Source: an uncultured Sphingorhabdus sp.
GTDB taxonomy: Bacteria; Pseudomonadota; Alphaproteobacteria; Sphingomonadales; Sphingomonadaceae
NCBI GenBank assembly: GCA_947501885.1
Contig: CANMXN010000001.1
Span: forward strand, 1,922,001-1,986,000
DNA: 64,000 nucleotides
Reading direction: 5' to 3'
Below are positions 1 to 64,000 of this stretch, piece by piece. Below the pieces are notes generated by a model. That model ran no database searches, had not been told where the DNA came from, and was given only the letters and a program-made list of their open reading frames with translations. The translations under genes and the position numbers were made by a program. Each line of letters starts with the position of its first letter. The stretch's first letter is position 1.

Positions 1-1201
1 TTTTGTCTTCGATATAATCTTTGATTGTGACCAATTGGCGCACTTTATACGCAAAGAATATACCGCTGAGCAATACGCCCGTTAGCACACCGATGGATAG
101 ATCATGCGTCCACACCACCATGATGACCGTTGCTACCATTACTACGCTCGATGGCCATGGATGATGGCGGATTTCGGTAAAGCTCTGCCAGCGAAATGTG
201 CTGATCGATACGAATATCATGATAGCGACTAAGGCGGGCATGGGGATTTGCGCAACCCAATCGCCCAAAGCAACGATAAGGATGAGCAACATGACGCCCG
301 CTACAAAGGTGGATAGCCTTCTGCGGCCGCCCGATTTAATGTTAATCACCGATTGGCCGATCATAGCGCAGCCGCCCATACCGCCGATGAATCCTGTCAC
401 AAAATTGGCAATACCTTGGCCATATGTTTCGCGCTTTTTATCGCTGCGGGTTTCGGTCATATCATCAACAATCGATGCGGTAAGGAGGGATTCGAGCAGA
501 CCAACCGCTGCCATTGCTAATGAATAAGGTGCGATTATTTGCAAGGTTTCCCATGTGATTGGGATTTGCGGAATATGAAACCAAGGAATAGTTTCGGGCA
601 ATTTACCCGTATCACCCACTGTGGTCACATCCAATTTGAAATAGATGGAAACCGCAGCGATGAGGACGATCGCTACCAAAGGTGCTGGCACGGCCTTGGT
701 TATATAGGGTATGCCGTATATCATGGCGAGACCAGCAGCCACCATAGCATAGGTAGTGATCGTAAAATTATCGCCCATTAATTGCGGCAATTGCGCCATG
801 AATATGAGGATAGCCAGCGCGTTCACAAATCCTGTTATCACGCTGCGTGAGACAAAGCGCATGAGTAAGTCGAGCCGTAAGAGGGCTGCAATAGATTGAA
901 ATATACCCATCAATATGGTGGCAGCAAAAAGATATTCAGGCCCATAATCACGCACCAATGGCACCACCAACACGGCTATTGCGGCCGTTGCGGCGCTAAT
1001 CATTCCAGGGCGTCCGCCGATGATAGAAATGATGACGGCGATAGAGAAGCTTGCGTAGAGGCCAACGCGCGGATCAACACCCGCGATGATCGAAAATCCA
1101 ATCGCCTCAGGGATAAGTGCTAAGGCGACGACAAGGCCTGATAAAAATTCAGCCTTGGGATTGGATAACCAATCGCGTTTAAAATCACTATGAATTGCCA
1201 T
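1..1201 (-). CDS. SulP-family inorganic anion transporter, 3' end outside window
   Basis: Translating the minus strand from ATG at 1201 gives 400 codons with no stop before the window edge, so the gene is partial. The protein starts [20 protein letters not shown] and then reads as an unbroken series of hydrophobic helices. SulP hallmarks are visible: an early [19 protein letters not shown] stretch, then GLYASF, and a [13 protein letters not shown] segment. SulP proteins are inner-membrane symporters for sulfate, bicarbonate or dicarboxylates; a C-terminal STAS domain, if present, would lie outside the window. A GAGGG ribosome-binding site precedes the ATG. The gene is divergent from an alpha-carbonic anhydrase and close to a beta-carbonic anhydrase. 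I therefore infer bicarbonate (BicA-like) rather than sulfate as the substrate. The family call is firm; the substrate is inference. Confidence 0.9.
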
Positions 1202-1228
1202 GCTGTTTTGCCCTCATATTTATGTGCT

Positions 1229-1251
1229 AATATTTTGCAATGCACAATATT
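1229..1251. promoter_or_regulatory. 23-bp near-perfect dyad between SulP and alpha-CA genes
   Basis: Two 11-base arms, AATATTTTGCA and TGCACAATATT, flank a single central A and are inverted repeats with one mismatch. The dyad starts 27 bases upstream of the SulP start codon, in the divergent intergenic region, where a dimeric regulator could control one or both genes. There is no recognisable consensus, so the regulator is unknown. Confidence 0.4.
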
Positions 1252-1328
1252 AAGCTCGCTTTACGGACCCGATATATAAGGTCAAGAAAATTCATATTTT
1301 GCTTGTAATAAGATTAAATCACTCTTAT

Positions 1329-1334
1329 TATAAT
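1329..1334 (+). promoter_or_regulatory. possible -10 element for the alpha-carbonic anhydrase gene
   Basis: A perfect TATAAT lies 49 bases upstream of the alpha-CA start codon. The best upstream -35-like match (TTGTAA, 1303-1308) is 20 bases away, longer than ideal, so only the -10 is proposed. Confidence 0.3.
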
Positions 1335-1382
1335 TTTGTCTCATTTATTAGACACTTCTAATGATTAGAAAGAGAGAATATT

Positions 1383-2171
1383 ATGAAAGTTTTACGTAAG
1401 TCAGCATTTTTATGTGCCGCAGCATCACTTGCAATAGCAGGCTGCTCACAAGATGCAGATTCCCCCGAAGAAATAACCTCAGAAACAACCGAAGAAACCG
1501 CTTCAGAAACAACCGAAGAAACCGCCGCGGAACCAGCCGCTTGGGGCTATAGTGAAGCTGATGGTCCTGCGGTTTGGGGGGATTTGAGCGAAGATTATGC
1601 GACATGCAAAACAGGCAAAGAGCAATCACCGATTGACTTGCCTGCGGCTTCTGATGCCAATATCGTGCAAGTGACTACCAATTATGGTGAAGGGGCAGCT
1701 AAGATTGTCAATAAAGGTTATACTGTCCAAGCCGATTTTGAAGCTGGCTTCACAATGACCTCAGGTGAAAATGAATATGGTCTGATTCAATTCCATATGC
1801 ATACACCATCTGAAAATACTGTTGCGGGTAAATCCTATCCTTTAACCGCACATTTTGTACATGCCAATGAAGCGGGTGAATTGGCTGTTTTGGGCATTTT
1901 GTTCGAAGAAGGCGACGCCAACGCGCAGCTTCAATCTATGCTTGATAATCTTGATGGCAGCGCTGATATAGATGCAGCCGCTATGCTGCCTAGTAGCTTA
2001 GATGTGTATAATTTTGCAGGGTCTCTTACCACACCGCCATGCAGCGAAGGTGTGAATTGGCATGTTGCAACCAATGCGGTTACAGCTAGCAAAGAACAAA
2101 TTGCGAAATTGAACGAATTGATGGGCAATAATGCACGTCCTGTGCAGCCAATTAATGATCGCAAAATCTAA
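1383..2171 (+). CDS. alpha-class carbonic anhydrase, predicted lipoprotein
   Basis: 262 aa. It reversibly hydrates CO2 to bicarbonate in the periplasm or at the membrane surface. The N-terminus has a signal peptide ending in the lipobox-like LAIAGC, with Cys21 as the lipid-carrying residue. Residues 29-50 are an acidic Thr/Glu linker with a repeated SETTEETA unit. The catalytic domain shows QSPIDL (81-86), the zinc histidines H138 and H140 in QFHMHTPSE, the third ligand H157 in AHFVH, and the C-terminal signature GSLTTPPCSEGVNW. Cys75 and the Cys of TTPPC can form the usual disulfide. AGAGAG just upstream serves as ribosome-binding site. It sits between a SulP transporter and a beta-CA, which fits a periplasmic CO2/bicarbonate supply role. 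The family call is firm. Confidence 0.95.
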   Translation: MKVLRKSAFLCAAASLAIAGCSQDADSPEEITSETTEETASETTEETAAEPAAWGYSEADGPAVWGDLSEDYATCKTGKEQSPIDLPAASDANIVQVTTNYGEGAAKIVNKGYTVQADFEAGFTMTSGENEYGLIQFHMHTPSENTVAGKSYPLTAHFVHANEAGELAVLGILFEEGDANAQLQSMLDNLDGSADIDAAAMLPSSLDVYNFAGSLTTPPCSEGVNWHVATNAVTASKEQIAKLNELMGNNARPVQPINDRKI

Positions 2172-2195
2172 TTTATTGTAACAATGAATAAAATT

Positions 2196-2223
2196 GGCCT
2201 CGCAGCGATGCGGGGCCTTTTTT
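2196..2223 (+). terminator. intrinsic terminator after alpha-carbonic anhydrase
   Basis: The arms GGCCTCGCA and TGCGGGGCC pair (one mismatch) around a GCGA loop and are followed by a run of six Ts. It lies 25 bases after the alpha-CA stop codon, between convergent genes. Confidence 0.85.
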
Positions 2224-2291
2224 ATCCAGAGTTTGAAATAAAATAGCGCGCTAAATTAATGGATAGTCTTATAATGCTCTGAAAATTGGCT

Positions 2292-2912
2292 TTACGGCCG
2301 ATCGAAAAAATCAACTGTGCCTGTTTCAAAATTATAATAAGCGCCAACGATTTTTAACGTACCATTATCTTGCGGATCACGCAAAATAGGGTCGGTAGCA
2401 TTGCGCAATATTTGCACTTGGCGGCTGACATTTGCCTTAACACTATTTTCGAGTAACTCTTCATCTTTGCCATGCGCGCATAGCACGGCTGGTATGATCG
2501 GCTCGATCATGCGGCCAATGCTGCCTGGGAATATACTATTATCCTGTACGACGCTGATGGCTGCTGCTACCGCGCCGCAGCTTTGGTGACCCATCACCAC
2601 AACCAAGGGTACGCCCAGCGGTCCAACGGCAAATTCGATCGAACCGAGTGCGGCCGTGTCAATGGTGTTGCCCGCATTGCGAACGATGAACAATTCCCCC
2701 AATCCGCGGCCAAACAAAAGCTCTGGCGATACGCGGCTGTCGCTACAGCTAAGATAGGCTGCCATAGGAGCCTGTGCTTTGGCCAGCTCAAGGCGCAATT
2801 TGGGATCAGCAGGAATATCTTGCGCTTCACCATTTAAGAAACGCCTATTGCCCTCAATAAGCAATTCTAATGCTTCATCAGGATTGGCGGTAGTGCGAAC
2901 AACGTCAGTCAT
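2292..2912 (-). CDS. beta-class carbonic anhydrase
   Basis: 206 aa, cytoplasmic, no signal peptide. Beta-CA zinc ligands are in place: Cys56 with the Asp58-Arg60 dyad in SCSDSR, then His109 and Cys112 in MGHQSCGA. The flanking IVRNAGN stretch is also diagnostic. The enzyme interconverts CO2 and bicarbonate inside the cell. It would complement the neighbouring exported alpha-CA and the SulP transporter: import of bicarbonate followed by cytoplasmic interconversion for carboxylases. It converges on the alpha-CA gene across a terminator. The length is normal for the family. Confidence in the family is high; the link to SulP is inferred from proximity only. Confidence 0.95.
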   Translation of the reverse strand: MTDVVRTTANPDEALELLIEGNRRFLNGEAQDIPADPKLRLELAKAQAPMAAYLSCSDSRVSPELLFGRGLGELFIVRNAGNTIDTAALGSIEFAVGPLGVPLVVVMGHQSCGAVAAAISVVQDNSIFPGSIGRMIEPIIPAVLCAHGKDEELLENSVKANVSRQVQILRNATDPILRDPQDNGTLKIVGAYYNFETGTVDFFDRP

Positions 2913-2997
2913 AAATCGGCCCTTATACTATTGGGGTATCTATAATATGGCTGTGTGAAAATGTATAGCGTTCAGATAATGTGAATAGTCATTTTTC

Positions 2998-3026
2998 TTG
3001 ACTTTTGAAGAGTTGTATACTATTAA
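2998..3026 (+). promoter_or_regulatory. candidate sigma-70 promoter for the NYN-domain gene
   Basis: TTGACT at 2998-3003 and TATTAA at 3021-3026 are separated by 17 bases. Transcription from here would include the whole inverted-repeat leader at 3039-3105. Confidence 0.4.
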
Positions 3027-3038
3027 AATCTATATCCA

Positions 3039-3105
3039 GTCCTCGGTTTGCCGTCTTAAAGCGCTCTTATTGAGCAGTTATCATTTTAAGGCCGCTCCCG
3101 AGGAC
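3039..3105 (+). promoter_or_regulatory. folded 5' leader (nested inverted repeats) of the NYN-domain gene
   Basis: Three nested complementary pairs are visible: GTCCTCGG (3039-3046) with CCGAGGAC (3098-3105), CTTAAA (3055-3060) with TTTAAG (3085-3090), and GCTC (3063-3066) with GAGC (3072-3075). Together they predict one long interrupted stem-loop ending 21 bases before the start codon, next to the ribosome-binding site. No Rfam family is recognised. It could be a regulatory leader or a processing site. Confidence 0.5.
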
Positions 3106-3126
3106 ATTTTTCTAGGAAGATAGCGG

Positions 3127-3849
3127 ATGGCAACAGCAGTCTTAGTTGATGGAGCATTCTTTCTTAGGCGGTTTTCTAGTTGTTTTCCAGATCATGATCC
3201 AAATAATCCCAAAAGTGTTGCGGGTGGATTGAAACTTCTAGTGTTTTGGCATTTGGCACAAAGGCTTGGCGCAGAGAAGTTGCTTGAAGATATTAATCGT
3301 CATAATATGCAATTATTAGAATCATCTGAGTTATATCGTATATTTTTGTATGACTGTGGGCCTTTAACAAAAAGAATGCATACACCATTAGAAGGATTAT
3401 CTATTGATTTTTCTAAAACTGATGAAGCTAGATTTCGTATAGAATTTCACAAGGAAGTGCAAAAAGTCCGTAAAGTAGCCTTACGATTGGGACGGTTAAA
3501 TGATGCTTCAGGATGGAAGTTATCCAATCAAGCAACGGCAAGGCTAATAGATGACCCAGAGAATTTTGTAGCAACAGATGCTGACTTTAAAATTGATACA
3601 ATTCAAAAAGGTGTGGATATGCGTCTAGGATTAGATATTGCGTCATTGGCCTATAAGAAACAGGTCGACCAAATTGTAATTGTAGCTTCTGATGCAGACT
3701 TTGTTCCTGCTGCTAAATTAGCACGAAGAGAGGGTGTTGATGTAATTTTAGATCGAATGGGTGTAAATAATGCAGCTAATGATTTAATTGAGCATGTCGA
3801 CGGGATTAGGGATTGCTACTTACCTAAACCCAGTGGGCTTCAGGAATAA
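3127..3849 (+). CDS. NYN (PIN-like) domain protein, putative RNase
   Basis: 240 aa. The PIN-like NYN fold is indicated by an N-terminal hydrophobic strand ending in Asp (VLVDGAFF, Asp8), mid-protein acidic residues in KGVDMRLGLD (Asp164, Asp170), and the SDADF motif (Asp189, Asp191) followed by an AAKLARREG helix. These acidic residues form the metal site in NYN/LabA-type nucleases, which act on RNA; the target here is unknown. The codons are richer in TTA, AGA and AAT than in neighbouring genes, hinting at acquisition by transfer or at relaxed codon selection. It stands alone, convergent with ubiB (6 bases between stops), behind a strongly folded leader. The family call is good; function and origin are inference. 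Confidence 0.8.
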   Translation: MATAVLVDGAFFLRRFSSCFPDHDPNNPKSVAGGLKLLVFWHLAQRLGAEKLLEDINRHNMQLLESSELYRIFLYDCGPLTKRMHTPLEGLSIDFSKTDEARFRIEFHKEVQKVRKVALRLGRLNDASGWKLSNQATARLIDDPENFVATDADFKIDTIQKGVDMRLGLDIASLAYKKQVDQIVIVASDADFVPAAKLARREGVDVILDRMGVNNAANDLIEHVDGIRDCYLPKPSGLQE

Positions 3850-3855
3850 AATCAT

Positions 3856-5406
3856 TCACCCCCAATACCACATAGCGGATGCGCCCGCAGCAGCGGCCAA
3901 GGCGCCAAAGATAAAGCTGCGCCAAAAACCGACGCCTGAACTGGCTTTCTTATCCCACATCAATTTGACTTCTGGCAGAGGCGGGGCTTCGGGTGCGCCG
4001 CCTTTGCGCGGTATTTGCTCATCAAGCCTACGCACAAGGTCTGGGATCATTACTAATGTTTGTGCATTTTCGCGCATAGCATCGGCCAGTGCTGCTTCTG
4101 GGCCAAGCTCGCCTCTGATCCAATCTTTCACATAAGGACCGCTAATATCCCACATATTAATGCCTGGGTGTAGCTGCGTCGCTATGCCCTCGACCATCAC
4201 CATTGTTTTTTGCAGCAACAGTAGATGCGGCTGCGTCTGCATGTCAAAATCACGGGTAATTGCGAACAGACTATCGAGCATCTGCCCTACGGATAATTCG
4301 CTCACTGGTTTGCCGCGCGTTGGTTCTCCTACAGCGCGCAGCGCGGTCGCAAACTCATCGACATTATGATAGCTGGGCACATATTGCGCTTCAAAATGAA
4401 TTTCGGCCACGCGCTTATAATTGCCCGTAGTGAGACCATAGAGGATTTCGGCGAGCCAATAGCGCGCCTTTTTATTGATGCGGCCCATGATGCCAAAATC
4501 AATAGCGGTAATGCTGCCATCAGCATTTACGAACAAATTGCCTTGATGCATATCGGCGTGGAAAAAACCTTCGGAAATGGCTTGGCGTAAAAATGTCAGT
4601 ACCAATGTTTTAGCCAATTCTTCTAGGTCATGGCCAGCGGCTTTTAAGGCCTCTGTTTTTGATATTTTGATACCATCGACCCATTCGAGCGTCATGACGC
4701 GGCCCGATGTTCTATCCCAATCGATTTGCGGGATATTATATTGGCCGACTGCTTCCATAGCATCGCGCAGCTCGGACGCATTGGCGGCCTCACGGCGAAG
4801 ATCAAGCTCGCGCAAAGTCCAACGTTTGAGGTTTGCAATTACCATCGCAGGGCGCAGGCGTTTGGCTTCACCGCCAAGCGCTTCTAGGTGCGCTGCTGCC
4901 CATTCATAGGTTTCAATATCACGGGCAAATTGTTCTCTTATGCCAGGGCGTAATATTTTAACGGCCACATCCTTACCATCGCTGGTGACGGCACGGTGGA
5001 CTTGGGCTATTGATGCGGCACCCACGGGGTTTGGGTCGATTGATGCGAATAATTCATCAGCACTTTTGTTGAGGCTGGTATCAATTTCATTGTAAATGTC
5101 TTCAAAATCAGCAGGGGGCAGATCGTCTTGCAGCATCAACAGATTTTTCACTGGCCCTTCACCTACAATATCGGGGCGAGTAGCGAGCGTTTGCCCTAAT
5201 TTGATTGCAGCAGGACCAATAGCGCGAAAAGCCGCTGCATAATCGGGTTCTTTGGGCTGAAATGTGCCAATGCGCGCAATACGAAACAGGCGTTTCACAG
5301 GGCGCGGCGTATTGCGATCAGCTTCTAAAGCGCGCAATGCTCCATGCTTGGCCAAGATACGGCCCCATTTTAGAAGCCGAAAAATATGAGTGGATGGGCG
5401 CGTCAA
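3856..5406 (-). CDS. ubiB: UbiB, ABC1/ADCK-type ubiquinone biosynthesis kinase-like protein
   Basis: 516 aa. It is an atypical kinase-like ATPase needed for aerobic ubiquinone synthesis. It carries the family-specific KLGQ motif (69-72), the alanine-rich nucleotide loop PVGAASIAQVH (about 127-137) that replaces the usual glycine-rich loop, the VAVKIL lysine (about 150), a HADMHQGN catalytic loop and an IDFG metal-binding motif. A single hydrophobic segment at the extreme C-terminus, SFIFGALAAAAGASAMW, would anchor it in the inner membrane. Its start codon lies one base after the ubiE stop, so the two are surely co-transcribed and probably translationally coupled. Very secure. Confidence 0.96.
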   Translation of the reverse strand: MTRPSTHIFRLLKWGRILAKHGALRALEADRNTPRPVKRLFRIARIGTFQPKEPDYAAAFRAIGPAAIKLGQTLATRPDIVGEGPVKNLLMLQDDLPPADFEDIYNEIDTSLNKSADELFASIDPNPVGAASIAQVHRAVTSDGKDVAVKILRPGIREQFARDIETYEWAAAHLEALGGEAKRLRPAMVIANLKRWTLRELDLRREAANASELRDAMEAVGQYNIPQIDWDRTSGRVMTLEWVDGIKISKTEALKAAGHDLEELAKTLVLTFLRQAISEGFFHADMHQGNLFVNADGSITAIDFGIMGRINKKARYWLAEILYGLTTGNYKRVAEIHFEAQYVPSYHNVDEFATALRAVGEPTRGKPVSELSVGQMLDSLFAITRDFDMQTQPHLLLLQKTMVMVEGIATQLHPGINMWDISGPYVKDWIRGELGPEAALADAMRENAQTLVMIPDLVRRLDEQIPRKGGAPEAPPLPEVKLMWDKKASSGVGFWRSFIFGALAAAAGASAMWYWG

Positions 5407-5407
5407 T

Positions 5408-6139
5408 TTATGTTTTCCATCCGCTATGTATGGCCACTAATCCACCCATTATGGGTTCAACTTTGGTTTGGGTAAACCCCGCCGCCTTAATCATCGACTC
5501 AAATTTTGGCATGTCGGGGAAGCGGGCGATAGATTCGGCTAAGTAACGATAACTATCTTCATCATCGGAGATTATTTTGCCAATTTGCGGCAATATTCTG
5601 TGTGAATATTGTTCATAGACTTTATCAAAAATGGGCCACTCAGTTTGCGAAAATTCCATACAAAAAAAGCGTCCGCCATAACGCAACACGCGGTGCGCTT
5701 CGGATAAAGCTTTGTCGATATAGGTTACATTCCTGATACCGAATACAATGGTATAAGCATCAAAATGATGGTCAGGAAAATTTAACTGCTCAGCATTTTG
5801 TTTGCTCCACACCAATCCATCATAACCTTTTTTTACGGCGCGTTGCATACCGACTTCTAACATATCGGGGTTGATATCAGATACAGTGATATTGGCACCC
5901 GATGACAGCATCCGAAATGCAATATCACCCGTGCCGCCAGCAACATCCAATATGTCTTCGCCAGATTTGGGGTTTACGCGGCGAGTAAATTGATTTTTCC
6001 AAAGCCTATGCGTGCCGCCTGTCATCGCATCATTCATTATGTCATAATTGGCGGCAACATTGGTAAATATTTCGCCGACACGCTCTTTCTTCTCAGAGGC
6101 GTCTATGTTTTGATAACCAAAGGATACTTTTTCGCTCAT
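5408..6139 (-). CDS. ubiE: UbiE, ubiquinone/menaquinone C-methyltransferase
   Basis: 243 aa. It is a SAM-dependent C-methyltransferase of the ring in ubiquinone synthesis. The class I SAM-binding motif ILDVAGGTGDIA lies at about residues 63-74, preceded by the UbiE-typical FTNVAANYDIMNDAMTGG and followed by an acidic SDINPDML strand. The conserved VFGIRNVT segment and the YxYLAESI-like region near the C-terminus also fit. The length is normal. It is first in a ubiE-ubiB operon and divergent from mutM, an arrangement common in alphaproteobacteria. The 149-base gap to mutM must hold both promoters; I could not choose clear -35/-10 pairs there. Confidence 0.96.
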   Translation of the reverse strand: MSEKVSFGYQNIDASEKKERVGEIFTNVAANYDIMNDAMTGGTHRLWKNQFTRRVNPKSGEDILDVAGGTGDIAFRMLSSGANITVSDINPDMLEVGMQRAVKKGYDGLVWSKQNAEQLNFPDHHFDAYTIVFGIRNVTYIDKALSEAHRVLRYGGRFFCMEFSQTEWPIFDKVYEQYSHRILPQIGKIISDDEDSYRYLAESIARFPDMPKFESMIKAAGFTQTKVEPIMGGLVAIHSGWKT

Positions 6140-6288
6140 GATCGGCTTTCTATCATATAATTGCGCTTATGCTCTGGCTTTAGCGATTGATATGCTATGC
6201 GGCAAATTAAACTTTGCTTTATAGATATTTTGCTTGTTTTTTACGCGCTAATCATTCTAGCGTTGGATGATGAAAAGGATGATTATAT

Positions 6289-7101
6289 ATGCCCGAATTA
6301 CCAGAGGTTGAAACCACAGTTGCGGGCCTTCGCCAAGTGATTGATGGGCAGATAATCATCCGCGCAGAACCACGGCGTGAAAATTTACGGTGGCCTATTC
6401 CCACCGATATACGCCAGCGCATGACAGGTGCTAAAATTATGGGTCTCAGTCGCCGCGCCAAATATGGGCTTATCTATACGGATCGTGATGATATATTGAT
6501 ATTTCATTTGGGCATGTCTGGGCGATGGCGGATTGACCCTAATATAATAGAAAAGCATGATCATTTTATATTAGAAACCGAAAATGGTCGTATTGCTGCG
6601 CTCAATGATCCGCGCCGTTTCGGTTCACTTGATATTATACCAGCAGATAAAGTTTCAGAATATAAAGCCTTCACAACCATGGGGCCAGAACCATTAAGCG
6701 ATGATTTTAATGTATCGCAGCTCAAATCAGCCTTAAAAGGCAAAACCTCCCTAATTAAAACAGCATTGCTGGATCAGCGCGTTGTCGCGGGCTTGGGCAA
6801 TATATATGTGTGCGAGGCGCTGCATATGGCACGCATTCTTCCGCACACAAAAGCAGGGAGTATTTCCAAAGCAAGATTAGAACCTCTGGTGCAATCAGTG
6901 AAGCAGGTGTTGGCCAATGCGATTGAGGCAGGGGGATCTACCTTGCGCGATTTTGCCGCCCCCGATGGAGAGCTTGGCTATTTTTCCAAACAATGGTTGG
7001 TCTATGGCCGTGAAGGAGAGATGTGTGTAGCCGATCATGTAATTAAACGGCGGGTTGATGGCGGACGATCAACTTTTTACTGCCCCAAATGTCAGAAATA
7101 G
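6289..7101 (+). CDS. mutM: MutM/Fpg formamidopyrimidine-DNA glycosylase with altered zinc finger
   Basis: 270 aa. It excises 8-oxoguanine and formamidopyrimidines and cuts abasic sites. The N-terminus MPELPEVETT supplies the catalytic Pro2 and Glu3. The helix-two-turn-helix region contains GLGNIYVCEAL, and the C-terminus has the RSTFYCPKCQ half of the zinc finger. The finger is unusual: the first half reads CVADHVI, so Cys246 is present but the second expected Cys is Asp249, while Cys265 and Cys268 are normal. The bases support this reading (TGT GTA GCC GAT). Asp can bind zinc, so the finger may still fold. It is divergent from ubiE and upstream of rpsT and dnaA. Confidence 0.95.
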   Translation: MPELPEVETTVAGLRQVIDGQIIIRAEPRRENLRWPIPTDIRQRMTGAKIMGLSRRAKYGLIYTDRDDILIFHLGMSGRWRIDPNIIEKHDHFILETENGRIAALNDPRRFGSLDIIPADKVSEYKAFTTMGPEPLSDDFNVSQLKSALKGKTSLIKTALLDQRVVAGLGNIYVCEALHMARILPHTKAGSISKARLEPLVQSVKQVLANAIEAGGSTLRDFAAPDGELGYFSKQWLVYGREGEMCVADHVIKRRVDGGRSTFYCPKCQK

Positions 7102-7239
7102 CCATTTCGATCATATTATCGGCAATTATGCTGCTTTTTCATTGACGCCTCAGCTTTCACTCGGTAATGGCGAGCGCTTGCAGGGAAGAGTCTGAAACGA
7201 CTCATCTCGATATTATCATTTGAATTAGAGGTTTTTGTA

Positions 7240-7500
7240 ATGGCCAATACGCCACAAGCTAAAAAACGTATCCGTCGCAATGGACGCCGCACCGAAGTTA
7301 ATCGCAACCGCTTGAGCCGCGTTCGCAGCTTTATCAAAGCTGTTGAGAGTGCTGTTGAAGCTGGCGATAAAAAAGTTGCAAACGAAGCTTTGACAGCAAT
7401 GCAACCAGAACTTGATCGCGGTGTTGCCAAAGGTGTGATGAACCGTAATATGGCATCGCGCAAATTGAGTCGCCTTAACAAAAAAGTGGCTGCGCTTTAA
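7240..7500 (+). CDS. rpsT: 30S ribosomal protein S20
   Basis: 86 aa, strongly basic, starting [17 protein letters not shown], the standard S20 opening. It binds 16S rRNA during early 30S assembly. An AGAGG ribosome-binding site precedes the ATG. The gene sits between mutM and dnaA as in many alphaproteobacteria and is followed by a strong terminator. Length and composition are typical. Confidence 0.97.
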
Positions 7501-7556
7501 ACGCTACACTGAAAAACTATGAGAGAATGATTCGTTTCATTCTTTGTAAAACCGAT

Positions 7557-7586
7557 AACCCGTCCAAGCGATTGAGACGGGTTTTT
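7557..7586 (+). terminator. intrinsic terminator after rpsT
   Basis: AACCCGTC (7557-7564) pairs with GACGGGTT (7576-7583) and runs into a T-tract. It isolates rpsT from dnaA, which therefore needs its own promoter. Confidence 0.88.
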
Positions 7587-8112
7587 CAATGCTTTCATAT
7601 ATATAGCTTATTTCTGTATTACCTTACTTTCTGAACTCATTTCATCCTAAAATATTCAAGGTTTAAGCTTGGAATATTTTTGTAAAAATATGTGAAAAAC
7701 AGAGTCTAGCTTTTCCGCCGATTCGGGCCATGTTATAAAGGCAGGTATTAAAAAAGTTGTTGTAAACCAATGCTTTACATATAATTTAACGTAAAAGCTA
7801 GCTTTGAGTTGAGTCAACATGAATATTTCATTTTTTTTACACTTCACCCCTTGAAGGAATCTTAAAACCAAGCTTTAAGAGACTCGATAAAGAGTGAAAC
7901 GATCAAAGCGTTTTAACAAAAATATTATATTTTGGGGTGAAATCGAACCAGCATAGCTGCTTCTCGAGATGCCGTTCTATTGTGAATTTTTTACAATGGC
8001 ATATGTGTATCTCTCTAAATTATATTTAGGTCTATATTGGTCATTACCGAGATAGAGAGCCAACCAATATATAAATTTTTAAAATGTTAAATCGTATATT
8101 GGGAGGGCGTTA
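7587..8112. other. AT-rich dnaA upstream region with nested inverted repeats
   Basis: About 525 bases without a convincing gene. Two nested inverted repeats stand out: AAGCTTGG (7665-7672) with CCAAGCTT (7868-7875), and inside them CTAGCTTTT (7706-7714) with AAAAGCTAG (7793-7801). I found no copy of the DnaA box TTATCCACA, so this is not clearly an origin. The region should hold the dnaA promoter. A 71-codon minus-strand frame at 7656-7871 lacks any family signal and was not called. Confidence 0.4.
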
Positions 8113-9603
8113 ATGGAAGATAAATCAAATATTATTCGGCAACAGATATCTGCTCGTCATCATGGTACAGATGATAATAGGATTGATAATTTTACTGATA
8201 CGAATAATGATTCATCTTCTCAGCCTAAGGGTGATGCTGCTGTAAAACAACGTCTAGAAGATGATTGGCAATTCATTACATCTGGTTTGCGCCGTGATTT
8301 TGGTGCGCATGTTTATGGCCAATGGATTCGCTCGATTCAATTGGGCGACTTTTGTCCCTTAACGGGGACTTTGGAATTAATGTCGCCTTCTGATTTTTCG
8401 GCCAATTGGATTTCGGACCATTATGCAGAACGTATCGCGCTTGCGTGGAAATCTGCTAATAAAGATGTAAAACATATTAAGGTGCGTTCCAAACCAGGTG
8501 GACCGCGCAATGAGAAATTAATGTCGGAGCGCGAAGCAAGCGTAAAGCAATTGGCGCGCGAATCCAAAAGAGCGCCGTCTCAAATCCATCTTGATCCAAG
8601 TATGACCTTTGAGAACTTTGTTGAAGGAGAAACCAATCGACTTGCACTCAGCGCCGCAAAACGTGTGGCAGCGCAAGACAAGCCTCTGTTTAATCCACTC
8701 TATCTTCAAGCAGCGACAGGGCAAGGCAAAACACATTTGATGCATGCGATTGGTCATGCTTATGCCAAAGTGAACCCTGACGCACATATTCTATATATGT
8801 CGGCCGAAAAATTCATGATGGAATTTGTTTCGGCTATGCGCCGCAAAGAAGTGATGGATTTTAAAGCGCGTTTGCGGGTCGCAGATATTTTGTTGATTGA
8901 TGATATTCAATTCATCGTGGGTAAAATTTCAACGCAAGAAGAATTTTTGCATACTATTGATGCTGTCATGGGGGCTGGTAAAAGATTGGTGGTTGCAGCA
9001 GATCGCGCACCGCAAGCCTTGGACGGTGTCGATCAACGGATATTATCACGTCTTTCCATGGGATTGGTAGCTGATATTCAACCTGCTGATTTGGAACTGC
9101 GCCGCACGATATTGGAACAGCGTTTATCGCGTATGCCAGATGCAGGCGTTGGCGAAGATGTAATTGAATTTTTGGCACGAACAATCAGCCGCAATGTACG
9201 TGAACTTGAGGGCGGTCTGAACAAATTGCTCGCTTATGCGCAACTAACTGGTAAGCCTGTGACTAAGCAATTAGCGGAAGACCAATTAAAAGATATTTTA
9301 AGCGCCTGTCGCCGCCGTATTACGATTGATGAAATTCAGCGAGCAGTATGCGAATATTACCGTATTGATCGCAGTGAAATGTCATCAAAGCGCCGTGCAC
9401 GTGCTGTGGTAAGGCCGCGTCAGGTGGCTATGTATATTGCCAAGGTAATGACGCCAAGGTCTTATCCTGAAATCGGCCGTAAATTTGGCGGGCGTGATCA
9501 TAGCACGGTTATACATGCGGTACGTTTGGTAGAGGATTTGCGTCAAAAAGATAGCGAGATGGACAATGATGTGCGCGCATTGTTACGCCAATTAGAGGCT
9601 TAA
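8113..9603 (+). CDS. dnaA: chromosomal replication initiator DnaA
   Basis: 496 aa. It binds DnaA boxes and opens the origin. Domain I lies around residues 45-120 after a polar N-terminal extension of about 40 residues. The AAA+ module has a P-loop ATGQGKTHL (201-209), in which the first Gly of the classical motif is Ala, and Walker B LLIDDIQF (about 260-267). The C-terminal DNA-binding domain carries the DnaA signature GGRDHSTVIHAV (about 459-470). GGGAGGGCG just upstream is a strong ribosome-binding site. The gene ends in a bidirectional terminator shared with the convergent DUF4136 gene. Identity is certain. Confidence 0.98.
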   Translation: MEDKSNIIRQQISARHHGTDDNRIDNFTDTNNDSSSQPKGDAAVKQRLEDDWQFITSGLRRDFGAHVYGQWIRSIQLGDFCPLTGTLELMSPSDFSANWISDHYAERIALAWKSANKDVKHIKVRSKPGGPRNEKLMSEREASVKQLARESKRAPSQIHLDPSMTFENFVEGETNRLALSAAKRVAAQDKPLFNPLYLQAATGQGKTHLMHAIGHAYAKVNPDAHILYMSAEKFMMEFVSAMRRKEVMDFKARLRVADILLIDDIQFIVGKISTQEEFLHTIDAVMGAGKRLVVAADRAPQALDGVDQRILSRLSMGLVADIQPADLELRRTILEQRLSRMPDAGVGEDVIEFLARTISRNVRELEGGLNKLLAYAQLTGKPVTKQLAEDQLKDILSACRRRITIDEIQRAVCEYYRIDRSEMSSKRRARAVVRPRQVAMYIAKVMTPRSYPEIGRKFGGRDHSTVIHAVRLVEDLRQKDSEMDNDVRALLRQLEA

Positions 9604-9648
9604 TATTCCCAAATAAGAATAAGAAGTAAAGCTGATATCTGGGCATAA

Positions 9649-9674
9649 AAAAGGCGCTTCAAAGAGCGCCTTTT
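9649..9674. terminator. bidirectional terminator between dnaA and the DUF4136 gene
   Basis: AAGGCGCT (9651-9658) pairs with AGCGCCTT (9665-9672), with As on the left and Ts on the right, so it can stop transcription from both convergent genes. Confidence 0.88.
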
Positions 9675-9694
9675 CTGTTTCTGGTGATTAGGGT

Positions 9695-10450
9695 TTACGG
9701 ATCCACTTTCACTTTTTTTACTTTTTTCTTTTTTGACTCAGGCGCGATAGAAATGCGCAATGTTTCACCATTACCTCCTGGAAAATTGGTGAACATCGCA
9801 TCGACCAAATTAGGCACCAAATATGTCAAATTGTTCGAACGCGATTCTGCATTGGCTTTACCTTCAAAAAGGCGCTCGCCTGTGTTTTGATTTTCAATCT
9901 TTAGATCAATATTACTTTTATAAACGGTATAGCTGCGAATATCGCCAAATCCGCCGAAACCATGTCCACCATATAGGAAAGGATCATGGTAACCGAAAAT
10001 AAAGCTGCTGTGGAAACTGCGCCTACCAAAGCCGCGTCTGCCAAAACCACGGCGGCCAAAACCACGCCGGCCAAACCCATATCTACCAAAACCGCGTCTA
10101 CCAAAACCGAAACTACTGCGAAAGGATGATCCGCGAACAACGGTACGTTCTTCGCCATCATCTACGCCATAATCAAGTTTTACAACAAGATCAGCATTGC
10201 TGCCACTAGCAGCTGGAGTATATCCCAATTGCTGCATCTGTTCGCTCACAAGGCCTGCATATTGTGCAAATTCAAGACCGCCTTTTAATTCTTCATTATT
10301 GGTGGCTATTGAAAAGCTCTGACCTTGCGGCGCTGGTAATTGTTGAAAGCGCGATACATCTGCTTGAAATGGAGCGGCACATGCGCCTAATGATAAAAGC
10401 ATCACAGGGGCGAGCGATAATGCTACACGATTGGATAATTTTTTAGCCAT
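9695..10450 (-). CDS. DUF4136-like lipoprotein with Gly-Phe-Gly-Arg-Arg repeats
   Basis: 251 aa from the ATG at 10450, which has a GGAG site and puts a signal peptide at the start (an in-frame upstream ATG at 10522 would bury it). The lipobox-like LSLGAC makes Cys24 the lipid attachment site. The domain resembles DUF4136: a DLVVKLDYGV strand in the middle and an EGKANAESRSNN region with a VDAMFTNFP helix near the end. Between these, residues 114-144 are tandem GFGRRGFGR units encoded by matching DNA repeats, and the C-terminus is a Lys-rich tail. It probably sits in the outer membrane facing the periplasm. The family assignment is moderate and the function is unknown. Confidence 0.75.
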   Translation of the reverse strand: MAKKLSNRVALSLAPVMLLSLGACAAPFQADVSRFQQLPAPQGQSFSIATNNEELKGGLEFAQYAGLVSEQMQQLGYTPAASGSNADLVVKLDYGVDDGEERTVVRGSSFRSSFGFGRRGFGRYGFGRRGFGRRGFGRRGFGRRSFHSSFIFGYHDPFLYGGHGFGGFGDIRSYTVYKSNIDLKIENQNTGERLFEGKANAESRSNNLTYLVPNLVDAMFTNFPGGNGETLRISIAPESKKKKVKKVKVDP

Positions 10451-10571
10451 GATAAAACTCCGCAAATAAACGCTTACAAAAATTAACATATAATCCTGTA
10501 AATCTGAATATAGTTTGAACATAGCATATCAACGTAGCAATGAGAATATATTCAAAAAAATATATTGAAAA

Positions 10572-11570
10572 TCAGCTATTTCGCAGCAAGCCCAATGCAT
10601 TATAGGCACTATCAACGGTTGAACTTGCTTGTTTTGCAGCTTTATCAGCCCCTTTTTGCAACAATTGATCCAAGGCATTATGATCGGATTTGAGCGTAAT
10701 AAACTTTTCGCGAATCGGGCTTAAAGTGGCTACCATAAGTTCGATAAGTGCAGGCTTAAATGAACCAAATCCTTGACCAGCATATTGTGATAATATTGTT
10801 TGCGGCTCTTCATCGGCGATAGCGGCATAAATATTGATTAAATTACGGGCTTCATTGCGGCCTTCTAATCCAGCTAATTCCGATGGTAAAGGATCAGCAT
10901 CGGTACGTGCTTTCTTAATCTTCTTAGCAATTTCACCATCGCTATCGCTTAAGTTGATACGGCTTAAATCGGAAGGATCCGATTTTGACATTTTGACAGT
11001 GCCGTCGCGTAAAGACATGACGCGAGCCGCAGGACCATGGATCAAGGCCTCGGGCAGGGTGAAAACTTCCTGTCCAGTATCACTGTTAAACTTGCTGGCA
11101 ATATCACGAGCGAGTTCGAGATGTTGTTTTTGATCATCTCCTACGGGAACATGCGTTGCTTGATAAATAAGGACATCGGCGGCCTGCAACACAGGGTAGC
11201 TATAGAGGCCCATGGAAGCCCGCTGCTTATGCTTGCCAGATTTTTCCTTAAATTGAGTCATGCGGTCCAACCAACCTAATGGTGTGCTGCAAAAAAGCAT
11301 CCATGCTAATTCCGCATGTCCGCCTACACGAGCTTGATTGAACAATGTTGATTTTTCTGGATCAATGCCAGATGCGATTAAAGCTGCGGCCATTTCACGC
11401 GTATTAGCGGATAATTTGGCAGGATCATTAGCCACGGTTATGGCATGCAAATCGGCCAAAAAGAACAAGCATTCGGCTTCTTCTTGCATTTTTACCCAAT
11501 TTTTAATTGCGCCTAGATAATTGCCTAAATGCAAATTTCCAGTTGGCTGAATGCCTGATACTACGCGCAT
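10572..11570 (-). CDS. trpS: tryptophanyl-tRNA synthetase
   Basis: 332 aa from the ATG at 11570; the longer reading to 11633 adds 21 residues not expected in the family. It charges tRNA-Trp. The class I HIGH-like motif appears as GNLHLGN (11-17) and the KMSKS loop at about 193-197. SGIQPTG at the start and DDQKQHLELARDIA are TrpRS-specific. The length is normal. It lies ten bases downstream of murJ on the same strand and is likely co-transcribed with it. There is no sign of a link to the distant tryptophan-halogenase-like genes in this window. Confidence 0.97.
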   Translation of the reverse strand: MRVVSGIQPTGNLHLGNYLGAIKNWVKMQEEAECLFFLADLHAITVANDPAKLSANTREMAAALIASGIDPEKSTLFNQARVGGHAELAWMLFCSTPLGWLDRMTQFKEKSGKHKQRASMGLYSYPVLQAADVLIYQATHVPVGDDQKQHLELARDIASKFNSDTGQEVFTLPEALIHGPAARVMSLRDGTVKMSKSDPSDLSRINLSDSDGEIAKKIKKARTDADPLPSELAGLEGRNEARNLINIYAAIADEEPQTILSQYAGQGFGSFKPALIELMVATLSPIREKFITLKSDHNALDQLLQKGADKAAKQASSTVDSAYNALGLLRNS

Positions 11571-11580
11571 GAATATTTCC

Positions 11581-13161
11581 TTATTTTGGTGCAGCTTTGC
11601 GGCCTCTGATAATATCAATTTTACTGCGGTCAATAGCGCCTGTTACAAAGGCCAATATGAAATAGACTAATGCACCTATACCAACCAATAATCCAATAGA
11701 TAATATACGCTCAATGATGCTGGCGTCATAATATTCATTGCCATAATCTGATAATAAGGTGATAGCGACGCCCATTGCTATGGCGGATAATAATATTTTG
11801 CTGATACGGATGAATAGACCTGCTTCTATATGGAAATGCCCTCTGCGTTTTAGAATGACATAGAGCAATATGGTGTTGCACCATGCAGCGATAGCCCCTG
11901 CTAACGCTAACCCCGCTACGCCATAAATTGGGATTAGAATGATATTCAATATGATATTGATAAGGAGCGCAACGCCTGCTGTATATACGGGTGTTTTGGT
12001 ATCTTTACGCGCAAAAAAATTGGGTGTGATAATCTTTACCATAACATAAGCAGGAAGCCCTAGCACGAGCATCATGACCACCGATGCAGTGGTTGTAGCA
12101 TCGCCCTCAGTAAAGCGTCCATGAAAATATATTGCTTTTATAAGCGGTTCCGCAGCACAAAATAAACCAACAGCAGCAGGGATAGTCAATAATAAACCAA
12201 GCTCAATAGCATTGCTTTGTACGCGCTGAGCCCCGCCTATGTCATCATTGGCAATGAAACGCGATAACGCTGGTAATATCGCGATACCAAGTGCAATCCC
12301 AATCATACCGAGCGGTAATTGGTTGAGCCGATCGGCTGCTGCTAGATAAACAAAAGACCCTGTTTCAAGCTGACCAAGAAAAAATAGATCAATAAATCGG
12401 CTAATTTGATAGACGCCTGCGCCGAATATAGCAGGAACAATCAACACGCCCAATTCTTTTACATCTTTGGTGAATTTTGGGCGCTTAATTGTGAGACGGA
12501 ACCCAGCTTTTACTGTCCAATAATAGAGCCAAAATAATTGTAGAACACCTGCGCCAGAAACTGCAAATGCCAAAGCAAAAGCGATGGCGCTGCTATCATC
12601 TTCGCCATATAGCCATAGTGAAAATAGTAGGCCGCTGATCATGCAAATATTAAGTAAAACAGGTGCAAAGGCAGCGGCAGCAAAGCGGCTGAGCGAGTTT
12701 AATATCGCTGCAAATAATGTGGTGATGCTAATTAGTGCCAAATAAGGGAATGTAATCCTAGCCAATGCGATGGATGTATCGTTGACGCGGCCGCCTTCGC
12801 CAAAATCATCAAATAACCAGAGCAAGCCTGGCATGGCGATCATGAGAATGGCCGAAAATAGCATTAGAATTGGGACAAAGACCGATAATATTTCTATCGA
12901 AAATGCTTTGGCCTTACTGTGACCTTCTTGATCACCTTCGCCTTTCATTTTACGATTAAAAAGCGGCACAAAGGCAGCAGAAAATGCGCCTTCGGCAAAA
13001 AGGCGGCGGAAAATATTCGGTAGCATAAAGGCGATTTGCCATGCATCGCCAATTGCGCTTGCCCCCAATAAGCGTACCACCAATATATCACGTACAAAAC
13101 CAAATAGGCGGCTGACCAATGTCATACCGCCTATGATAGAAGTGGATTTGAGCAGGTTCAT
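11581..13161 (-). CDS. murJ: MurJ (MviN) lipid II flippase
   Basis: 526 aa of nearly continuous transmembrane helices, about 14 in all. It flips lipid II across the inner membrane for peptidoglycan synthesis. The N-terminus, with SRLFGFVRDILVVRLLGA, is the MurJ/MviN signature, followed by FMLPNIFRRLFAEGAFSAAFVP. The length is typical. It sits between secB (upstream, 23 bases) and trpS (downstream, 10 bases) in one minus-strand operon. Confidence 0.97.
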   Translation of the reverse strand: MNLLKSTSIIGGMTLVSRLFGFVRDILVVRLLGASAIGDAWQIAFMLPNIFRRLFAEGAFSAAFVPLFNRKMKGEGDQEGHSKAKAFSIEILSVFVPILMLFSAILMIAMPGLLWLFDDFGEGGRVNDTSIALARITFPYLALISITTLFAAILNSLSRFAAAAFAPVLLNICMISGLLFSLWLYGEDDSSAIAFALAFAVSGAGVLQLFWLYYWTVKAGFRLTIKRPKFTKDVKELGVLIVPAIFGAGVYQISRFIDLFFLGQLETGSFVYLAAADRLNQLPLGMIGIALGIAILPALSRFIANDDIGGAQRVQSNAIELGLLLTIPAAVGLFCAAEPLIKAIYFHGRFTEGDATTTASVVMMLVLGLPAYVMVKIITPNFFARKDTKTPVYTAGVALLINIILNIILIPIYGVAGLALAGAIAAWCNTILLYVILKRRGHFHIEAGLFIRISKILLSAIAMGVAITLLSDYGNEYYDASIIERILSIGLLVGIGALVYFILAFVTGAIDRSKIDIIRGRKAAPK

Positions 13162-13184
13162 GCTCTTACCTATGCCCTAATATA

Positions 13185-13694
13185 TTACGCTTCGCCAGCA
13201 GGTTGTTCTTTGGCGAGTTCATCGGCTTGCGCGCGCTGCTGCATATAGAGCATGTTAAAATCAATAGGTTCTAATGTAAGCGGCGGGAATCCTGCATCGC
13301 GCGTTGCATCGGAAATAACACGACGGGCAAAAGGAAAGATGAGGCGAGGCGCTTCGCCGAATAAAAAGGGATGCGCTTGTTCATCAGAAACATTGCGAAT
13401 GCCGAATAGGCCTGCATATGATAATTCAACAGCGTATAGAACGCCGTCATCGCAGCTTGCTTTGGTGGTTAATATCATTTCGACTTCTGTCACTTCATCA
13501 CTAACATTATGCACTTGAATATTTACTTGTACGTCAACATGCGGCTGCTGATCCCAGTTAAAACTGGCTGGTGAATTAGGGTTCTCTACTGATAAATCCT
13601 TTACATATTGAATGAGCAAACCAATTTGTGGTTCATTATCTGCGCCATTAGCCGCTACTTTGTCAGATTTTATTGTACCATCATTTTCAGCCAT
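13185..13694 (-). CDS. secB: SecB protein-export chaperone
   Basis: 169 aa, acidic. SecB keeps precursor proteins unfolded and passes them to SecA. Family features are IQYVKDLSVENPNSP near residue 28, the alternating strands QPHVDVQVNIQVHNV, and the AYAGLFGI-like SYAGLFGIRNV followed by FPFARRVISDATRDAGFPPL and a PIDFNMLYMQ segment. The C-terminal tail is alanine/glutamate-rich. It is first in a secB-murJ-trpS series and divergent from the Tim44-like gene, the usual alphaproteobacterial arrangement. Confidence 0.96.
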   Translation of the reverse strand: MAENDGTIKSDKVAANGADNEPQIGLLIQYVKDLSVENPNSPASFNWDQQPHVDVQVNIQVHNVSDEVTEVEMILTTKASCDDGVLYAVELSYAGLFGIRNVSDEQAHPFLFGEAPRLIFPFARRVISDATRDAGFPPLTLEPIDFNMLYMQQRAQADELAKEQPAGEA

Positions 13695-14057
13695 AATTAT
13701 TTCTTCTCTTTATATATGTTTCTTCAATATTTATATCAGCATTTATTATATATTCTGAATGTTGATAAGTTTGCGCTTTCGACTAGCAGGGCTTGCAATT
13801 AAGAGCAACAATTTGCTGACATAGAATTTCAAGGAAATATTTTATAAGCTTGGTTTGATTGTTGCGTATATAAGGCTTATGTAAAGAATAAGCAGAAAAT
13901 ATTTGCATTTTGGGCCTTCCTATCTGTAATTGATCTTATATTTTGCAATATTTTATCCTGTTAAACCTATATTCAACAAATAATGATGATATAGGATGTT
14001 TATAAGCCCGATTGGGATTAAATTGAAAAGCCAGTTGAATGGCGCCACGGAGGTAGT
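13695..14057. other. AT-rich divergent intergenic region, secB / tim44
   Basis: 363 bases with no coding signal, no tRNA and no clear terminator. It must hold the promoters of the divergent secB and Tim44-like genes. I could not choose a convincing -35/-10 pair. Confidence 0.5.
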
Positions 14058-14726
14058 GTGACTTTTGATATTGTTTTGCTCGCATTGGTAGCAGCGTTTT
14101 TAGGGCTAAGGCTCTATTCAGTGCTGGGAAACAGAACTGGCCATGAACAAAAGCCCATTGTTGGCCCGCAGGAAGATTCACAGAATAGTGACCTGCCTGA
14201 GAGTCTGTTGCCGCGTAATACCGCAAAAGTGGTTCCTAGCGTTGCCGAAGTTATTGCAACGGGTAGTATTGATCAAAATGCTGAAGATGGCATACGCAAC
14301 ATTATGAATGCGGACCGAGGATTTAATTTACCGCAATTTGGCGAAGGTGCAAAATCGGCTTATGAGCTTATATTAATGGCTTTTTGGTCAGGTAATCGTG
14401 AGGCATTACAAAAATTATGCGATGAAAATGTATATGCAGATTTTGCCGCCGTTATTGATGCGCGCGAACAAGCGGGTCAGATTTTAGAAAACCGCCTTGT
14501 TCGTATCGAAGCAGCCAAAATTGTTGATGCTGAGTTTGAAAAACCAATAGCTCGTGTCACTGTGCGTATTGATGCTGATATAGCTGCTATGACTAAGGAT
14601 AAAGATGGTAATGTCATCGGCGGTTCTATGTCTGATGCGATTGAATCGCATGACATATGGACGTTTGAGCGTGATGTGAAAAATAGTGATAGAAATTGGA
14701 CTTTGACGGCGACTGACGTAGCATAA
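14058..14726 (+). CDS. Tim44-like domain protein, membrane-anchored
   Basis: 222 aa from a GTG start with a GGAGG site five bases upstream. A single N-terminal membrane helix (about residues 4-20) is followed by a polar linker and a C-terminal domain resembling Tim44/TimA: SAYELILMAFWSGNREALQKLCDENVYADF, then paired strands including ARVTVRIDADI and a HDIWTFERDV segment. Bacterial relatives are membrane-associated and their role is not settled. Its stop codon overlaps the mltA start by one base (TAATG), so the two are translationally coupled. The position opposite secB is conserved in alphaproteobacteria. Confidence 0.9.
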   Translation: MTFDIVLLALVAAFLGLRLYSVLGNRTGHEQKPIVGPQEDSQNSDLPESLLPRNTAKVVPSVAEVIATGSIDQNAEDGIRNIMNADRGFNLPQFGEGAKSAYELILMAFWSGNREALQKLCDENVYADFAAVIDAREQAGQILENRLVRIEAAKIVDAEFEKPIARVTVRIDADIAAMTKDKDGNVIGGSMSDAIESHDIWTFERDVKNSDRNWTLTATDVA

Positions 14727-15964
14727 TGAAAAGCTATTCTTTATTATCGATTTCTATCGGTTCTTTATTATTGGCATCTTGCGGAGGGGTCATTCCCAGT
14801 TCTGATCGCGTCACCAATATTCCCGCACCGCAAAATGTTGAACGCGCAGCGCAACCCATTGCATCAAAACCCGTGGAAACCCTTCCTGCGCCAGCGCAAA
14901 CCGGTGATGGCAGTAATGCCGCTGGCTTGGGTGTTGCGCGCGGCCCTGATATTCGGGAACTTGGCATAGAAGAGGATGATGCTAGCGCCGCTTTGGCATC
15001 TTTTAATACATCGTGTCGATCGCTTGTGAGACGCAATGATGTGAGCGGTCTTACTATCGGAGATGATTGGCGAGAGGCGTGCGATGCTGCAAAAGGTTGG
15101 AATGGCAGTGCGGTTGAATTTTTCGCAAGTAATTTGGTTGCTGTGCAAGTGGGCGATGGTAAATCCTTTGTTACGGGTTATTTTGAACCTGAGATTGAAG
15201 GGTCTCGTAAGAGGATTAAGGGTTTTGATGTCCCCGTTTATGCTCGGCCAAAAGACTTAGTCGATGTTAATTTGGGTCAATTCAATGACGATTTAAAAGG
15301 TAAGCGTGTTCGCGGCAAGGTAGAGGGTAATAATTTGACCCTTTATGAAGACCGTAAAGCGATTGATGCAGGTGCCTTACAAGGACGCGGTCTCGAAATT
15401 GCGTGGGCCAAAGATCCCGTTGATTTCTTTTTCTTGCAAATTCAAGGTTCTGGCCGTTTGCGTGCCCCCGATGGTACAATCATGCGCATAGGCTATGCAA
15501 GCCAGAATGGCCGTGATTATACGGGTATTGGCCGATTGATGAAAGATCGTGGTTTGCTTGGACCTGGCGAATCTTCGCTTCAAGGTATTACAGCATGGCT
15601 GCGCCGTAACCCAGAAGAAGGCGTTAAGATCATGCATGAAAATAAAAGCTATATATTCTTTCAAGAATTAACGGGTGCTGGCCCGCTGGGTGCGATGGGA
15701 CATCCTGTTGTGGGGGAGAGTAGCGTTGCCGCTGACCCCAAATTCACGCCGCTGGGTGCGCCTGTATGGCTTTCTTTAGATCGTGCAGAACCCAATGGCA
15801 TGTGGATCGCACAAGATACAGGTGGTGCGATTAAAGGGGCTAATCGATTTGATAGTTTTTGGGGTGCTGGTCCGCGGGCCAAGGCCATTGCTGGCGGAAT
15901 GGCGGCGCGAGGCAGTGCTTTATTGTTCTTGCCTAAAGCTTCGGTTGAGCGGTTGGGGCTATAA
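14726..15964 (+). CDS. mltA: MltA, membrane-bound lytic murein transglycosylase A
   Basis: 412 aa. It cleaves peptidoglycan glycan strands to 1,6-anhydromuropeptides. The lipobox-like LLLASC puts the lipid on Cys19, and a proline/alanine-rich linker follows. Family features are TGYFEPEIEGS, FFLQIQGSGRLRAPDG, RIGYASQNGRDYTGIGRLM, YIFFQELTGAGPLGAMG and, near the end, WIAQDTGGAIKGANRFDSFWG, which contains the 3D-type Asp residues of the active site. The length is normal. It is coupled to the Tim44-like gene upstream and followed by smr 45 bases later. Confidence 0.95.
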   Translation: MKSYSLLSISIGSLLLASCGGVIPSSDRVTNIPAPQNVERAAQPIASKPVETLPAPAQTGDGSNAAGLGVARGPDIRELGIEEDDASAALASFNTSCRSLVRRNDVSGLTIGDDWREACDAAKGWNGSAVEFFASNLVAVQVGDGKSFVTGYFEPEIEGSRKRIKGFDVPVYARPKDLVDVNLGQFNDDLKGKRVRGKVEGNNLTLYEDRKAIDAGALQGRGLEIAWAKDPVDFFFLQIQGSGRLRAPDGTIMRIGYASQNGRDYTGIGRLMKDRGLLGPGESSLQGITAWLRRNPEEGVKIMHENKSYIFFQELTGAGPLGAMGHPVVGESSVAADPKFTPLGAPVWLSLDRAEPNGMWIAQDTGGAIKGANRFDSFWGAGPRAKAIAGGMAARGSALLFLPKASVERLGL

Positions 15965-16009
15965 ATATACCAAAAAGTTTGAGCTATGCCCAATATATGA
16001 AGGTGCATT

Positions 16010-16693
16010 ATGGCGCGTTATCTTGATGAAAGTGAAAAGGCTCTTTGGCAAAAAGTAGTTGAGACGATAAACCCGCTTGAACCGAAACGCCGCAAAGCTA
16101 TTTCTGATAAGGGGCCGTCACCATCACAGACCGCTCCTTCAGCGAATAAAGTTATAATATCAAATCGAAAGTCGCAAGATAAGGGCGCTATAAGTCATAG
16201 TGAAAATCGCTTTGATAATGATGGCGTCAATAATCTTATGCCGACACGTGATGATCTTGCACGGGCTTTGAGCAAACCAATATCTCGAACACCTGCTGCT
16301 GATAATAGCTCTACACCCTATAAGCGGCCTACACAGAGCCAGCAGCAAGGTAATAATGGTTTGGATGGTCGCTGGGATAAGCGCATTGGTAAAGGCGTTA
16401 TTATTCCTGATATTAGCATTGATTTGCATGGTGCGGGTTTACAAAGTGCCTATGATCGACTTGATGGTGCCCTTGAGCAAGCAAAAGCGCAAAAATTGCG
16501 GGTTATTTTGTTGGTAACGGGGCGGCAGCGTAATTATGATCGCGCAAGCGGCGAAGGACGCGGTGGTATCAGGGCGGTGATTAGTGATTGGCTCTCTGCA
16601 TCACGCCATAGTGATAATATTGCCAGTGTTCGCAATGCGCATCCGCGTCATGGCGGAGCTGGGGCGCTCTATATTATTTTACGCAGAGCTTAA
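16010..16693 (+). CDS. Smr-domain protein
   Basis: 227 aa. A polar, probably disordered N-terminal half (to about 120) precedes a C-terminal Smr domain: the ISIDLHG motif at about 136-141, then LRVILLVTGR and the closing HPRHGGAGALYIILRR. Smr domains are nicking endonuclease or RNA-binding modules; the substrate here is unknown. It ends the tim44-mltA-smr operon and overlaps the convergent dapE by four bases at their 3' ends, so there is no room for a terminator. Confidence 0.9.
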   Translation: MARYLDESEKALWQKVVETINPLEPKRRKAISDKGPSPSQTAPSANKVIISNRKSQDKGAISHSENRFDNDGVNNLMPTRDDLARALSKPISRTPAADNSSTPYKRPTQSQQQGNNGLDGRWDKRIGKGVIIPDISIDLHGAGLQSAYDRLDGALEQAKAQKLRVILLVTGRQRNYDRASGEGRGGIRAVISDWLSASRHSDNIASVRNAHPRHGGAGALYIILRRA

Positions 16694-17808
16694 CCTCGTA
16701 AAGCAGCTTTCGTGATATGTGCGTAGATTTGTGATAATTGCACCAAATCTGCAATTTCGACTGCTTCATCAAGCTTGTGCATGGTTGCATTACGAAGGCC
16801 AAACTCTACCACAGGGCAAAGCGCCGATAAAAATCGTGCATCGCTGGTACCGCCGCTGGTAGATAACTCTGTTTCAATGCCCGTATTCTTTTTGATGGCC
16901 GATGCTATAATGTCGGAAAATTCCCCTGGTTGCGTTAGAAACGGCTCGCCCGAAATACGCGCCTCCACGCTACCGCCATGTTTTCCAGCGATGCTAGAGA
17001 TAAGCGTGACCAATTCCTCGCCGCTATGTTCATCGTTAAAACGGATTGAAAGCCTAGCTTGTGCTTGCGCTGGGATAACATTATGGGCGCGGTTGCCAAC
17101 GGTGAGATCGGTAAATTCGATATTGCTCGCTTGAAACCATTCATTGCCTTCATCAAGTATTATGGCATCAATCTCGCTCATTATAGCTGTTAATTTGGTG
17201 ATTGGATTATCTGCCAGATGCGGATAGGCAACATGGCCTTGCATACCATCAACGCTCACCCACATATTCACCGAGCCACGCCGACCAATTTTGATCATAT
17301 CGCCCAATTTATGGACGGATGTTGGCTCGCCTACCAAGCAAAGATCAGGCACTATATGCTGCTCTGCCATATAGCGCATTATGGATTTGGTACCATAGGT
17401 TGCTGGCCCTTCTTCATCGCCCGTGATGATGAGGCTAATTATGCCAGCGTCTTTATCTATATTATCAAGCGCTGCAACGAAGGCGGCGATACTGCCTTTC
17501 ATATCGACAGCGCCGCGTCCATAGAGCAAATCACCGCGAATTTCGGGTGTGAAGGGATCTCCTTGCCAACCATCGCCCGGTGGCACAACATCTAAATGGC
17601 CTGCATAGGCAAAATGCCGCCCGCAATTACCGCGTATTGCAAAGAGGTTTTCTACAGGACCATCGGGGGCTTCACCTTCGGTAAAGCGGTGCACGGCAAA
17701 ACCAAGTGGTTTAAGCATAGCCTCAAGTGCATCAAATACTTGGCCCGTTGCAGGGGTAATGCTCGGACAAGCAATAAGCGTTTTGGCAAGCTCTACGGCT
17801 TTATGCAT
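16690..17808 (-). CDS. dapE: succinyl-diaminopimelate desuccinylase
   Basis: 372 aa M20 metallopeptidase-fold enzyme. It hydrolyses N-succinyl-LL-diaminopimelate to LL-DAP and succinate on the way to lysine and peptidoglycan. Metal-site motifs are visible: YAGHLDVVPPGDGW, GRGAVDMKGSIAAF and GDEEGPATYGT, plus SGGTSDARF near the C-terminus. The length matches the family. Its start overlaps the stop of the upstream hypothetical gene by one base (TAATG), indicating coupling. Confidence 0.96.
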   Translation of the reverse strand: MHKAVELAKTLIACPSITPATGQVFDALEAMLKPLGFAVHRFTEGEAPDGPVENLFAIRGNCGRHFAYAGHLDVVPPGDGWQGDPFTPEIRGDLLYGRGAVDMKGSIAAFVAALDNIDKDAGIISLIITGDEEGPATYGTKSIMRYMAEQHIVPDLCLVGEPTSVHKLGDMIKIGRRGSVNMWVSVDGMQGHVAYPHLADNPITKLTAIMSEIDAIILDEGNEWFQASNIEFTDLTVGNRAHNVIPAQAQARLSIRFNDEHSGEELVTLISSIAGKHGGSVEARISGEPFLTQPGEFSDIIASAIKKNTGIETELSTSGGTSDARFLSALCPVVEFGLRNATMHKLDEAVEIADLVQLSQIYAHITKAALRG

Positions 17809-18482
17809 TAAGCTTCCAATGTTTCAATTTTGGCATCGAGATCAATAGCGCGCGTTGATAAAACTTCATTGCCTTTGTTGAACAGTTCGAGATTTTTACG
17901 GTTAGCGCCAATTTCTTTTAATTTGGCATCGCGTTCATGCAACATTTCTTCAATCTCATCGCTATAAAGGCGGACCATAGCTGTGATAAGCTTATTTACG
18001 AGCTTGTCCTCTTGCGTATCATCGACATCGTAAAGCGGTAGATGGTCAATCATGATTTTGGCGGGATACATCCATTCATCGGTAACCCAGCGGTTGGTTG
18101 TGAACCATTCACGCGGGATTCCCTGTTTGTCGATGGATAAGGCTATTAAATGAGACACGCGGGCCTTTTTTTTATTCTTTGAATAATCAGGTTTGGCAAT
18201 GCTGCGCGAAGCTTTTTTTATCTGGGTCTTGTCCAAAAACAGGTGAAAATGCCCATGTTCATCTGGGCTGCGTGACCCTGGTTTATGGACATGATAATAC
18301 CAACGGGACTGACATTTTTTGCTTCGTGCATCGAATTTGGGATAATGTTCCCACCATTTAATATCTTCATCTTGGGGTAGGACGCGCTGCATGAGGGGCT
18401 TGCCCTCTTGTGCCATGGCTACAATTGATTCAATTACAGTCTGCGCTGCTTCTAATTGTATCGTGCGTTTATCTGCAGACAT
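17808..18482 (-). CDS. conserved hypothetical protein, possibly DUF6969 family
   Basis: 224 aa, soluble, with no signal peptide or membrane segment. It has a helical N-terminus, a central region rich in Trp, Tyr and His (SRWYYHVHKPG, GHFHLFLDKTQ), the segment HLIALSIDKQGIPREWFTTNRWVTDEW, and a long charged C-terminal helix, possibly coiled coil (about 170-224). The HFHLF stretch and overall layout remind me of the uncharacterised DUF6969 family; this is recollection, not a search result. It is coupled to dapE by a one-base overlap. I can give no function. Confidence 0.7.
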   Translation of the reverse strand: MSADKRTIQLEAAQTVIESIVAMAQEGKPLMQRVLPQDEDIKWWEHYPKFDARSKKCQSRWYYHVHKPGSRSPDEHGHFHLFLDKTQIKKASRSIAKPDYSKNKKKARVSHLIALSIDKQGIPREWFTTNRWVTDEWMYPAKIMIDHLPLYDVDDTQEDKLVNKLITAMVRLYSDEIEEMLHERDAKLKEIGANRKNLELFNKGNEVLSTRAIDLDAKIETLEA

Positions 18483-18650
18483 TCGTCTTACTCCAAATTA
18501 AATCTTATCTTTATCTATTATGGTGATAGCTTTTATAAAAATATAGAGGTTATTCGTTATTTTTCTAAAAAAGTCTCGATGAGACTGATTAAAATCTTTT
18601 GTGTGAAGATATGATGCGTTTCATATATTGCTTACCAATATATTTTGGAC

Positions 18651-18684
18651 AAAAAAAAGACGACACCCAGAGGTGCCGTCTTCT
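18651..18684 (-). terminator. intrinsic terminator of the Cys/Ala-rich lipoprotein gene
   Basis: On the minus strand AGACGGCACC pairs with GGTGTCGTCT (one mismatch) around a four-base loop and runs into eight Ts. It starts about 20 bases after the stop codon, indicating a well-expressed single-gene unit. Confidence 0.88.
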
Positions 18685-18704
18685 TAAATTTATAAAGCGA
18701 TGCT

Positions 18705-19058
18705 TTAGTTAGCTGCGCAAGCTGCTGCACATGCTGCGCCGCAAACTGCGTCTTTAGCAGCACAAGCCGCGCCACAAGCTGCACAACCTACTGCTTCAGC
18801 AGCACCACATGCTGCGCAAGCTGCTGCACATGCTGCGCCACAAGCCGCACAACCAGCGGCACAAGCTGCTCCGCATGCTGCACAACCAGCAGCACAAGCT
18901 GCTCCGCATGCCGCACAACCAGCAGCACATACTGCGCCGCACGCTGCACATTCAACGGCACAAGCTGCATCAGAAGCTGTTTCTGATGAACATGCACTTG
19001 TTGCGATTGCAAGACCACCAGCTACTGCTAGCATAGATGCAAGTTTAGTTTTTCTCAT
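18705..19058 (-). CDS. small Cys/Ala-rich lipoprotein of 11-residue repeats, function unknown
   Basis: 117 aa from the ATG at 19058, which has GGAAAGGAT upstream; an in-frame ATG at 19094 would add 12 residues before the signal peptide. The signal peptide MRKTKLASMLAVAGG ends at a lipobox-like ATSAC with Cys23. From about residue 37 the protein is a repeat of eleven residues, CAACGAACAAG, with seven copies (one with Glu for Cys, one with Asp for Cys) plus a partial one. It contains 22 Cys, about a quarter of the mature chain, spaced 3-4-4. I do not recognise the family. Alternating 3-4-4 spacing is that of a helical hendecad, so the Cys could line one face of a helix and bind metal or a thiol-reactive ligand. 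It has its own terminator. Confidence 0.85.
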   Translation of the reverse strand: MRKTKLASMLAVAGGLAIATSACSSETASDAACAVECAACGAVCAAGCAACGAACAAGCAACGAACAAGCAACGAACAAACAACGAAEAVGCAACGAACAAKDAVCGAACAAACAAN

Positions 19059-19435
19059 TTTTGATCCTTTCCTTCCTAATCGATCACCATTCATTGTAAC
19101 GATCGATCAGGATTTTATTCCCTGTACAATCTAAAAATCATGGCCGCCAATCAGCATAAAATATGAGACTGACGAAAGATTCGGCTACAACACCTTTTCA
19201 CCATAGTATAGATAAAATTTGCAATAATTTTTCATCGATATAACTAAGCATATGATTAACAATAATTTTTTTTAATCTTAAATATTGTAAAATAGCTGAA
19301 AGTTATAAGAACCATTAATAAATATCTTCAATTTACGGTGAATCGCATACCGTTCAGCGCTGATTCATGCAATATTTTGGATGTGATTCTGTCTTAAAAA
19401 TAAGATTGATCATATATTATATGAGCTTAAGATCG
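19059..19435. other. AT-rich intergenic region upstream of the Cys/Ala lipoprotein gene
   Basis: 377 bases with no coding signal. The minus-strand promoter of the lipoprotein gene should lie here. A weak ECF-like pair (GGAAT then CGTT 15 bases later, minus strand, around 19105-19130) is below what I would call a promoter. GATCGATC-type palindromes lie near 19075-19110. The gene downstream on the minus strand is the lipoprotein; the GST ends at 19436. Confidence 0.4.
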
Positions 19436-20092
19436 TTATACACGTTCGAAACGCTCTAATATCCACTTTTCTTTCTGGCCTGCTTCATACCATTCTTCTA
19501 CCCAATGATGCTGTAAGATTGCATCGCTATAGGCTGCTGCAAAACCAGGGAGTGTAAAGCCATAAGTTTTAAAGCGGCTTACAATTGGTGCATACATGAT
19601 ATCGGCAGCGCTAAATGTTCCAAATAGATAAGGCCCGCTTCCGCCAAATCGAGACCGTGCTTCTGCCCAAAGGCTGATGATGCGCAATGCATCTTCTTTA
19701 CAATCTTCGCTAGGAACAAAGTCATCATAGCATTGGCTGACATTCATTGGGCATTCTGATCGCAAAGCTTGAAAACTGCTGTGCATTTCGGCGGATAGGC
19801 TGCGCGCCATTGCATTGGCGATGGGGTCTTTGGGCCAGAAACGATCATTACCCACCTTATTAGCAAGCCAATCAATAATAGCGAGTGAATCCCAAACGAC
19901 CGTTTCATTATCCCATAGCGTTGGTACTTTACCAGCTGATGGGATGAGGTCGACTTGGTTTTTGCGCTTTTTCCAGCCCTTACCATAGAGAGAGACAGTT
20001 TCTTCTTTGAAACTTACTCCCGATTGTTTGCAAGCAAGCCATCCGCGCATGGACCAGCTTGAATATTTTTTATTACCAATGATTAATTTCAT
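19436..20092 (-). CDS. glutathione S-transferase family protein
   Basis: 218 aa with the two-domain GST layout. The thioredoxin-like N-terminal half begins MKLIIGNKKYSSWSMRGWLA, with Ser residues at the usual catalytic position, and has the cis-Pro and glutathione-binding segment GKVPTLWDNETVVWDSLAI. The helical C-terminal half includes FSAADIMYAPIVSRF. It should conjugate or reduce substrates using glutathione; the specific substrate cannot be read. It lies 14 bases downstream of engB on the same strand and may be read through from the rpmH-yidC-engB operon. Confidence 0.9.
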   Translation of the reverse strand: MKLIIGNKKYSSWSMRGWLACKQSGVSFKEETVSLYGKGWKKRKNQVDLIPSAGKVPTLWDNETVVWDSLAIIDWLANKVGNDRFWPKDPIANAMARSLSAEMHSSFQALRSECPMNVSQCYDDFVPSEDCKEDALRIISLWAEARSRFGGSGPYLFGTFSAADIMYAPIVSRFKTYGFTLPGFAAAYSDAILQHHWVEEWYEAGQKEKWILERFERV

Positions 20093-20106
20093 AATGGCCT
20101 CTTTGG

Positions 20107-20757
20107 TTAATATCCTAAAACAGTATCCAATATAATCTCTTGCAGTTCATCTATGCCAAATCTTTTCTCGGCAGATGTTACCGAAATCTCAGGATAGGCA
20201 GCAGGATGTTTGGACAGCGCCTGCAATGTCTGTACTTTTACTTTTTCCAATTCGCTATTTTTTATTTTATCAGCCTTGGTTAATATGATGCGATAACTTA
20301 CCGCCGCTTCATCGAGCATTTTCATAATATCATGATCGACATCTTTAATACCGCGTCTGCTATCTATTAAAACAAATGTACGTTTTAATACCTGTCTTCC
20401 GCGCAAATAATCATTGATTAAGTGCCGCCATTTTTTCACAGTTTGAATGGGGGCCTTCGCATAGCCATAGCCTGGCATATCAACGATGCGAAATAGCAAT
20501 GGCTCGCCAACATCAAAAAAGTTTAATTCTTGGGTTCGCCCTGGTGTGTTGGATGCGCGCGCTAATCCATTGCGCTTGGTGATGGCATTGATCAGTGATG
20601 ACTTACCAACGTTGGAGCGCCCAGCGAAAGCAATTTCGATCACATCAGGATCGGGCAAAAACTCAAGCTTTGGAGCAGAGCGCAGAAAAGCAATCGGTCC
20701 AGAAAATATGCGGTTAGCACGCTGCGCAGCCGTTTCAGTAGTGCCGTTCTCAGCCAT
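20107..20757 (-). CDS. engB: EngB (YsxC/YihA) ribosome-biogenesis GTPase
   Basis: 216 aa from the ATG at 20757; a longer reading to 20808 overlaps yidC and adds an unlikely Pro/Lys-rich start. It is a GTPase for large-subunit assembly. G1 is GRSNVGKSS, the G2 region is ASNTPGRTQ, G3 is DMPGYGYAKAP (the EngB-specific DMPGYGYA) and G4 is TKADKI. It is last in rpmH-rnpA-yidD-yidC-engB, four bases after the yidC stop, a standard order in alphaproteobacteria. Confidence 0.96.
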   Translation of the reverse strand: MAENGTTETAAQRANRIFSGPIAFLRSAPKLEFLPDPDVIEIAFAGRSNVGKSSLINAITKRNGLARASNTPGRTQELNFFDVGEPLLFRIVDMPGYGYAKAPIQTVKKWRHLINDYLRGRQVLKRTFVLIDSRRGIKDVDHDIMKMLDEAAVSYRIILTKADKIKNSELEKVKVQTLQALSKHPAAYPEISVTSAEKRFGIDELQEIILDTVLGY

Positions 20758-20761
20758 TCCT

Positions 20762-22657
20762 TTATTCAGCTGCTTTCTTGGCTTTTTCGGCGGCCTTGGC
20801 CTCAGCATCTTTGGCCATTTGTTCTTTGAGCTGCGGATGACGTGAATAAAGCCATTTTTGCTGTGCGATGGTCAATATGTTGGAAACCGCCCAATAAAGC
20901 TGTAGCCCTGCGGCAAATGGCGCCATCACGAAAACAAGGAACCATGGCATTAATCCAAAGATTTGTTTCTGAATTTCATCCATCGGTTGTGGGTTGAGGC
21001 GCTGCATTCCCCACAGAGACAACCCAATGATGATGGGCAATATGCCGATGGTCAGAAACTCTGGCGGCGTGAAGGGTAATAGTCCAAATAGGTTAACAGG
21101 CGTCAACGGGTCTTGAACCGATAAATCCTTGATCCATAGAATGAACGGTTGATGGCGCATTTCAATAGAAACCAGTAACAATTTATACAGTGCGAAAAAT
21201 ATGGGTATTTGAATAAGAATTGGCAAACAACCCGCTAAAGGATTAGCTTTTTCGTCTTTGTATAGCTTCATAATTTCTTGTTGCTGTTTTTGCTTGTCAT
21301 CTTTGAAGCGTTCTTGGATTTTCTTCATTTTTGGCTGAATGGCGCGCATTTGCGCCATAGATGCAAATTGTTTTTGGGCGATCGGGAACATAAGACCGCG
21401 CACAACAATTGTCAGACCGATAATGGCGAAACCAAAGTTGTCAAACCATCCGAAGAATGTGTTTAATATTTTGAAGAAGAATTTCTCAATCACACGAAAC
21501 CATCCCCAATCAATGGCAAGGTCTAATTTAGGAATACCTAGCTCATCGGTATATTGATCAAGAATCTCTACTTCTTTTGCGCCAGCAAATAGGCTGCTTT
21601 TATGTTCAATGCTGGCTCCCGTAGCCACTTGATCTTGGGTTTCTCGTACCATGATGGTCTGATAATTGCCATTGGGTGCCGTAAATTTTGCACGTGTTTT
21701 TGTATTTTGATCAGGGATTAGTGCGCTGAGCCAATATTTATCGGTAAAACCGAGCCAACCACCCTTGGTTGTGAAATCAATACCGTCGGCTTCTTCTTCT
21801 ACATCATCATAACCATAGTCATAATCGGCGATGTAGCTGCTATCATCATCAGCCTCGCTGAACACACCCATTGGGCCGACATGGACATTCCAAAAACCTT
21901 GGTCTTCTGGAGCGGTTGCGCGGTTAAGAATGCCAATGGGAGCAATACTTACAGCTGCCGCAGCTATGGAAGTCGTTGATTCAGCTTGGGTGGTTTGCGT
22001 GTCTTCATTTGTGTCTGTTGCCGTTTCTGTTTCAGCTGACGCAGCCGAATTTGATGCTATATTATTGGTGAATTTTTGCGTGACATTGATCATATAATCA
22101 TCATCGATAGTCAATATGATTTCAAATTTTTGACCCTGCGGATTGCTCCAATCAAGCGTGACAGGGCTTCTAGGAGTAAGCACTGCCGCGGATGTATTCC
22201 AAACGCTTTTATTGTCAGGCAAAACCACACCATTACCAACCCAAGCAAAGCGCGCATAATAGGCATCTTCGGTGCCTGATGGTGCAAATAAGCGTACTTT
22301 GGGCGAATCCTTTGCAAGCTTGGTGCGGTGGGCTAATAGCAAAATATCGTCAAATTTTGCGCCTTCCAGATTGATGGACCCAGATAGTTTGGGGGTATCA
22401 ATTTTCACACGTGGATTACCTTGCAAAGCCTTAGCAACAGATATGATTTTTTGAGGAGCATTATCAGAATTTATCGCATTTATATCAGATGCAGCGCCCG
22501 CAGCATTCGTTGCGCCATTGGCTGCTTTCTCACGGGCTGCAATTTGTTCTGCTGTAGGCTGCGGTTGAGGAAAGAAATAATCGGCAACATAGGGCCAGCC
22601 AAATAGTACCAATCCCGTTAATAGGATAGCCAATATTAAGTTACGGCGATCTTCCAC
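20762..22657 (-). CDS. yidC: YidC membrane protein insertase
   Basis: 631 aa. It inserts and folds inner-membrane proteins with or without SecYEG. The N-terminal helix ILAILLTGLVLFGWPYVAD is followed by a long periplasmic domain (to about 380), here carrying an acidic Thr/Glu-rich insert around 215-235. The conserved C-terminal core has five helices, including FGWFDNFGFAIIGLTIVVRG, QKQFASMAQMRAIQPKMKKIQERFKDD, GCLPILIQIPIFFALYKLL and the closing GLQLYWAVSNILTIAQQ. It sits between yidD and engB. Secure. Confidence 0.97.
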   Translation of the reverse strand: MEDRRNLILAILLTGLVLFGWPYVADYFFPQPQPTAEQIAAREKAANGATNAAGAASDINAINSDNAPQKIISVAKALQGNPRVKIDTPKLSGSINLEGAKFDDILLLAHRTKLAKDSPKVRLFAPSGTEDAYYARFAWVGNGVVLPDNKSVWNTSAAVLTPRSPVTLDWSNPQGQKFEIILTIDDDYMINVTQKFTNNIASNSAASAETETATDTNEDTQTTQAESTTSIAAAAVSIAPIGILNRATAPEDQGFWNVHVGPMGVFSEADDDSSYIADYDYGYDDVEEEADGIDFTTKGGWLGFTDKYWLSALIPDQNTKTRAKFTAPNGNYQTIMVRETQDQVATGASIEHKSSLFAGAKEVEILDQYTDELGIPKLDLAIDWGWFRVIEKFFFKILNTFFGWFDNFGFAIIGLTIVVRGLMFPIAQKQFASMAQMRAIQPKMKKIQERFKDDKQKQQQEIMKLYKDEKANPLAGCLPILIQIPIFFALYKLLLVSIEMRHQPFILWIKDLSVQDPLTPVNLFGLLPFTPPEFLTIGILPIIIGLSLWGMQRLNPQPMDEIQKQIFGLMPWFLVFVMAPFAAGLQLYWAVSNILTIAQQKWLYSRHPQLKEQMAKDAEAKAAEKAKKAAE

Positions 22658-22668
22658 GTTTCAATTCC

Positions 22669-22905
22669 CTATAATTTGTCTTTTTTACAATTGCATGGGA
22701 CTGGATCATATCCAAAACCGCCCCAAGGATGACAGCGCAATAGCCGTTTCAATCCAATCCAGCTACCCTTAATCGCGCCAAATTTTTCGACCGCTTCAAT
22801 CATGTAGGCGCTACAGCTGGGTGTGTAGCGACAAGAGGGCGGTAAAATACGCGACGGCCCCCATTGCCAGAGCTTTGATATCAAAATGATAGCGCGTCCT
22901 ATCAT
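22669..22905 (-). CDS. yidD: YidD membrane protein insertion efficiency factor
   Basis: 78 aa. The YidD hallmarks are all present: [45 protein letters not shown]. It is a small membrane-associated protein thought to help YidC. It overlaps rnpA by four bases (ATGA), showing translational coupling, and is followed by yidC 11 bases later. Confidence 0.96.
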
Positions 22906-23261
22906 TCTGATATCAAATTATTTATCTGGTTATTTGGTGAGTTTTTCACTATCTTTTTAAGCGCATATGCAAAGTCATTTTGCAGTTTAGAATAGTCATA
23001 ATCTATACCACCTATGCGGCCGATTAAAATATGATCTGCACCATTTTGCCCATCTTTTGGTAAAAATTCTCGTGCCAATTCGCGTAATCTGCGTTTCATG
23101 CGATTGCGGACCACAGCATTACCAACTTTTTTGGTAACAGTGATGCCGAGTCTTTTTTGATTATCACCATCATGCCGGTCGTATATTAATAAGACGAAGC
23201 CTTTGGTTGCGAATCGTCGACCTTTATTAGCTGCCAGAAAGTCTGGCCGCCTTTTGATCAT
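22902..23261 (-). CDS. rnpA: RNase P protein component
   Basis: 119 aa from the ATG at 23261; in-frame ATGs at 23285 and 23303 would lengthen it by 8 and 14 residues, and none has a clear ribosome-binding site. I chose the one whose start ([17 protein letters not shown]) matches family length. RnpA binds the RNase P RNA and aids tRNA 5' maturation. The basic RNR motif lies in [17 protein letters not shown], preceded by [13 protein letters not shown]. It lies between rpmH and yidD in the canonical operon. Confidence 0.93.
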
Positions 23262-23324
23262 GATATGATTATTTTGGGCGTTCATTATAAACGCACGCAG
23301 CATAAGGTATATGCTGATATGAGC

Positions 23325-23459
23325 TTAGGCAGAAAGGCTTTTACGACCACGTCCACGGCGCGCATTCAGTATTTTACGGCCATTTGCATCGGCCATACGA
23401 TGACGGAATCCGTGGCGACGCTTGCGTACAAGGTTGCTTGGCTGAAAGGTCCGTTTCAT
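23325..23459 (-). CDS. rpmH: 50S ribosomal protein L34
   Basis: 44 aa, read directly from the minus strand: it begins [18 protein letters not shown] and ends GRGRKSLSA before a TAA at 23325. Composition and length are exactly those of L34, the smallest large-subunit protein. It heads the rpmH-rnpA-yidD-yidC-engB operon. The 212 bases upstream to the peroxiredoxin gene hold its promoter, which I could not pin down. Confidence 0.97.
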
Positions 23460-23671
23460 GACTGGTATCCTCGAAAAAATATCGTATAAAATAAAAAGGC
23501 GCTCGCCACTTAATAGGGCGTGCGACCTGTGTTGGCGTTCGGATATGACGAAGCCGTCAATATGTCAAGCCCTGATACAGCAGTGAACGTACAATATTGC
23601 ATTATCTTTGCTTTGTATCGCTGCACAATTGCGCCTCTTATTTCTTTGTGAGATCATATAGCGATTCTATA

Positions 23672-24325
23672 TTAAAGCGCTGCAGATTTGAGCGCTGCTA
23701 GCGCTTCAGTGGGTTCAAGACGCTCCCGATAATCACGATTAACATCAGCCAAGATAATTTTGCCACCCTTGGCCACCACATATGTCGCGGGAATAGGCAA
23801 TGTCCATCCGCTATTATCATTGAGCGCAGCGAGATCCATGCCAAAGCCGCTATATACGGCTTGCAATTTAGCGGGGAGTTCAAAAACAATAGCTAAGGCT
23901 TGCGCGAGACTATTTGCGCTATCAGTTAATATTGGAAATTGTAGCTCATTCTTCTCAATCGTGCTGAGTGAATTATCTGGTTTTTCGGGTGATATAGCGA
24001 CCAATGTACCGCCAAGCGCCTGTATGTCGCTGAGCAATTGCTGATAGGCTTGTAGCTCAAGATTGCAATAAGGACACCAACCGCCGCGATAAAATGTAAA
24101 AATAGCGGGGCCATCTTTGTATAAATCGGCTATGTTTACGTTATTGCCGAGTGCATCACTCATGCTCACATTGGGCATCATATCGCCAGCTCTCAAGGAT
24201 TGATCACCTACACCTTGTGCATCCAATTCAGCCGCAGCCTCTCGCATGATTTCCATTGCTTCGGTGGGGATACGCTTGATGCCTTGGGCTGATGTTTCGG
24301 CGAGTAATTCTTTTAAACTAGACAT
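23672..24325 (-). CDS. peroxiredoxin-like (AhpC/TSA family) protein
   Basis: 217 aa from the ATG at 24325, which has GGAGA seven bases upstream. It has a thioredoxin fold with the peroxidatic motif RGGWCPYCNLE (Cys84, Cys87), preceded by GPAIFTFY and followed by VAISPEKPDNS, which identifies the AhpC/TSA superfamily. The CxxC arrangement and the helical N-terminal 40 residues match the peroxiredoxin-like group found next to oxidative-stress genes. It probably reduces peroxides in the cytoplasm. It is separated from the next gene (24385) by 59 bases on the same strand, so they may be co-transcribed. Confidence 0.88.
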   Translation of the reverse strand: MSSLKELLAETSAQGIKRIPTEAMEIMREAAAELDAQGVGDQSLRAGDMMPNVSMSDALGNNVNIADLYKDGPAIFTFYRGGWCPYCNLELQAYQQLLSDIQALGGTLVAISPEKPDNSLSTIEKNELQFPILTDSANSLAQALAIVFELPAKLQAVYSGFGMDLAALNDNSGWTLPIPATYVVAKGGKIILADVNRDYRERLEPTEALAALKSAAL

Positions 24326-24384
24326 ATCATTCTCCATGGGGGTTATTATGAATAAGATGAGAGTGATACCGAAAATGTTCAAGC

Positions 24385-24732
24385 CTATTTCGTATCGGGC
24401 CGTTTAAAGATTTTCTTTATTTGCTCTTTAACGGGAGGAAGTTCAGGCATCTCCTTTTGCCCTTTGCGGCGCAGTGCCCAATCGCTCCATCGGTTATATT
24501 GCGGAAATTTATTGCGAAACCGCACATATAATTTCTTGCCCAATATTGAGTTTTTGACGACCAATGCGAGGCCAATGGGGAATAATATGATAAAGCCAGG
24601 GCCAGGAATAGCGCCGACAATTGGGGAAATAATAATCATTATCCAACCGAGCGATAATAGCCCGATCCGACGTGCTTGATTTTTGCCGCCAGCTTTTCTC
24701 TGATTTTTTTGGATCGGGTCGCTTTTTTTCAC
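24385..24732 (-). CDS. small membrane protein, PGPGW-like family
   Basis: 115 aa. A basic N-terminus (about 22 residues) precedes two hydrophobic segments around GLLSLGWIMIIISPIVGAIPG and FIILFPIGLALVV, joined at PGPGF, close to the PGPGW motif of a family of putative transmembrane proteins. A basic, polar tail with RWSDWALRRKG follows. It is probably an inner-membrane hairpin with both ends in the cytoplasm. The function is unknown. Confidence 0.75.
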   Translation of the reverse strand: MKKSDPIQKNQRKAGGKNQARRIGLLSLGWIMIIISPIVGAIPGPGFIILFPIGLALVVKNSILGKKLYVRFRNKFPQYNRWSDWALRRKGQKEMPELPPVKEQIKKIFKRPDTK

Positions 24733-24783
24733 ATGATATATGTGGTGATATTATGCATAGGAAACAAGGTTAAATATGATTGT

Positions 24784-25641
24784 TTAGCTATTTAACGCTG
24801 CATATTGTGCAATATCGTCCACTGTTAAATCAATATATTCATCATGCGAGGCGCTATTCGTCATCCAATAAAAGGCCTTGGCTTGTGCATCATCCATACC
24901 AGCAATGTCGCGGTAATAATCAATATAGCTATTGTGTACAGGATCATTGTCGGCAAAGTCATGCGGTTCCATACCATCTTCATCACGCCAGCTATGAACA
25001 GCGAAATTGGCACTGGGATGGGCGCTGCGCTTATGGCCAGCCAAAAATAATTCTACGCCGCCCGAGCGGACAGAACCATTTTCTGGAATATGCGTTGAAA
25101 TTCCCAATTGATTAATCTTGCGTGCCAAAGAAAGGTTGACCTCATCATCAACCGTACCAGCAACATCGATCATATCGATTTGCTTTATGGCAGGATAAGC
25201 GCGTATCATCTGGTTGAATCTATCCATACTATAGCTGTCCGTTGTACCTATCATCTCTGCGCGATTGGGTGCAATTACACGAAAGCTACCATAGCTGGCT
25301 ATGGCGGGTTGCGGTGTCGCTACATATGACATTGCGGTATGATTTTGTTCGGGGATATAGCGCGTTATATTATCTTGATAGATATAAGATTCTTCATAGG
25401 TGGTGATGGTTTCGCTATATCCATCTTCAGAAACTTTGATTTCGCGATATGTCACACTTTCATTCAGCAATGGGACTGATTTATCGCTTTCCAAATAGCT
25501 GGTCTGTTGGGGCTCTACAATTTGTGCATTAGCGACCGCAAAAATATTGGGAGCAAATAATAATGCTGCCATCATTAGGCCATAGAATATCTGGCTAAGG
25601 CGATGGTGTTTTTCATTCTTGGTTGTGACTATTTTGTTCAT
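24784..25641 (-). CDS. exported ClpP/crotonase-fold-like protein (COG3904-like)
   Basis: 285 aa from the ATG at 25641 (another in-frame ATG at 25659; neither has a strong ribosome-binding site). A signal peptide ends near ANAQ (about residue 40). The C-terminal half resembles predicted periplasmic proteins with a ClpP/crotonase fold: a DMIDVAGTVDDEVNLSLARK segment, GGVELFLAGHKRS and FAVHSW. A Ser in VRSGG and a His in AVHSW sit where ClpP-like proteins place catalytic residues, but this is inference. The N-terminal 100 residues are polar and unfamiliar. It could be a secreted serine hydrolase or an inactive relative. Confidence 0.6.
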   Translation of the reverse strand: MNKIVTTKNEKHHRLSQIFYGLMMAALLFAPNIFAVANAQIVEPQQTSYLESDKSVPLLNESVTYREIKVSEDGYSETITTYEESYIYQDNITRYIPEQNHTAMSYVATPQPAIASYGSFRVIAPNRAEMIGTTDSYSMDRFNQMIRAYPAIKQIDMIDVAGTVDDEVNLSLARKINQLGISTHIPENGSVRSGGVELFLAGHKRSAHPSANFAVHSWRDEDGMEPHDFADNDPVHNSYIDYYRDIAGMDDAQAKAFYWMTNSASHDEYIDLTVDDIAQYAALNS

Positions 25642-25796
25642 ATAGTAGCAAATAGGCACATTTTGCTGCGATAGTTTTCACAAGAATAGTTACGAAAAAA
25701 TTTATCATATCTATTGCAGCTATATTATTTGCTGCTGGACTCATGGCTTTATTCTTTCTAACAAGAACAAATAGTGAATATTAATGAGGTGTCATT

Positions 25797-27305
25797 ATCG
25801 TAGCACTAGTATCGACCGTTGCTTATTTGGGGCTGGAAGCACGCTCGATCGAAGTGCAATGCCAGATTGCACCTGGCTTGCCTGCCTTTATCGTGGTGGG
25901 ACTACCTGATAAAGCGGTAGCCGAGAGCCGTGAACGTGTTCGCGCTGCGTTATCCGCCATTGGCCTATCTTTGCCGCCCAAACGCATTACAGTAAATCTA
26001 TCACCAGCAGATTTGCCCAAAGAAGGCTCGCATTATGATTTGCCTATAGCGTTGGCGCTGCTTGGTGCGATGGGGTTGATTGATGCTGAGATATTGTCGC
26101 AATATTTTGCCGTTGGTGAATTAAGCCTAGATTCGCGGCTAGCACCATCACCAGGTGTCTTGCTCGCGGCATTACATGCATCGTCACATGATATGGGGCT
26201 TATATGTCCCGCGTCACAAGGTAGCGAGGCGGCTTGGGCGGGTGAGATTGATGTATTGGCTGCGCCCGATTTGCTCTCTTTGCTCAATCATCTTAAAGGG
26301 CAATCTTTGCTTAGCGCGCCCAAACCATTATCGGCCGATGCACCCGTTATTGAGGCCGACCTTAAGCAAGTGAAAGGGCAAGAAAGTGCAAAAAGAGCGC
26401 TCGAAATAGCGGCGGCAGGCGGACATAATCTGCTTATGTCGGGGCCGCCAGGTTCGGGTAAGTCGTTAATGGCATCTTGTTTGCCGGGAATATTACCGCC
26501 TTTATCGCCTAGTGAAGCACTTGAAGTTTCGATGGTGGCCTCGGTTGCAGGCACGTTGGAGGGCGGCAAACTTATTCGTTCACGCCCCTTTCGTGCCCCG
26601 CACCACAGCGCATCTATGCCCGCTTTGGTCGGCGGCGGTTTAAAAGTGCGCCCAGGCGAGGTAAGTTTAGCCCATCTTGGGGTGTTATTTTTGGACGAAT
26701 TGCCCGAGTTCCAGCGAGTGGCTTTGGACAGTTTACGCCAACCATTGGAAACAGGTAATGTGAGCGTGGCGCGCGCCAATACGCATGTGACATTTCCTGC
26801 TCACGTGCAATTAATCGCGGCTATGAATCCATGTCGATGCGGTCATTTAGGGGATGCGGCGCTGGCTTGTTCACGTGCGCCGCGATGTGCGGTGGATTAT
26901 CAAGCAAAAATATCGGGGCCTTTGCTGGATAGGATCGATTTACACGTTGAGGTGGAAGCCGTCAGCGCTGCTGATATGATATTGCCGCCGCCTGCTGAAG
27001 GATCGCAGCAAGTTGCTGTTCGTGTTGAGGCTGCGCGTCAAATTCAATGCGATCGTTATCAACATGTTGATGCACGCACTAATGCCGAAATTAGCGGCGA
27101 TGAATTGGAGAAATGGACAAAAACAGATGAAACAGGGCAGGCATTATTAACGCAAGCAGCGGATATGATGCGATTATCAGCACGCGGTTATACGCGAGTG
27201 TTGCGGGTTGCACGAACGATTGCGGACTTATCGAACAGTGAACAAGTGAAGCGCAATCATATTGCCGAAGCTTTATCGTATCGACGGGTGGTTCCGATTA
27301 ACTAA
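25797..27305 (+). CDS. YifB/ComM family Mg-chelatase-like AAA+ ATPase
   Basis: About 502 aa. Domains: N-terminal ChlI-like subunit (1-170), AAA+ with Walker A SGPPGSGKSLMAS and a VLFLDELPEF Walker B, then a C-terminal Mg-chelatase-like part including PCRCGHLGDAALACS and GPLLDRIDLHVEV. ComM relatives are hexameric helicases driving branch migration in natural transformation. The start is odd: the conserved opening VALVSTVAYLGLEAR runs back to an in-frame TGA at 25785 without ATG, GTG or TTG. The only plausible start codons are ATC at 25797 (seven bases after GAGG) or ATT at 25794; the TTG at 25827 would delete conserved sequence. Family firm, start uncertain. Confidence 0.9.
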   Translation: MVALVSTVAYLGLEARSIEVQCQIAPGLPAFIVVGLPDKAVAESRERVRAALSAIGLSLPPKRITVNLSPADLPKEGSHYDLPIALALLGAMGLIDAEILSQYFAVGELSLDSRLAPSPGVLLAALHASSHDMGLICPASQGSEAAWAGEIDVLAAPDLLSLLNHLKGQSLLSAPKPLSADAPVIEADLKQVKGQESAKRALEIAAAGGHNLLMSGPPGSGKSLMASCLPGILPPLSPSEALEVSMVASVAGTLEGGKLIRSRPFRAPHHSASMPALVGGGLKVRPGEVSLAHLGVLFLDELPEFQRVALDSLRQPLETGNVSVARANTHVTFPAHVQLIAAMNPCRCGHLGDAALACSRAPRCAVDYQAKISGPLLDRIDLHVEVEAVSAADMILPPPAEGSQQVAVRVEAARQIQCDRYQHVDARTNAEISGDELEKWTKTDETGQALLTQAADMMRLSARGYTRVLRVARTIADLSNSEQVKRNHIAEALSYRRVVPIN

Positions 27306-27359
27306 GATATTGAATATACTTGATAAACTATTTTTTGCAGAAACTCTCTCTAATAGGGC

Positions 27360-27809
27360 TTACCCCTCGTTTGAAAGGATCAATGTATCGTCTTCGGTCC
27401 GCGTAACGGTTGATTTTCCGATATTGGGCGTGCTTCCTGAAATATGTTTGAACTTGCCTTCTACTCTGCTGCCTTGTTCAATTGTTAAAGTTTCATATTG
27501 AACATCACCAGAAATAATAGCGCTAGTTTCTATGATCAAGTCTCGTGCCTCAATAGAGCCATCAACATGTCCCGCAAGACGGGCATTTTCAGCCACAATC
27601 TTCCCTGTAATCTTGCTATCACTGCCTTGTACAATTGAAGAACAAGCAATGTCGCCTTGCACGGCGCCATCGATATGGATATCGACTTTTGCAGCCAAAT
27701 TGCCAATGATTTCAACATCGGAAGCAATGACAGAAAATGTATGACCAGAACCGCCCATATTATTGCTTTTGGGTGCTTGTGTCGGTGTCGGTTTTGATTT
27801 TGAGAACAT
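27360..27809 (-). CDS. bactofilin
   Basis: 149 aa. A single DUF583/bactofilin beta-helix core (about 25-125) shows the repeating hydrophobic pattern: IGNLAAKVDIHIDGAVQGD, GKIVAENARLAGHVDGSI, SAIISGDVQYETLTIEQGSRVEGKF. Short Pro/Ser/Lys-rich tails flank it. Bactofilins polymerise into membrane-associated filaments that position cell-wall enzymes. Its first 50 bases overlap the 3' end of the upstream M23 peptidase gene in another frame, so the two are tightly coupled, the usual bactofilin/peptidase pairing. Confidence 0.95.
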   Translation of the reverse strand: MFSKSKPTPTQAPKSNNMGGSGHTFSVIASDVEIIGNLAAKVDIHIDGAVQGDIACSSIVQGSDSKITGKIVAENARLAGHVDGSIEARDLIIETSAIISGDVQYETLTIEQGSRVEGKFKHISGSTPNIGKSTVTRTEDDTLILSNEG

Positions 27810-28905
27810 TGGGGTTCGCCTCTAAAAATTTGCGTGGATTAATGGCTCGGCCATTGTGACGAACCTCGAAATGTAAATGTGTTCCAGTGGACCGCCCCGT
27901 ACTACCCATACGACCAATTTGTACGCCGCGCTCAACTTTTTGACCCACATTGGCGTTTAATCTGCTCATATGGGCATAGCGTGTCATAAGGCCGTTGCCA
28001 TGTGTAATTTCGATGGTTCTGCCGTAACCGCCCATCCAGCCAGCTTTTGTAACAGTTCCATTTGCTGCTGCAAGGATAGGTGTACCATAGGATGATTTAA
28101 AATCCAGGCCATTGTGCATAGCGCCGCTGCCTGTGATGGGATCGCGCCGATAACCAAAGGCGCTTGATAATTTATAGGTTGCCGCAGGCATGGCTGATGG
28201 GATTTTTTCTAATCCATCTTCTAAGGCACGCATATATTCAAGAGCGGCTGCCATTTCTGCAAAACGTGGATCATTGCCTATATTATCATCTCCAAAATAG
28301 GGAATGAAGGGGCCGCCTTGCGCATTGCCATTGGCAAATTGCGCAGGACTTAATCCTAATTTGCGAATTTCAGCTTCGGCGCGTTTGGCACGTATTTGGG
28401 CAACTTTCGTAATTTTCTGAGCAAATTTAATTTGACGAGTTTCGATATGTGCTAATGCTTTTGCTTCGGGAGATATAGCGCCGATCTTATTTACCAAAGT
28501 TGCGTCGCCATTATCATTATTTTCGTCTTGAACTTGACGAAGTTCATCTTCGTCAAAATAGCGTTTTGCTGTATCTTCGATAATATCTTGACGTTTGCTG
28601 AGGTCGGTAGCGACTTTATCAATTGAGTCTTTATATGAGGCCACGCGCTCTTCAGCGCTTTGTATTTCTGCTTTTTCTTTTACAAGCGCCATGCGTTCTA
28701 ATGATACGCTATATTGATTGGTGGCCATGAATAATGTGATGGCAACCCATATGAAAATGATTGTAGCAATTATGATAGCGGTTATACGTTGCAATTTTGC
28801 AGAAATTTTTAGAAATTTGACTTGTCCATTAGATCGCATAAAAAACTCGCGATCGATAAACATACCAGCAATACGGTTCTTGAGACCGCTAACCTTGCTA
28901 TTCAT
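27760..28905 (-). CDS. membrane-anchored M23 (LytM-type) peptidase
   Basis: 381 aa. A cytoplasmic N-terminus, one membrane helix at about 42-64 (IIIATIIFIWVAITLFMA), a long periplasmic coiled-coil-like region (about 70-210), then an M23 domain with the zinc residues HNGLDF (HxxxD) and HLHFEVR (HxH). The zinc motifs are intact, so it should cut peptidoglycan peptide cross-links. It overlaps the bactofilin gene by 50 bases. Bactofilin-coupled M23 enzymes shape cells, for example helical or stalked forms; that role is inferred from family knowledge. Confidence 0.94.
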   Translation of the reverse strand: MNSKVSGLKNRIAGMFIDREFFMRSNGQVKFLKISAKLQRITAIIIATIIFIWVAITLFMATNQYSVSLERMALVKEKAEIQSAEERVASYKDSIDKVATDLSKRQDIIEDTAKRYFDEDELRQVQDENNDNGDATLVNKIGAISPEAKALAHIETRQIKFAQKITKVAQIRAKRAEAEIRKLGLSPAQFANGNAQGGPFIPYFGDDNIGNDPRFAEMAAALEYMRALEDGLEKIPSAMPAATYKLSSAFGYRRDPITGSGAMHNGLDFKSSYGTPILAAANGTVTKAGWMGGYGRTIEITHGNGLMTRYAHMSRLNANVGQKVERGVQIGRMGSTGRSTGTHLHFEVRHNGRAINPRKFLEANPNVLKIKTDTDTSTQKQ

Positions 28906-29239
28906 GACACTACCACCCTCAATTTAAATTGGCTCTTATAAACGGCCTTCATTAAAGAAAGTTGAGCTAACAGATGAATCCGATGGGGGCGAATCCGTTA
29001 AAGCAGAGTCAGGGTGAAGCGAGCTTTCAGTAAGATAAGGTGAGCAATTCACCATTTTTAGCGTGTTATACAGTGATAATTTTACAAAATATAACGCGAT
29101 TCGTTCTGTGTTGGATAAGATGTTATGAGCGGTTTTTCTGATAATTTAAACCATTATTATGACAGAAATTATAGATAAAAATATAAAATTATTATAGACA
29201 TGGTCTGAGTCATTATTGGATGTTTGCAGAATATCGGCC
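28906..29239. other. intergenic region, M23 peptidase / proA
   Basis: 334 bases between divergent genes. It contains a direct repeat GAATCCG (two copies within 28976-29000, 15 bases apart) and a short hairpin GGTGA-GCAAT-TCACC near 29040 followed by a few Ts. I see no gene, tRNA or convincing promoter. Confidence 0.4.
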
Positions 29240-30487
29240 ATGGTACATAATATGATAAAAAATATGGCCCAAGAGGCAAAACGAGCGTCACAGCAATTAT
29301 CAATGTTGCCTAGCGATGAAAAAAATCAAATATTACAAGAAATAGCTATGTCTGTTCGGGCTGCAGAAGCGAATATTTTGCAGGCTAATGAAAAAGATAT
29401 GATTGCTGCTAGAAATAGAGGTTTGGACGATGCTTTGCTTGATCGTCTGTGCCTTAACCATAAGCGTATTATTGCTATCGCAGATACTATTGATAGGGTA
29501 GCACAATTGCCTGATCCTGTAGGGCAGATAATTGATGTAAGCTATCCGCCCAATGGTTTAAAGCTATCGCGTGTTCGTATTGCCATTGGTGTTTTGGCTA
29601 TCATCTATGAGAGCCGCCCTAATGTGACAGCAGATGCCGCCGCACTTGCTATCAAATCTGGAAATGCCGCTATCTTGCGCGGTGGAAGTGAAGCTGTGCA
29701 TAGCAATCATGCCATATATGATGCTTTTGTTAAGGCGATATCGAAGAGCAAATTATCGCCAAATATAGTCCAGATTATCCCAAACCAAGATCGTACTTTA
29801 GTGGGGGATATGTTGCGTGCGCAAGGCTTGATTGATATGATTATACCGCGCGGTGGCAAGTCATTGGTACAGCGCGTACAAGATGAAGCAAGGGTTCCTG
29901 TTTTGGCGCATTTAGATGGTATATGTCATATCTATGTTCATGCTAGTGCTAACCCAAAAATGGCGCGTGATATCGTGTTAAATGCGAAGATGCGGCGAAC
30001 GGGAATTTGCGGTGCGATGGAAACTTTGTTGATTGACCAAAATTACCCTGAACCAGCACAACTGATCGGTGCATTAATTGATGCGGGTTGTGAAGTGCGC
30101 TGTGATGATATGATTATGGAGCTTGATAATCGAAGCGTGTCAGCAAGCAATGAAGATTGGGATACAGAATATTTAGATGCCATTGTTTCAGCATGTATAG
30201 TGTCGGATATGGACCATGCTCTGCACCATATTGTGCAGCATAGCTCTGGTCATACAGATGCGATTATTGCCGATGATGAGAAGGCTGCTGAGACATTTTT
30301 GCGCTGTGTCGATAGCGCGATTGTGATGCATAATAGCTCTACTCAATTTGCCGATGGGGGCGAGTTTGGCTTGGGAGCCGAAATCGGCATTGCAACAGGC
30401 CGTCTTCATGCACGCGGTCCCGTTGCGTTGGAAGGTTTAACCACCTATAAATGGATTGCGCGCAGTGATGGGGCGGTTCGAGCATGA
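29240..30487 (+). CDS. proA: gamma-glutamyl phosphate reductase
   Basis: 415 aa from the ATG at 29240; a TTG at 29216 and later ATGs at 29252 and 29264 are alternatives. It makes glutamate-5-semialdehyde in proline synthesis. The aldehyde-dehydrogenase fold shows YESRPNVTADAAALAIKSGNAAILRGG, IPRGGKSLVQRV, the catalytic Cys in RRTGICGAMETLL, and the closing FGLGAEIGIATGRLHARGPVALEGLTTYKW. The length is normal. It heads proA-nadD-rsfS-rlmH-envC-ctpA on the plus strand. Confidence 0.96.
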   Translation: MVHNMIKNMAQEAKRASQQLSMLPSDEKNQILQEIAMSVRAAEANILQANEKDMIAARNRGLDDALLDRLCLNHKRIIAIADTIDRVAQLPDPVGQIIDVSYPPNGLKLSRVRIAIGVLAIIYESRPNVTADAAALAIKSGNAAILRGGSEAVHSNHAIYDAFVKAISKSKLSPNIVQIIPNQDRTLVGDMLRAQGLIDMIIPRGGKSLVQRVQDEARVPVLAHLDGICHIYVHASANPKMARDIVLNAKMRRTGICGAMETLLIDQNYPEPAQLIGALIDAGCEVRCDDMIMELDNRSVSASNEDWDTEYLDAIVSACIVSDMDHALHHIVQHSSGHTDAIIADDEKAAETFLRCVDSAIVMHNSSTQFADGGEFGLGAEIGIATGRLHARGPVALEGLTTYKWIARSDGAVRA

Positions 30488-30509
30488 TCATTACATTGTG
30501 CAGCATCAT

Positions 30510-31139
30510 ATGACATTGACAGGTTTGCTAGGAGGTTCGTTTAACCCAGCGCATGGGGCGCATCGCTCGATTAGCCTCTTTGCAATAGATCGGCTGCAAC
30601 TTGATGATATGTGGTGGCTGGTTTCACCCGGAAACCCATTAAAGTCTGATAAAGACATGGCGCCATTATCGGCTCGATTATTATCGGCGCAGCTTCAAAG
30701 CCACAATAGCCGTATCACGGCCAGCGCTATAGAAAGCAGCTTAAATACTCGCTTTACCGTTGATACATTGCGTAAATTGCAGCGTAAATATCCCAAAAGG
30801 CGTTTTGTTTGGATTATGGGAGCGGATAATTTGGCACAATTCCATCGCTGGCATAAATGGCGCGAAATAGCTAAGATAATGCCCATCGCGGTTATCGAAA
30901 GACCTAGATATAATGATCATGCGCGCTTTGGAAAAGCAATGCATTATTTGCGTCAGTATCGGCGCCCTATTGATCAAAAATGCTCTCTTGCACGGTATAA
31001 AGCACCAGCATTATTATTTTTGCGCTTTCGTCCCGATTATCGTTCGGCTACTAAGATACGATTAGCGAATCCAAATTGGTTCGAACGTTATGATGGGCGC
31101 ATTGCGAAAGACGCATTGACCCATATATTATATGTTTAA
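30510..31139 (+). CDS. nadD: nicotinate-nucleotide adenylyltransferase
   Basis: 209 aa from the ATG at 30510; in-frame ATGs at 30468 and 30456 would overlap proA, and no start has a clear ribosome-binding site. It adenylates NaMN to NaAD in NAD synthesis. The nucleotidyltransferase motif is GLLGGSFNPAHGAH at the N-terminus; WWLVSPGNPLK, WIMGADNLAQFHRWHKWREI and FRPDYRSATKIR are NadD-specific. It lies between proA and rsfS as in most proteobacteria. Confidence 0.95.
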   Translation: MTLTGLLGGSFNPAHGAHRSISLFAIDRLQLDDMWWLVSPGNPLKSDKDMAPLSARLLSAQLQSHNSRITASAIESSLNTRFTVDTLRKLQRKYPKRRFVWIMGADNLAQFHRWHKWREIAKIMPIAVIERPRYNDHARFGKAMHYLRQYRRPIDQKCSLARYKAPALLFLRFRPDYRSATKIRLANPNWFERYDGRIAKDALTHILYV

Positions 31140-31148
31140 GGAAAAATT

Positions 31149-31565
31149 TTGACACAGAATGACATTGCCGCAGAGCAAACAGACAGAAATATCTCGGCAT
31201 CTTCACTATCATCAGAACAATTACACGCTCTTGTGATGAAATCTATCGACGATGATAAAGGGCAAGACATTGTTACCATACCGCTGGCTGGTAAAAGCAG
31301 TATCGCAGATCATATGGTTGTGGCTTCGGGTACATCAAGCCGTCAAGTGGCGGCTATGGCGCAAAAACTGGTTGAACGTGTCAAAAAACAAGGCGGTAGC
31401 TGCCGTATCGAAGGTATGACCAATGCCGATTGGGTGTTGATTGATGCTGGCGATGTTGTTGTGCATCTGTTTCGCCCTGAAGTGCGTAGTTTCTATAATT
31501 TGGAACGGATGTGGGCCTTTGATGAAGAAGCTGACCATATGACAAATCATGGTGAAGTTGAATAA
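31149..31565 (+). CDS. rsfS: ribosomal silencing factor RsfS
   Basis: 138 aa from a TTG start with AAGGA just upstream. It binds L14 and blocks subunit joining when nutrients run short. The core shows DKGQDIVTIPLAGKSSIADHMVVASGTSSRQVAAMAQ, then GMTNADWVLIDAGDVVVHLFRPEVRSFYNLERMW, the RsfS/DUF143 signature. The N-terminal 20 residues are a polar extension. It follows nadD by nine bases, the standard order. Confidence 0.96.
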   Translation: MTQNDIAAEQTDRNISASSLSSEQLHALVMKSIDDDKGQDIVTIPLAGKSSIADHMVVASGTSSRQVAAMAQKLVERVKKQGGSCRIEGMTNADWVLIDAGDVVVHLFRPEVRSFYNLERMWAFDEEADHMTNHGEVE

Positions 31566-31690
31566 TCTTATTGCATTCGCAAATTAAGGAATGTGGGTTT
31601 ATTTTATTGTCATAGATATTAACATACTAGCGATGCCGTAATATTTATATTATATTGCAGATATTAAGGTATGAATATTTTGAGAACGGC

Positions 31691-32113
31691 ATGAAACTTC
31701 ATATTATTGCGCGAGGGAAGATTGGCAATTCGCCTGAAGCGCAATTGGTGGATCGTTATATACAGCGCATAAAATGGCCTAATAATATTACGCAATTGCC
31801 GGATAGTGGGGGCAAAATACCCGCAGTATCTGGTAATATGAAATTGATAATATTGGATGAAAAAGGCACCCTATATTCCTCTGTAGATTTTGCTAAGATA
31901 TTGGGTAGGTGGCGCGATGATGGCGTAAGTGAAGCGCGCTTTATGATTGGCGCTGCTGATGGATTTGATAATGAAGAACGAGAGCGTGCAGACATGCTAT
32001 TGAGTTTTGGGAAAATGACATGGCCGCATATGATGGCGCGCGCAATGCTGGCCGAACAATTATTTCGAGCCACATCGATTTTGTCTAATCACCCCTATCA
32101 TAGGGAAGGGTAA
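31691..32113 (+). CDS. rlmH: RlmH, 23S rRNA pseudouridine-1915 N3-methyltransferase
   Basis: 140 aa from the ATG at 31691, matching the usual N-terminus MKLHIIARGKIG; the frame continues upstream to 31655 without family support. It is a SPOUT-fold SAM methyltransferase acting on Psi1915 of helix 69. The SAM-binding knot includes LDEKGTLYSS, FMIGAADGFDNEE and the C-terminal MTWPHMMARAMLAEQLFRA followed by HPYHREG. It is located 125 bases after rsfS. Confidence 0.96.
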   Translation: MKLHIIARGKIGNSPEAQLVDRYIQRIKWPNNITQLPDSGGKIPAVSGNMKLIILDEKGTLYSSVDFAKILGRWRDDGVSEARFMIGAADGFDNEERERADMLLSFGKMTWPHMMARAMLAEQLFRATSILSNHPYHREG

Positions 32114-32114
32114 G

Positions 32115-33305
32115 ATGCGCTATTGGATACTCTCTCTTAGCATATTAGCTTTTGTGATATTTGTTTCTCATCAGGTTGTTGCGCAAAATACAACGAGGCA
32201 AGTGTCTGAAGAAGTTGCACAACAACAACGCAATTTAGCCGCTGCAAAAGAACGTAACCGTGAGGCATTAGCGCGCAGTAATGCGATACGGTCTCAGGCA
32301 GATTCCGTAAGTCGAGAGGCCGATAGATTTGCCTTAGAAAAACGAGCGGTCAGTGCTGATATTAATGCTGCACAGGCGAATTTGGATGCCGCGCGGGCGC
32401 GTATCGCAATCATTATTAGCCGTCAAAATGTACAGCAAAGATTGTTAGCCCAGCAAACGTCTCCCATTTTGCGGTTAATGGGAGCATTGGAAAATCTTAC
32501 GCGGAGGCCTGCATCATTGATGGTTTTACAACCTCAGAGCCTAGAGGATTATATTCATGTGCGGGCTGTCATGGCATCAGTACAACCTAGAATAGCGCGA
32601 CAAACTGCTAGTTTACGAGGGCAAATTGATTTGCAGCAAAATCTACGTGAACAGCAAAAAATAGCATTGCAATCCTTAGAAAATGCACAATCTGAATTGT
32701 CTGAAAGACAGGAGTCTCTGGCGCAATTAGAAGCGAATAGCCGCAACCAAGCAGGCGCGTTAAACGCTAATGCGGCAGTAGAGTTTGAGCGCGCTATTGC
32801 AGCGGGAGAACGGGCGCGTGATATTGTTGAAAATATTGATAATATTCAAGAGAATGAAGAAGTATTGGCTGCATTATCTGTCTTAAATGGACCTCAGCTT
32901 AAAGAAGGTTTGCCAATCATTGGAACAGGTCAAGACGCAAAACTTGCCTATATATTGCCCAAGTCTGCGCAAATTGTGAGTGGATTTGGTGAGATTAGTA
33001 AAAATGGTTATCGTGAGAGAGGTATTAGCCTCTCTGTACCGCCAAGATCTGCTATTGTTGCGCCTGCGAGCGGGACGGTTAATTATGCTGGGAAATACCG
33101 TAATTTTGGCCATATTGTTATTATCGAACATGGCGGTGGATGGAATAGTCTCATTACCAATATGGCTTCGTTAAATGTCTCTGAAGGGCAGAAAATTGAC
33201 CAAGGTAGCACCATTGGTACCAGCAAGATTAGTGGGAATGAAATATTGATGGAATTACGGCGTAACGGACGGCCCATGGATATTTTGGCGATTGCTACAA
33301 AATAA
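32115..33305 (+). CDS. EnvC-like murein hydrolase activator (degenerate LytM domain)
   Basis: 396 aa, starting one base after the rlmH stop. A signal peptide (about 1-24, ending VVAQ) precedes a long coiled coil (about 30-240) and a C-terminal LytM/M23-type domain (about 280-396). The zinc residues are missing: the HxxxD position reads RGISLSVP and the HxH position reads ILMELRRNG. Loss of these residues is the mark of EnvC/NlpD-type activators, which switch on amidases at division rather than cutting themselves. The role is inferred from that pattern. Confidence 0.9.
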   Translation: MRYWILSLSILAFVIFVSHQVVAQNTTRQVSEEVAQQQRNLAAAKERNREALARSNAIRSQADSVSREADRFALEKRAVSADINAAQANLDAARARIAIIISRQNVQQRLLAQQTSPILRLMGALENLTRRPASLMVLQPQSLEDYIHVRAVMASVQPRIARQTASLRGQIDLQQNLREQQKIALQSLENAQSELSERQESLAQLEANSRNQAGALNANAAVEFERAIAAGERARDIVENIDNIQENEEVLAALSVLNGPQLKEGLPIIGTGQDAKLAYILPKSAQIVSGFGEISKNGYRERGISLSVPPRSAIVAPASGTVNYAGKYRNFGHIVIIEHGGGWNSLITNMASLNVSEGQKIDQGSTIGTSKISGNEILMELRRNGRPMDILAIATK

Positions 33306-33447
33306 CATCAAATATTTCATATTGTTCAGACTAGATTTATGAAAAGCATGGTTAAGATACTTTCACCATTACGGCTAACTATATATGCTGTATATGTAGA
33401 GTGATTCATTTCGCGGAATAAGTGTTACTTAGTGATTGGAAATTGAG

Positions 33448-34833
33448 ATGAGAAAACAAAAAATATTAACCAAAGCAACAGTTCTAGGGTCATTGGCTTT
33501 GGCGTCATTAGGTTCGGTTGCCTTTCTCTCAATGGGTAGCGCTTCATATGTGAATGCACAAGAAAATTCGCGCGAAGACCAATTTCGCAATATGGATGAA
33601 TTTCTCTCTGTTTATCAACGTATTCGTAGCAGCTATGTCGACGAGGTAGATGATAAAAAACTTATTGAAGGTGCTATTCAAGGTATGCTCTCTAGCCTTG
33701 ATCCGCACAGTGGTTTTTTAAACAAAAGTGACTTCCAAAGTTTGCAAACACAAATTGATGGTGAATATGGGGGTCTTGGACTGTCTGTTACGCATGAAGA
33801 CGGTGCAGTAAAGGTGATCGCTCCAACCAAAGATACGCCTGCTGATCGGGCCGGCATGAAAAGCGGTGATTATATCACCCATTTGGATGGGAAATTAATT
33901 GTCGGCGGAACATTGGATGAAGCCATCGAAGAAATGCGCGGTGAGCCTGGAACGGATATTCGTTTAACGGTTGTGCGCCCTGGTCGTGACAAGCCTTTTG
34001 ATGTTACGATTACCCGCGCCATCATTGACTTAAAACCTGTTAATTGGGAAGTAAAAGACGATATTGGGATTATCAATATTACGGCATTTTCTGATCGTAC
34101 GGGAGCTGATGTTGTTGATGCTCTGAAAAGTGTAAAACGCTCTTTGGGCAAAAAGCCTTTGGGCTATATTGTTGATTTACGCTCTAATCCTGGCGGACTT
34201 TTGAATGAAGCAGTTGAAGTGTCTGATGCATTCCTTGAAAAAGGTGAGATTGTATCAGAGCGTGGCCGGAACAAGCGCAATATTGAACGGTGGAATGCGA
34301 CACCAGGCGATTTTGCAGAAGGGCTTCCTGTTATTATTCTTGTAGATGCGGGCAGCGCTTCGGCATCTGAAATTGTGGCAGGTGCATTGCAAGATCATCA
34401 TCGTGCTTTGGTTATGGGCGAACGTAGCTTTGGTAAAGGTAGCGTGCAAAATGTATTGCCGTTGACGCGTGAAACTGGACTACGGTTGACCGTTGCACGT
34501 TATCACCTGCCGTCTGGCCGTTCGGTTCAAGAAGGCGGGATTAACCCCGATATTAAAGTGCCGCAAATATCTGACCCTGATTATGCCAGCCGCTTAAAAA
34601 TACGTGAATCTGATTTGCGTCGTCATTTGGTCAATGAATTAAAAACAGATGATGCCAATTTGGAAAAGGATACGGCTACTGATCCGCGTTTTGACTATAC
34701 AGCTGAACAGTTGAAAGAACTGGGTATTGAAGACTTTCAATTGCATTATGCTATGGATACGCTGCGTCGATTGGGTAGCGGTACTATTGGCCTTGCAAGG
34801 AACAAAACGGCCGTGATTAGCCAAAGAAATTAA
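33448..34833 (+). CDS. S41 family C-terminal processing peptidase (CtpA/Prc)
   Basis: 461 aa from the ATG at 33448 (a TTG at 33436 is unlikely). A signal peptide or anchor ends near YVNAQ (about residue 38). An N-terminal helical cap, a PDZ domain (about 100-190, with DRAGMKSGDYITHLDG) and the Ser/Lys catalytic core follow: VDLRSNPGGLL, then GSASASEIVAGALQDHHRA and GERSFGKGSVQ, holding the catalytic Ser and Lys. It degrades or trims periplasmic proteins, including cell-wall hydrolases in relatives. It sits downstream of envC, as in many alphaproteobacteria. Its last codons lie in a 15-base tandem repeat. Confidence 0.95.
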   Translation: MRKQKILTKATVLGSLALASLGSVAFLSMGSASYVNAQENSREDQFRNMDEFLSVYQRIRSSYVDEVDDKKLIEGAIQGMLSSLDPHSGFLNKSDFQSLQTQIDGEYGGLGLSVTHEDGAVKVIAPTKDTPADRAGMKSGDYITHLDGKLIVGGTLDEAIEEMRGEPGTDIRLTVVRPGRDKPFDVTITRAIIDLKPVNWEVKDDIGIINITAFSDRTGADVVDALKSVKRSLGKKPLGYIVDLRSNPGGLLNEAVEVSDAFLEKGEIVSERGRNKRNIERWNATPGDFAEGLPVIILVDAGSASASEIVAGALQDHHRALVMGERSFGKGSVQNVLPLTRETGLRLTVARYHLPSGRSVQEGGINPDIKVPQISDPDYASRLKIRESDLRRHLVNELKTDDANLEKDTATDPRFDYTAEQLKELGIEDFQLHYAMDTLRRLGSGTIGLARNKTAVISQRN

Positions 34834-34877
34834 GTATAGAGAAATTAAGTATAGAGAAATTAAGTATAGAGAAATTA
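34827..34877 (+). repeat. 15-base tandem repeat at the 3' end of ctpA
   Basis: Three perfect head-to-tail copies of AAATTAAGTATAGAG (34827-34841, 34842-34856, 34857-34871) followed by a partial copy. The first copy includes the ctpA stop codon. It looks like a recent slippage expansion; no function is apparent. Confidence 0.9.
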
Positions 34878-34926
34878 TAATCAGAGGGTCAAATATGGTC
34901 ACTCGAATATATTGGGGAAACGGCCA

Positions 34927-35385
34927 ATGAGAATCGCAATATATATTGCTATGACCGTCCCTTTTTTTCTGTTGAGCGGTGCTTATATCTCTCAATATGG
35001 TTTTGGGCTTTTCCCTTGTGAGATGTGTTGGTGGCAACGCTATCCACATTTTGCAGCTTTGGCTTTTGGTATTACTGGTTTCTTCATGACACAATATAGA
35101 AAGGCCTTTGCCTTTCTGTCTGCTATTGCGTTGGCGGTTAGCGGTTTTATCGGCGGATTTCATGCTGGCGTTGAATATAGTTGGTGGGATGGTATTACGC
35201 CTTGTGCTGTCACTATAAGCGGCGAGGGTGATTTTTTAGAATCATTAATGAAAGCTCCATTGGTACGTTGTGACGTTGCGCCTTGGGATCTTTTTGGTAT
35301 TTCCTTAGCAGGGTATAATTTCCTAGTTTCAATAGCGGCATCTGTGCTAATAATATTTTTAACGTTAAAACATAAAAAACGTTAA
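34927..35385 (+). CDS. DsbB-family disulfide bond formation protein
   Basis: 152 aa from the ATG at 34927 (an in-frame TTG at 34912 has no support). Four membrane helices. Cys31-Cys34 in PCEMCWWQR form the quinone-side pair and Cys93-Cys115 the second periplasmic pair, as in DsbB. It reoxidises DsbA using ubiquinone, which fits its place next to coq7. It lies between ctpA and coq7 in a plus-strand operon. Confidence 0.93.
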   Translation: MRIAIYIAMTVPFFLLSGAYISQYGFGLFPCEMCWWQRYPHFAALAFGITGFFMTQYRKAFAFLSAIALAVSGFIGGFHAGVEYSWWDGITPCAVTISGEGDFLESLMKAPLVRCDVAPWDLFGISLAGYNFLVSIAASVLIIFLTLKHKKR

Positions 35386-35396
35386 AAGGAGCCAAT

Positions 35397-35927
35397 ATGT
35401 CGCAAGATAATGATCATGATGAATCCACTGATTCTATGATTAGGGTCAATCAAGCAGGTGAATATGGTGCCAAGCAAATTTATGCGGGGCAGCTTGCCAT
35501 CATGGGCAATCGAACGCCTGCTGCACGCAGCATAGCGCATATGGCAGAACAAGAAGAACGTCATTTGCAATTTTTCAATGATATGATCAAGGAACGCGGT
35601 GTACGCCCAACATTATTACAGCCATTTTGGGAGAAAGCAGGCTTTGCCTTGGGCGCTGTTACGGCGGCTATAGGGCCAGAAGCTGCTATGGCTTGTACGG
35701 TAGCGGTTGAGACCGAGATTGATAATCACTACCAAGAACAGTTGGAACAATTGGGTGATAGTGACCCAGCCTTGTCGGAAAAGATTGAAGAATTTCGTCA
35801 AGAAGAATTGGAACATAAAGAAACAGCGCTGAGTGAAGGCGCTGAACAAGCACCTGCTTATCCTCTGATGAGCGCTGCGATACGTTTGGGGTGTAAAGTG
35901 GCTATCGGACTGTCTAAGCGAATATAG
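35397..35927 (+). CDS. coq7: Coq7-type demethoxyubiquinone hydroxylase
   Basis: 176 aa. It is a di-iron hydroxylase for the penultimate ring hydroxylation of ubiquinone. Iron ligands appear as repeated acidic/His motifs: RVNQAGEYGAKQIY, EQEERHLQFF, VETEIDNHYQEQL and FRQEELEHKETAL. AAGGAG upstream is a good ribosome-binding site. It is one of four ubiquinone genes in this window (with ubiB, ubiE, ubiG) and lies between dsbB and a rhomboid gene, three bases before the latter. Confidence 0.95.
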   Translation: MSQDNDHDESTDSMIRVNQAGEYGAKQIYAGQLAIMGNRTPAARSIAHMAEQEERHLQFFNDMIKERGVRPTLLQPFWEKAGFALGAVTAAIGPEAAMACTVAVETEIDNHYQEQLEQLGDSDPALSEKIEEFRQEELEHKETALSEGAEQAPAYPLMSAAIRLGCKVAIGLSKRI

Positions 35928-35929
35928 CA

Positions 35930-36520
35930 GTGCTTAAGAGCTTTTTCATTGTTGCTTTATTGAGCCTATTGATGGTGATGATATTTGCCGTAGATTTTCT
36001 ATTGGGGGGATTATTAAAGGGCTTTGGTGTGCGCCCAAGAGATATTGATAGTGCCTATACAATAATAACGGCGCCTTGGTTGCATGGAGATGCATCACAT
36101 TTGCTCAGCAATCTATCCGCCTTCATTGTTTTATCCTATATTTCTTTACTGCAAGGTGTGCGCTATTTTTTTAAAGCCAGTGCTATCATCATAATATTGG
36201 GCGGTGTGTTGCTGTGGGTGTTTGGCCGTGATGCCACTCATATTGGTGCTAGCGGCTGGATATTTGGACTATGGGGTTTAATCATTGCTCGTGCATGGTT
36301 TGATCGCAGTTTTTTTAATATCGCTATTAGTATTGCAGTCTTATTCTTTTATGGGTCGATGGCACTGGGATTATTGCCATTGCAATCGCAAGTGTCATTT
36401 GAATCCCATATATTTGGGGCGATTGCAGGTGTTGCTGCTGCTGCATTTTTGAAGCGTGATATTAGAGCGCTGCAAAATAGGTCTGCTCGTTCGCAATATG
36501 ATACCAAATTTGGAGCATGA
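35930..36520 (+). CDS. rhomboid-family intramembrane serine protease
   Basis: 196 aa from a GTG start three bases after coq7. About six membrane helices. Rhomboid signatures: HGDASHLLSNL (Asn61 and neighbouring His), the catalytic Ser108 in GASGWIFGLWG (GxSG), and His160 in ESHIFGAIAG. Ser and His are both present, so it should be active, cleaving membrane proteins within the bilayer; the substrate is unknown. It is coupled to coq7. Confidence 0.92.
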   Translation: MLKSFFIVALLSLLMVMIFAVDFLLGGLLKGFGVRPRDIDSAYTIITAPWLHGDASHLLSNLSAFIVLSYISLLQGVRYFFKASAIIIILGGVLLWVFGRDATHIGASGWIFGLWGLIIARAWFDRSFFNIAISIAVLFFYGSMALGLLPLQSQVSFESHIFGAIAGVAAAAFLKRDIRALQNRSARSQYDTKFGA

Positions 36521-36688
36521 CATTTTATATGATGGCTAATCATAAACTCTTGAGAGAAAGGGGTGTGTGAAGGATAAATTGTTGCAGCGACTAGTATCTT
36601 AAAATATGATATGGCATAGATAATATATTGGTCATCATATGTTCAGCATCAATTTGCTAGAGGGTGATGTAAATATTGGAGATATAGT

Positions 36689-37369
36689 GTGAAATTTAGA
36701 TCAATCTTAACCTTAGGCTTAGCGGCAGTTGTGATGACGCCCCTTGCCGCCCAACAAGAAGCGCGCCAACCTCAAACAGTGCAAGAACAAGCACTGCCAG
36801 ATGATGTGAAGGTTAATATAGTCGAGCGATTTGGTGAAGATGCTTGCCCTGAAAGTACGGCTGATGAGATTGTCGTATGTACGGTATATGATGAAGGTGA
36901 TCGCTACCGTATCCCCAAATTATTGCGCAACAACCCTGATGACCCTGCCAATCAATCTTGGAATGAAAGAGCTATTTCTCTGCGCACATTAGGTGCAGAA
37001 GGAACCAATAGTTGCTCCCCTGTTGGTGCAGGTGGTTTTGCTGGTTGTCTTAACAAATTAATCAGTAATGCAGTTGCTGAGCGTGAAACCGCTCCCAATG
37101 TACAGGCAGGTCAATTAATAGCAGAAGAACGGCAAAAGCGTCTTGAGCTTATTGATGCTGAAGCAGAAGATGTGGAACGCCGTATTGTTGAGTTTGAAAA
37201 GGCGCGTGCTGAAAAAGAAGCCGCTGAGGCAGAAGCTGCACAAAGGCAGAGCGAAGAAGATGAAATTCTTAACGATAAACTGCCTGAATTGATTGCACCA
37301 GAGCAATTGCCTTCACCTGATAGTCAAGAAACAGATGAAGGTGAAGGTGAAGGTGAAGGTGAAGGTTAA
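36689..37369 (+). CDS. exported hypothetical protein with Glu-Gly repeat tail
   Basis: 226 aa from a GTG start with GGAG eight bases upstream. A signal peptide ends near PLAAQ (about residue 21). A small middle domain contains ADEIVVCTVYDEGDRYRIPKLLR, a pattern I associate with uncharacterised sphingomonad proteins, and Cys residues that could form disulfides (ACPES, VVCT, NSCSPV, AGCLN). A Glu/Ala-rich, probably helical or coiled region (125-195) follows, then a tail of five GAAGGT hexamers encoding Glu-Gly repeats. Function unknown. Confidence 0.75.
   Translation: MKFRSILTLGLAAVVMTPLAAQQEARQPQTVQEQALPDDVKVNIVERFGEDACPESTADEIVVCTVYDEGDRYRIPKLLRNNPDDPANQSWNERAISLRTLGAEGTNSCSPVGAGGFAGCLNKLISNAVAERETAPNVQAGQLIAEERQKRLELIDAEAEDVERRIVEFEKARAEKEAAEAEAAQRQSEEDEILNDKLPELIAPEQLPSPDSQETDEGEGEGEGEG
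37337..37366 (+). repeat. GAAGGT hexanucleotide repeat, five copies
   Basis: Five perfect GAAGGT units encode the extreme C-terminus (Glu-Gly repeated) of the exported hypothetical protein, ending directly at the stop codon. In-frame hexamers change protein length without a frameshift. Confidence 0.95.
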
Positions 37370-37433
37370 ATATTCAGAGGTTTTGTGATAGTATCATTGG
37401 GTTAATTTGCTTGTTAAATTTATTGCGCTGACT

Positions 37434-39245
37434 TTATTGCGCTGACTTTGTATTGAGCCAATCAGTAAATTGTCCTTCTAACACGTCAAGCGGCACGGCA
37501 CCTTGGCCCAAGACAATATCGTGAAATTCGCGAATATCGAAATTCTCGCCCAATTTTTCTTCGGCCATTGTGCGCAATTCTCGAATTTTTAATTCACCAA
37601 TTTTATAGGCTAATGCTTGTCCGGGCCAACTGATATAACGATTGACCTCTGCCTCAATATTGGCGGGCGAGAGCGCTGTATTATCAAGCATATAATCAAC
37701 TGCTTGTTGTTTGCTCCAGCCTTTAGAATGGATGCCCGTATCGACGACTAATCGGCATGCACGCCACATTTCATAGGAGAGGCGGCCCATATCTTTTGCA
37801 GGTGTATCATAGAGGCCCATTTCAATACCGAGCCTTTCTGAATAAAGGCCCCAACCTTCGACAAAGGCTGTAAAGAATGCACCATTTTTGCGAAAAGCAG
37901 AGAGTGGTAATTCTTGTTGGAGTGCAATTTGATGATGATGCCCTGGTACAGCTTCATGCACGCTTAAGGCTGGAACCTCCCACAATGGGCGTTGATCAAG
38001 CTTGGATGTGTTGACAAAATAAAAGCCAGCCAAGCCTATTTCGGGTGATCCTGAATTATAATAGGCCGTGGTTGTGTTTTCTGCGATTTCGGCTGGAATT
38101 TCTTTTAAGCCATAGGGAAGCACAGCCAATTTGCCAAAGAGCGATGGCATTTTACCATCGATTATCTTGGTTACGCGTGCGACTTTCTCCATCAATTCCT
38201 CAGGGGTTTTGGCATAATATTGGGGATCGGTGCGTAAATGCTCAATAAAGGCTTCACGGCTATCATATCCCGCGGATTTTGCCACTGTCACCATTTCAGC
38301 TCTAATGCGGGCTACTTCCGATAGGCCAATATTATGTATTTCATCCGCCGATAGTTGTGTGGTGGTCATCTGGCGGATACGGAAGTCATAATAGTCCGCG
38401 CCCGATGGTTGTTGCGATACACCGGGTGCAGTGCTGCATGCGGGTTTATATTGCTTCACATACCAATCATAATGATCCTGTAACGCGGGATAGATTGTGT
38501 CTTTAATGATGGTTGCTGCTTGCTTTGCTAAGTTATCAAACGCTTCTTGGCTCATTGTGGTTGGTTTTGATCTCTGATAAGGGCCAAAAAACCGAGAGTC
38601 TTTGCTATCGTCTACGATCAAGCCTGATATTGAATTTTCGTAACCAGAGATAGCATCACATGGCAGCGTTACTTTGCTTTTGATGGCGTTATTGGCCACT
38701 GCAATAGATTGTTGGTTGATGCGGCCATATTGGCGCAGACGATCATTATAACTTTGATAATCCGATAGGCTGCGGAATGGCAGATTATTGGCCATGCTCG
38801 CAAAATTTTGATGCCATCCGCTACGGTTAGTAAAATTAAGTGCACGGTGCGGATATTTTTCAGCTTCGATGATCTCTTCTAGTGTCCGCCTCAAAATACC
38901 ATGTTCGGCTTTTTCAGATGCGTTTAAATTTTGCGTTGGAATTTTGTTTAACTTCTCAAGAAATATAGCCGCTTGCTGGGCATTTTTTTGCTGAGCTTGG
39001 AGCGTGACATCGGCCAATTTACCATCAGCACTCTTAATGCCAAGGCTGCTTGCAAAAACAGGGGATTGTTCGAGGCTATAGTTCCAATATGTCTCTACAA
39101 GATTTTTTAAGGCGGTGCTATCTCTGCTTTGGGCATTGTTTTGCGCGTTGCTTTCCTGTGCAGCAATAGGTGATGATATATTGGTGATAGTCAGTGCAAT
39201 GGCCGCTGTTTTGCTTAAAAATACTATGCGTTTTTTGATAGTCAT
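37434..39245 (-). CDS. DUF885 family protein, predicted exported zinc peptidase
   Basis: 603 aa. A signal peptide ends near PIAAQ (about residue 29). The DUF885 region spans most of the protein, with the metal-binding helix VHEAVPGHHHQIALQ (HExxxxHH-like arrangement), an upstream YYNSGSPEIGLAGFYFVNT and the downstream FVEGWGLYSERLGIEMGLYD, which supplies the Glu ligand in related carboxypeptidases. It probably acts in the periplasm; substrate unknown. It follows the PH-domain pair on the same strand with a one-base gap, so it is probably in that operon. Confidence 0.88.
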   Translation of the reverse strand: MTIKKRIVFLSKTAAIALTITNISSPIAAQESNAQNNAQSRDSTALKNLVETYWNYSLEQSPVFASSLGIKSADGKLADVTLQAQQKNAQQAAIFLEKLNKIPTQNLNASEKAEHGILRRTLEEIIEAEKYPHRALNFTNRSGWHQNFASMANNLPFRSLSDYQSYNDRLRQYGRINQQSIAVANNAIKSKVTLPCDAISGYENSISGLIVDDSKDSRFFGPYQRSKPTTMSQEAFDNLAKQAATIIKDTIYPALQDHYDWYVKQYKPACSTAPGVSQQPSGADYYDFRIRQMTTTQLSADEIHNIGLSEVARIRAEMVTVAKSAGYDSREAFIEHLRTDPQYYAKTPEELMEKVARVTKIIDGKMPSLFGKLAVLPYGLKEIPAEIAENTTTAYYNSGSPEIGLAGFYFVNTSKLDQRPLWEVPALSVHEAVPGHHHQIALQQELPLSAFRKNGAFFTAFVEGWGLYSERLGIEMGLYDTPAKDMGRLSYEMWRACRLVVDTGIHSKGWSKQQAVDYMLDNTALSPANIEAEVNRYISWPGQALAYKIGELKIRELRTMAEEKLGENFDIREFHDIVLGQGAVPLDVLEGQFTDWLNTKSAQ

Positions 39246-39246
39246 A

Positions 39247-40824
39247 TCATGATCCTTTCGGTGCCTTAATCATATCAGAGAAATCTATATTTTTGGCTTT
39301 ATCGATAGACTTCTTACGAATGTTATGGGCTATGGTAAGCGGAATATTGTGGATCGTCAAAGCGGAAAAACCACTGCCGCCCGCAATACCGAATTTCATA
39401 TCAGCAACGCCTAGAAGTTGTGATAATGGGCCTTGCGCAATGTCAATGGATTGAACCTTAACCATAGGTAATATGGTGAGTTTTCGATTCCAAAAACCTG
39501 ATTTCACATAAATCTGATCATTATCAAGAGCGTGAAAATGATAAGTCCAACTGAGTAAGGCGGCGGCAAAGGGGATAATACCGACCAATGCGATCCAGTA
39601 GAATATGGCGTCGGCATAGCTAAAGATGAGGTTCGACAGTGTGACTAAGATGAATATTAAAGTGATGAAAACCGCAGGAGCGACATAAGAAATATGTGAA
39701 TGTTTAAATTTTAAACTTTCTGCTGGCGGAGATATTGATGCACGTTTCGTAATTGGCCAATATTCTTCATGCTTTGCCAATGGGGCTATCATATGGCTAC
39801 TTTCTTTGCCTGTATCGGTTCCGAGACTTGTGAATTTGAGCGCCTGCCAACCAAAGCGTTTTCGAATAGGTCCTGTTTGTATGATAGCGGCTTGTACACG
39901 GTGTAATGGCATGACCACATCAGTAAGCGTTAATAGACCGCGCCTGCGCCTAATACCGCGATCGGTTTGTGTGAGAGTATAGCCATATTCGCGCAAGAAG
40001 GTCTGAACTTGACCGCTTAATAGCCCTATAATGATGACAATTATTATGCCGCCAATAGCCCCAAAAAGCCCAGTGACTATATTAAAGCCTTGGTCAAAGC
40101 CTTGCATGAAGCCATTTTCATCTGCTTTATCAACAAAGGTTTCAATAACCTCTTCCAATGTGAAAGGGAGCAAAAAGTCAAATTGTTGCAATAGGCCAGT
40201 GATAACAGCAAATAACACCAGAGAAAAATTGAACATGCCCAGGGTAAAGATGCGCTTTACGTCCATTGCGAATATGATCTTATCTTCGGTATCTTCTACT
40301 GTTTCATTTTCAATTGTGGTTTGTATGTTTTCTTGGGATGGAGCAGCCTTGCGCGTGCGCACCAATTGCCGCAATTCTTCGGCATTATCGAGCGTCACAT
40401 AATTTAATTTTCCTTCATCACCTTCGCCGCCGCCTGTTTCAAACTTTACCGATGCGATGCCTAATAATCGTGAGATTAGCTTTTGCTCGACGCTAACGTC
40501 TTGAATACGCTCATAAGGAATAGAGCGTGCATTGCGGCTTAATATACCGCTTTCGATGCGAATTTCTTCGGTACCTATTTGATAGGTAAAGCGTTTCCAA
40601 GCAAGCCACGTAAATAAGATTATTACCAATAATATGGGTATAGCGATCCATATATATGTTGAAGCTGAACCTCGGCCAAATGTGAAAATGGCTGCTGCTA
40701 AAGGCAAAATTGAGCTACGAATAGTTAATAAGGTGCTTGCTATCAAACTGCGTGGTGAGAGATGCAGCTTTTCACTATCAATAATAGTATCGATGCTATC
40801 ATCATTTGTTATTTCTGCGTCCAT
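39247..40824 (-). CDS. YdbT-like membrane protein with bacterial PH (bPH2) domains
   Basis: 525 aa. Alternating membrane helices (near 30-75, 195-290 and 385-430) and soluble bPH2 domains. The repeated pattern is visible, for example FTYQIGTEEIRIESGILSRNARSIPYERIQDVSVEQ and, near the end, the parallel KSGFWNRKLTILPMVKVQSIDIAQGPLSQLLGVADMKF, which is the DUF304/bPH2 signature. It is paired with a one-domain relative just upstream (2-base gap), like Bacillus YdbS-YdbT. Function is poorly known; relatives are tied to resistance to secreted peptides. Confidence 0.88.
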   Translation of the reverse strand: MDAEITNDDSIDTIIDSEKLHLSPRSLIASTLLTIRSSILPLAAAIFTFGRGSASTYIWIAIPILLVIILFTWLAWKRFTYQIGTEEIRIESGILSRNARSIPYERIQDVSVEQKLISRLLGIASVKFETGGGEGDEGKLNYVTLDNAEELRQLVRTRKAAPSQENIQTTIENETVEDTEDKIIFAMDVKRIFTLGMFNFSLVLFAVITGLLQQFDFLLPFTLEEVIETFVDKADENGFMQGFDQGFNIVTGLFGAIGGIIIVIIIGLLSGQVQTFLREYGYTLTQTDRGIRRRRGLLTLTDVVMPLHRVQAAIIQTGPIRKRFGWQALKFTSLGTDTGKESSHMIAPLAKHEEYWPITKRASISPPAESLKFKHSHISYVAPAVFITLIFILVTLSNLIFSYADAIFYWIALVGIIPFAAALLSWTYHFHALDNDQIYVKSGFWNRKLTILPMVKVQSIDIAQGPLSQLLGVADMKFGIAGGSGFSALTIHNIPLTIAHNIRKKSIDKAKNIDFSDMIKAPKGS

Positions 40825-40826
40825 GA

Positions 40827-41432
40827 TTATAGCATGTCCGCCTTAATATATTGGCGGATAGTGTCACGTATTTCTTCTGCTATTTCACGTTTGAGGCCAG
40901 GTAATATCACTGTGCTATTATGGGTTCCAGCCGTATGGAGTATTAATCTGGATAGGCCAAAAATCCGCAATATAGGGCCTTGTGCAATGTCGATATGTTG
41001 TACGCGGCTAAAAGGCACAATAGTGTCGGTAAAGAATAAATATCCGCGCACGATTTGGATTTGTTTTTCTCCCATATCATAACCCCAGCGTTTATAGCGC
41101 CTACGTGGAAGTATAAAAACCATGATAAGTAATATTAGAGAGATTGGTGCTGATATGACAAATATTTTGATATGGCCTGCATCGGCTAATATGGCATCAC
41201 CGATAAAGATAGGGATACTTAATAATAAGGCCCAGATAAATGCTGTGAGGCGCATCACCAATATGTAGGATGGGTCTAATGAGGTCATTTGACCATGAGA
41301 GGTATCGGATGATTGATCTTTTAAAGCCTCTTGGTCATTAACAATATTTGGATGTTCTTCTTCATGCGCACTTGTAGCTATAGGCGCTTTGGCATTGTTG
41401 TTTTTATCATTCATAGCATGACTATGACGCAT
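40827..41432 (-). CDS. YdbS-like PH-domain membrane protein
   Basis: 201 aa. A polar N-terminus (about 60 residues), two membrane helices (FIWALLLSIPIFIGDAI and IFVISAPISLILLIMVF), then one bPH2 domain: KQIQIVRGYLFFTDTIVPFSRVQHIDIAQGPILRIFGLSRLILHTAG. It is the smaller partner of the YdbT-like protein and upstream in the same operon. Confidence 0.88.
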   Translation of the reverse strand: MRHSHAMNDKNNNAKAPIATSAHEEEHPNIVNDQEALKDQSSDTSHGQMTSLDPSYILVMRLTAFIWALLLSIPIFIGDAILADAGHIKIFVISAPISLILLIMVFILPRRRYKRWGYDMGEKQIQIVRGYLFFTDTIVPFSRVQHIDIAQGPILRIFGLSRLILHTAGTHNSTVILPGLKREIAEEIRDTIRQYIKADML

Positions 41433-41492
41433 GCACTGCTGAATAACAAGGTGAGATCATTTATGGGACTATGTTATTCGACAAGTTGCATT

Positions 41493-42491
41493 TTATGCGG
41501 CCAGCGCATCCTCGGTTTCGTTTCGTAAGGATGATATAATAGCGCTAACGCTCTCTTCGGTCTTGACCATACCGACCGATTGTCCCGCCATAATTGATCC
41601 ATATTCCACATCGCCATCAATCACCGCTTTGCGCAAAGCGCCAGCCCAGAAATGTTCGATTTGCAATTGGGCCTCATTCATGTCGATCTTACCTTCATCC
41701 AAAAGGTTAGCGACCTCGCGCTGCTTAGCGGTAAATTCTTCTGTGCCTTTGTTTTTGAGAGCGCGAACGGGAATGACAGGTAAGCGCGGGTCAATTTGTA
41801 CACTTGCTATAGCATCACGCGCATTGCCGCGCATGAAAGCTTTTTTGAAATTAGGATGGGCAATGGACTCATGCGCACATACAAAACGAGTGCCAAGTTG
41901 TACGCCCGATGCACCCATTTCTAGGTAAGCCGCTATGGCGCTACCTTTGGCAATACCGCCTGCTATGAAAACAGGTAATTGGTCGGCTATTTCTGGCAAT
42001 ATTTCTTGTGCTAAAACGCTGGTGGAAACAGGACCAATATGACCGCCTGCTTCCATGCCTTCGATTACGAGAGCATCGACACCGCTACGGATGAGCTTTT
42101 TCGCTAATGCTAATGCAGGAGCAAAACATATGACTTTTGCGCCTATTTCTTTTATCGCTTCCAAGCTGCCTTTGGGCGGCAATCCACCTGCTAAGACAAC
42201 GTGAGAGACCTTATGTTTGCCGCAGATTGCAATGAGATCAAACAGATCGGGATGCATGGTGATTAAATTTACGCCAAAAGGTTTGTCGGTAAGTTTTTTG
42301 GTCTCGCTAATTTCTGTATCCAATAGTTCGGTGGTCATAGCGCCGCAAGCGATAACACCAAAACCGCCAGCGTTGCTGATAGCAGAGACAAGGTTACGTT
42401 CGGATACCCAACTCATCGCGCCGCACATAATTGCACTTTCGCATCCCAAAAATTCGGTTCCGCGCTTCATTAATTCTGTCATATGGGGCAT
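41493..42491 (-). CDS. nitronate monooxygenase-like FMN protein
   Basis: 332 aa from the ATG at 42491 with AAGGAA upstream; the frame continues to 42521 inside lysC. TIM-barrel FMN enzyme of the NMO/2-nitropropane dioxygenase (FabK-like) group: GAMSWVSERNLVSAISNAGGFGVIACGAMT at the N-terminus, DALVIEGMEAGGHIGP, PVFIAGGIAKGSAIAAYLEMGASGVQLGTRFVCAHES. It oxidises nitronates to carbonyl compounds in known members; the true substrate cannot be read. It overlaps nothing but lies 19 bases after lysC on the same strand. Confidence 0.9.
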   Translation of the reverse strand: MPHMTELMKRGTEFLGCESAIMCGAMSWVSERNLVSAISNAGGFGVIACGAMTTELLDTEISETKKLTDKPFGVNLITMHPDLFDLIAICGKHKVSHVVLAGGLPPKGSLEAIKEIGAKVICFAPALALAKKLIRSGVDALVIEGMEAGGHIGPVSTSVLAQEILPEIADQLPVFIAGGIAKGSAIAAYLEMGASGVQLGTRFVCAHESIAHPNFKKAFMRGNARDAIASVQIDPRLPVIPVRALKNKGTEEFTAKQREVANLLDEGKIDMNEAQLQIEHFWAGALRKAVIDGDVEYGSIMAGQSVGMVKTEESVSAIISSLRNETEDALAA

Positions 42492-42510
42492 ATTATTTCC
42501 TTGAAATCGC

Positions 42511-43782
42511 TTATTCTGCATCTAGGCCATAGGCAGTGTGCAGCACGCGAACGGCCAATTCGGTCTCATCTTCGTCGATGAGAACACTAACTTTAATCTC
42601 GCTCGTGGTAATTGCCAAAATATTGATTTTACGGTCCGCTAGGGCGCTAAACATGGTGGATGCTATGCCAGCATGGCTTTTCATGCCAACACCTACGACC
42701 GAAATTTTGGCAACTTTGGTGTCGGATATTATCCGATTATATCCAATGGCGCTTTGCTGGCTTTCCAATATCTCGGTGCATTGCGCCAGATCAGATTGTG
42801 GGCAGGTGAAGGTCACGTCTGTTTCACCGCGATCACGCCCTACATTTTGAATAATCATATCCACATTGATACTAGCGTCCGACAAAGGTGTGAAAATATT
42901 TGATACAGCTCCTGGTTCATCGGGGACGCGGGTTAAGGTTATTTTGGCTTCATTTTTGTCATGGGCGATGCCCGTAATTAATTGCCGTTCCACTTTGCTA
43001 TTCTCCAATTCCAAAGCTTCTAATTCTGCTTCGCTAATTATCATTGTGCCAGGGATATTATCTGCGCTTACCGCATCTTCCTCGGTAAAGGATGATAAGA
43101 CTTGGATGCGCACATTCTCTTTCATGGCAAGGCCAACGGATCGTGTTTGCAGCACTTTTGCGCCGACACTGGCCAATTCTAACATCTCTTCATAGGTGAC
43201 ATTATTTAGCTTTTGAGCGCGCGTTACGATGCGCGGATCAGTCGTATATACGCCATCAACATCGGTATATATATCACAGCGATCTGCTCTAACCGCAGCG
43301 GCAACGGCAACGGCCGATGTATCTGATCCGCCGCGCCCTAAAGTGCTAATACGGTTATCATCCCCTATACCTTGAAAGCCAGGGATAACCGCAACTTGTC
43401 CCGATTCCATAGAGGCTAATAATGTATCGGCTTCAATGGTTTCAATGCGTGCTTTAGCGTGAGTGCCAATGGTATTTATGGGCAATTGCCAACCCAGCCA
43501 ACTGCGCGCTGGTGTTCCCATAGCCTGTAATGTCATGGCCAATAAGCCGCTAGTAATCTGTTCTCCGCTGGCAACAACAGCGTCATATTCGGCTGGATCA
43601 TAAAGCGGATTGGCTTCGCGGCAAAAATTAATCAGTCGATCGGTTTCCCCTGCCATAGCCGAAACGACCACTGCGACTTGATCACCGTTTTTGCATTGCT
43701 GGTTAACAATTTGGGCAACGCGCCTAATGCGTTCTGTTCCGGCCATGGAAGTGCCGCCAAATTTCATCACGATACGCGCCAT
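42511..43782 (-). CDS. lysC: aspartate kinase
   Basis: 423 aa. It phosphorylates aspartate, the first step to lysine, threonine and methionine. The kinase domain starts MARIVMKFGGTSMAG and includes GRGGSDTSAVAVAAA and ADRCDIYTDVDGVYTTDP. Two C-terminal ACT domains (about 270-415) bind the feedback effectors, including FTPLSDASINVDMIIQNVG and ISVVGVGMKSHAGIASTMFSAL. The length is that of the lysine/threonine-sensitive single-chain type. dapE in this window acts later in the same pathway. Confidence 0.97.
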   Translation of the reverse strand: MARIVMKFGGTSMAGTERIRRVAQIVNQQCKNGDQVAVVVSAMAGETDRLINFCREANPLYDPAEYDAVVASGEQITSGLLAMTLQAMGTPARSWLGWQLPINTIGTHAKARIETIEADTLLASMESGQVAVIPGFQGIGDDNRISTLGRGGSDTSAVAVAAAVRADRCDIYTDVDGVYTTDPRIVTRAQKLNNVTYEEMLELASVGAKVLQTRSVGLAMKENVRIQVLSSFTEEDAVSADNIPGTMIISEAELEALELENSKVERQLITGIAHDKNEAKITLTRVPDEPGAVSNIFTPLSDASINVDMIIQNVGRDRGETDVTFTCPQSDLAQCTEILESQQSAIGYNRIISDTKVAKISVVGVGMKSHAGIASTMFSALADRKINILAITTSEIKVSVLIDEDETELAVRVLHTAYGLDAE

Positions 43783-43883
43783 GATGTTCTATTCCTCTGT
43801 TTGTGCCGATATGCACAGTGAAACCGTTCATATTTTGAACGGAATTTTGTTGAATAATAAGCGCCTCCTGATAGGGATGCTCT

Positions 43884-44657
43884 ATGGTAAAGGCAAGCAA
43901 ATCAGATGATAAATTGCATAATGATGCAACATATGAGGACACGATCAATCCAAATGAAGCAGATCATTTTGGTGCCTTAGCAGAGGATTGGTGGAATCCT
44001 GCTGGTTCTTCGGCGATGCTTCATAAGTTAAATCCTGTTCGCCTTGGCTTTATTCGCCGTGCATGCGATGATCATTTTGGCTCTGATTACCGTGATAGAA
44101 AACCGCTTTTGGGTAAAAAGATATTGGATGTCGGTTGCGGCGCAGGGCTTTTGTGTGAGCCTTTGTCGCGCATGGGTGGCGATGTTACGGGTGTTGATGC
44201 TGCGCCGCAGAATATTGCAACGGCCCAAGCGCATGCCCAAAATATGGCTCTTGATATTAACTATTATGCGGGTGAATTAAAACAGCAAGGACTTGGTAAA
44301 TTTGATATTGTCTGCGCTATGGAGGTTATTGAGCATGTGAATGATCCTGCGGCCTTTTTGTCCTTACTAATCGCTCATATGAAAGATGATGGCTTATTAT
44401 TATTATCGACACCTAATCGAACCGCCCAATCAAAACTACTATTGGTGGAAGCGGCTGAGAGATTAGGTCATGTACCGCGAGGCACGCATGATTGGAGCAA
44501 GTTTATTACCCCTGATGAGTTAACTGATATGCTTCAAGATATGGGATTAGAAGTGGTTGATAAGAGCGGACTTGCTTTTTCATTGCTTGATGGATTGCAC
44601 CTTAGCGATGATATGAAGCTTAATTATATTGTGAGCGCGCAAAAAATTGGCGCATGA
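43884..44657 (+). CDS. ubiG: UbiG, 3-demethylubiquinol O-methyltransferase
   Basis: 257 aa. It performs both O-methylations of ubiquinone. It is a SAM-binding class I methyltransferase: ADHFGALAEDWWNPAGSSAMLHKLNPVRLGFIR is UbiG-typical, the SAM motif is KKILDVGCGAGLLCEPLSRMG, and later DIVCAMEVIEHVNDPAAFL and TPNRT. It is divergent from lysC and convergent with a GST gene (two bases apart). It completes the ubiB/ubiE/coq7/ubiG set in this window. Confidence 0.96.
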   Translation: MVKASKSDDKLHNDATYEDTINPNEADHFGALAEDWWNPAGSSAMLHKLNPVRLGFIRRACDDHFGSDYRDRKPLLGKKILDVGCGAGLLCEPLSRMGGDVTGVDAAPQNIATAQAHAQNMALDINYYAGELKQQGLGKFDIVCAMEVIEHVNDPAAFLSLLIAHMKDDGLLLLSTPNRTAQSKLLLVEAAERLGHVPRGTHDWSKFITPDELTDMLQDMGLEVVDKSGLAFSLLDGLHLSDDMKLNYIVSAQKIGA

Positions 44658-44659
44658 TT

Positions 44660-45331
44660 TTAAAAATCAACCTGCTCATAATGTGGCGGCGGTGCCAATA
44701 TCGTCATACGTTCTGATAGTAAGGGACGAAAAGCAGGACGCGATTTAAACATGCTATACCATGCCTTTGTTTGTTCATGTCCCGTCCAATCAATTCCACC
44801 AAGATAGTCGGCAACAGAAATTTGTGCGGCTGCTGCTAAGTCTGCAAGGCTCATTGTTGATCCCGCCATCCAAGAGCGATGATCGATCAAATAATCGATA
44901 TAATCCAAATGTCCATTGGCAAGACGCATTGCTTCACGCAAAACCCGTGCATCAGGTGGTTGGCGATATGCAATGCGTTTTTGCATCTTTTCGTATAATA
45001 ATGGTCCAGTAACATCACCATAAAATTGTTGGTCAAACCAAGATACTAATCGGCGGATTTCAGCCCGATATTTAGCGGACCCATTGATCATAGAGTTTTT
45101 TTCGATGGTCTCATCAATATATTCGCAAATAGCCACGCTATCGGCCAAAACCAATTTGGGATCATCAAGCACTGCTACAGGAGTACGTCCTGCGGGATTC
45201 ATATGTAAAAATTCGTCGCGTAATTCCCATGGGTCCTCGCGCACGAGGCTATAGGCAACGCCCTTTTCGCCCATCAACAACCTTACTTTGCGGGAAAAAG
45301 GACAGAGCGGGAATTGGTATATTTGCCACAT
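44660..45331 (-). CDS. glutathione S-transferase family protein
   Basis: 223 aa from the ATG at 45331 with GAGAG upstream; the frame stays open for 58 further codons through the sRNA region but that part has no family sign. The thioredoxin-like half begins MWQIYQFPLCPFSRKVRLLM, with CPFS at the active site and GRTPVAVLDDPKLVLADSVAI as glutathione-binding segment. The helical C-terminal half contains MAGSTMSLADLAAAAQISVADYLGGI. Substrate unknown. Confidence 0.92.
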   Translation of the reverse strand: MWQIYQFPLCPFSRKVRLLMGEKGVAYSLVREDPWELRDEFLHMNPAGRTPVAVLDDPKLVLADSVAICEYIDETIEKNSMINGSAKYRAEIRRLVSWFDQQFYGDVTGPLLYEKMQKRIAYRQPPDARVLREAMRLANGHLDYIDYLIDHRSWMAGSTMSLADLAAAAQISVADYLGGIDWTGHEQTKAWYSMFKSRPAFRPLLSERMTILAPPPHYEQVDF

Positions 45332-45400
45332 AATACTCTCATAGGCATGAAATTTTATAATGCAAACTAGCAAGACATATAATATGTAAATTGATGTGGA

Positions 45401-45534
45401 TAAAAGAGGTGGCATAATCAACCGCAACGCAGGATTATGCCACCCATCCCAGATGCGACCTGGGAGCGCCCCATACAAAGAGCTTGACAGCCTGATTTCA
45501 CGCAAAACAACAGACTGTCATAGGACTATTCGCT
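45401..45534 (-). ncRNA. candidate small RNA B with three hairpins and a strong terminator
   Basis: On the minus strand a TATAAT (45541-45546) precedes three hairpins in a row: GACAGTCTG/CAGGCTGTC (45486-45494 with 45511-45519, one mismatch), TCCCAG/CTGGGA (45447-45452 with 45460-45465), and a perfect 12-base stem GGTGGCATAATC/GATTATGCCACC (45408-45419 with 45433-45444) followed by TCTTTT. The last is an excellent intrinsic terminator. The 5' end is estimated from the -10. It lies in the gap upstream of the GST gene. No Rfam family is recognised. It could alternatively be a terminated leader of the GST gene. Confidence 0.6.
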
Positions 45535-45643
45535 ATAAATATTATAAAAGTTACATATAGGATATTATGCAATGAACGAATGATTATAATATAACTAGCT
45601 ATGTTAAGCTATTTTCATATAATTATAATATTAAACATCTTGT

Positions 45644-45777
45644 AAAAACGGGTTGCTAGCGGCCTAATCCTGATGTCCCCATAATATCAAGTTCGGCTAA
45701 AGAAGAGCATAGCAACCCAAAAACCACGAATGCCTAGAAGGAGGGAGAAGAGATACGTGGCTTCCTATTCTTCCTTC
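45644..45777 (-). ncRNA. candidate small RNA A with anti-Shine-Dalgarno loop
   Basis: On the minus strand a perfect TATAAT (45783-45788) precedes a hairpin CCACG/CGTGG (45724-45728 with 45756-45760) whose 27-base interior exposes the pyrimidine tract TCTCTTCTCCCTCCTTCT (45736-45753), complementary to Shine-Dalgarno sequences. It ends with a stem GGGTTGCTA/TAGCAACCC (45710-45718 with 45650-45658) followed by GTTTTT. A 5' GAAGGA could pair with TCCTTC of the tract and hide it. The design resembles CU-rich alphaproteobacterial sRNAs (CcsR/cuckoo, alpha-r8). The strand is set by promoter and terminator signals; function is inference. Confidence 0.6.
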
Positions 45778-45876
45778 GTTGCATTATATCTAACAGTTCA
45801 CATATGTTGCTTTGCTGAATGGTAGCGTCAGCTTAGCGACAGCATCGTAAAGATGTGTAAACTGACATAGAATGCT

Positions 45877-46212
45877 CTAATCATTTTGATAAATGGCGAT
45901 ACGATTGCCCGATGGATCAAGGCATTCAAAACGCTTGCCGCCTGGGAATGCAAAAATGTCTTGGACGATGGTTGCCCCTGTTTTTTGCACAGCGTTCAAA
46001 CTTGCTTCTAAATCATCGCTCTCAAAAGTTGGCATTGGCGCTGTTGGGCTATCTCCTGCTGCGATACCAATATAGGTAGGGCCTGTTTCAACGCAGGCAT
46101 AGTCTGGACCATAATCGGTAAATGTAAAGCCCAAGGCTTCGTTATAGAAAGTTTTACTTGCGCTTAAATCGGCTGCTTTCATTTCGATATAATTGGGTGT
46201 AATTTTGGCCAT
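45877..46212 (-). CDS. VOC (glyoxalase/bleomycin resistance) family protein
   Basis: 111 aa, one vicinal-oxygen-chelate domain: NYIEMKAADLSASKTFYNEALGF at the N-terminus, VETGPTYIGIAAG, then SLNAVQKTGATIVQDIFAFPGGKRFECLDPSGNRIAIYQ. The FECLDPSGNRIAIY end is typical. A metal-dependent enzyme or binding protein, probably a dimer; the substrate cannot be read. It is 26 bases downstream of gltB, so probably read through with it. Confidence 0.9.
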   Translation of the reverse strand: MAKITPNYIEMKAADLSASKTFYNEALGFTFTDYGPDYACVETGPTYIGIAAGDSPTAPMPTFESDDLEASLNAVQKTGATIVQDIFAFPGGKRFECLDPSGNRIAIYQND

Positions 46213-46238
46213 GACAATCTCCTATGATGGCCAGACTA

Positions 46239-49200
46239 TCATTCAGCAGCCTCTATCGCAACACTATTGGATAAAGGATGCGATAGGCGATTAATCATTT
46301 CTTTGGGGCAGACTTGCCAGAATTTATGCCGTATCTGATTCCAATCTTCGATGATGGATTTGGACCATGTACTATCGGTTGCCTTGGCATGAGCCTTGAT
46401 CGCATCAAGCGCTATATCTTCCCAATATTGGCTATCAAAGCGCTGCCAAATGATGGATTCGGGATTGGCCATTTTGTCAAACTGATCGTCTAAATCCAAA
46501 ATGAAGGCCATGCCGCCTGTCATCCCTGCGCCAAAATTGCTGCCGACGCTGCCCAATATCACCGCATGGCCACCCGTCATATATTCACAACCATTGGCGC
46601 CGCAGCCTTCAACGACCACATTTGCGCCGCTATTGCGCACTGCAAAACGTTCGCCCGCTTGGCCAGCGGCATATAACTTCCCTGCCGTTGCACCATAGAG
46701 AACGGTATTGCCAATAATAGTATTTTTGTGGCTCTCCAAGGGTGAGCTAACAGTTGGACGGACCACAATCTTGCCACCTGATAAACCTTTGCCGACATAA
46801 TCATTAGCATCGCCAAAAATCTCTAATGTTATACCTTGGCAGAGATAAGCGCCGAGTGATTGCCCCGCACTGCCGCGTAGCCGCACATGAACATGATCTT
46901 CGCTAAGCGCTTTCATCCCATAAAGGCGCGTTATCTCGGCTGAAAAGCGAGTGCCGACAGCGCGGTGTGTATTACGTACTGTATAAGTGAGTTGCATTTT
47001 CTCGCGTCGTGCAAAAACGGGCTTTGCATCATGGATGATTTGCGCATCGAGGCTATCAGGGACTTCGTTGCGATGTCCCTCTATGTTGAAACGGCGTTCA
47101 TTGTCTTCGGCATCAACCTTGGCCAAAATGGGATTAAGGTCGAGATCATCGAGATGTTCAGCCCCACGGCTTACTTGTTTCAATAAATGGGTTTGCCCAA
47201 TCACTTCATCGAGCGAACGATAGCCAAGGCGTGCCAATATTTCACGAACTTCCTCGGCGATAAAGGTCATCAAATTGATTACTTTTTCGGGGGTACCTGT
47301 AAATTTTTCGCGTAGTTTTTCGTCTTGTACGCAAACACCCACGGGGCAGGTATTGCTGTGGCATTGGCGCACCATGATGCAGCCCATAGCCACCAATGAT
47401 AATGTCCCGATACCAAATTCTTCGGCTCCTAAGATTGCGGCAATAACAATATCACGGCCCGTTTTGAGACCGCCATCGGTGCGCAGCTTTACGCGGTGAC
47501 GCAAACGATTGAGCGTTAATACTTGGTTTGCTTCGCTTAACCCCATCTCCCATGGTGTGCCTGCATATTTAATGCTGGTTTGCGGCGATGCACCTGTGCC
47601 GCCAGTATTGCCAGAGATTAAGATAACATCGGCATGGGCCTTGGCGACTCCTGCGGCAATGGTTCCAATGCCTGATGCGCTGACAAGTTTTACGCAAACA
47701 CGGGCTTTAGGGTTGATTTGCTTAAGATCATAAATGAGCTGTGCCAAATCTTCGATCGAATAGATGTCATGATGTGGCGGCGGCGAAATAAGCGTAACGC
47801 CTGGTGTTGAATGACGCAATTTTGCTATAAATTCGGTAACTTTAAACCCGGGTAATTGTCCGCCTTCGCCAGGTTTAGCGCCTTGTGCCACTTTAATTTC
47901 AATCTCTTCACAAGCGCCTAAATATTCTGATGTGACGCCAAAACGACCCGATGCCACTTGCTTGATGACGCTGTTGGCATTGTCGCCATTTTCATAAGGT
48001 GTATAGCGCTCAACCGATTCCCCGCCTTCGCCCGAAACGGCCTTTGCACCGATACGGTTCATAGCAATGGCAAGCGTTTCATGGGCTTCGGGCGATAAGG
48101 CCCCCAATGACATGCCAGGCGTTATGAAACGTTTGCGGATTTCGGTAATCGCTTCTACTTCGTCTAAATCTATCGCTTTGTCGGTATAGTTAAACTCCAT
48201 CAAATCGCGTAGATACACAGGCGGCATTTCATTGACGCCTTTGGCGAATTGTAAATAGGTGGAATAGCTGTCTTTAGTCACTGCACTTTGTAATAAATGC
48301 ATAAGGCCCGCCGAATAAGCATGGGTTTCTCCGCCATCGCGCTGTTTATAAAATCCGCCAATGGGTAGGCGTGCTATCGCTGTATCATATGCAGCATCAT
48401 GCCTATTTTTGGAATTTAAGAATAAGGATGGAAAGCCCTCGCCAGAAATCTTGTTGGGCATACCTGGAAAGAAGTCATTGACGATTGAGCGCGATAGGCC
48501 AACGGCTTCAAAATTATAACCGCCGCGATAGCTAGAGATAACAGCAATCCCCATCTTTGACATGATCTTAAGAAGGCCGTCGTCAATAGCTTTGCGATGG
48601 TTAGCGATAACTTGGTCTAAGCTCATATCACCAGTTAAGCCTCTTGCATGGCGGTCTTTGATGACAGCTTCTGCCAGATAGGCGTTTACGGTAGTTGCAC
48701 CAACGCCAATGAGAACGGCGTAATAGTGCGTGTCTAAACATTCGGAAGCACGCACATTGATGCTGCAATAAGAACGCAGTCCTGAGCGCACCAAATGGGT
48801 ATGCACAGCAGCCGTTGCCAAAATCATGGCCAAAGCAACGCGCTCATGATTGATATTTTCATCGGTGAGGAAAATTTCAGTTTTACCAGCACGAACGGCA
48901 GCTTCTGCTTCGTTTCGGATACGCGCAATGGTTGTGCGCATTGCTTTAACGCCGCCTTCTACTTCGAATGTGCAGTCAATTTCGGCGGATATATTGGCAA
49001 ATAAAGTGCGTAATTGTTGCCAGCGATGATTGGATAGTACGGGACTATCTAATACGAGCACATCTTCATTTTGGCTTTTATCATCAAGAATATTGGCCAA
49101 ATTTGAGAAACGTGTTTTTAAACTCATGACGTGCCGCTCTCGCAAGCTATCAATCGGTGGGTTGGTTACTTGGCTAAAATTTTGGCGGAAAAATTGGCTG

Positions 49201-50762
49201 ATTAGACGACTTTTATCGCTGATCACAGCCATTGGCGTATCATCCCCCATAGACCCAATGGCTTCTTTGCCATCTTCGATCATTGGAGCAAGAATGACTT
49301 CTATATCTTCGATTGTCATACCAGCGGCTATCTGCCTTTTGGTAAGTTCGGCTTTGTTCCATTCTGTTTCTGTTTTTTGTGTGGGCTTGGGCAAATCTTT
49401 CTCTGTTAAAAAGCCAGACGCCATTTCTTGATATGGCTGCTCGCTTGCAACCTTATCTTTTAATTCCTTATCAGAATATGTTTTGCCTTCGTGCAGATCA
49501 ACTGCGATCATTTGACCGGGGCCGAGCCGTCCTTTTTCTATAACATCGCTCTCGGGTACGATAACCATACCTGTTTCACTGCCGATGATGAGCAGATTGT
49601 CGCTCGTCAGGCTATAGCGTAATGGACGCAGAGCATTTCTATCAACTCCAGCCATTGCCCATCGACCATCGGTCATAGCCAGCGCTGCGGGTCCGTCCCA
49701 AGGTTCCATAACACTCGCTAAATAACGATACATATCCCTATGATCGTTAGGAAGATGTTTATTGGCTTGCCAAGCTTCGGGGATGAGCATTAATTTGGTG
49801 GTTGGGCCATCGCGCCCTGCGCGGACCATCGTCTCAAATACAGCATCCAATGCCGCTGTATCTGATGATCCGGCAGGGATGACGGGTTTTATGGCATCGG
49901 ATTCATCACCAAAGGCGATACTCGCCATTTTTATTTCATGGCTTTTCATCCAATTCTTATTGCCGCGTATTGTGTTAATTTCGCCATTATGTGCAATCGC
50001 GCGAAAGGGTTGCGCCAGCCACCATTGCGGAAATGTATTGGTGGAATAACGTTGATGAAAAATTGCCATGCGGCTTTCGAATAATTCATCCTGTAAGTCA
50101 GGGTAAAAGACTGAAAGGCTCTCCGCTAGAAACAGTCCTTTATACACAATATTTCGGCACGATAAGGAACAGATATAAAAGTCATGAATTTGCGCGGCAA
50201 TTACTTTGCGTTCAATTTTGCGGCGCACGAGATAGAGGTTTTTTTCAAACTCTTCCTTGCTGACATCTTTTAACGTAGGACCAGAAACCATAATTTGTTC
50301 AATCTCTGGCCGTGTTTGTTTTGCTTTGTCACCAATAACAGACACATCAACGGGCACTTGCCGCCAACCATAAATAGTATAGCCAGCATCGATAATCTCG
50401 CTCTCAACAATGCTGCGGCATTGTTCTTGTGCATTTAAATCGGTGCGCGGCAAGAATATCATACCCACGGCTAATTGCGTTGGCATGACAGTATGACCGC
50501 TGCGCGCTATTGCATCATCAAAAAAGCGTACTGGCAGGTCAACCAATAAGCCAGCACCATCGCCTGTTTTGCCATCAGCATCAACGGCGCCTCGGTGCCA
50601 AACAGCTTTTAAGGCTTCAATAGCGCTGCTGACCACGCGGCGTGATGCCTTGCCGTCAGTCGCAGCAATCATGCCAACGCCGCATGCGTCTTTTTCGCTC
50701 TCAACTTCATACATGCCTTCATGGGCAATGCGTTTATGTTCGGCAGTAGGGTAATGGGTCAT
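46239..50762 (-). CDS. gltB: glutamate synthase (NADPH) large subunit
   Basis: 1507 aa. With GltD it makes two glutamates from glutamine and 2-oxoglutarate. Domains: N-terminal class II glutamine amidotransferase, whose nucleophile Cys27 (EKDACGVGMIAA) becomes the first residue after removal of a propeptide; a central domain; the FMN-binding synthase domain with GAKPGEGGQLPGFKV, SPPPHHDIYSIEDLAQLIYDLK and the Fe-S cysteines CIMVRQCHSNTCPVGVC; and a C-terminal beta-helix GXGXG domain (about 1270-1480). The length is typical. It is separated from gltD by a DUF2059-type gene on the same strand. Confidence 0.98.
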   Translation of the reverse strand: MTHYPTAEHKRIAHEGMYEVESEKDACGVGMIAATDGKASRRVVSSAIEALKAVWHRGAVDADGKTGDGAGLLVDLPVRFFDDAIARSGHTVMPTQLAVGMIFLPRTDLNAQEQCRSIVESEIIDAGYTIYGWRQVPVDVSVIGDKAKQTRPEIEQIMVSGPTLKDVSKEEFEKNLYLVRRKIERKVIAAQIHDFYICSLSCRNIVYKGLFLAESLSVFYPDLQDELFESRMAIFHQRYSTNTFPQWWLAQPFRAIAHNGEINTIRGNKNWMKSHEIKMASIAFGDESDAIKPVIPAGSSDTAALDAVFETMVRAGRDGPTTKLMLIPEAWQANKHLPNDHRDMYRYLASVMEPWDGPAALAMTDGRWAMAGVDRNALRPLRYSLTSDNLLIIGSETGMVIVPESDVIEKGRLGPGQMIAVDLHEGKTYSDKELKDKVASEQPYQEMASGFLTEKDLPKPTQKTETEWNKAELTKRQIAAGMTIEDIEVILAPMIEDGKEAIGSMGDDTPMAVISDKSRLISQFFRQNFSQVTNPPIDSLRERHVMSLKTRFSNLANILDDKSQNEDVLVLDSPVLSNHRWQQLRTLFANISAEIDCTFEVEGGVKAMRTTIARIRNEAEAAVRAGKTEIFLTDENINHERVALAMILATAAVHTHLVRSGLRSYCSINVRASECLDTHYYAVLIGVGATTVNAYLAEAVIKDRHARGLTGDMSLDQVIANHRKAIDDGLLKIMSKMGIAVISSYRGGYNFEAVGLSRSIVNDFFPGMPNKISGEGFPSLFLNSKNRHDAAYDTAIARLPIGGFYKQRDGGETHAYSAGLMHLLQSAVTKDSYSTYLQFAKGVNEMPPVYLRDLMEFNYTDKAIDLDEVEAITEIRKRFITPGMSLGALSPEAHETLAIAMNRIGAKAVSGEGGESVERYTPYENGDNANSVIKQVASGRFGVTSEYLGACEEIEIKVAQGAKPGEGGQLPGFKVTEFIAKLRHSTPGVTLISPPPHHDIYSIEDLAQLIYDLKQINPKARVCVKLVSASGIGTIAAGVAKAHADVILISGNTGGTGASPQTSIKYAGTPWEMGLSEANQVLTLNRLRHRVKLRTDGGLKTGRDIVIAAILGAEEFGIGTLSLVAMGCIMVRQCHSNTCPVGVCVQDEKLREKFTGTPEKVINLMTFIAEEVREILARLGYRSLDEVIGQTHLLKQVSRGAEHLDDLDLNPILAKVDAEDNERRFNIEGHRNEVPDSLDAQIIHDAKPVFARREKMQLTYTVRNTHRAVGTRFSAEITRLYGMKALSEDHVHVRLRGSAGQSLGAYLCQGITLEIFGDANDYVGKGLSGGKIVVRPTVSSPLESHKNTIIGNTVLYGATAGKLYAAGQAGERFAVRNSGANVVVEGCGANGCEYMTGGHAVILGSVGSNFGAGMTGGMAFILDLDDQFDKMANPESIIWQRFDSQYWEDIALDAIKAHAKATDSTWSKSIIEDWNQIRHKFWQVCPKEMINRLSHPLSNSVAIEAAE

Positions 50763-50792
50763 TATTATGGTTCTTACTTTATATCACTAAAA

Positions 50793-51968
50793 TTAATTAT
50801 TATCTGTTTCTTCATTGGATGTAATATCAATTTCATCTTCGCTTTCTTCACGTGTCCAACCATCGGCAATATATTGCTTGCGGCTCTCGGCAACGGCGGC
50901 ATCAAATGCCTCATCATATTGGGTATATGCTTGTTCGCTAAGCTCAGCCAATTCATTGTAAGTATCGGATAGCTGTTCGATATTATTGCGTGTGTCATCA
51001 TCCCAATTATTTTTATCGAACCAAGGCTCATTGCCAAGATCATTGGCGAGCGCATCGTTCACATCAGCTTCTTCTTCGGTTGCTTCGCAGACCACATCAT
51101 CTTCGGAGCAACTTTCTTCGGCTTCTTCTTCCTCAACCTTGGGCTCGGTTTTAAAAACGTCTTCGATACGTTTACTGACTTCTTGAATTTTTTCAGAATT
51201 CTCTGCGATAGCTGGAAATTCTTTGAGTGCGGTTTGCACCATGTCAATGCTGGCTGTGCTTAGCATGAAGTCTCTTGCAAATATGCCACCTGTTGGTGTG
51301 CTAAAAAAAGCATCGAGATCATTGAGCTGCTGTAGATCATATTTACGAGCATAGTCGCGTGCCATGGCTTGGGATAAAGCGGGTTCAATGGGGGCAGATG
51401 TTAACCCTGTTAATTCTGAATAAGCTTCGAAAACAATATCCATTTTTTCACGAAATTTAGGATCCATTTCAGCGATCAGATCACCAAATTTTTTGGTTCT
51501 TCTTTCTGTATTTTCCTCACTTGTCGGGATGAGGTCATCGGGTATCCCAAAGAGCTCGATTGCTTCGTCAAGATTTAGGTCTAATGTACGATTAACAATA
51601 GGCTTTACCATATCGTCCATCATGGTCCGCACGACTCTCTCGCTAGTGCCAACTGGGTATAATCGCGCTACGATTTTTTCTGCAACGATCAGTCTTTCTG
51701 GATCAGGTACAGGTAATTCTATTAATGGTTTTTTGAGTGAAAATGTTTTAAAGATTTCATCAGGATCGGTTAAGGCATTAAGCTGTTCGGCCCTTTCAAG
51801 TTCAGCGGCCAATTCAGCATCAATTTCATGATCTATACTTTGTTCTTCACTCTGCGTTTCATCTTGTTGTATGTCGCTATCTGTTTGTGCATCGTCTTGA
51901 GCATAAGCAGGAGCAATCATCAGACCTGCTATGGCCGTTATATAACCAAATTTATGTATAATATTCAT
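50793..51968 (-). CDS. exported acidic DUF2059-like protein
   Basis: 391 aa. A signal peptide ends near AYAQDD (about residue 24), followed by a very acidic Asp/Glu/Gln stretch. The middle resembles DUF2059: VARDYARKYDLQQLNDLDAFFSTPTGGIFARDFMLST-like sequence, with preceding helices that match TxEKMD-type repeats (FREKMDIVFEAYSEL). A Glu-rich segment with two Cys (EESCSEDDVVCE) and a helical tail follow. It lies between gltD and gltB (26 and 30 base gaps), which is unusual for a secreted protein. Function unknown. Confidence 0.8.
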   Translation of the reverse strand: MNIIHKFGYITAIAGLMIAPAYAQDDAQTDSDIQQDETQSEEQSIDHEIDAELAAELERAEQLNALTDPDEIFKTFSLKKPLIELPVPDPERLIVAEKIVARLYPVGTSERVVRTMMDDMVKPIVNRTLDLNLDEAIELFGIPDDLIPTSEENTERRTKKFGDLIAEMDPKFREKMDIVFEAYSELTGLTSAPIEPALSQAMARDYARKYDLQQLNDLDAFFSTPTGGIFARDFMLSTASIDMVQTALKEFPAIAENSEKIQEVSKRIEDVFKTEPKVEEEEAEESCSEDDVVCEATEEEADVNDALANDLGNEPWFDKNNWDDDTRNNIEQLSDTYNELAELSEQAYTQYDEAFDAAVAESRKQYIADGWTREESEDEIDITSNEETDNN

Positions 51969-51994
51969 ATTAAACCTCCATCCCTATAGGAAGA

Positions 51995-53473
51995 CTATGC
52001 CGCACTTTTATTTGCGAGCAAGCTTTTTTGAAGATAGTGATGCATATGCTCGGTGACATCACGTCCATCACGGATTGCCCAAACCACCAATGATGCGCCG
52101 CGCACAATATCGCCAATTGCAAATACACCATCCAAATTGGTCATCATGTTTTGATGGTCAACGCGCACTGTGCCCCAGCGCGTAATACCCAATTCTGGTG
52201 CGTTAAACAATGTAGGCAGTTCCTCGGCTTCAAAGCCAAGCGCCATGATAACCATATCAGCACTAAGGCTGAAATCCCCGCTAGGGTCTGGTTCTGGCGC
52301 ACGGCGGCCAGTGGCATCGGCGGCGCCTAGACGCATTTTAGCTACATTGACGCTTTCAATGCTTTCTGTGCCATCGAAGGATTTTGGACCAGACAGCCAG
52401 ATAAATTCAACACCCTCATCTTCGGCATTGGCCACTTCGCGCTGTGATCCTGGCATATTATCACGGTCTCGGCGGTAAAGGCATTTGACGGATTTGGCGC
52501 CTTGCCGAATAGCGGTGCGAACGCAATCCATCGCTGTGTCGCCGCCGCCAATGACAACTACATCTTTGCCCTGTGCATTATATCGACCATTATCGAATTC
52601 TGGAACAGCATCACCAAAGCTTTTGCGATTAGATGCTGTTAAATATTCTAGGGCCTTTTCAATACCCTTTAAACCAATGCCCGGTGCTTTTATTTCTCGA
52701 CCTTTATAAACGCCCGTTGCAATCAGCACTGCATCATGTTTTTCGCGTAATTGATCAAGCGTTGCATCACTACCAACATTGAAACCTTGGTGAAAAATGA
52801 TTTCAGCATCTACAAGACGCTGGATGCGGCGCATTACCACTTCCTTCTCTAGCTTAAATCCTGGGATACCATAGGTTAGCAAGCCGCCTGCTCGATCATA
52901 GCGGTCATAAATGTGAACATCATAACCCGCCATACGAAGATATTCAGCAGCAGATAATCCGCCTGGCCCTGCGCCAATGATGCCGACAGATTGGCCACGT
53001 GATGGGCCGACTTCAATAGGTTCCACCCAGCCATTATCCCACGCGCTGTCAGTAATATATTTTTCAACACTGCCAATGGTGACGGCGCCATGACCAGAAA
53101 ATTCAATAACGCAATTGCCTTCGCACAGGCGATCTTGTGGACAGATACGGCCGCAAATCTCGGGCATGGTTGATGTCATGGCTGACATTTCATAGGCTTC
53201 GCGTAATCGCCCTTCAGCGGTAAGTTTGAGCCAATCAGGAATATGATTATGCAAAGGGCAATGTACAGAACAATATGGCACCCCGCATTGTGAACAGCGT
53301 GCAGATTGATCTTGGGCATTATCACCATTATAGCGATCAGATATTTCTTTAAAGTCTTGCGCCCGCAATTCAGCGTCACGTTTTTCAGGATATTGCTGTT
53401 CTTTATCAATAAACTGCAACATCTTTTTTTTAACAACAGAATTATTCTTGTTGCTTTCTGGACTATCGACCAT
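51995..53473 (-). CDS. gltD: glutamate synthase (NADPH) small subunit
   Basis: 492 aa. The NADPH-oxidising FAD subunit that feeds electrons to GltB. N-terminal Fe-S cysteines appear in CSQCGVPYCSVHCPLHNHIPDW and CGRICPQDRLCEGNCV. Two nucleotide-binding motifs follow: VGIIGAGPGGLSAAEYLRMAGY (FAD) and VVVIGGGDTAMDCVRTAIRQGA (NADPH); the C-terminal GVFAIGDIVRGASLVVWAIRDGR closes the FAD site. It is first in gltD-DUF2059-gltB, an unusual order in that gltB normally adjoins gltD. Confidence 0.97.
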   Translation of the reverse strand: MVDSPESNKNNSVVKKKMLQFIDKEQQYPEKRDAELRAQDFKEISDRYNGDNAQDQSARCSQCGVPYCSVHCPLHNHIPDWLKLTAEGRLREAYEMSAMTSTMPEICGRICPQDRLCEGNCVIEFSGHGAVTIGSVEKYITDSAWDNGWVEPIEVGPSRGQSVGIIGAGPGGLSAAEYLRMAGYDVHIYDRYDRAGGLLTYGIPGFKLEKEVVMRRIQRLVDAEIIFHQGFNVGSDATLDQLREKHDAVLIATGVYKGREIKAPGIGLKGIEKALEYLTASNRKSFGDAVPEFDNGRYNAQGKDVVVIGGGDTAMDCVRTAIRQGAKSVKCLYRRDRDNMPGSQREVANAEDEGVEFIWLSGPKSFDGTESIESVNVAKMRLGAADATGRRAPEPDPSGDFSLSADMVIMALGFEAEELPTLFNAPELGITRWGTVRVDHQNMMTNLDGVFAIGDIVRGASLVVWAIRDGRDVTEHMHHYLQKSLLANKSAA

Positions 53474-53752
53474 ATCTGATTCCTTTAATATAATGATGCG
53501 ATAGCCGTGATAATAAGGCGTGTCACCTAGAAAAATGAAGATAGGGAAGTATTAATTACCTATTTTTCGATGATTATTGAAAGGTAAAAGCAGTTAGGCG
53601 AATTAATCGAGAAAAATTATAACCACTTCGGCCATAAAGAGAGATATTTTTTTATCAATAAAGAATCCATCTATCAGCTATTTAGATATTAAGGTGCTTG
53701 ACAGTGAATAAGCAATCGTTTTGGGGTAGCCTAAATTTGTGAAGGTATAGCT

Positions 53753-54559
53753 ATGACATTCATTCAATTATTGATCATCGCCATTGTTCAAGGCGTAACC
53801 GAATTTTTGCCGATATCGTCCTCTGGCCATTTAATTCTCATACCCAAATTAACCGATTTATCGGACCAAGGACCGATGATCGATGTTGCTGTGCATGTCG
53901 GTACATTATTAGCGATCATCACCTATTTCTTTAAAGATGCATGGGGATTGGTGCGCGGCGGTGCTGCTAGTGTGGGGTATAAAGCCAATGTCGGCGATGC
54001 GCCCGCACAAAAAAAGCTGTTTTGGTGGATTGTCATTGGCACAATACCCGCTGTTACTGTTGGTTTATTGCTTAAGACAGGTGGTTATTTAGAAGGTTTT
54101 CGTTCTACAGACTTGGTTGCGACTAACCTTATTATTTATGGCATATTGTTGGGCCTTGCTGATCATTTTGGTAAGCAAGTGAAAAAATATGAAGATTTGA
54201 CACTTAAAGATGCAATTATTGTAGGCCTTGCCCAGGCATTAGCGCTAATCCCTGGAACAAGCCGTAGCGGCGTTACAATGACAGCGGCTCGGTTTTTGGG
54301 TTACACACGAGTGGAAGCTGCGCGCTTTTCTTTCCTCCTTTCAATGCCAGCAGTTGCGGGGGCAGGGGTATTAATTATCCCCGATTTGTTAGAGGCCGAT
54401 GGAGCTTTGTTACAAGATGCGCTAATCGCTGGCGGACTTACCTTTATAGCAGCCATTCTGACGATGGCTTTTTTGATGCGCTTTTTGCGCAAGGCGTCGA
54501 TGATGATATTTGTACTTTATCGAGTGGCGATGGGTGCTGCATTATTATATTTTTTCTAA
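53753..54559 (+). CDS. uppP: undecaprenyl-diphosphatase
   Basis: 268 aa, about eight membrane helices. It dephosphorylates undecaprenyl pyrophosphate to recycle the lipid carrier for peptidoglycan, and its overproduction gives bacitracin resistance. Signatures: GVTEFLPISSSGHLIL at the N-terminus (with the catalytic Glu) and the second motif ALIPGTSRSGVTMTAAR. GAAGG lies upstream of the ATG. It is divergent from gltD and convergent with the NDUFA9-like gene. Confidence 0.97.
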   Translation: MTFIQLLIIAIVQGVTEFLPISSSGHLILIPKLTDLSDQGPMIDVAVHVGTLLAIITYFFKDAWGLVRGGAASVGYKANVGDAPAQKKLFWWIVIGTIPAVTVGLLLKTGGYLEGFRSTDLVATNLIIYGILLGLADHFGKQVKKYEDLTLKDAIIVGLAQALALIPGTSRSGVTMTAARFLGYTRVEAARFSFLLSMPAVAGAGVLIIPDLLEADGALLQDALIAGGLTFIAAILTMAFLMRFLRKASMMIFVLYRVAMGAALLYFF

Positions 54560-54621
54560 CAAGCAACGGCTTGTAGCAATCATATAAAATATATTTTGCC
54601 GCAGCAAATTATGGGTAATGA

Positions 54622-55560
54622 TTATGTCTTGGCAGGATTATGGAAACGTCCATTTTTGCGAAAGCGTGATAGCCATTCTCGTTTGGCAATTTCCATGGGT
54701 GTCGCTGGAATGTTAAAGGCCTTCATACCATCTAGTGCTGGGTTCACGATATTATCTTTACCCAACATTTTAAATTGATCGCGTGTAATAGGTGCTGCTG
54801 GGAGCCAACCGGTAAGCGTTGCCATTGCAGATGCCGCAAAATCGGGCATATCTACAAATAGGTTATTGCTGCCAATAGTATCGGCTAACCATTCATTTAA
54901 AGCACGCATAGTGATAATTTCAGGGCCACCAGCCTCATATATTTTACCAGAATGGACAGGGCTCTGTTGCAATATTTCGCAGATTAATTTGGCGACATCA
55001 GGGGCAAAAATAGGTTGAAATTTGGTGCTGCTGCCAATCACAGGAATGATAGGAAATTTGCTAATCAATCCAGCAAATTGGTTGAGAAAATTATCCTCAC
55101 GGCCAAATATGATAGAAGGTCTCACAATATTAGCATTGGGGTAGGCCTCTATTATTGCTTTTTCTCCTTCGGCGCGGCTGCGTCCATAGGCTGAGGGCGA
55201 TTCACTATCGGCCCCTATGGCAGAGACATGAAGCAATTGTTCTATACTCTGCTGTGTGCATTCTTGTGCAATATTGCGTGGTCCATCGATATGATATTTT
55301 TGAAAATCACCTTTCAATATACCAACCAGATTAATGATAATATCTGCACCTTTAATTGCTGCGCGGACATGGTCCGCATTGGCAATATCACAGGCAATGA
55401 ATTGGGTTTGCCCTAATCCGCCCATCGGTTTGATAAATTGTGCTTTGAGCGGATTGCGTACAGCAATGCGCACGCGTGCACCAGTTGCTAATATCTCTTG
55501 CGCGACATAACGCCCCAAAAAACCGCTACCGCCAAAAATTACAATCTGTTTATTGTCCAT
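54622..55560 (-). CDS. complex I NDUFA9-family, NAD(P)-binding SDR-like protein
   Basis: 312 aa. An extended/atypical short-chain-dehydrogenase fold: IVIFGGSGFLGRYVAQEIL dinucleotide motif, RVRIAVRNP, then DIIINLVGILKG, SAIGADSESPSAYGRSRAEGE, and IVRPSIIFGREDNFLNQFAGL, the pattern of the NDUFA9-like family that assembles with complex I in alphaproteobacteria and mitochondria. It is convergent with uppP. Binding NAD(P) is expected but catalysis may be lost. Confidence 0.9.
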   Translation of the reverse strand: MDNKQIVIFGGSGFLGRYVAQEILATGARVRIAVRNPLKAQFIKPMGGLGQTQFIACDIANADHVRAAIKGADIIINLVGILKGDFQKYHIDGPRNIAQECTQQSIEQLLHVSAIGADSESPSAYGRSRAEGEKAIIEAYPNANIVRPSIIFGREDNFLNQFAGLISKFPIIPVIGSSTKFQPIFAPDVAKLICEILQQSPVHSGKIYEAGGPEIITMRALNEWLADTIGSNNLFVDMPDFAASAMATLTGWLPAAPITRDQFKMLGKDNIVNPALDGMKAFNIPATPMEIAKREWLSRFRKNGRFHNPAKT

Positions 55561-55721
55561 TATCTTACGCCCTAATGAAGCTATATTCTGAAATTTCCAT
55601 GCACTAGAGAGGCATAGCTTTCAAGAAAATAAAAGGCCAGACATTCTGTGGCTTGAACTATTATAGTTGAGTGTTGGTATAGGCTATATCTTCAAACATA
55701 GTTGATATATGCCGAATGCAA

Positions 55722-55753
55722 AAAAACAGGCCACCCGTTAGGATGGCCTGTTT
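55722..55753 (-). terminator. intrinsic terminator of the TonB receptor gene
   Basis: On the minus strand AAACAGGCCA pairs with TGGCCTGTTT and runs into a T-tract, about 25 bases after the receptor stop codon. It is strong, so the receptor transcript ends here. Confidence 0.88.
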
Positions 55754-55775
55754 CTATTTGCGTATAATGTTACGT

Positions 55776-58700
55776 TTAGAAACGTACGCGAGCAATTAAA
55801 CTGTAACGTCTGTCATTACGAAAGAAGTTACGCGGTGCTGTTGTTCCATCTCCAGAGATAGTTTGTTCTGTCTCTGTAATATCATCCAATAAGTTCACGC
55901 CTTGGATACCGACTTTGAAATGTTCGTTGATATTATAGAATATCGAAGCATCCAATTGGCCCGTGGCACGTTGGAAAATAGAATTGAATGGGAAGATCAC
56001 ATCGCGCTGGGTAAGCTGGAATCTGCTACGCCAGTTATATGCGGCCCGTGCTTCAATGCCATATTTTTCATAGAGGCCAACAATGTTGAAATTATGACGT
56101 GACACCCGTGGGAATATATCCCGATCAATTGCAAAACGAGCAATAGATGGCAGATCTTCAATAGGTGTTCCGTCTTGAGGGTTACCATTGGCATCGAGCA
56201 TAGTTAGATCTGCATTGGCCGTATTATCAACACCTTCGGAGTCAATAAATGTATATGTAGCCTGAATACCCAGTCCGCTTAATGGACCAGGTAAGAAGTC
56301 ATAAAATTGCTGATAGGCAATTTCTACACCTGTGACCCGCCCATTTTCTTCTGTGTTTACTTCACCATTACGTGTAAGAGGGCCAAATTCGGTAACATCT
56401 GTAACAATGTCAAGCGGTGCAAAAGCGATGAAGTTACTAATGCTTTTGTGGAAACCAGATATTGTTAATGAACCACCTTGATTGAAATACCATTCCCAAG
56501 AAAGGTCAAAATTATCAGATATCTGCGGTAACAATGATGCATTACCCGTTGTATTACCAATGAAACCACCAAAATCATTATTTATTTGTATACCATTCGC
56601 ATCAAAATTTTGAGCATCAGGAAGTACATTCAAGAATATACGTTCATTCAATTGATCGACAGTTGGACGCGTTAATGTGCGTGAATAACCAAAACGAATA
56701 AGATGCCCACCGCCAAATTCAAGTTTGGCATTGAAGCTTGGTAAGAAGAAATCATAACTTGTATCATTCACAGTTTCTTCAAAAACACCTGCACCAAATT
56801 GTGCTTGAAATGCTTGGAGATTAGCGAAGCCTAAATCACATGCACCTGGTGCAACAAACATGGACCCAGCAGGCGGTACAAAACCAGGAGCACATTGATC
56901 GACAAGAGCATTTGAAATAAGTTGGTTAAATGGATTAATGGTTAATGATCTTGGTATCGACCTGCTGGTGTGAACATATCGTACACCAACATTGCCTTCA
57001 AGCACTCCACCCAATATATTGTCTGCACCAAAGTCAAAGCGAACATAGGCGGCAAAATTGTCACGATCGATTTGACCAATTTCTGTTGGCAAGAAATTAG
57101 TGCCTGGAATAACGTCGGAGCGTTGTGACAGTGGGTTTGCGCCAGATGGGCTTCCGCCTACTGCAGCGAGTATATTGCTGAGCACTTGTTGATAACCAGC
57201 GAAATCATCAGCTCCAGGCCCCGAATAGAATGGGATAGCCCCTCCAAAGCCGACATTTTGACCGCGCTGAAAATTGGTGAAGTTAAAGGGCGTGAACAAT
57301 CCTGCTAAGGCTTGATCCAATGCTGGGTTACTATTGCCTTGTAGTAAGAGAATAGACTCAATAGCGTTGAAATCGTTTCCGCTATTTCCATTGATATCGG
57401 CCGCGGTCCAAACTTCTGAGATATTACCCCAATTAAAATCAGATTCGCGAATGGTGGTACTTTGTTCATTATAACGCGCACCAGCACGTACAGATTTCAA
57501 GAAACCATCGCCTGAGAAATCATATTCAACATCAGCTTTAAATGCGAATGAATCAGCATCATTCTGCGTATTATGATCCAAGAATGAGCGTAGGAAGAAA
57601 TTGCTAGGATCTTGGAAAAAACCAGCGCTTTCACCCACAGGAAGTTCAAAACTTACTGCGGGTACACCATCTTGAGCGGGGCCAAATGTAATGGGCGCAA
57701 AGAAGGATGTCGCAAATTGAACATCAACTACATCTGTTGAGGCATCAATATATTGTGCATCAAAGTTGAAACGCAGATTATCAGTTGGCGCATATTTCAG
57801 ATTAAAACCATAATCTGTGGTAATATCTTCTTCAAACCGCTCACGGAACGTAGCGATTTGTTGACCGCCAGTGCCAGGCGTAAATGCAGGGGGAAGCAAT
57901 GCTGCCGTTGCATTGGGGCCGCGCCATTGATTGTCATCTGATATAGTGCCGCCTGTGAAAACACCATTATTATCAAATGTGAAGGTAGAGCTGTCAAAGG
58001 TAGTACGAGGTGAAGAGTTATCGATAACTGTTTCAACAACATTTTCGCCCCAGAGCAATTCTGACTCAGAACGCAAGAATTGTGCAGTGGCTTGCCAACG
58101 ACCATCATTGCTTTCCCATTGGAAAGCCGCCGCATAAGAAAGGCGCTCACGATCAAATTCTTGAGAGCGGATACCGCCGCCGCCAGGAATGAAAAGCAAA
58201 TCACCATTTGTATCAGTATTGAGCGCAAAATTATCTGGTGGATTAACAGGATTGCTGGGATCAACGAAAGTGCGACCACTGGTATTATCGGCACGAAAAT
58301 CACCAATTGATACACCATCGGCGCGTGATAGAAGGCGGCTATATGAAATATTACCTAAAATACCAATGCGGCCAATGCCAGTGTCAAAATTATCTGAATA
58401 AAGTCCAGAAACAGTTGGCGTGGCTTCTTCACGGAAATCACTATAGTTGATTTCACCGCTTAGCGCGATAACGCGATCGTTGGAGTCAAAAGGCAAGCGA
58501 GTGCGCAGATCAACGGTACCAGCTGCACCGCCTTCGATTAGGTCAGCGGTTGCGTTTTTGAAAACAACAACACTGCCAAGAAGTTCGGGAGACACATCTT
58601 CAAAACCAAGCGAACCACCAGGGCCAGCTCCGAATACATCACGTCCGTTGAGTTCTGAGCGAACGAATGGTAATCCGCGAATAGCAACACCAGCGCCTTC

Positions 58701-59054
58701 AACAGCAAAGTGATCTGGATCATCTGGACCAGCAAAGCGAAGGACAGAAACACCCGGTACACGCTGCAATGCTTCAGACACAGAACGATCGGGAAGCGCA
58801 CCGATGTCAGATGCTGTAATAACATCAACAAATGTGTCGGCATCTCGTTTGATGTCGGCAGCGCTTTCTAAAGATTTACGAATACCAACAACAACAATTG
58901 CGTCTTCCTCTTCATCTTCGGCGACTTCTTCAGCTTCAGCTTCTTGAGCGAAGGCAGCATTATTTGTAGCTGCGCACATTGCTAGAGCAGATGCACTTAA
59001 TAAAAATGCACGGCCTGTTTTATGGGCAAAGATATTGCGATTACTCATACTCAT
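55776..59054 (-). CDS. TonB-dependent outer-membrane receptor
   Basis: 1092 aa with AGGAGG upstream of the ATG at 59054. A signal peptide ends near AAFAQ (about residue 37), a short acidic stretch and a TonB-box-like DAIVVVGIR follow, then the plug domain (about 55-190: IGALPDRSVSEALQRVPGVSV, VAIRGLPFVRSELNGRDVF, VVVFKNATADLIEGGAAGTVDLRTR) and a 22-strand-type barrel to the C-terminal aromatic residue (IARVRF). Plug and length fit the Xanthomonas/Caulobacter TonB receptor subfamily that carries sugars and other large ligands. The first gene downstream of its promoter region is the halogenase operon on the same strand but upstream in transcription. Ligand unknown. Confidence 0.95.
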   Translation of the reverse strand: MSMSNRNIFAHKTGRAFLLSASALAMCAATNNAAFAQEAEAEEVAEDEEEDAIVVVGIRKSLESAADIKRDADTFVDVITASDIGALPDRSVSEALQRVPGVSVLRFAGPDDPDHFAVEGAGVAIRGLPFVRSELNGRDVFGAGPGGSLGFEDVSPELLGSVVVFKNATADLIEGGAAGTVDLRTRLPFDSNDRVIALSGEINYSDFREEATPTVSGLYSDNFDTGIGRIGILGNISYSRLLSRADGVSIGDFRADNTSGRTFVDPSNPVNPPDNFALNTDTNGDLLFIPGGGGIRSQEFDRERLSYAAAFQWESNDGRWQATAQFLRSESELLWGENVVETVIDNSSPRTTFDSSTFTFDNNGVFTGGTISDDNQWRGPNATAALLPPAFTPGTGGQQIATFRERFEEDITTDYGFNLKYAPTDNLRFNFDAQYIDASTDVVDVQFATSFFAPITFGPAQDGVPAVSFELPVGESAGFFQDPSNFFLRSFLDHNTQNDADSFAFKADVEYDFSGDGFLKSVRAGARYNEQSTTIRESDFNWGNISEVWTAADINGNSGNDFNAIESILLLQGNSNPALDQALAGLFTPFNFTNFQRGQNVGFGGAIPFYSGPGADDFAGYQQVLSNILAAVGGSPSGANPLSQRSDVIPGTNFLPTEIGQIDRDNFAAYVRFDFGADNILGGVLEGNVGVRYVHTSRSIPRSLTINPFNQLISNALVDQCAPGFVPPAGSMFVAPGACDLGFANLQAFQAQFGAGVFEETVNDTSYDFFLPSFNAKLEFGGGHLIRFGYSRTLTRPTVDQLNERIFLNVLPDAQNFDANGIQINNDFGGFIGNTTGNASLLPQISDNFDLSWEWYFNQGGSLTISGFHKSISNFIAFAPLDIVTDVTEFGPLTRNGEVNTEENGRVTGVEIAYQQFYDFLPGPLSGLGIQATYTFIDSEGVDNTANADLTMLDANGNPQDGTPIEDLPSIARFAIDRDIFPRVSRHNFNIVGLYEKYGIEARAAYNWRSRFQLTQRDVIFPFNSIFQRATGQLDASIFYNINEHFKVGIQGVNLLDDITETEQTISGDGTTAPRNFFRNDRRYSLIARVRF

Positions 59055-59141
59055 TTATTATCCTCCTATTAGCCTCGTCGTATATTTACGATCGTCCTTA
59101 TAGCTTTATTCTAAAAAAACAGTACTATGTTATGAAAACGG

Positions 59142-59173
59142 TGTTAGTAACAGTGTCCTGACAACGTTATCAG
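59142..59173 (-). promoter_or_regulatory. LacI-type operator-like dyads upstream of the TonB receptor
   Basis: CTGACAACGTTATCAG (59158-59173) is a 16-base palindrome with a single mismatched pair around a central CG, the layout of LacI-family operators. Next to it TGTTA-G-TAACA (59142-59152) is a second perfect dyad. Both are 88-119 bases upstream of the receptor start codon. The regulator is not in the window. Confidence 0.5.
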
Positions 59174-59318
59174 AACTAACAAGTTGAGAAGGATTCTGCA
59201 ATTTGTCAAGCTTGAAATGAGCAAATAGAATTTCTGTAAATGATTGTTGCTTAAATGCCATATGTTGGAACTATGCTCATGTTAGATAATGATATGTAAA
59301 AAATCTAATGATATCGGG

Positions 59319-60833
59319 TTAAGAAATGATTTCTGCTCTACAATTTTTGTCAATAAATTCCATATGAGTGGGCATGGATTTAGCACCATTATTAATAGCT
59401 TGATAGATTTGCTCCATCACACCATTCACTTTTTGAGGATCTGCCTTGTCGACAATTGGATCATATGATTTTGGAGTGATACCTTGCCCATACATAACAG
59501 CAAGCCAGCTAGCAGTGCCAAACAGGTCATTACTTTCACTCAATATTCTGCCATGTTCTGCAAATTGATTTATACGTCTTTCTAGGCTTTCTGGGCGCTC
59601 TATATTTTGACAATAGCGCCAAAATTCGCTGTCATCACGTTCGGTTGCATTATAATGGAGCACTAAAAAGTCACGAACCCGTTCATATTCTTTTTCTGTT
59701 CGTTCGTTAAAGGAATCAATATCGGCCTGAGAAATATCTTCATGAGGGAAATGGCTCATAATGCGGGCGAGTCCAGTTTGTACAAGATGAATGCTGGTGG
59801 ATTCTAGCGGCTCCATAAATCCTGCGGCTAGGCCCAATGCAATGACATTTTTGTTCCAAGCTTTCTTACGTCTACCCGTTACGAATCGTAAATGATTAGG
59901 TTCAGCAATAGGTTTGCCATCAATATTTGCTAGTAAGATATCTGTGGCTTTATCACTATCCATATAGCTACTGCAATAAACATGGCCATTGCCTGTGCGG
60001 TGCTGCAAGGGTATGCGCCATTGCCATCCCGCTTCATGTGCAGTTGCCCTAGTATAGGGGATAGGTTCTGCTATTTTTTCGCATGGTATTGCAACGGCTC
60101 TGTCACATGGCAGCCACTTGCTCCAATCATCATAACCCGTTTCAAGGGTTTGTTCGATCAACAGACCTCTAAAGCCAGAGCAATCGATAAATAGATCGCC
60201 ATCAAATACACGGCTATCATCGGTAGTTACGGATTGGATGAAGCCAGTTTCTGAATGCTGTTTTACAGAGTCAATTTTGCCTTCAATGCGTTTTATGCCA
60301 AGCCTCTCAGAATATTTGCGTAAAAATTTTGCATAGAGTCCAGCATCAAATTGAAAGGCATAATTTATACCAGCTAATGCTGATTTGGGTTGATCGCGCA
60401 AAGGACGCATAAACCTCTCATTATGGCATGCTTGCACCATTAATGAATAATCAAATAAATCACGTCCCATGCCTTTGGCGCGCTGACTGAGCCAATGTTG
60501 GTGAAAAGGGCGCACATCAAAATCTATCCCAAAATCACCAAAGGGGTGAATATAGCTATGATCAAGCTTCTTCCAATTAACAAATTCAATGCCTAGTTTG
60601 AAGGTCGCCTGAGTTTCTTTGATAAATTCATTTTCATCAATGCCCAACATTTCATTGAACAATAAGATTGGTGGTATGGTTGCCTCACCGACGCCGACAG
60701 TTCCAATTTGCTCCGACTCAATTAATGTAATGTCATAGTCTAAACCGCTAAGCATATGTGATAAGGTGGCCGCGGCCATCCAGCCCGCAGTCCCGCCGCC
60801 GACAATGATAATTTTTGAAATTTTATCGCTCAC
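59319..60833 (-). CDS. tryptophan-halogenase-like flavoprotein 1
   Basis: 504 aa from a GTG that overlaps the previous gene's TAG by one base. FAD-dependent halogenase family: IIVGGGTAGWMAA at 10-20, Lys79 in QATFKLGIEFVNW at the position of the catalytic Lys of PrnA, the signature WQWRIP (270-275), and Glu344 in EPLESTSIHL matching the PrnA catalytic Glu. Known members chlorinate or brominate Trp or other aromatics using a separate flavin reductase; none is in the window. It is last of at least four family genes in one operon behind the TonB receptor, so the substrate could be a ligand imported by it. Chemistry is inferred from motifs. Confidence 0.9.
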   Translation of the reverse strand: MSDKISKIIIVGGGTAGWMAAATLSHMLSGLDYDITLIESEQIGTVGVGEATIPPILLFNEMLGIDENEFIKETQATFKLGIEFVNWKKLDHSYIHPFGDFGIDFDVRPFHQHWLSQRAKGMGRDLFDYSLMVQACHNERFMRPLRDQPKSALAGINYAFQFDAGLYAKFLRKYSERLGIKRIEGKIDSVKQHSETGFIQSVTTDDSRVFDGDLFIDCSGFRGLLIEQTLETGYDDWSKWLPCDRAVAIPCEKIAEPIPYTRATAHEAGWQWRIPLQHRTGNGHVYCSSYMDSDKATDILLANIDGKPIAEPNHLRFVTGRRKKAWNKNVIALGLAAGFMEPLESTSIHLVQTGLARIMSHFPHEDISQADIDSFNERTEKEYERVRDFLVLHYNATERDDSEFWRYCQNIERPESLERRINQFAEHGRILSESNDLFGTASWLAVMYGQGITPKSYDPIVDKADPQKVNGVMEQIYQAINNGAKSMPTHMEFIDKNCRAEIIS

Positions 60834-62362
60834 TATTTGGACGCTCCATATACATCTTCTGCTTTACAAAACTTCTCAATAAAGGCTTGTTGACTTGGCA
60901 TAGCCAAAACCGCTTTATCAATGGCATCGCGGATATTAGACAGGCTTTGCTTTATATTATTATCGCTTAAACTATTGATAAGTGGATTATACCCTTTTGG
61001 CGGCGCACCTTGCCCAATGGCAACCGCAATCCAGCTAGTGACATTGAATAATTCATCGTCATATTTGAAAAATCGACCACGTGATTCTAACAAATCTATT
61101 TTCCGCTGCAGGCTCTCTGGTATGTCCATTGTGCGAACATATTCCCAAAAGTCGCTATCATCACGCTCGGTTAATTTATAATGTAAAATCAGAAAATCAC
61201 GTATGTGGGCATAACCTACTTCGAGCAATCGATTATATTCGTCGCGTTCAACGGGATTCATACTTTTATCAGGGAAAAGTGCAATCAGTTTAGATATTCC
61301 TGATTGGATTAAATGAATACTGGTGGATTCTAGCGGTTCCATAAAACCAGCTGATAGTCCGATTGCTACACAATTCTTACTCCAAAACTTTTTACGGCGA
61401 CCTGTAGTGAAGTGTAGATGTCTTGCATCGGCCAATGCCGGTGCATCCAAATGGGACATCAGTAGTTTTTCTGCACTATCCTTATTTTGATATTGGCTGC
61501 AATATACATATCCATTACCTGTGCGATGTTGCAGGGGGATACGCCATTGCCAACCAGCTTCACGCGCGGTTGATCGTGTATATGGGATGGGATCTTCTAT
61601 TTTTTTGCAAGGTGCTGCAACTGCACTGTCTACTGGCAGATAATGACTCCAATCCTCATATCCAGCTTTAAGGGCACCTTCGATCAATAAGCCTCTAAAA
61701 CCTGTGCAATCAATGAATAAGTCACCTTTAATGACCTGTCCATCAGATAGGGTGATGCTCTCAATAAAGCCATCTTCACCGCGCAAGTTTACATCTTTAA
61801 CTTTGCCTTCGAGACGCCGAACGCCTCTTGCTTCGGAATATTTGCGCAAAAATTTAGCATAGAGAATAGCATCAAAGTGAAATGCATAACCCAATTTATT
61901 GATAATGGGTCCATGCTCGCTTTGAGGTCTAATAAATTTGCCTGAATATGCGGCTTTGGCGTTAATCGAATATTCTTCAATATTTTGATCACTACCCTCT
62001 TCGCGTAATTTATTCCAAAAATGATGGAACTCAATACCCTCTAAATCAAAACCATGCGTACCAAAGGGATGGAAATAATGCGTTCCTTTTTTATGCCAAT
62101 CAACAAATTCAATACCAAGTTTGAATGTTGCTTGGGTTTCACGAACGAATTCATCTTCATTAATACCGAGCCGTTCATTAAAAGTTGCGATTTGTGGAAT
62201 TGTGGCCTCACCCACGCCCACAGTGCCAATCTCTTCGGATTCTACTAAGACAATATCACCCTGGCTTTTTGGCATTAATTTCGATAAAGCTGCAGCGCTC
62301 ATCCAACCAGCAGTGCCGCCGCCAACAATGACAATTTTTTGGACGCGCTGATCACTCATCAT
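60833..62362 (-). CDS. tryptophan-halogenase-like flavoprotein 2
   Basis: 509 aa (a second ATG at 62359 is possible). Strongly related to its downstream neighbour: VIVGGGTAGWMSAA at 12-24, the PrnA-type Lys at 81 in QATFKLGIEFVDW, WQWRIP (271-276) and Glu345 in EPLESTSIHL. All halogenase signatures are therefore intact. It overlaps the next gene by one base (TAGTG) and the upstream gene by four (ATGA), so the operon is translationally coupled. Same substrate uncertainty as its neighbour; a gene duplication within the operon is clear from sequence. Confidence 0.9.
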   Translation of the reverse strand: MMSDQRVQKIVIVGGGTAGWMSAAALSKLMPKSQGDIVLVESEEIGTVGVGEATIPQIATFNERLGINEDEFVRETQATFKLGIEFVDWHKKGTHYFHPFGTHGFDLEGIEFHHFWNKLREEGSDQNIEEYSINAKAAYSGKFIRPQSEHGPIINKLGYAFHFDAILYAKFLRKYSEARGVRRLEGKVKDVNLRGEDGFIESITLSDGQVIKGDLFIDCTGFRGLLIEGALKAGYEDWSHYLPVDSAVAAPCKKIEDPIPYTRSTAREAGWQWRIPLQHRTGNGYVYCSQYQNKDSAEKLLMSHLDAPALADARHLHFTTGRRKKFWSKNCVAIGLSAGFMEPLESTSIHLIQSGISKLIALFPDKSMNPVERDEYNRLLEVGYAHIRDFLILHYKLTERDDSDFWEYVRTMDIPESLQRKIDLLESRGRFFKYDDELFNVTSWIAVAIGQGAPPKGYNPLINSLSDNNIKQSLSNIRDAIDKAVLAMPSQQAFIEKFCKAEDVYGASK

Positions 62363-63549
62363 TTTACCAATCCAGATATATTAGATATTATATTACCATC
62401 AGTGGTTACATTGCCATGTGATTGAGGGGAAGACTTTATCGTGCGTTGACCCATCATGTGGACATATTGACCTATCGCTTGTTCTAATTGCTTGATCCAT
62501 TGTTTTAAATCATGCTCATCTGCGCGATCAGCCAACCTATCATAGCTTGCAGGGGATATATTGGCTGCGGCAAGGGCAGCAATCCATTCGGATTTGGAAA
62601 ATATTTCATAATCTTCATTGGCAATACGGCCACGTGATTCAAACACTGCTATTTTCCGTTGCAATGCCTTTCGATTACTCATCTCTTTTTTATCATGTGC
62701 AAGAAGTGCATTCATATCTCTAATATGTTCTTGTTCGGCATTCGCAAGGCGGTTATATTCATTCAGTTCTGAAGGCGCAAAGCTAGTATCTGGCCAGAGT
62801 GCAATGAGTCTCTCCATTGCTATTTGCAGGCGGTATAGGCGGATACCATTTTTGTGATCGGTTTCATCAAAGTTGCGGCATATGGATAGACAATTGCCAT
62901 GCCAATTATCCATTAATGTTGATATGATATTACTGACATGGCCGTCGCGTGTTGCATCAATATAGAGATCTGCTTGAATATGAGTGTCGCCGCAATCAAT
63001 AGCAGAAATTTTACCGCTATCATGATGGACTTCTAATTTTTTTGCTTCAAGATTCAGTACATCTTTTGCGGCCTGTTTGAGCATGCTCAAATAACCATTT
63101 GTTGATAGATCATAGCCATAGTCATAACTTGGCATCCCTTGCGGCGCTTGCGGAATGAATAAAGCTGCTTTTTGCAGAGCAAGGGATAGATTGAACAGAT
63201 TGATGTTTTGAATAGGAGTGTCTGGATATATACGTCGCCAAAGATGTTGAAACTCTGCACCATCTCTATCTAGGCCATAACGGCCAAACGGTAATGCAAT
63301 ATCGGCATTGATAGTGGCTGCGAGCAGGGGCTTGGCCTGAGCATGCTGTCCTAAGTCAGCTTCGCTAAATTGTAATAGAGCATGCATATCCTTGCTATTC
63401 GGACGTGCGATAAGCCTATTCTCATCTTTGCTTTTGCTGGTTTCAATAATGCTAATCTTATATGCACTGGGTAGGCGCGCCCGTATATATGCGGCTGGTA
63501 ACCAAGCTTCGATTGAGCTGCCAATTATAGCAATGCTTTTAATCGTCAT
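62359..63549 (-). CDS. degenerate halogenase-family paralogue, probably catalytically inactive
   Basis: 396 aa from the ATG at 63549 (the frame continues to 63582 inside the upstream gene). It is recognisable as a halogenase relative by the FAD-fold pattern in the middle (YDYGYDLSTNGYLSMLKQAAK aligned to FDAGLYAKFLRKYSE, and DLYIDATRDGHV aligned to DLFIDCSGFRG) and by the C-terminal SRGRIANEDYEIF matching neighbours. It lacks every halogenase motif: the GGGTAGW loop reads GSSIEAW, there is no PrnA-type Lys, no WxWRIP and no LEST. It is over 100 residues shorter. The reading frame is intact and coupled on both sides, so it is probably expressed; a structural or regulatory role is possible. Confidence 0.75.
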   Translation of the reverse strand: MTIKSIAIIGSSIEAWLPAAYIRARLPSAYKISIIETSKSKDENRLIARPNSKDMHALLQFSEADLGQHAQAKPLLAATINADIALPFGRYGLDRDGAEFQHLWRRIYPDTPIQNINLFNLSLALQKAALFIPQAPQGMPSYDYGYDLSTNGYLSMLKQAAKDVLNLEAKKLEVHHDSGKISAIDCGDTHIQADLYIDATRDGHVSNIISTLMDNWHGNCLSICRNFDETDHKNGIRLYRLQIAMERLIALWPDTSFAPSELNEYNRLANAEQEHIRDMNALLAHDKKEMSNRKALQRKIAVFESRGRIANEDYEIFSKSEWIAALAAANISPASYDRLADRADEHDLKQWIKQLEQAIGQYVHMMGQRTIKSSPQSHGNVTTDGNIISNISGLVK

Positions 63550-64000
63550 GCCGCTGGCTCTGCTGCAAGGGGTGAAGGGCAATATTGCGTAATATAATCG
63601 CTATGTTGTGGTAATTCATTGGCGCTGCGTTGCATTAATTGTTTCAGGCCATTGAGGTGATGCTTAATATCACTATCGGGCAATAATGATACACGATCAT
63701 CCCATTGGCGCGGAATGATGCGTTGCCCCAGATAGACTGCTATCCAACTAGGTTGTAGAAATAATCCACGATCATAAGCGGTTACGCGGCCTCGTTGTCT
63801 AAATAGCTCCATTTTTTCGTTAAGGCTGTCGGGAATCTGCATGGTACGCATATAGTTCCAAAACTCGCTATCATCGCGTTCTGTCGCATGGTAATGAAGG
63901 ATAAGAAAGTCGCGCACGCGCTCAAATTCTAAATCCATCAAATCATTATATTCCTTACGATCTATATGAACACTGCTGGCTGATGGAAAATGCTCCAGTA
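63546..64000 (-). CDS. tryptophan-halogenase-like protein, 5' end outside window
   Basis: C-terminal part of about 151 codons; the frame stays open to the window edge, so the start is not visible. It reads ...LEHFPSASSVHIDRKEY, then FERVRDFLILHYHATERDDSEFWNYMRTMQIPDSL, which aligns with the same region in the two intact halogenase-like proteins downstream (RVRDFLVLHYNATERDDSEFW). Its catalytic motifs are outside the window. It overlaps the degenerate paralogue by four bases (ATGA), placing it in the same operon. The gene boundaries are therefore incomplete and activity cannot be judged. Confidence 0.85.
   Translation of the reverse strand, partial: LEHFPSASSVHIDRKEYNDLMDLEFERVRDFLILHYHATERDDSEFWNYMRTMQIPDSLNEKMELFRQRGRVTAYDRGLFLQPSWIAVYLGQRIIPRQWDDRVSLLPDSDIKHHLNGLKQLMQRSANELPQHSDYITQYCPSPLAAEPAA

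What the first reader, a model, noticed from the sequence alone, without database searches (positions are those of the whole stretch)
18705..19058. Lipoprotein made of Cys-Ala-Gly hendecad repeats: possible helical metal- or thiol-binding rod
The mature protein has 22 Cys in about 95 residues, in repeats of CAACGAACAAG with Cys spaced 3-4-4. Alternating 3-4-4 is the spacing of residues along one face of a right-handed coiled coil (hendecad), so Cys would line the helix core or one stripe. Copper-storage proteins (Csp) also place many Cys inside helical bundles, but their sequence is different. The lipobox, good ribosome-binding site and strong terminator show a real, expressed single gene. I know no described family with this repeat. 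Metal or thiol sequestration is a hypothesis.
Basis: partly seen in the sequence, partly recalled or inferred. Interest (0 to 1): 0.85.

Follow-up and report, generated by a model that had tools for sequence, protein, structure and literature searches.

The report
Exported cysteine-repeat peptide with unknown partner
A small bacterial lipoprotein packed with cysteines turns out to belong, with the uncharacterised gene beside it, to a recurrent two-gene module of Proteobacteria that probably binds metal ions or reactive sulfur in the cell envelope.

Summary
The gene is real, on the minus strand: 117 aa, lipobox, 22 Cys in 95 mature residues; lag-11 self-identity is 0.78, against at most 0.55 in 2,000 shuffles. 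In all 10 host-family genomes (of 199) with a relative, the best one lies beside DUF6969. Of 80 named DUF6969 loci, 79 have an upstream peptide with the same kind of leader; the other starts at a contig edge. A Cys criterion finds 76 of 80, against 0 of 79, 0 of 71 and 1 of 69 control stretches. Across the phylum, 15 of 21 places have one, 5 none, 1 undecidable. Leaders are conserved, repeats are not; two members are Met-rich. So the hendecad stripe is not the conserved feature; the helix model is weak (pLDDT 53). NPC-type peptides also occur without DUF6969. Best reading: an envelope soft-metal binder with a dedicated cytosolic partner, planned like bufferins but not one. Function, and any modification, are untested.

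The parts
18705..19058 (-). Cys-repeat lipoprotein gene, 117 aa
18993..19058 (-). lipoprotein signal peptide MRKTKLASMLAVAGGLAIATSA; leader type shared by the family
   Evidence: first 32 codons differ by 5-6 synonymous and 0-3 non-synonymous codons from each of three relatives. Judged by eye, no predictor run
18990..18992 (-). lipobox Cys23 codon (TSAC)
   Evidence: sequence
18708..18962 (-). Cys-Ala-Gly repeat, period 11 (CAACGAACAAG)
19065..19077 (-). Shine-Dalgarno-like AGGAAGGAAAGGA
   Evidence: identical in the window and three relatives
19080..19109 (.). inverted repeat (GATCGATC...GATCGAT) upstream of the gene; possible operator or leader hairpin, untested
   Evidence: read by eye
18651..18685 (-). 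intrinsic-terminator-like hairpin between the peptide gene and the DUF6969 gene
   Evidence: not listed by the scan
17808..18482 (-). partner gene: DUF6969 (PF22308) protein, 224 aa, no export signal seen by eye; Y63, H64, H66, E75, H76, G77, H78, H80, H111, N130 invariant in both alignments
   Evidence: (E 7.7e-63)

Best explanation
The lipoprotein is the exported half of a two-gene module. It is made with a conserved lipoprotein leader, is anchored in the envelope by its lipidated Cys23, and displays 21 further thiols in an 11-residue repeat that bind a soft ligand, most likely soft metal ions such as Cu(I). The DUF6969 protein, encoded next door, stays in the cytosol, recognises the precursor (probably through the conserved leader) and uses its histidine cluster, a probable metal site, to prepare it before export by loading, shielding or modifying it. 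SHOWN: the gene, lipobox and repeat; the recurrent pairing; the conserved leader with changing repeats; the DUF6969 motif. INFERRED: location, ligand, recognition and any action of DUF6969 on the peptide.
For: Host family: peptide relatives in 10 of 199 genomes, DUF6969 in 22 of 199; all 10 are among the 22 and the best match lies beside DUF6969 in each (10 of 12 matched places; P 3e-11 by genome, 1.9e-6 by genus, kinship not corrected). Same-genus G137 and G192 lack both. Named loci: 79 of 80 have an upstream ORF with the leader pattern; by a stricter Cys criterion 76 of 80, against 0 of 79 antisense, 0 of 71 farther upstream and 1 of 69 farther downstream stretches. Phylum: 15 of 21 DUF6969 places have an adjacent peptide with 4 to 28 Cys. 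Plasmids: 4 of 5 places read. Genes are 7-8 bp apart in L110-L112 and overlap in L116. Two peptides replace Cys by Met repeats (L054: 12 Met, 1 Cys; L033: 8 Met, 3 Cys), which fits a Cu(I)-like ligand (inference from general knowledge). DUF6969 models confidently (pLDDT 92.1, pTM 0.91). Metal-type neighbours: ArsS-like cluster (L114, L117), sigma factor with NrsF (L119), YHS-fused paralogue (L011).
Against: NPC-type peptides occur without DUF6969: of 43 genomes matched by P0006 only 3 are among the 20 with DUF6969, where 2.2 are expected (4 of the 43 have stops inside the match). DUF6969 has no peptide seen within about 1.5 kb in 5 of 21 phylum places (ORFs under 65-75 aa not listed there). 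Some members have almost no Cys (L054 1, L010 and L094 3), so thiols are not indispensable; L094 and L010 are not Met-rich either. A terminator separates the genes in the window. Sulfur-type neighbours (L110-L113, L118) point elsewhere. No binding, catalysis or interaction is shown.
Confidence: 0.45

Rival explanations
1. Plain metallothionein-like metal buffer: the peptide needs no partner, and DUF6969 is a separate metalloprotein of the same stress response.
For: Many Cys and no His or Met in the mature window peptide; NPC-type peptides without DUF6969; a terminator between the genes.
Against: 79 of 80 named DUF6969 loci carry the peptide gene directly upstream, and the leader is conserved while the repeats change, which suggests recognition of the precursor.
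Confidence: 0.25
2. Sulfane-sulfur or polysulfide carrier that hands sulfur to cytochromes, rhodanese or a transporter.
For: Sulf_transp and rhodanese genes beside the pair in L110 and L113 (Pfam) and, by eye, L111 and L112; Sulf_transp in L118; SoxA/TsdA-type cytochrome domain fused to the repeats in L099, L101, L103, L104; rhodanese near L095.
Against: No sulfur genes beside the window gene; the Met-rich members L033 and L054 could not carry persulfides in that way.
Confidence: 0.14
3. Lysis-cassette (spanin-like) lipoprotein of gene-transfer agents.
For: GTA endolysin and holin upstream in L003 (Pfam) and by eye in L004-L007 and L010; holin by eye in L084 and L094.
Against: In the window genome holin and endolysin lie elsewhere; no lysis genes noticed in the phylum loci read outside the host family.
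Confidence: 0.03
4. One reading: Cys lining one stripe of a right-handed coiled coil.
For: 3-4-4 spacing in the window and close relatives; AF2 draws helices.
Against: Spacing not conserved; model confidence too low.
Confidence: 0.06

Closest known systems
Bufferins (Buf1/DUF2282, Buf2, Buf_EGKCG/HvfA oxazolins; MNIO-modified copper-binding RiPPs)
   Same: Exported Cys-rich precursor next to a dedicated cytosolic partner; tandem precursors, cytochrome c fusions, DoxX or sigma/NrsF neighbours occur in both; about 16% of Buf2 have lipoprotein signals (PMC12452194, sections 14-15).
   Different: Partner is DUF6969, not MNIO plus DUF2063; no DUF2282 match; different repeats; no modification known. 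The host has a separate Buf1 operon (L120).
CefA, 'Cys-every-fifth' RiPP peptide (NF038108)
   Same: Regular five-residue Cys spacing, like the KPCAAK members (L031 second peptide E 8.6e-5, 22.4 bits).
   Different: Below the curated cut-off of 30 bits; no match of the window peptide.
Copper storage proteins (Csp) and metallothioneins
   Same: Many Cys suited to soft-metal binding (recalled, not tested).
   Different: No Pfam or NCBIfam match.
DAG-RiPPs, RiPP-lipoprotein hybrids (PMC12636315; abstract and outline seen)
   Same: Lipoprotein pathway used for a candidate modified peptide.
   Different: Those are MNIO substrates recognised by a C-terminal motif; here no MNIO is adjacent.

Membership tests
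Bufferin (Buf1, DUF2282) | export signal plus Cys-containing precursor | tested here: met
   Lipoprotein-type leader and Cys repeat; by eye, no signal predictor
Bufferin (Buf1, DUF2282) | DUF2282 domain (PF10048) | tested here: not met
   No Pfam match at E 10; the host's own Buf1 matches at E 7.5e-24
Bufferin (Buf1, DUF2282) | adjacent MNIO (PF05114) and DUF2063 genes | tested here: not met
   Neighbours are DUF6969 and a GST; the one MNIO found in the genome is on contig C2
HvfA / Buf_EGKCG oxazolin | match to NF050188 above cut-off | tested here: not met
   None for the window peptide; L082 16.8 bits against a cut-off of 95
CefA RiPP | match to NF038108 above cut-off | tested here: not met
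   None for the window peptide; best relative 22.4 against 30 bits
Copper storage protein (Csp) | four-helix bundle with inward Cys | tested here: inconclusive
   Helical but low-confidence model, pLDDT 53.2; no fold search run on it
DUF6969 (PF22308), the partner | Pfam match above the gathering score | tested here: met
   212.2 against 27 bits
RiPP precursor/maturase pair | enzymatic modification of the peptide by the partner | not testable with these tools
   Needs mass spectrometry
Metal-binding protein | binds metal in vitro | not testable with these tools

The most novel reading that the evidence does not exclude
DUF6969 is a maturation enzyme family with no detected PDB fold relative: a cytosolic His-cluster metalloprotein that recognises a conserved export leader and modifies or metal-loads low-complexity Cys (sometimes Met) repeat peptides before export. 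The pair would be a new RiPP-like metallophore or metal-buffer class, parallel to the MNIO bufferins encoded in the same genome and tolerant of very different repeats.
Probability: 0.27. Interest if true: 0.92.

Novelty: new variant of a known kind. Interest (0 to 1): 0.75.

Why it matters
It gives a partner and a testable role to a domain of unknown function with at least 7,051 relatives, and extends the plan behind bufferins, exported Cys peptides prepared by a cytosolic partner, to a second partner protein without detected similarity to a solved structure. The pair is small and easy to co-express, so peptide mass and metal content with and without DUF6969 would settle the main question quickly.

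Full report
THE OBJECT. The ORF at 18705-19058 is on the minus strand and encodes 117 aa: a lipoprotein leader ending in TSAC, then 95 residues with 22 Cys, counting the lipobox Cys. Spacings are mostly 3-4-4; self-identity is 0.78 at lag 11 and 0.79 at lag 22, against at most 0.55 for any lag from 2 to 23 in 2,000 shuffles. Third codon positions have drifted within the repeat (0.50 agreement at lag 11) while first and second have not (0.91, 0.78), so selection acts on the protein. A ribosome-binding site and a terminator-like hairpin (-19.8 kcal/mol, z -6.7) frame the gene; by eye the hairpin keeps its pairing in three relatives. The closest named loci are labelled uncultured Sphingorhabdus or Sphingomonadaceae. 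The assembly has 2.65 Mb.

NO KNOWN FAMILY. Pfam and NCBIfam give nothing at E 10. A search of 5.8 billion proteins gave three relatives at E 0.001 or better among the 7,993 candidates scored.

THE PARTNER. The next gene on the same strand (17808-18482) is a DUF6969 protein (PF22308, 212.2 bits against a cut-off of 27). Of 199 genomes of the host's family, 10 match the peptide, and in each the best match lies beside DUF6969 (window, L002-L010; positions agree). Two further matches in G068 do not: paralogues with the same kind of leader, one fused to a YHS domain (L011). So 10 of 12 places are paired. DUF6969 occurs in 22 of the 199: 10 of 10 peptide genomes are among 22 (P 3e-11), 6 of 6 genera among 13 of 96 (P 1.9e-6) (kinship not corrected). 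The other 12 DUF6969 genomes gave no match to the window peptide; at least one, G041, has a different repeat on reading (L107).

THE 80 NAMED LOCI. A search with DUF6969 confirmed 343 loci, of which the best 80 were kept. A criterion set without the leader wording (ATG start, signal-like hydrophobic stretch, at least 3 Cys and 3.5% Cys) finds an ORF ending just upstream in 76 of 80; the same criterion finds 0 of 79 on the opposite strand, 0 of 71 farther upstream and 1 of 69 farther downstream. The rest: L046 and L085 have Cys peptides that the criterion missed, L054 has a Met-rich one, and L065 begins at a contig edge. With a leader pattern, 79 of 80 have the gene. The loci are mostly sphingomonads and not independent.

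LEADER CONSTANT, REPEAT CHANGING. In 77 leaders aligned on the GG (which, with some of its neighbours, the pattern itself demands), the A-S-M-L-A-V-A and L columns around it are 73 to 96% one residue, while the mature parts (on average 39% Ala, 17% Cys) differ. Two members have Met in place of Cys: L054 (12 Met, 1 Cys) and L033 (8 Met, 3 Cys). L010 and L094 have 3 Cys and are acidic. A constant leader with a changing core is what one expects if a partner recognises the leader; Met for Cys suits a Cu(I)-like ligand. Both are inferences.

THE PHYLUM. PF22308 matches 21 places in 20 of 398 genomes. A peptide with 4 to 28 Cys is adjacent in 15: the window, L096, L099, L101, L103, L104, L106, L107, L108 (the L002 place), L109 (the L005 place), L110-L114 (counts). 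None was seen in 5: L095, L097, L098, L100, L105 (three are one genus; only about 1.5 kb each side and ORFs of at least 65-75 aa were listed). L102 starts near a contig end. Of 167 plasmid records five places were read: four have a peptide (L116 with only 3 Cys; L117-L119), one has not (L115). Genes lie 7-8 bp apart in L110-L112 and overlap in L116 (annotated start). 'Exported' was judged by eye or by the simple criterion.

SPACING. Typical Cys spacings are 3/4 (window, L002, L003, L006), 5 (L009, L018, L031), 1+5 (L008, L107), 6 (L099, L104, L106, L118), 7 (L090, L113), 9 (L119). This argues against one helical stripe as the working feature. AlphaFold2 drew helices at pLDDT 53.2, pTM 0.33: no decision.

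DUF6969. 7,051 of 8,000 scored candidates match. In 61 sequences (59 picked from the 120 best hits, two from loci) and in a more diverse set of 16, Y63, H64, H66, E75, H76, G77, H78, H80, H111 and N130 are invariant (H46 fails in L113). The model is confident (pLDDT 92.1, pTM 0.91); the motif lies on strands 60-65, 75-84 and 109-118. A metal site is a fair inference; I had no coordinates to measure it. No solved relative was found by sequence or fold.

NEIGHBOURHOODS. Sulf_transp and rhodanese genes (L110, L113 by Pfam; L111, L112 by eye), Sulf_transp in L118; SoxA/TsdA-type cytochrome domain fused to the repeats (L099, L101, L103, L104); a P460-like fusion below cut-off (L096); DoxX and the end of an ArsS-like gene (L114); thioredoxin, CcdA and arsenosugar-type glycosyltransferases (L117); sigma factor and NrsF (L119). 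GTA endolysin and holin precede the pair in several sphingomonads, but lie elsewhere in the window genome. In L097, L098 and L100 DUF6969 sits without a peptide beside a cytochrome c and an FGE-type protein (families tested on L097 only).

AGAINST THE PAIR. The Skermanella NPC-type peptide matched 43 of the same 398 genomes; only 3 (G299, G552, G555) have DUF6969, where 2.2 are expected; 4 of the 43 have stops inside the match. Three such loci read have NPC peptides, two beside multihaem cytochromes (L121 by Pfam; L124 by eye). The query also missed L101 and L104, so the count is rough both ways. Such peptides can thus exist without DUF6969 or with another partner.

COMPARISON. The plan resembles bufferins (PMC12452194; outline with abstract and sections 14, 15, 18, 21 read), but the partner is not MNIO or DUF2063, and the host carries a separate Buf1 operon (DUF2282, MNIO, DUF2063, DoxX). 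It is planned like a bufferin system; it is not a member. Lipoprotein RiPPs are known (PMC12636315; abstract and outline only).

PRINT SEARCH. 'DUF6969' and 'PF22308', 'NPCAAK', 'CAAKNPC', 'KPCAAK', 'NPCSAK' occur in 0 papers of the held open-access library. Broader searches were seen as listings only, apart from the two papers named; no title or abstract start listed described this pair. Subscription papers are not covered.

VERDICT. Observation confirmed; metal/thiol idea plausible; hendecad rod not supported as a family feature; the new point is the recurrent pairing with DUF6969 behind a constant leader and a changing Cys or Met repeat. Function remains inferred.

Noticed in passing
L120 1068-3569 (G000 contig C2): Host genome has a Buf1 bufferin operon (DUF2282, MNIO, DUF2063, DoxX) separate from the window gene.
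   Followed up: yes
L033 ORF 2456-2797; L054 ORF 2648-2926: Two members of the peptide family carry Met-rich acidic repeats instead of Cys repeats behind the same leader.
   Followed up: partly
L003-L007, L010, L084, L094; L013 in the window genome: In several sphingomonads the pair follows GTA endolysin and/or holin genes; in the window genome these lie elsewhere.
   Followed up: partly
L011 724-1722: Two tandem Cys-repeat exported paralogues without DUF6969, one fused to a YHS domain, next to a protein with a similar YHS-like part (by eye).
   Followed up: partly
L121 983-3250, L124 2177-3938: NPC-repeat peptides, one fused to a SoxA/TsdA-type cytochrome c, beside multihaem cytochromes in genomes without a DUF6969 match.
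   Followed up: partly
L097, L098, L100: DUF6969 without a peptide seen, next to an FGE-type (EgtB/SenA-like) protein and a cytochrome c, in one genus.
   Followed up: partly
window 19080-19109: Inverted repeat GATCGATC...GATCGAT in a strongly conserved stretch upstream of the peptide gene; possible operator or leader hairpin.
   Followed up: no
L031 2258-2875: Two tandem KPCAAK-type peptide genes before DUF6969, one with a lipobox and one without.
   Followed up: no
window 32555-32746: Short TTG-start ORF with 11 Cys in 63 residues; not examined further.
   Followed up: no
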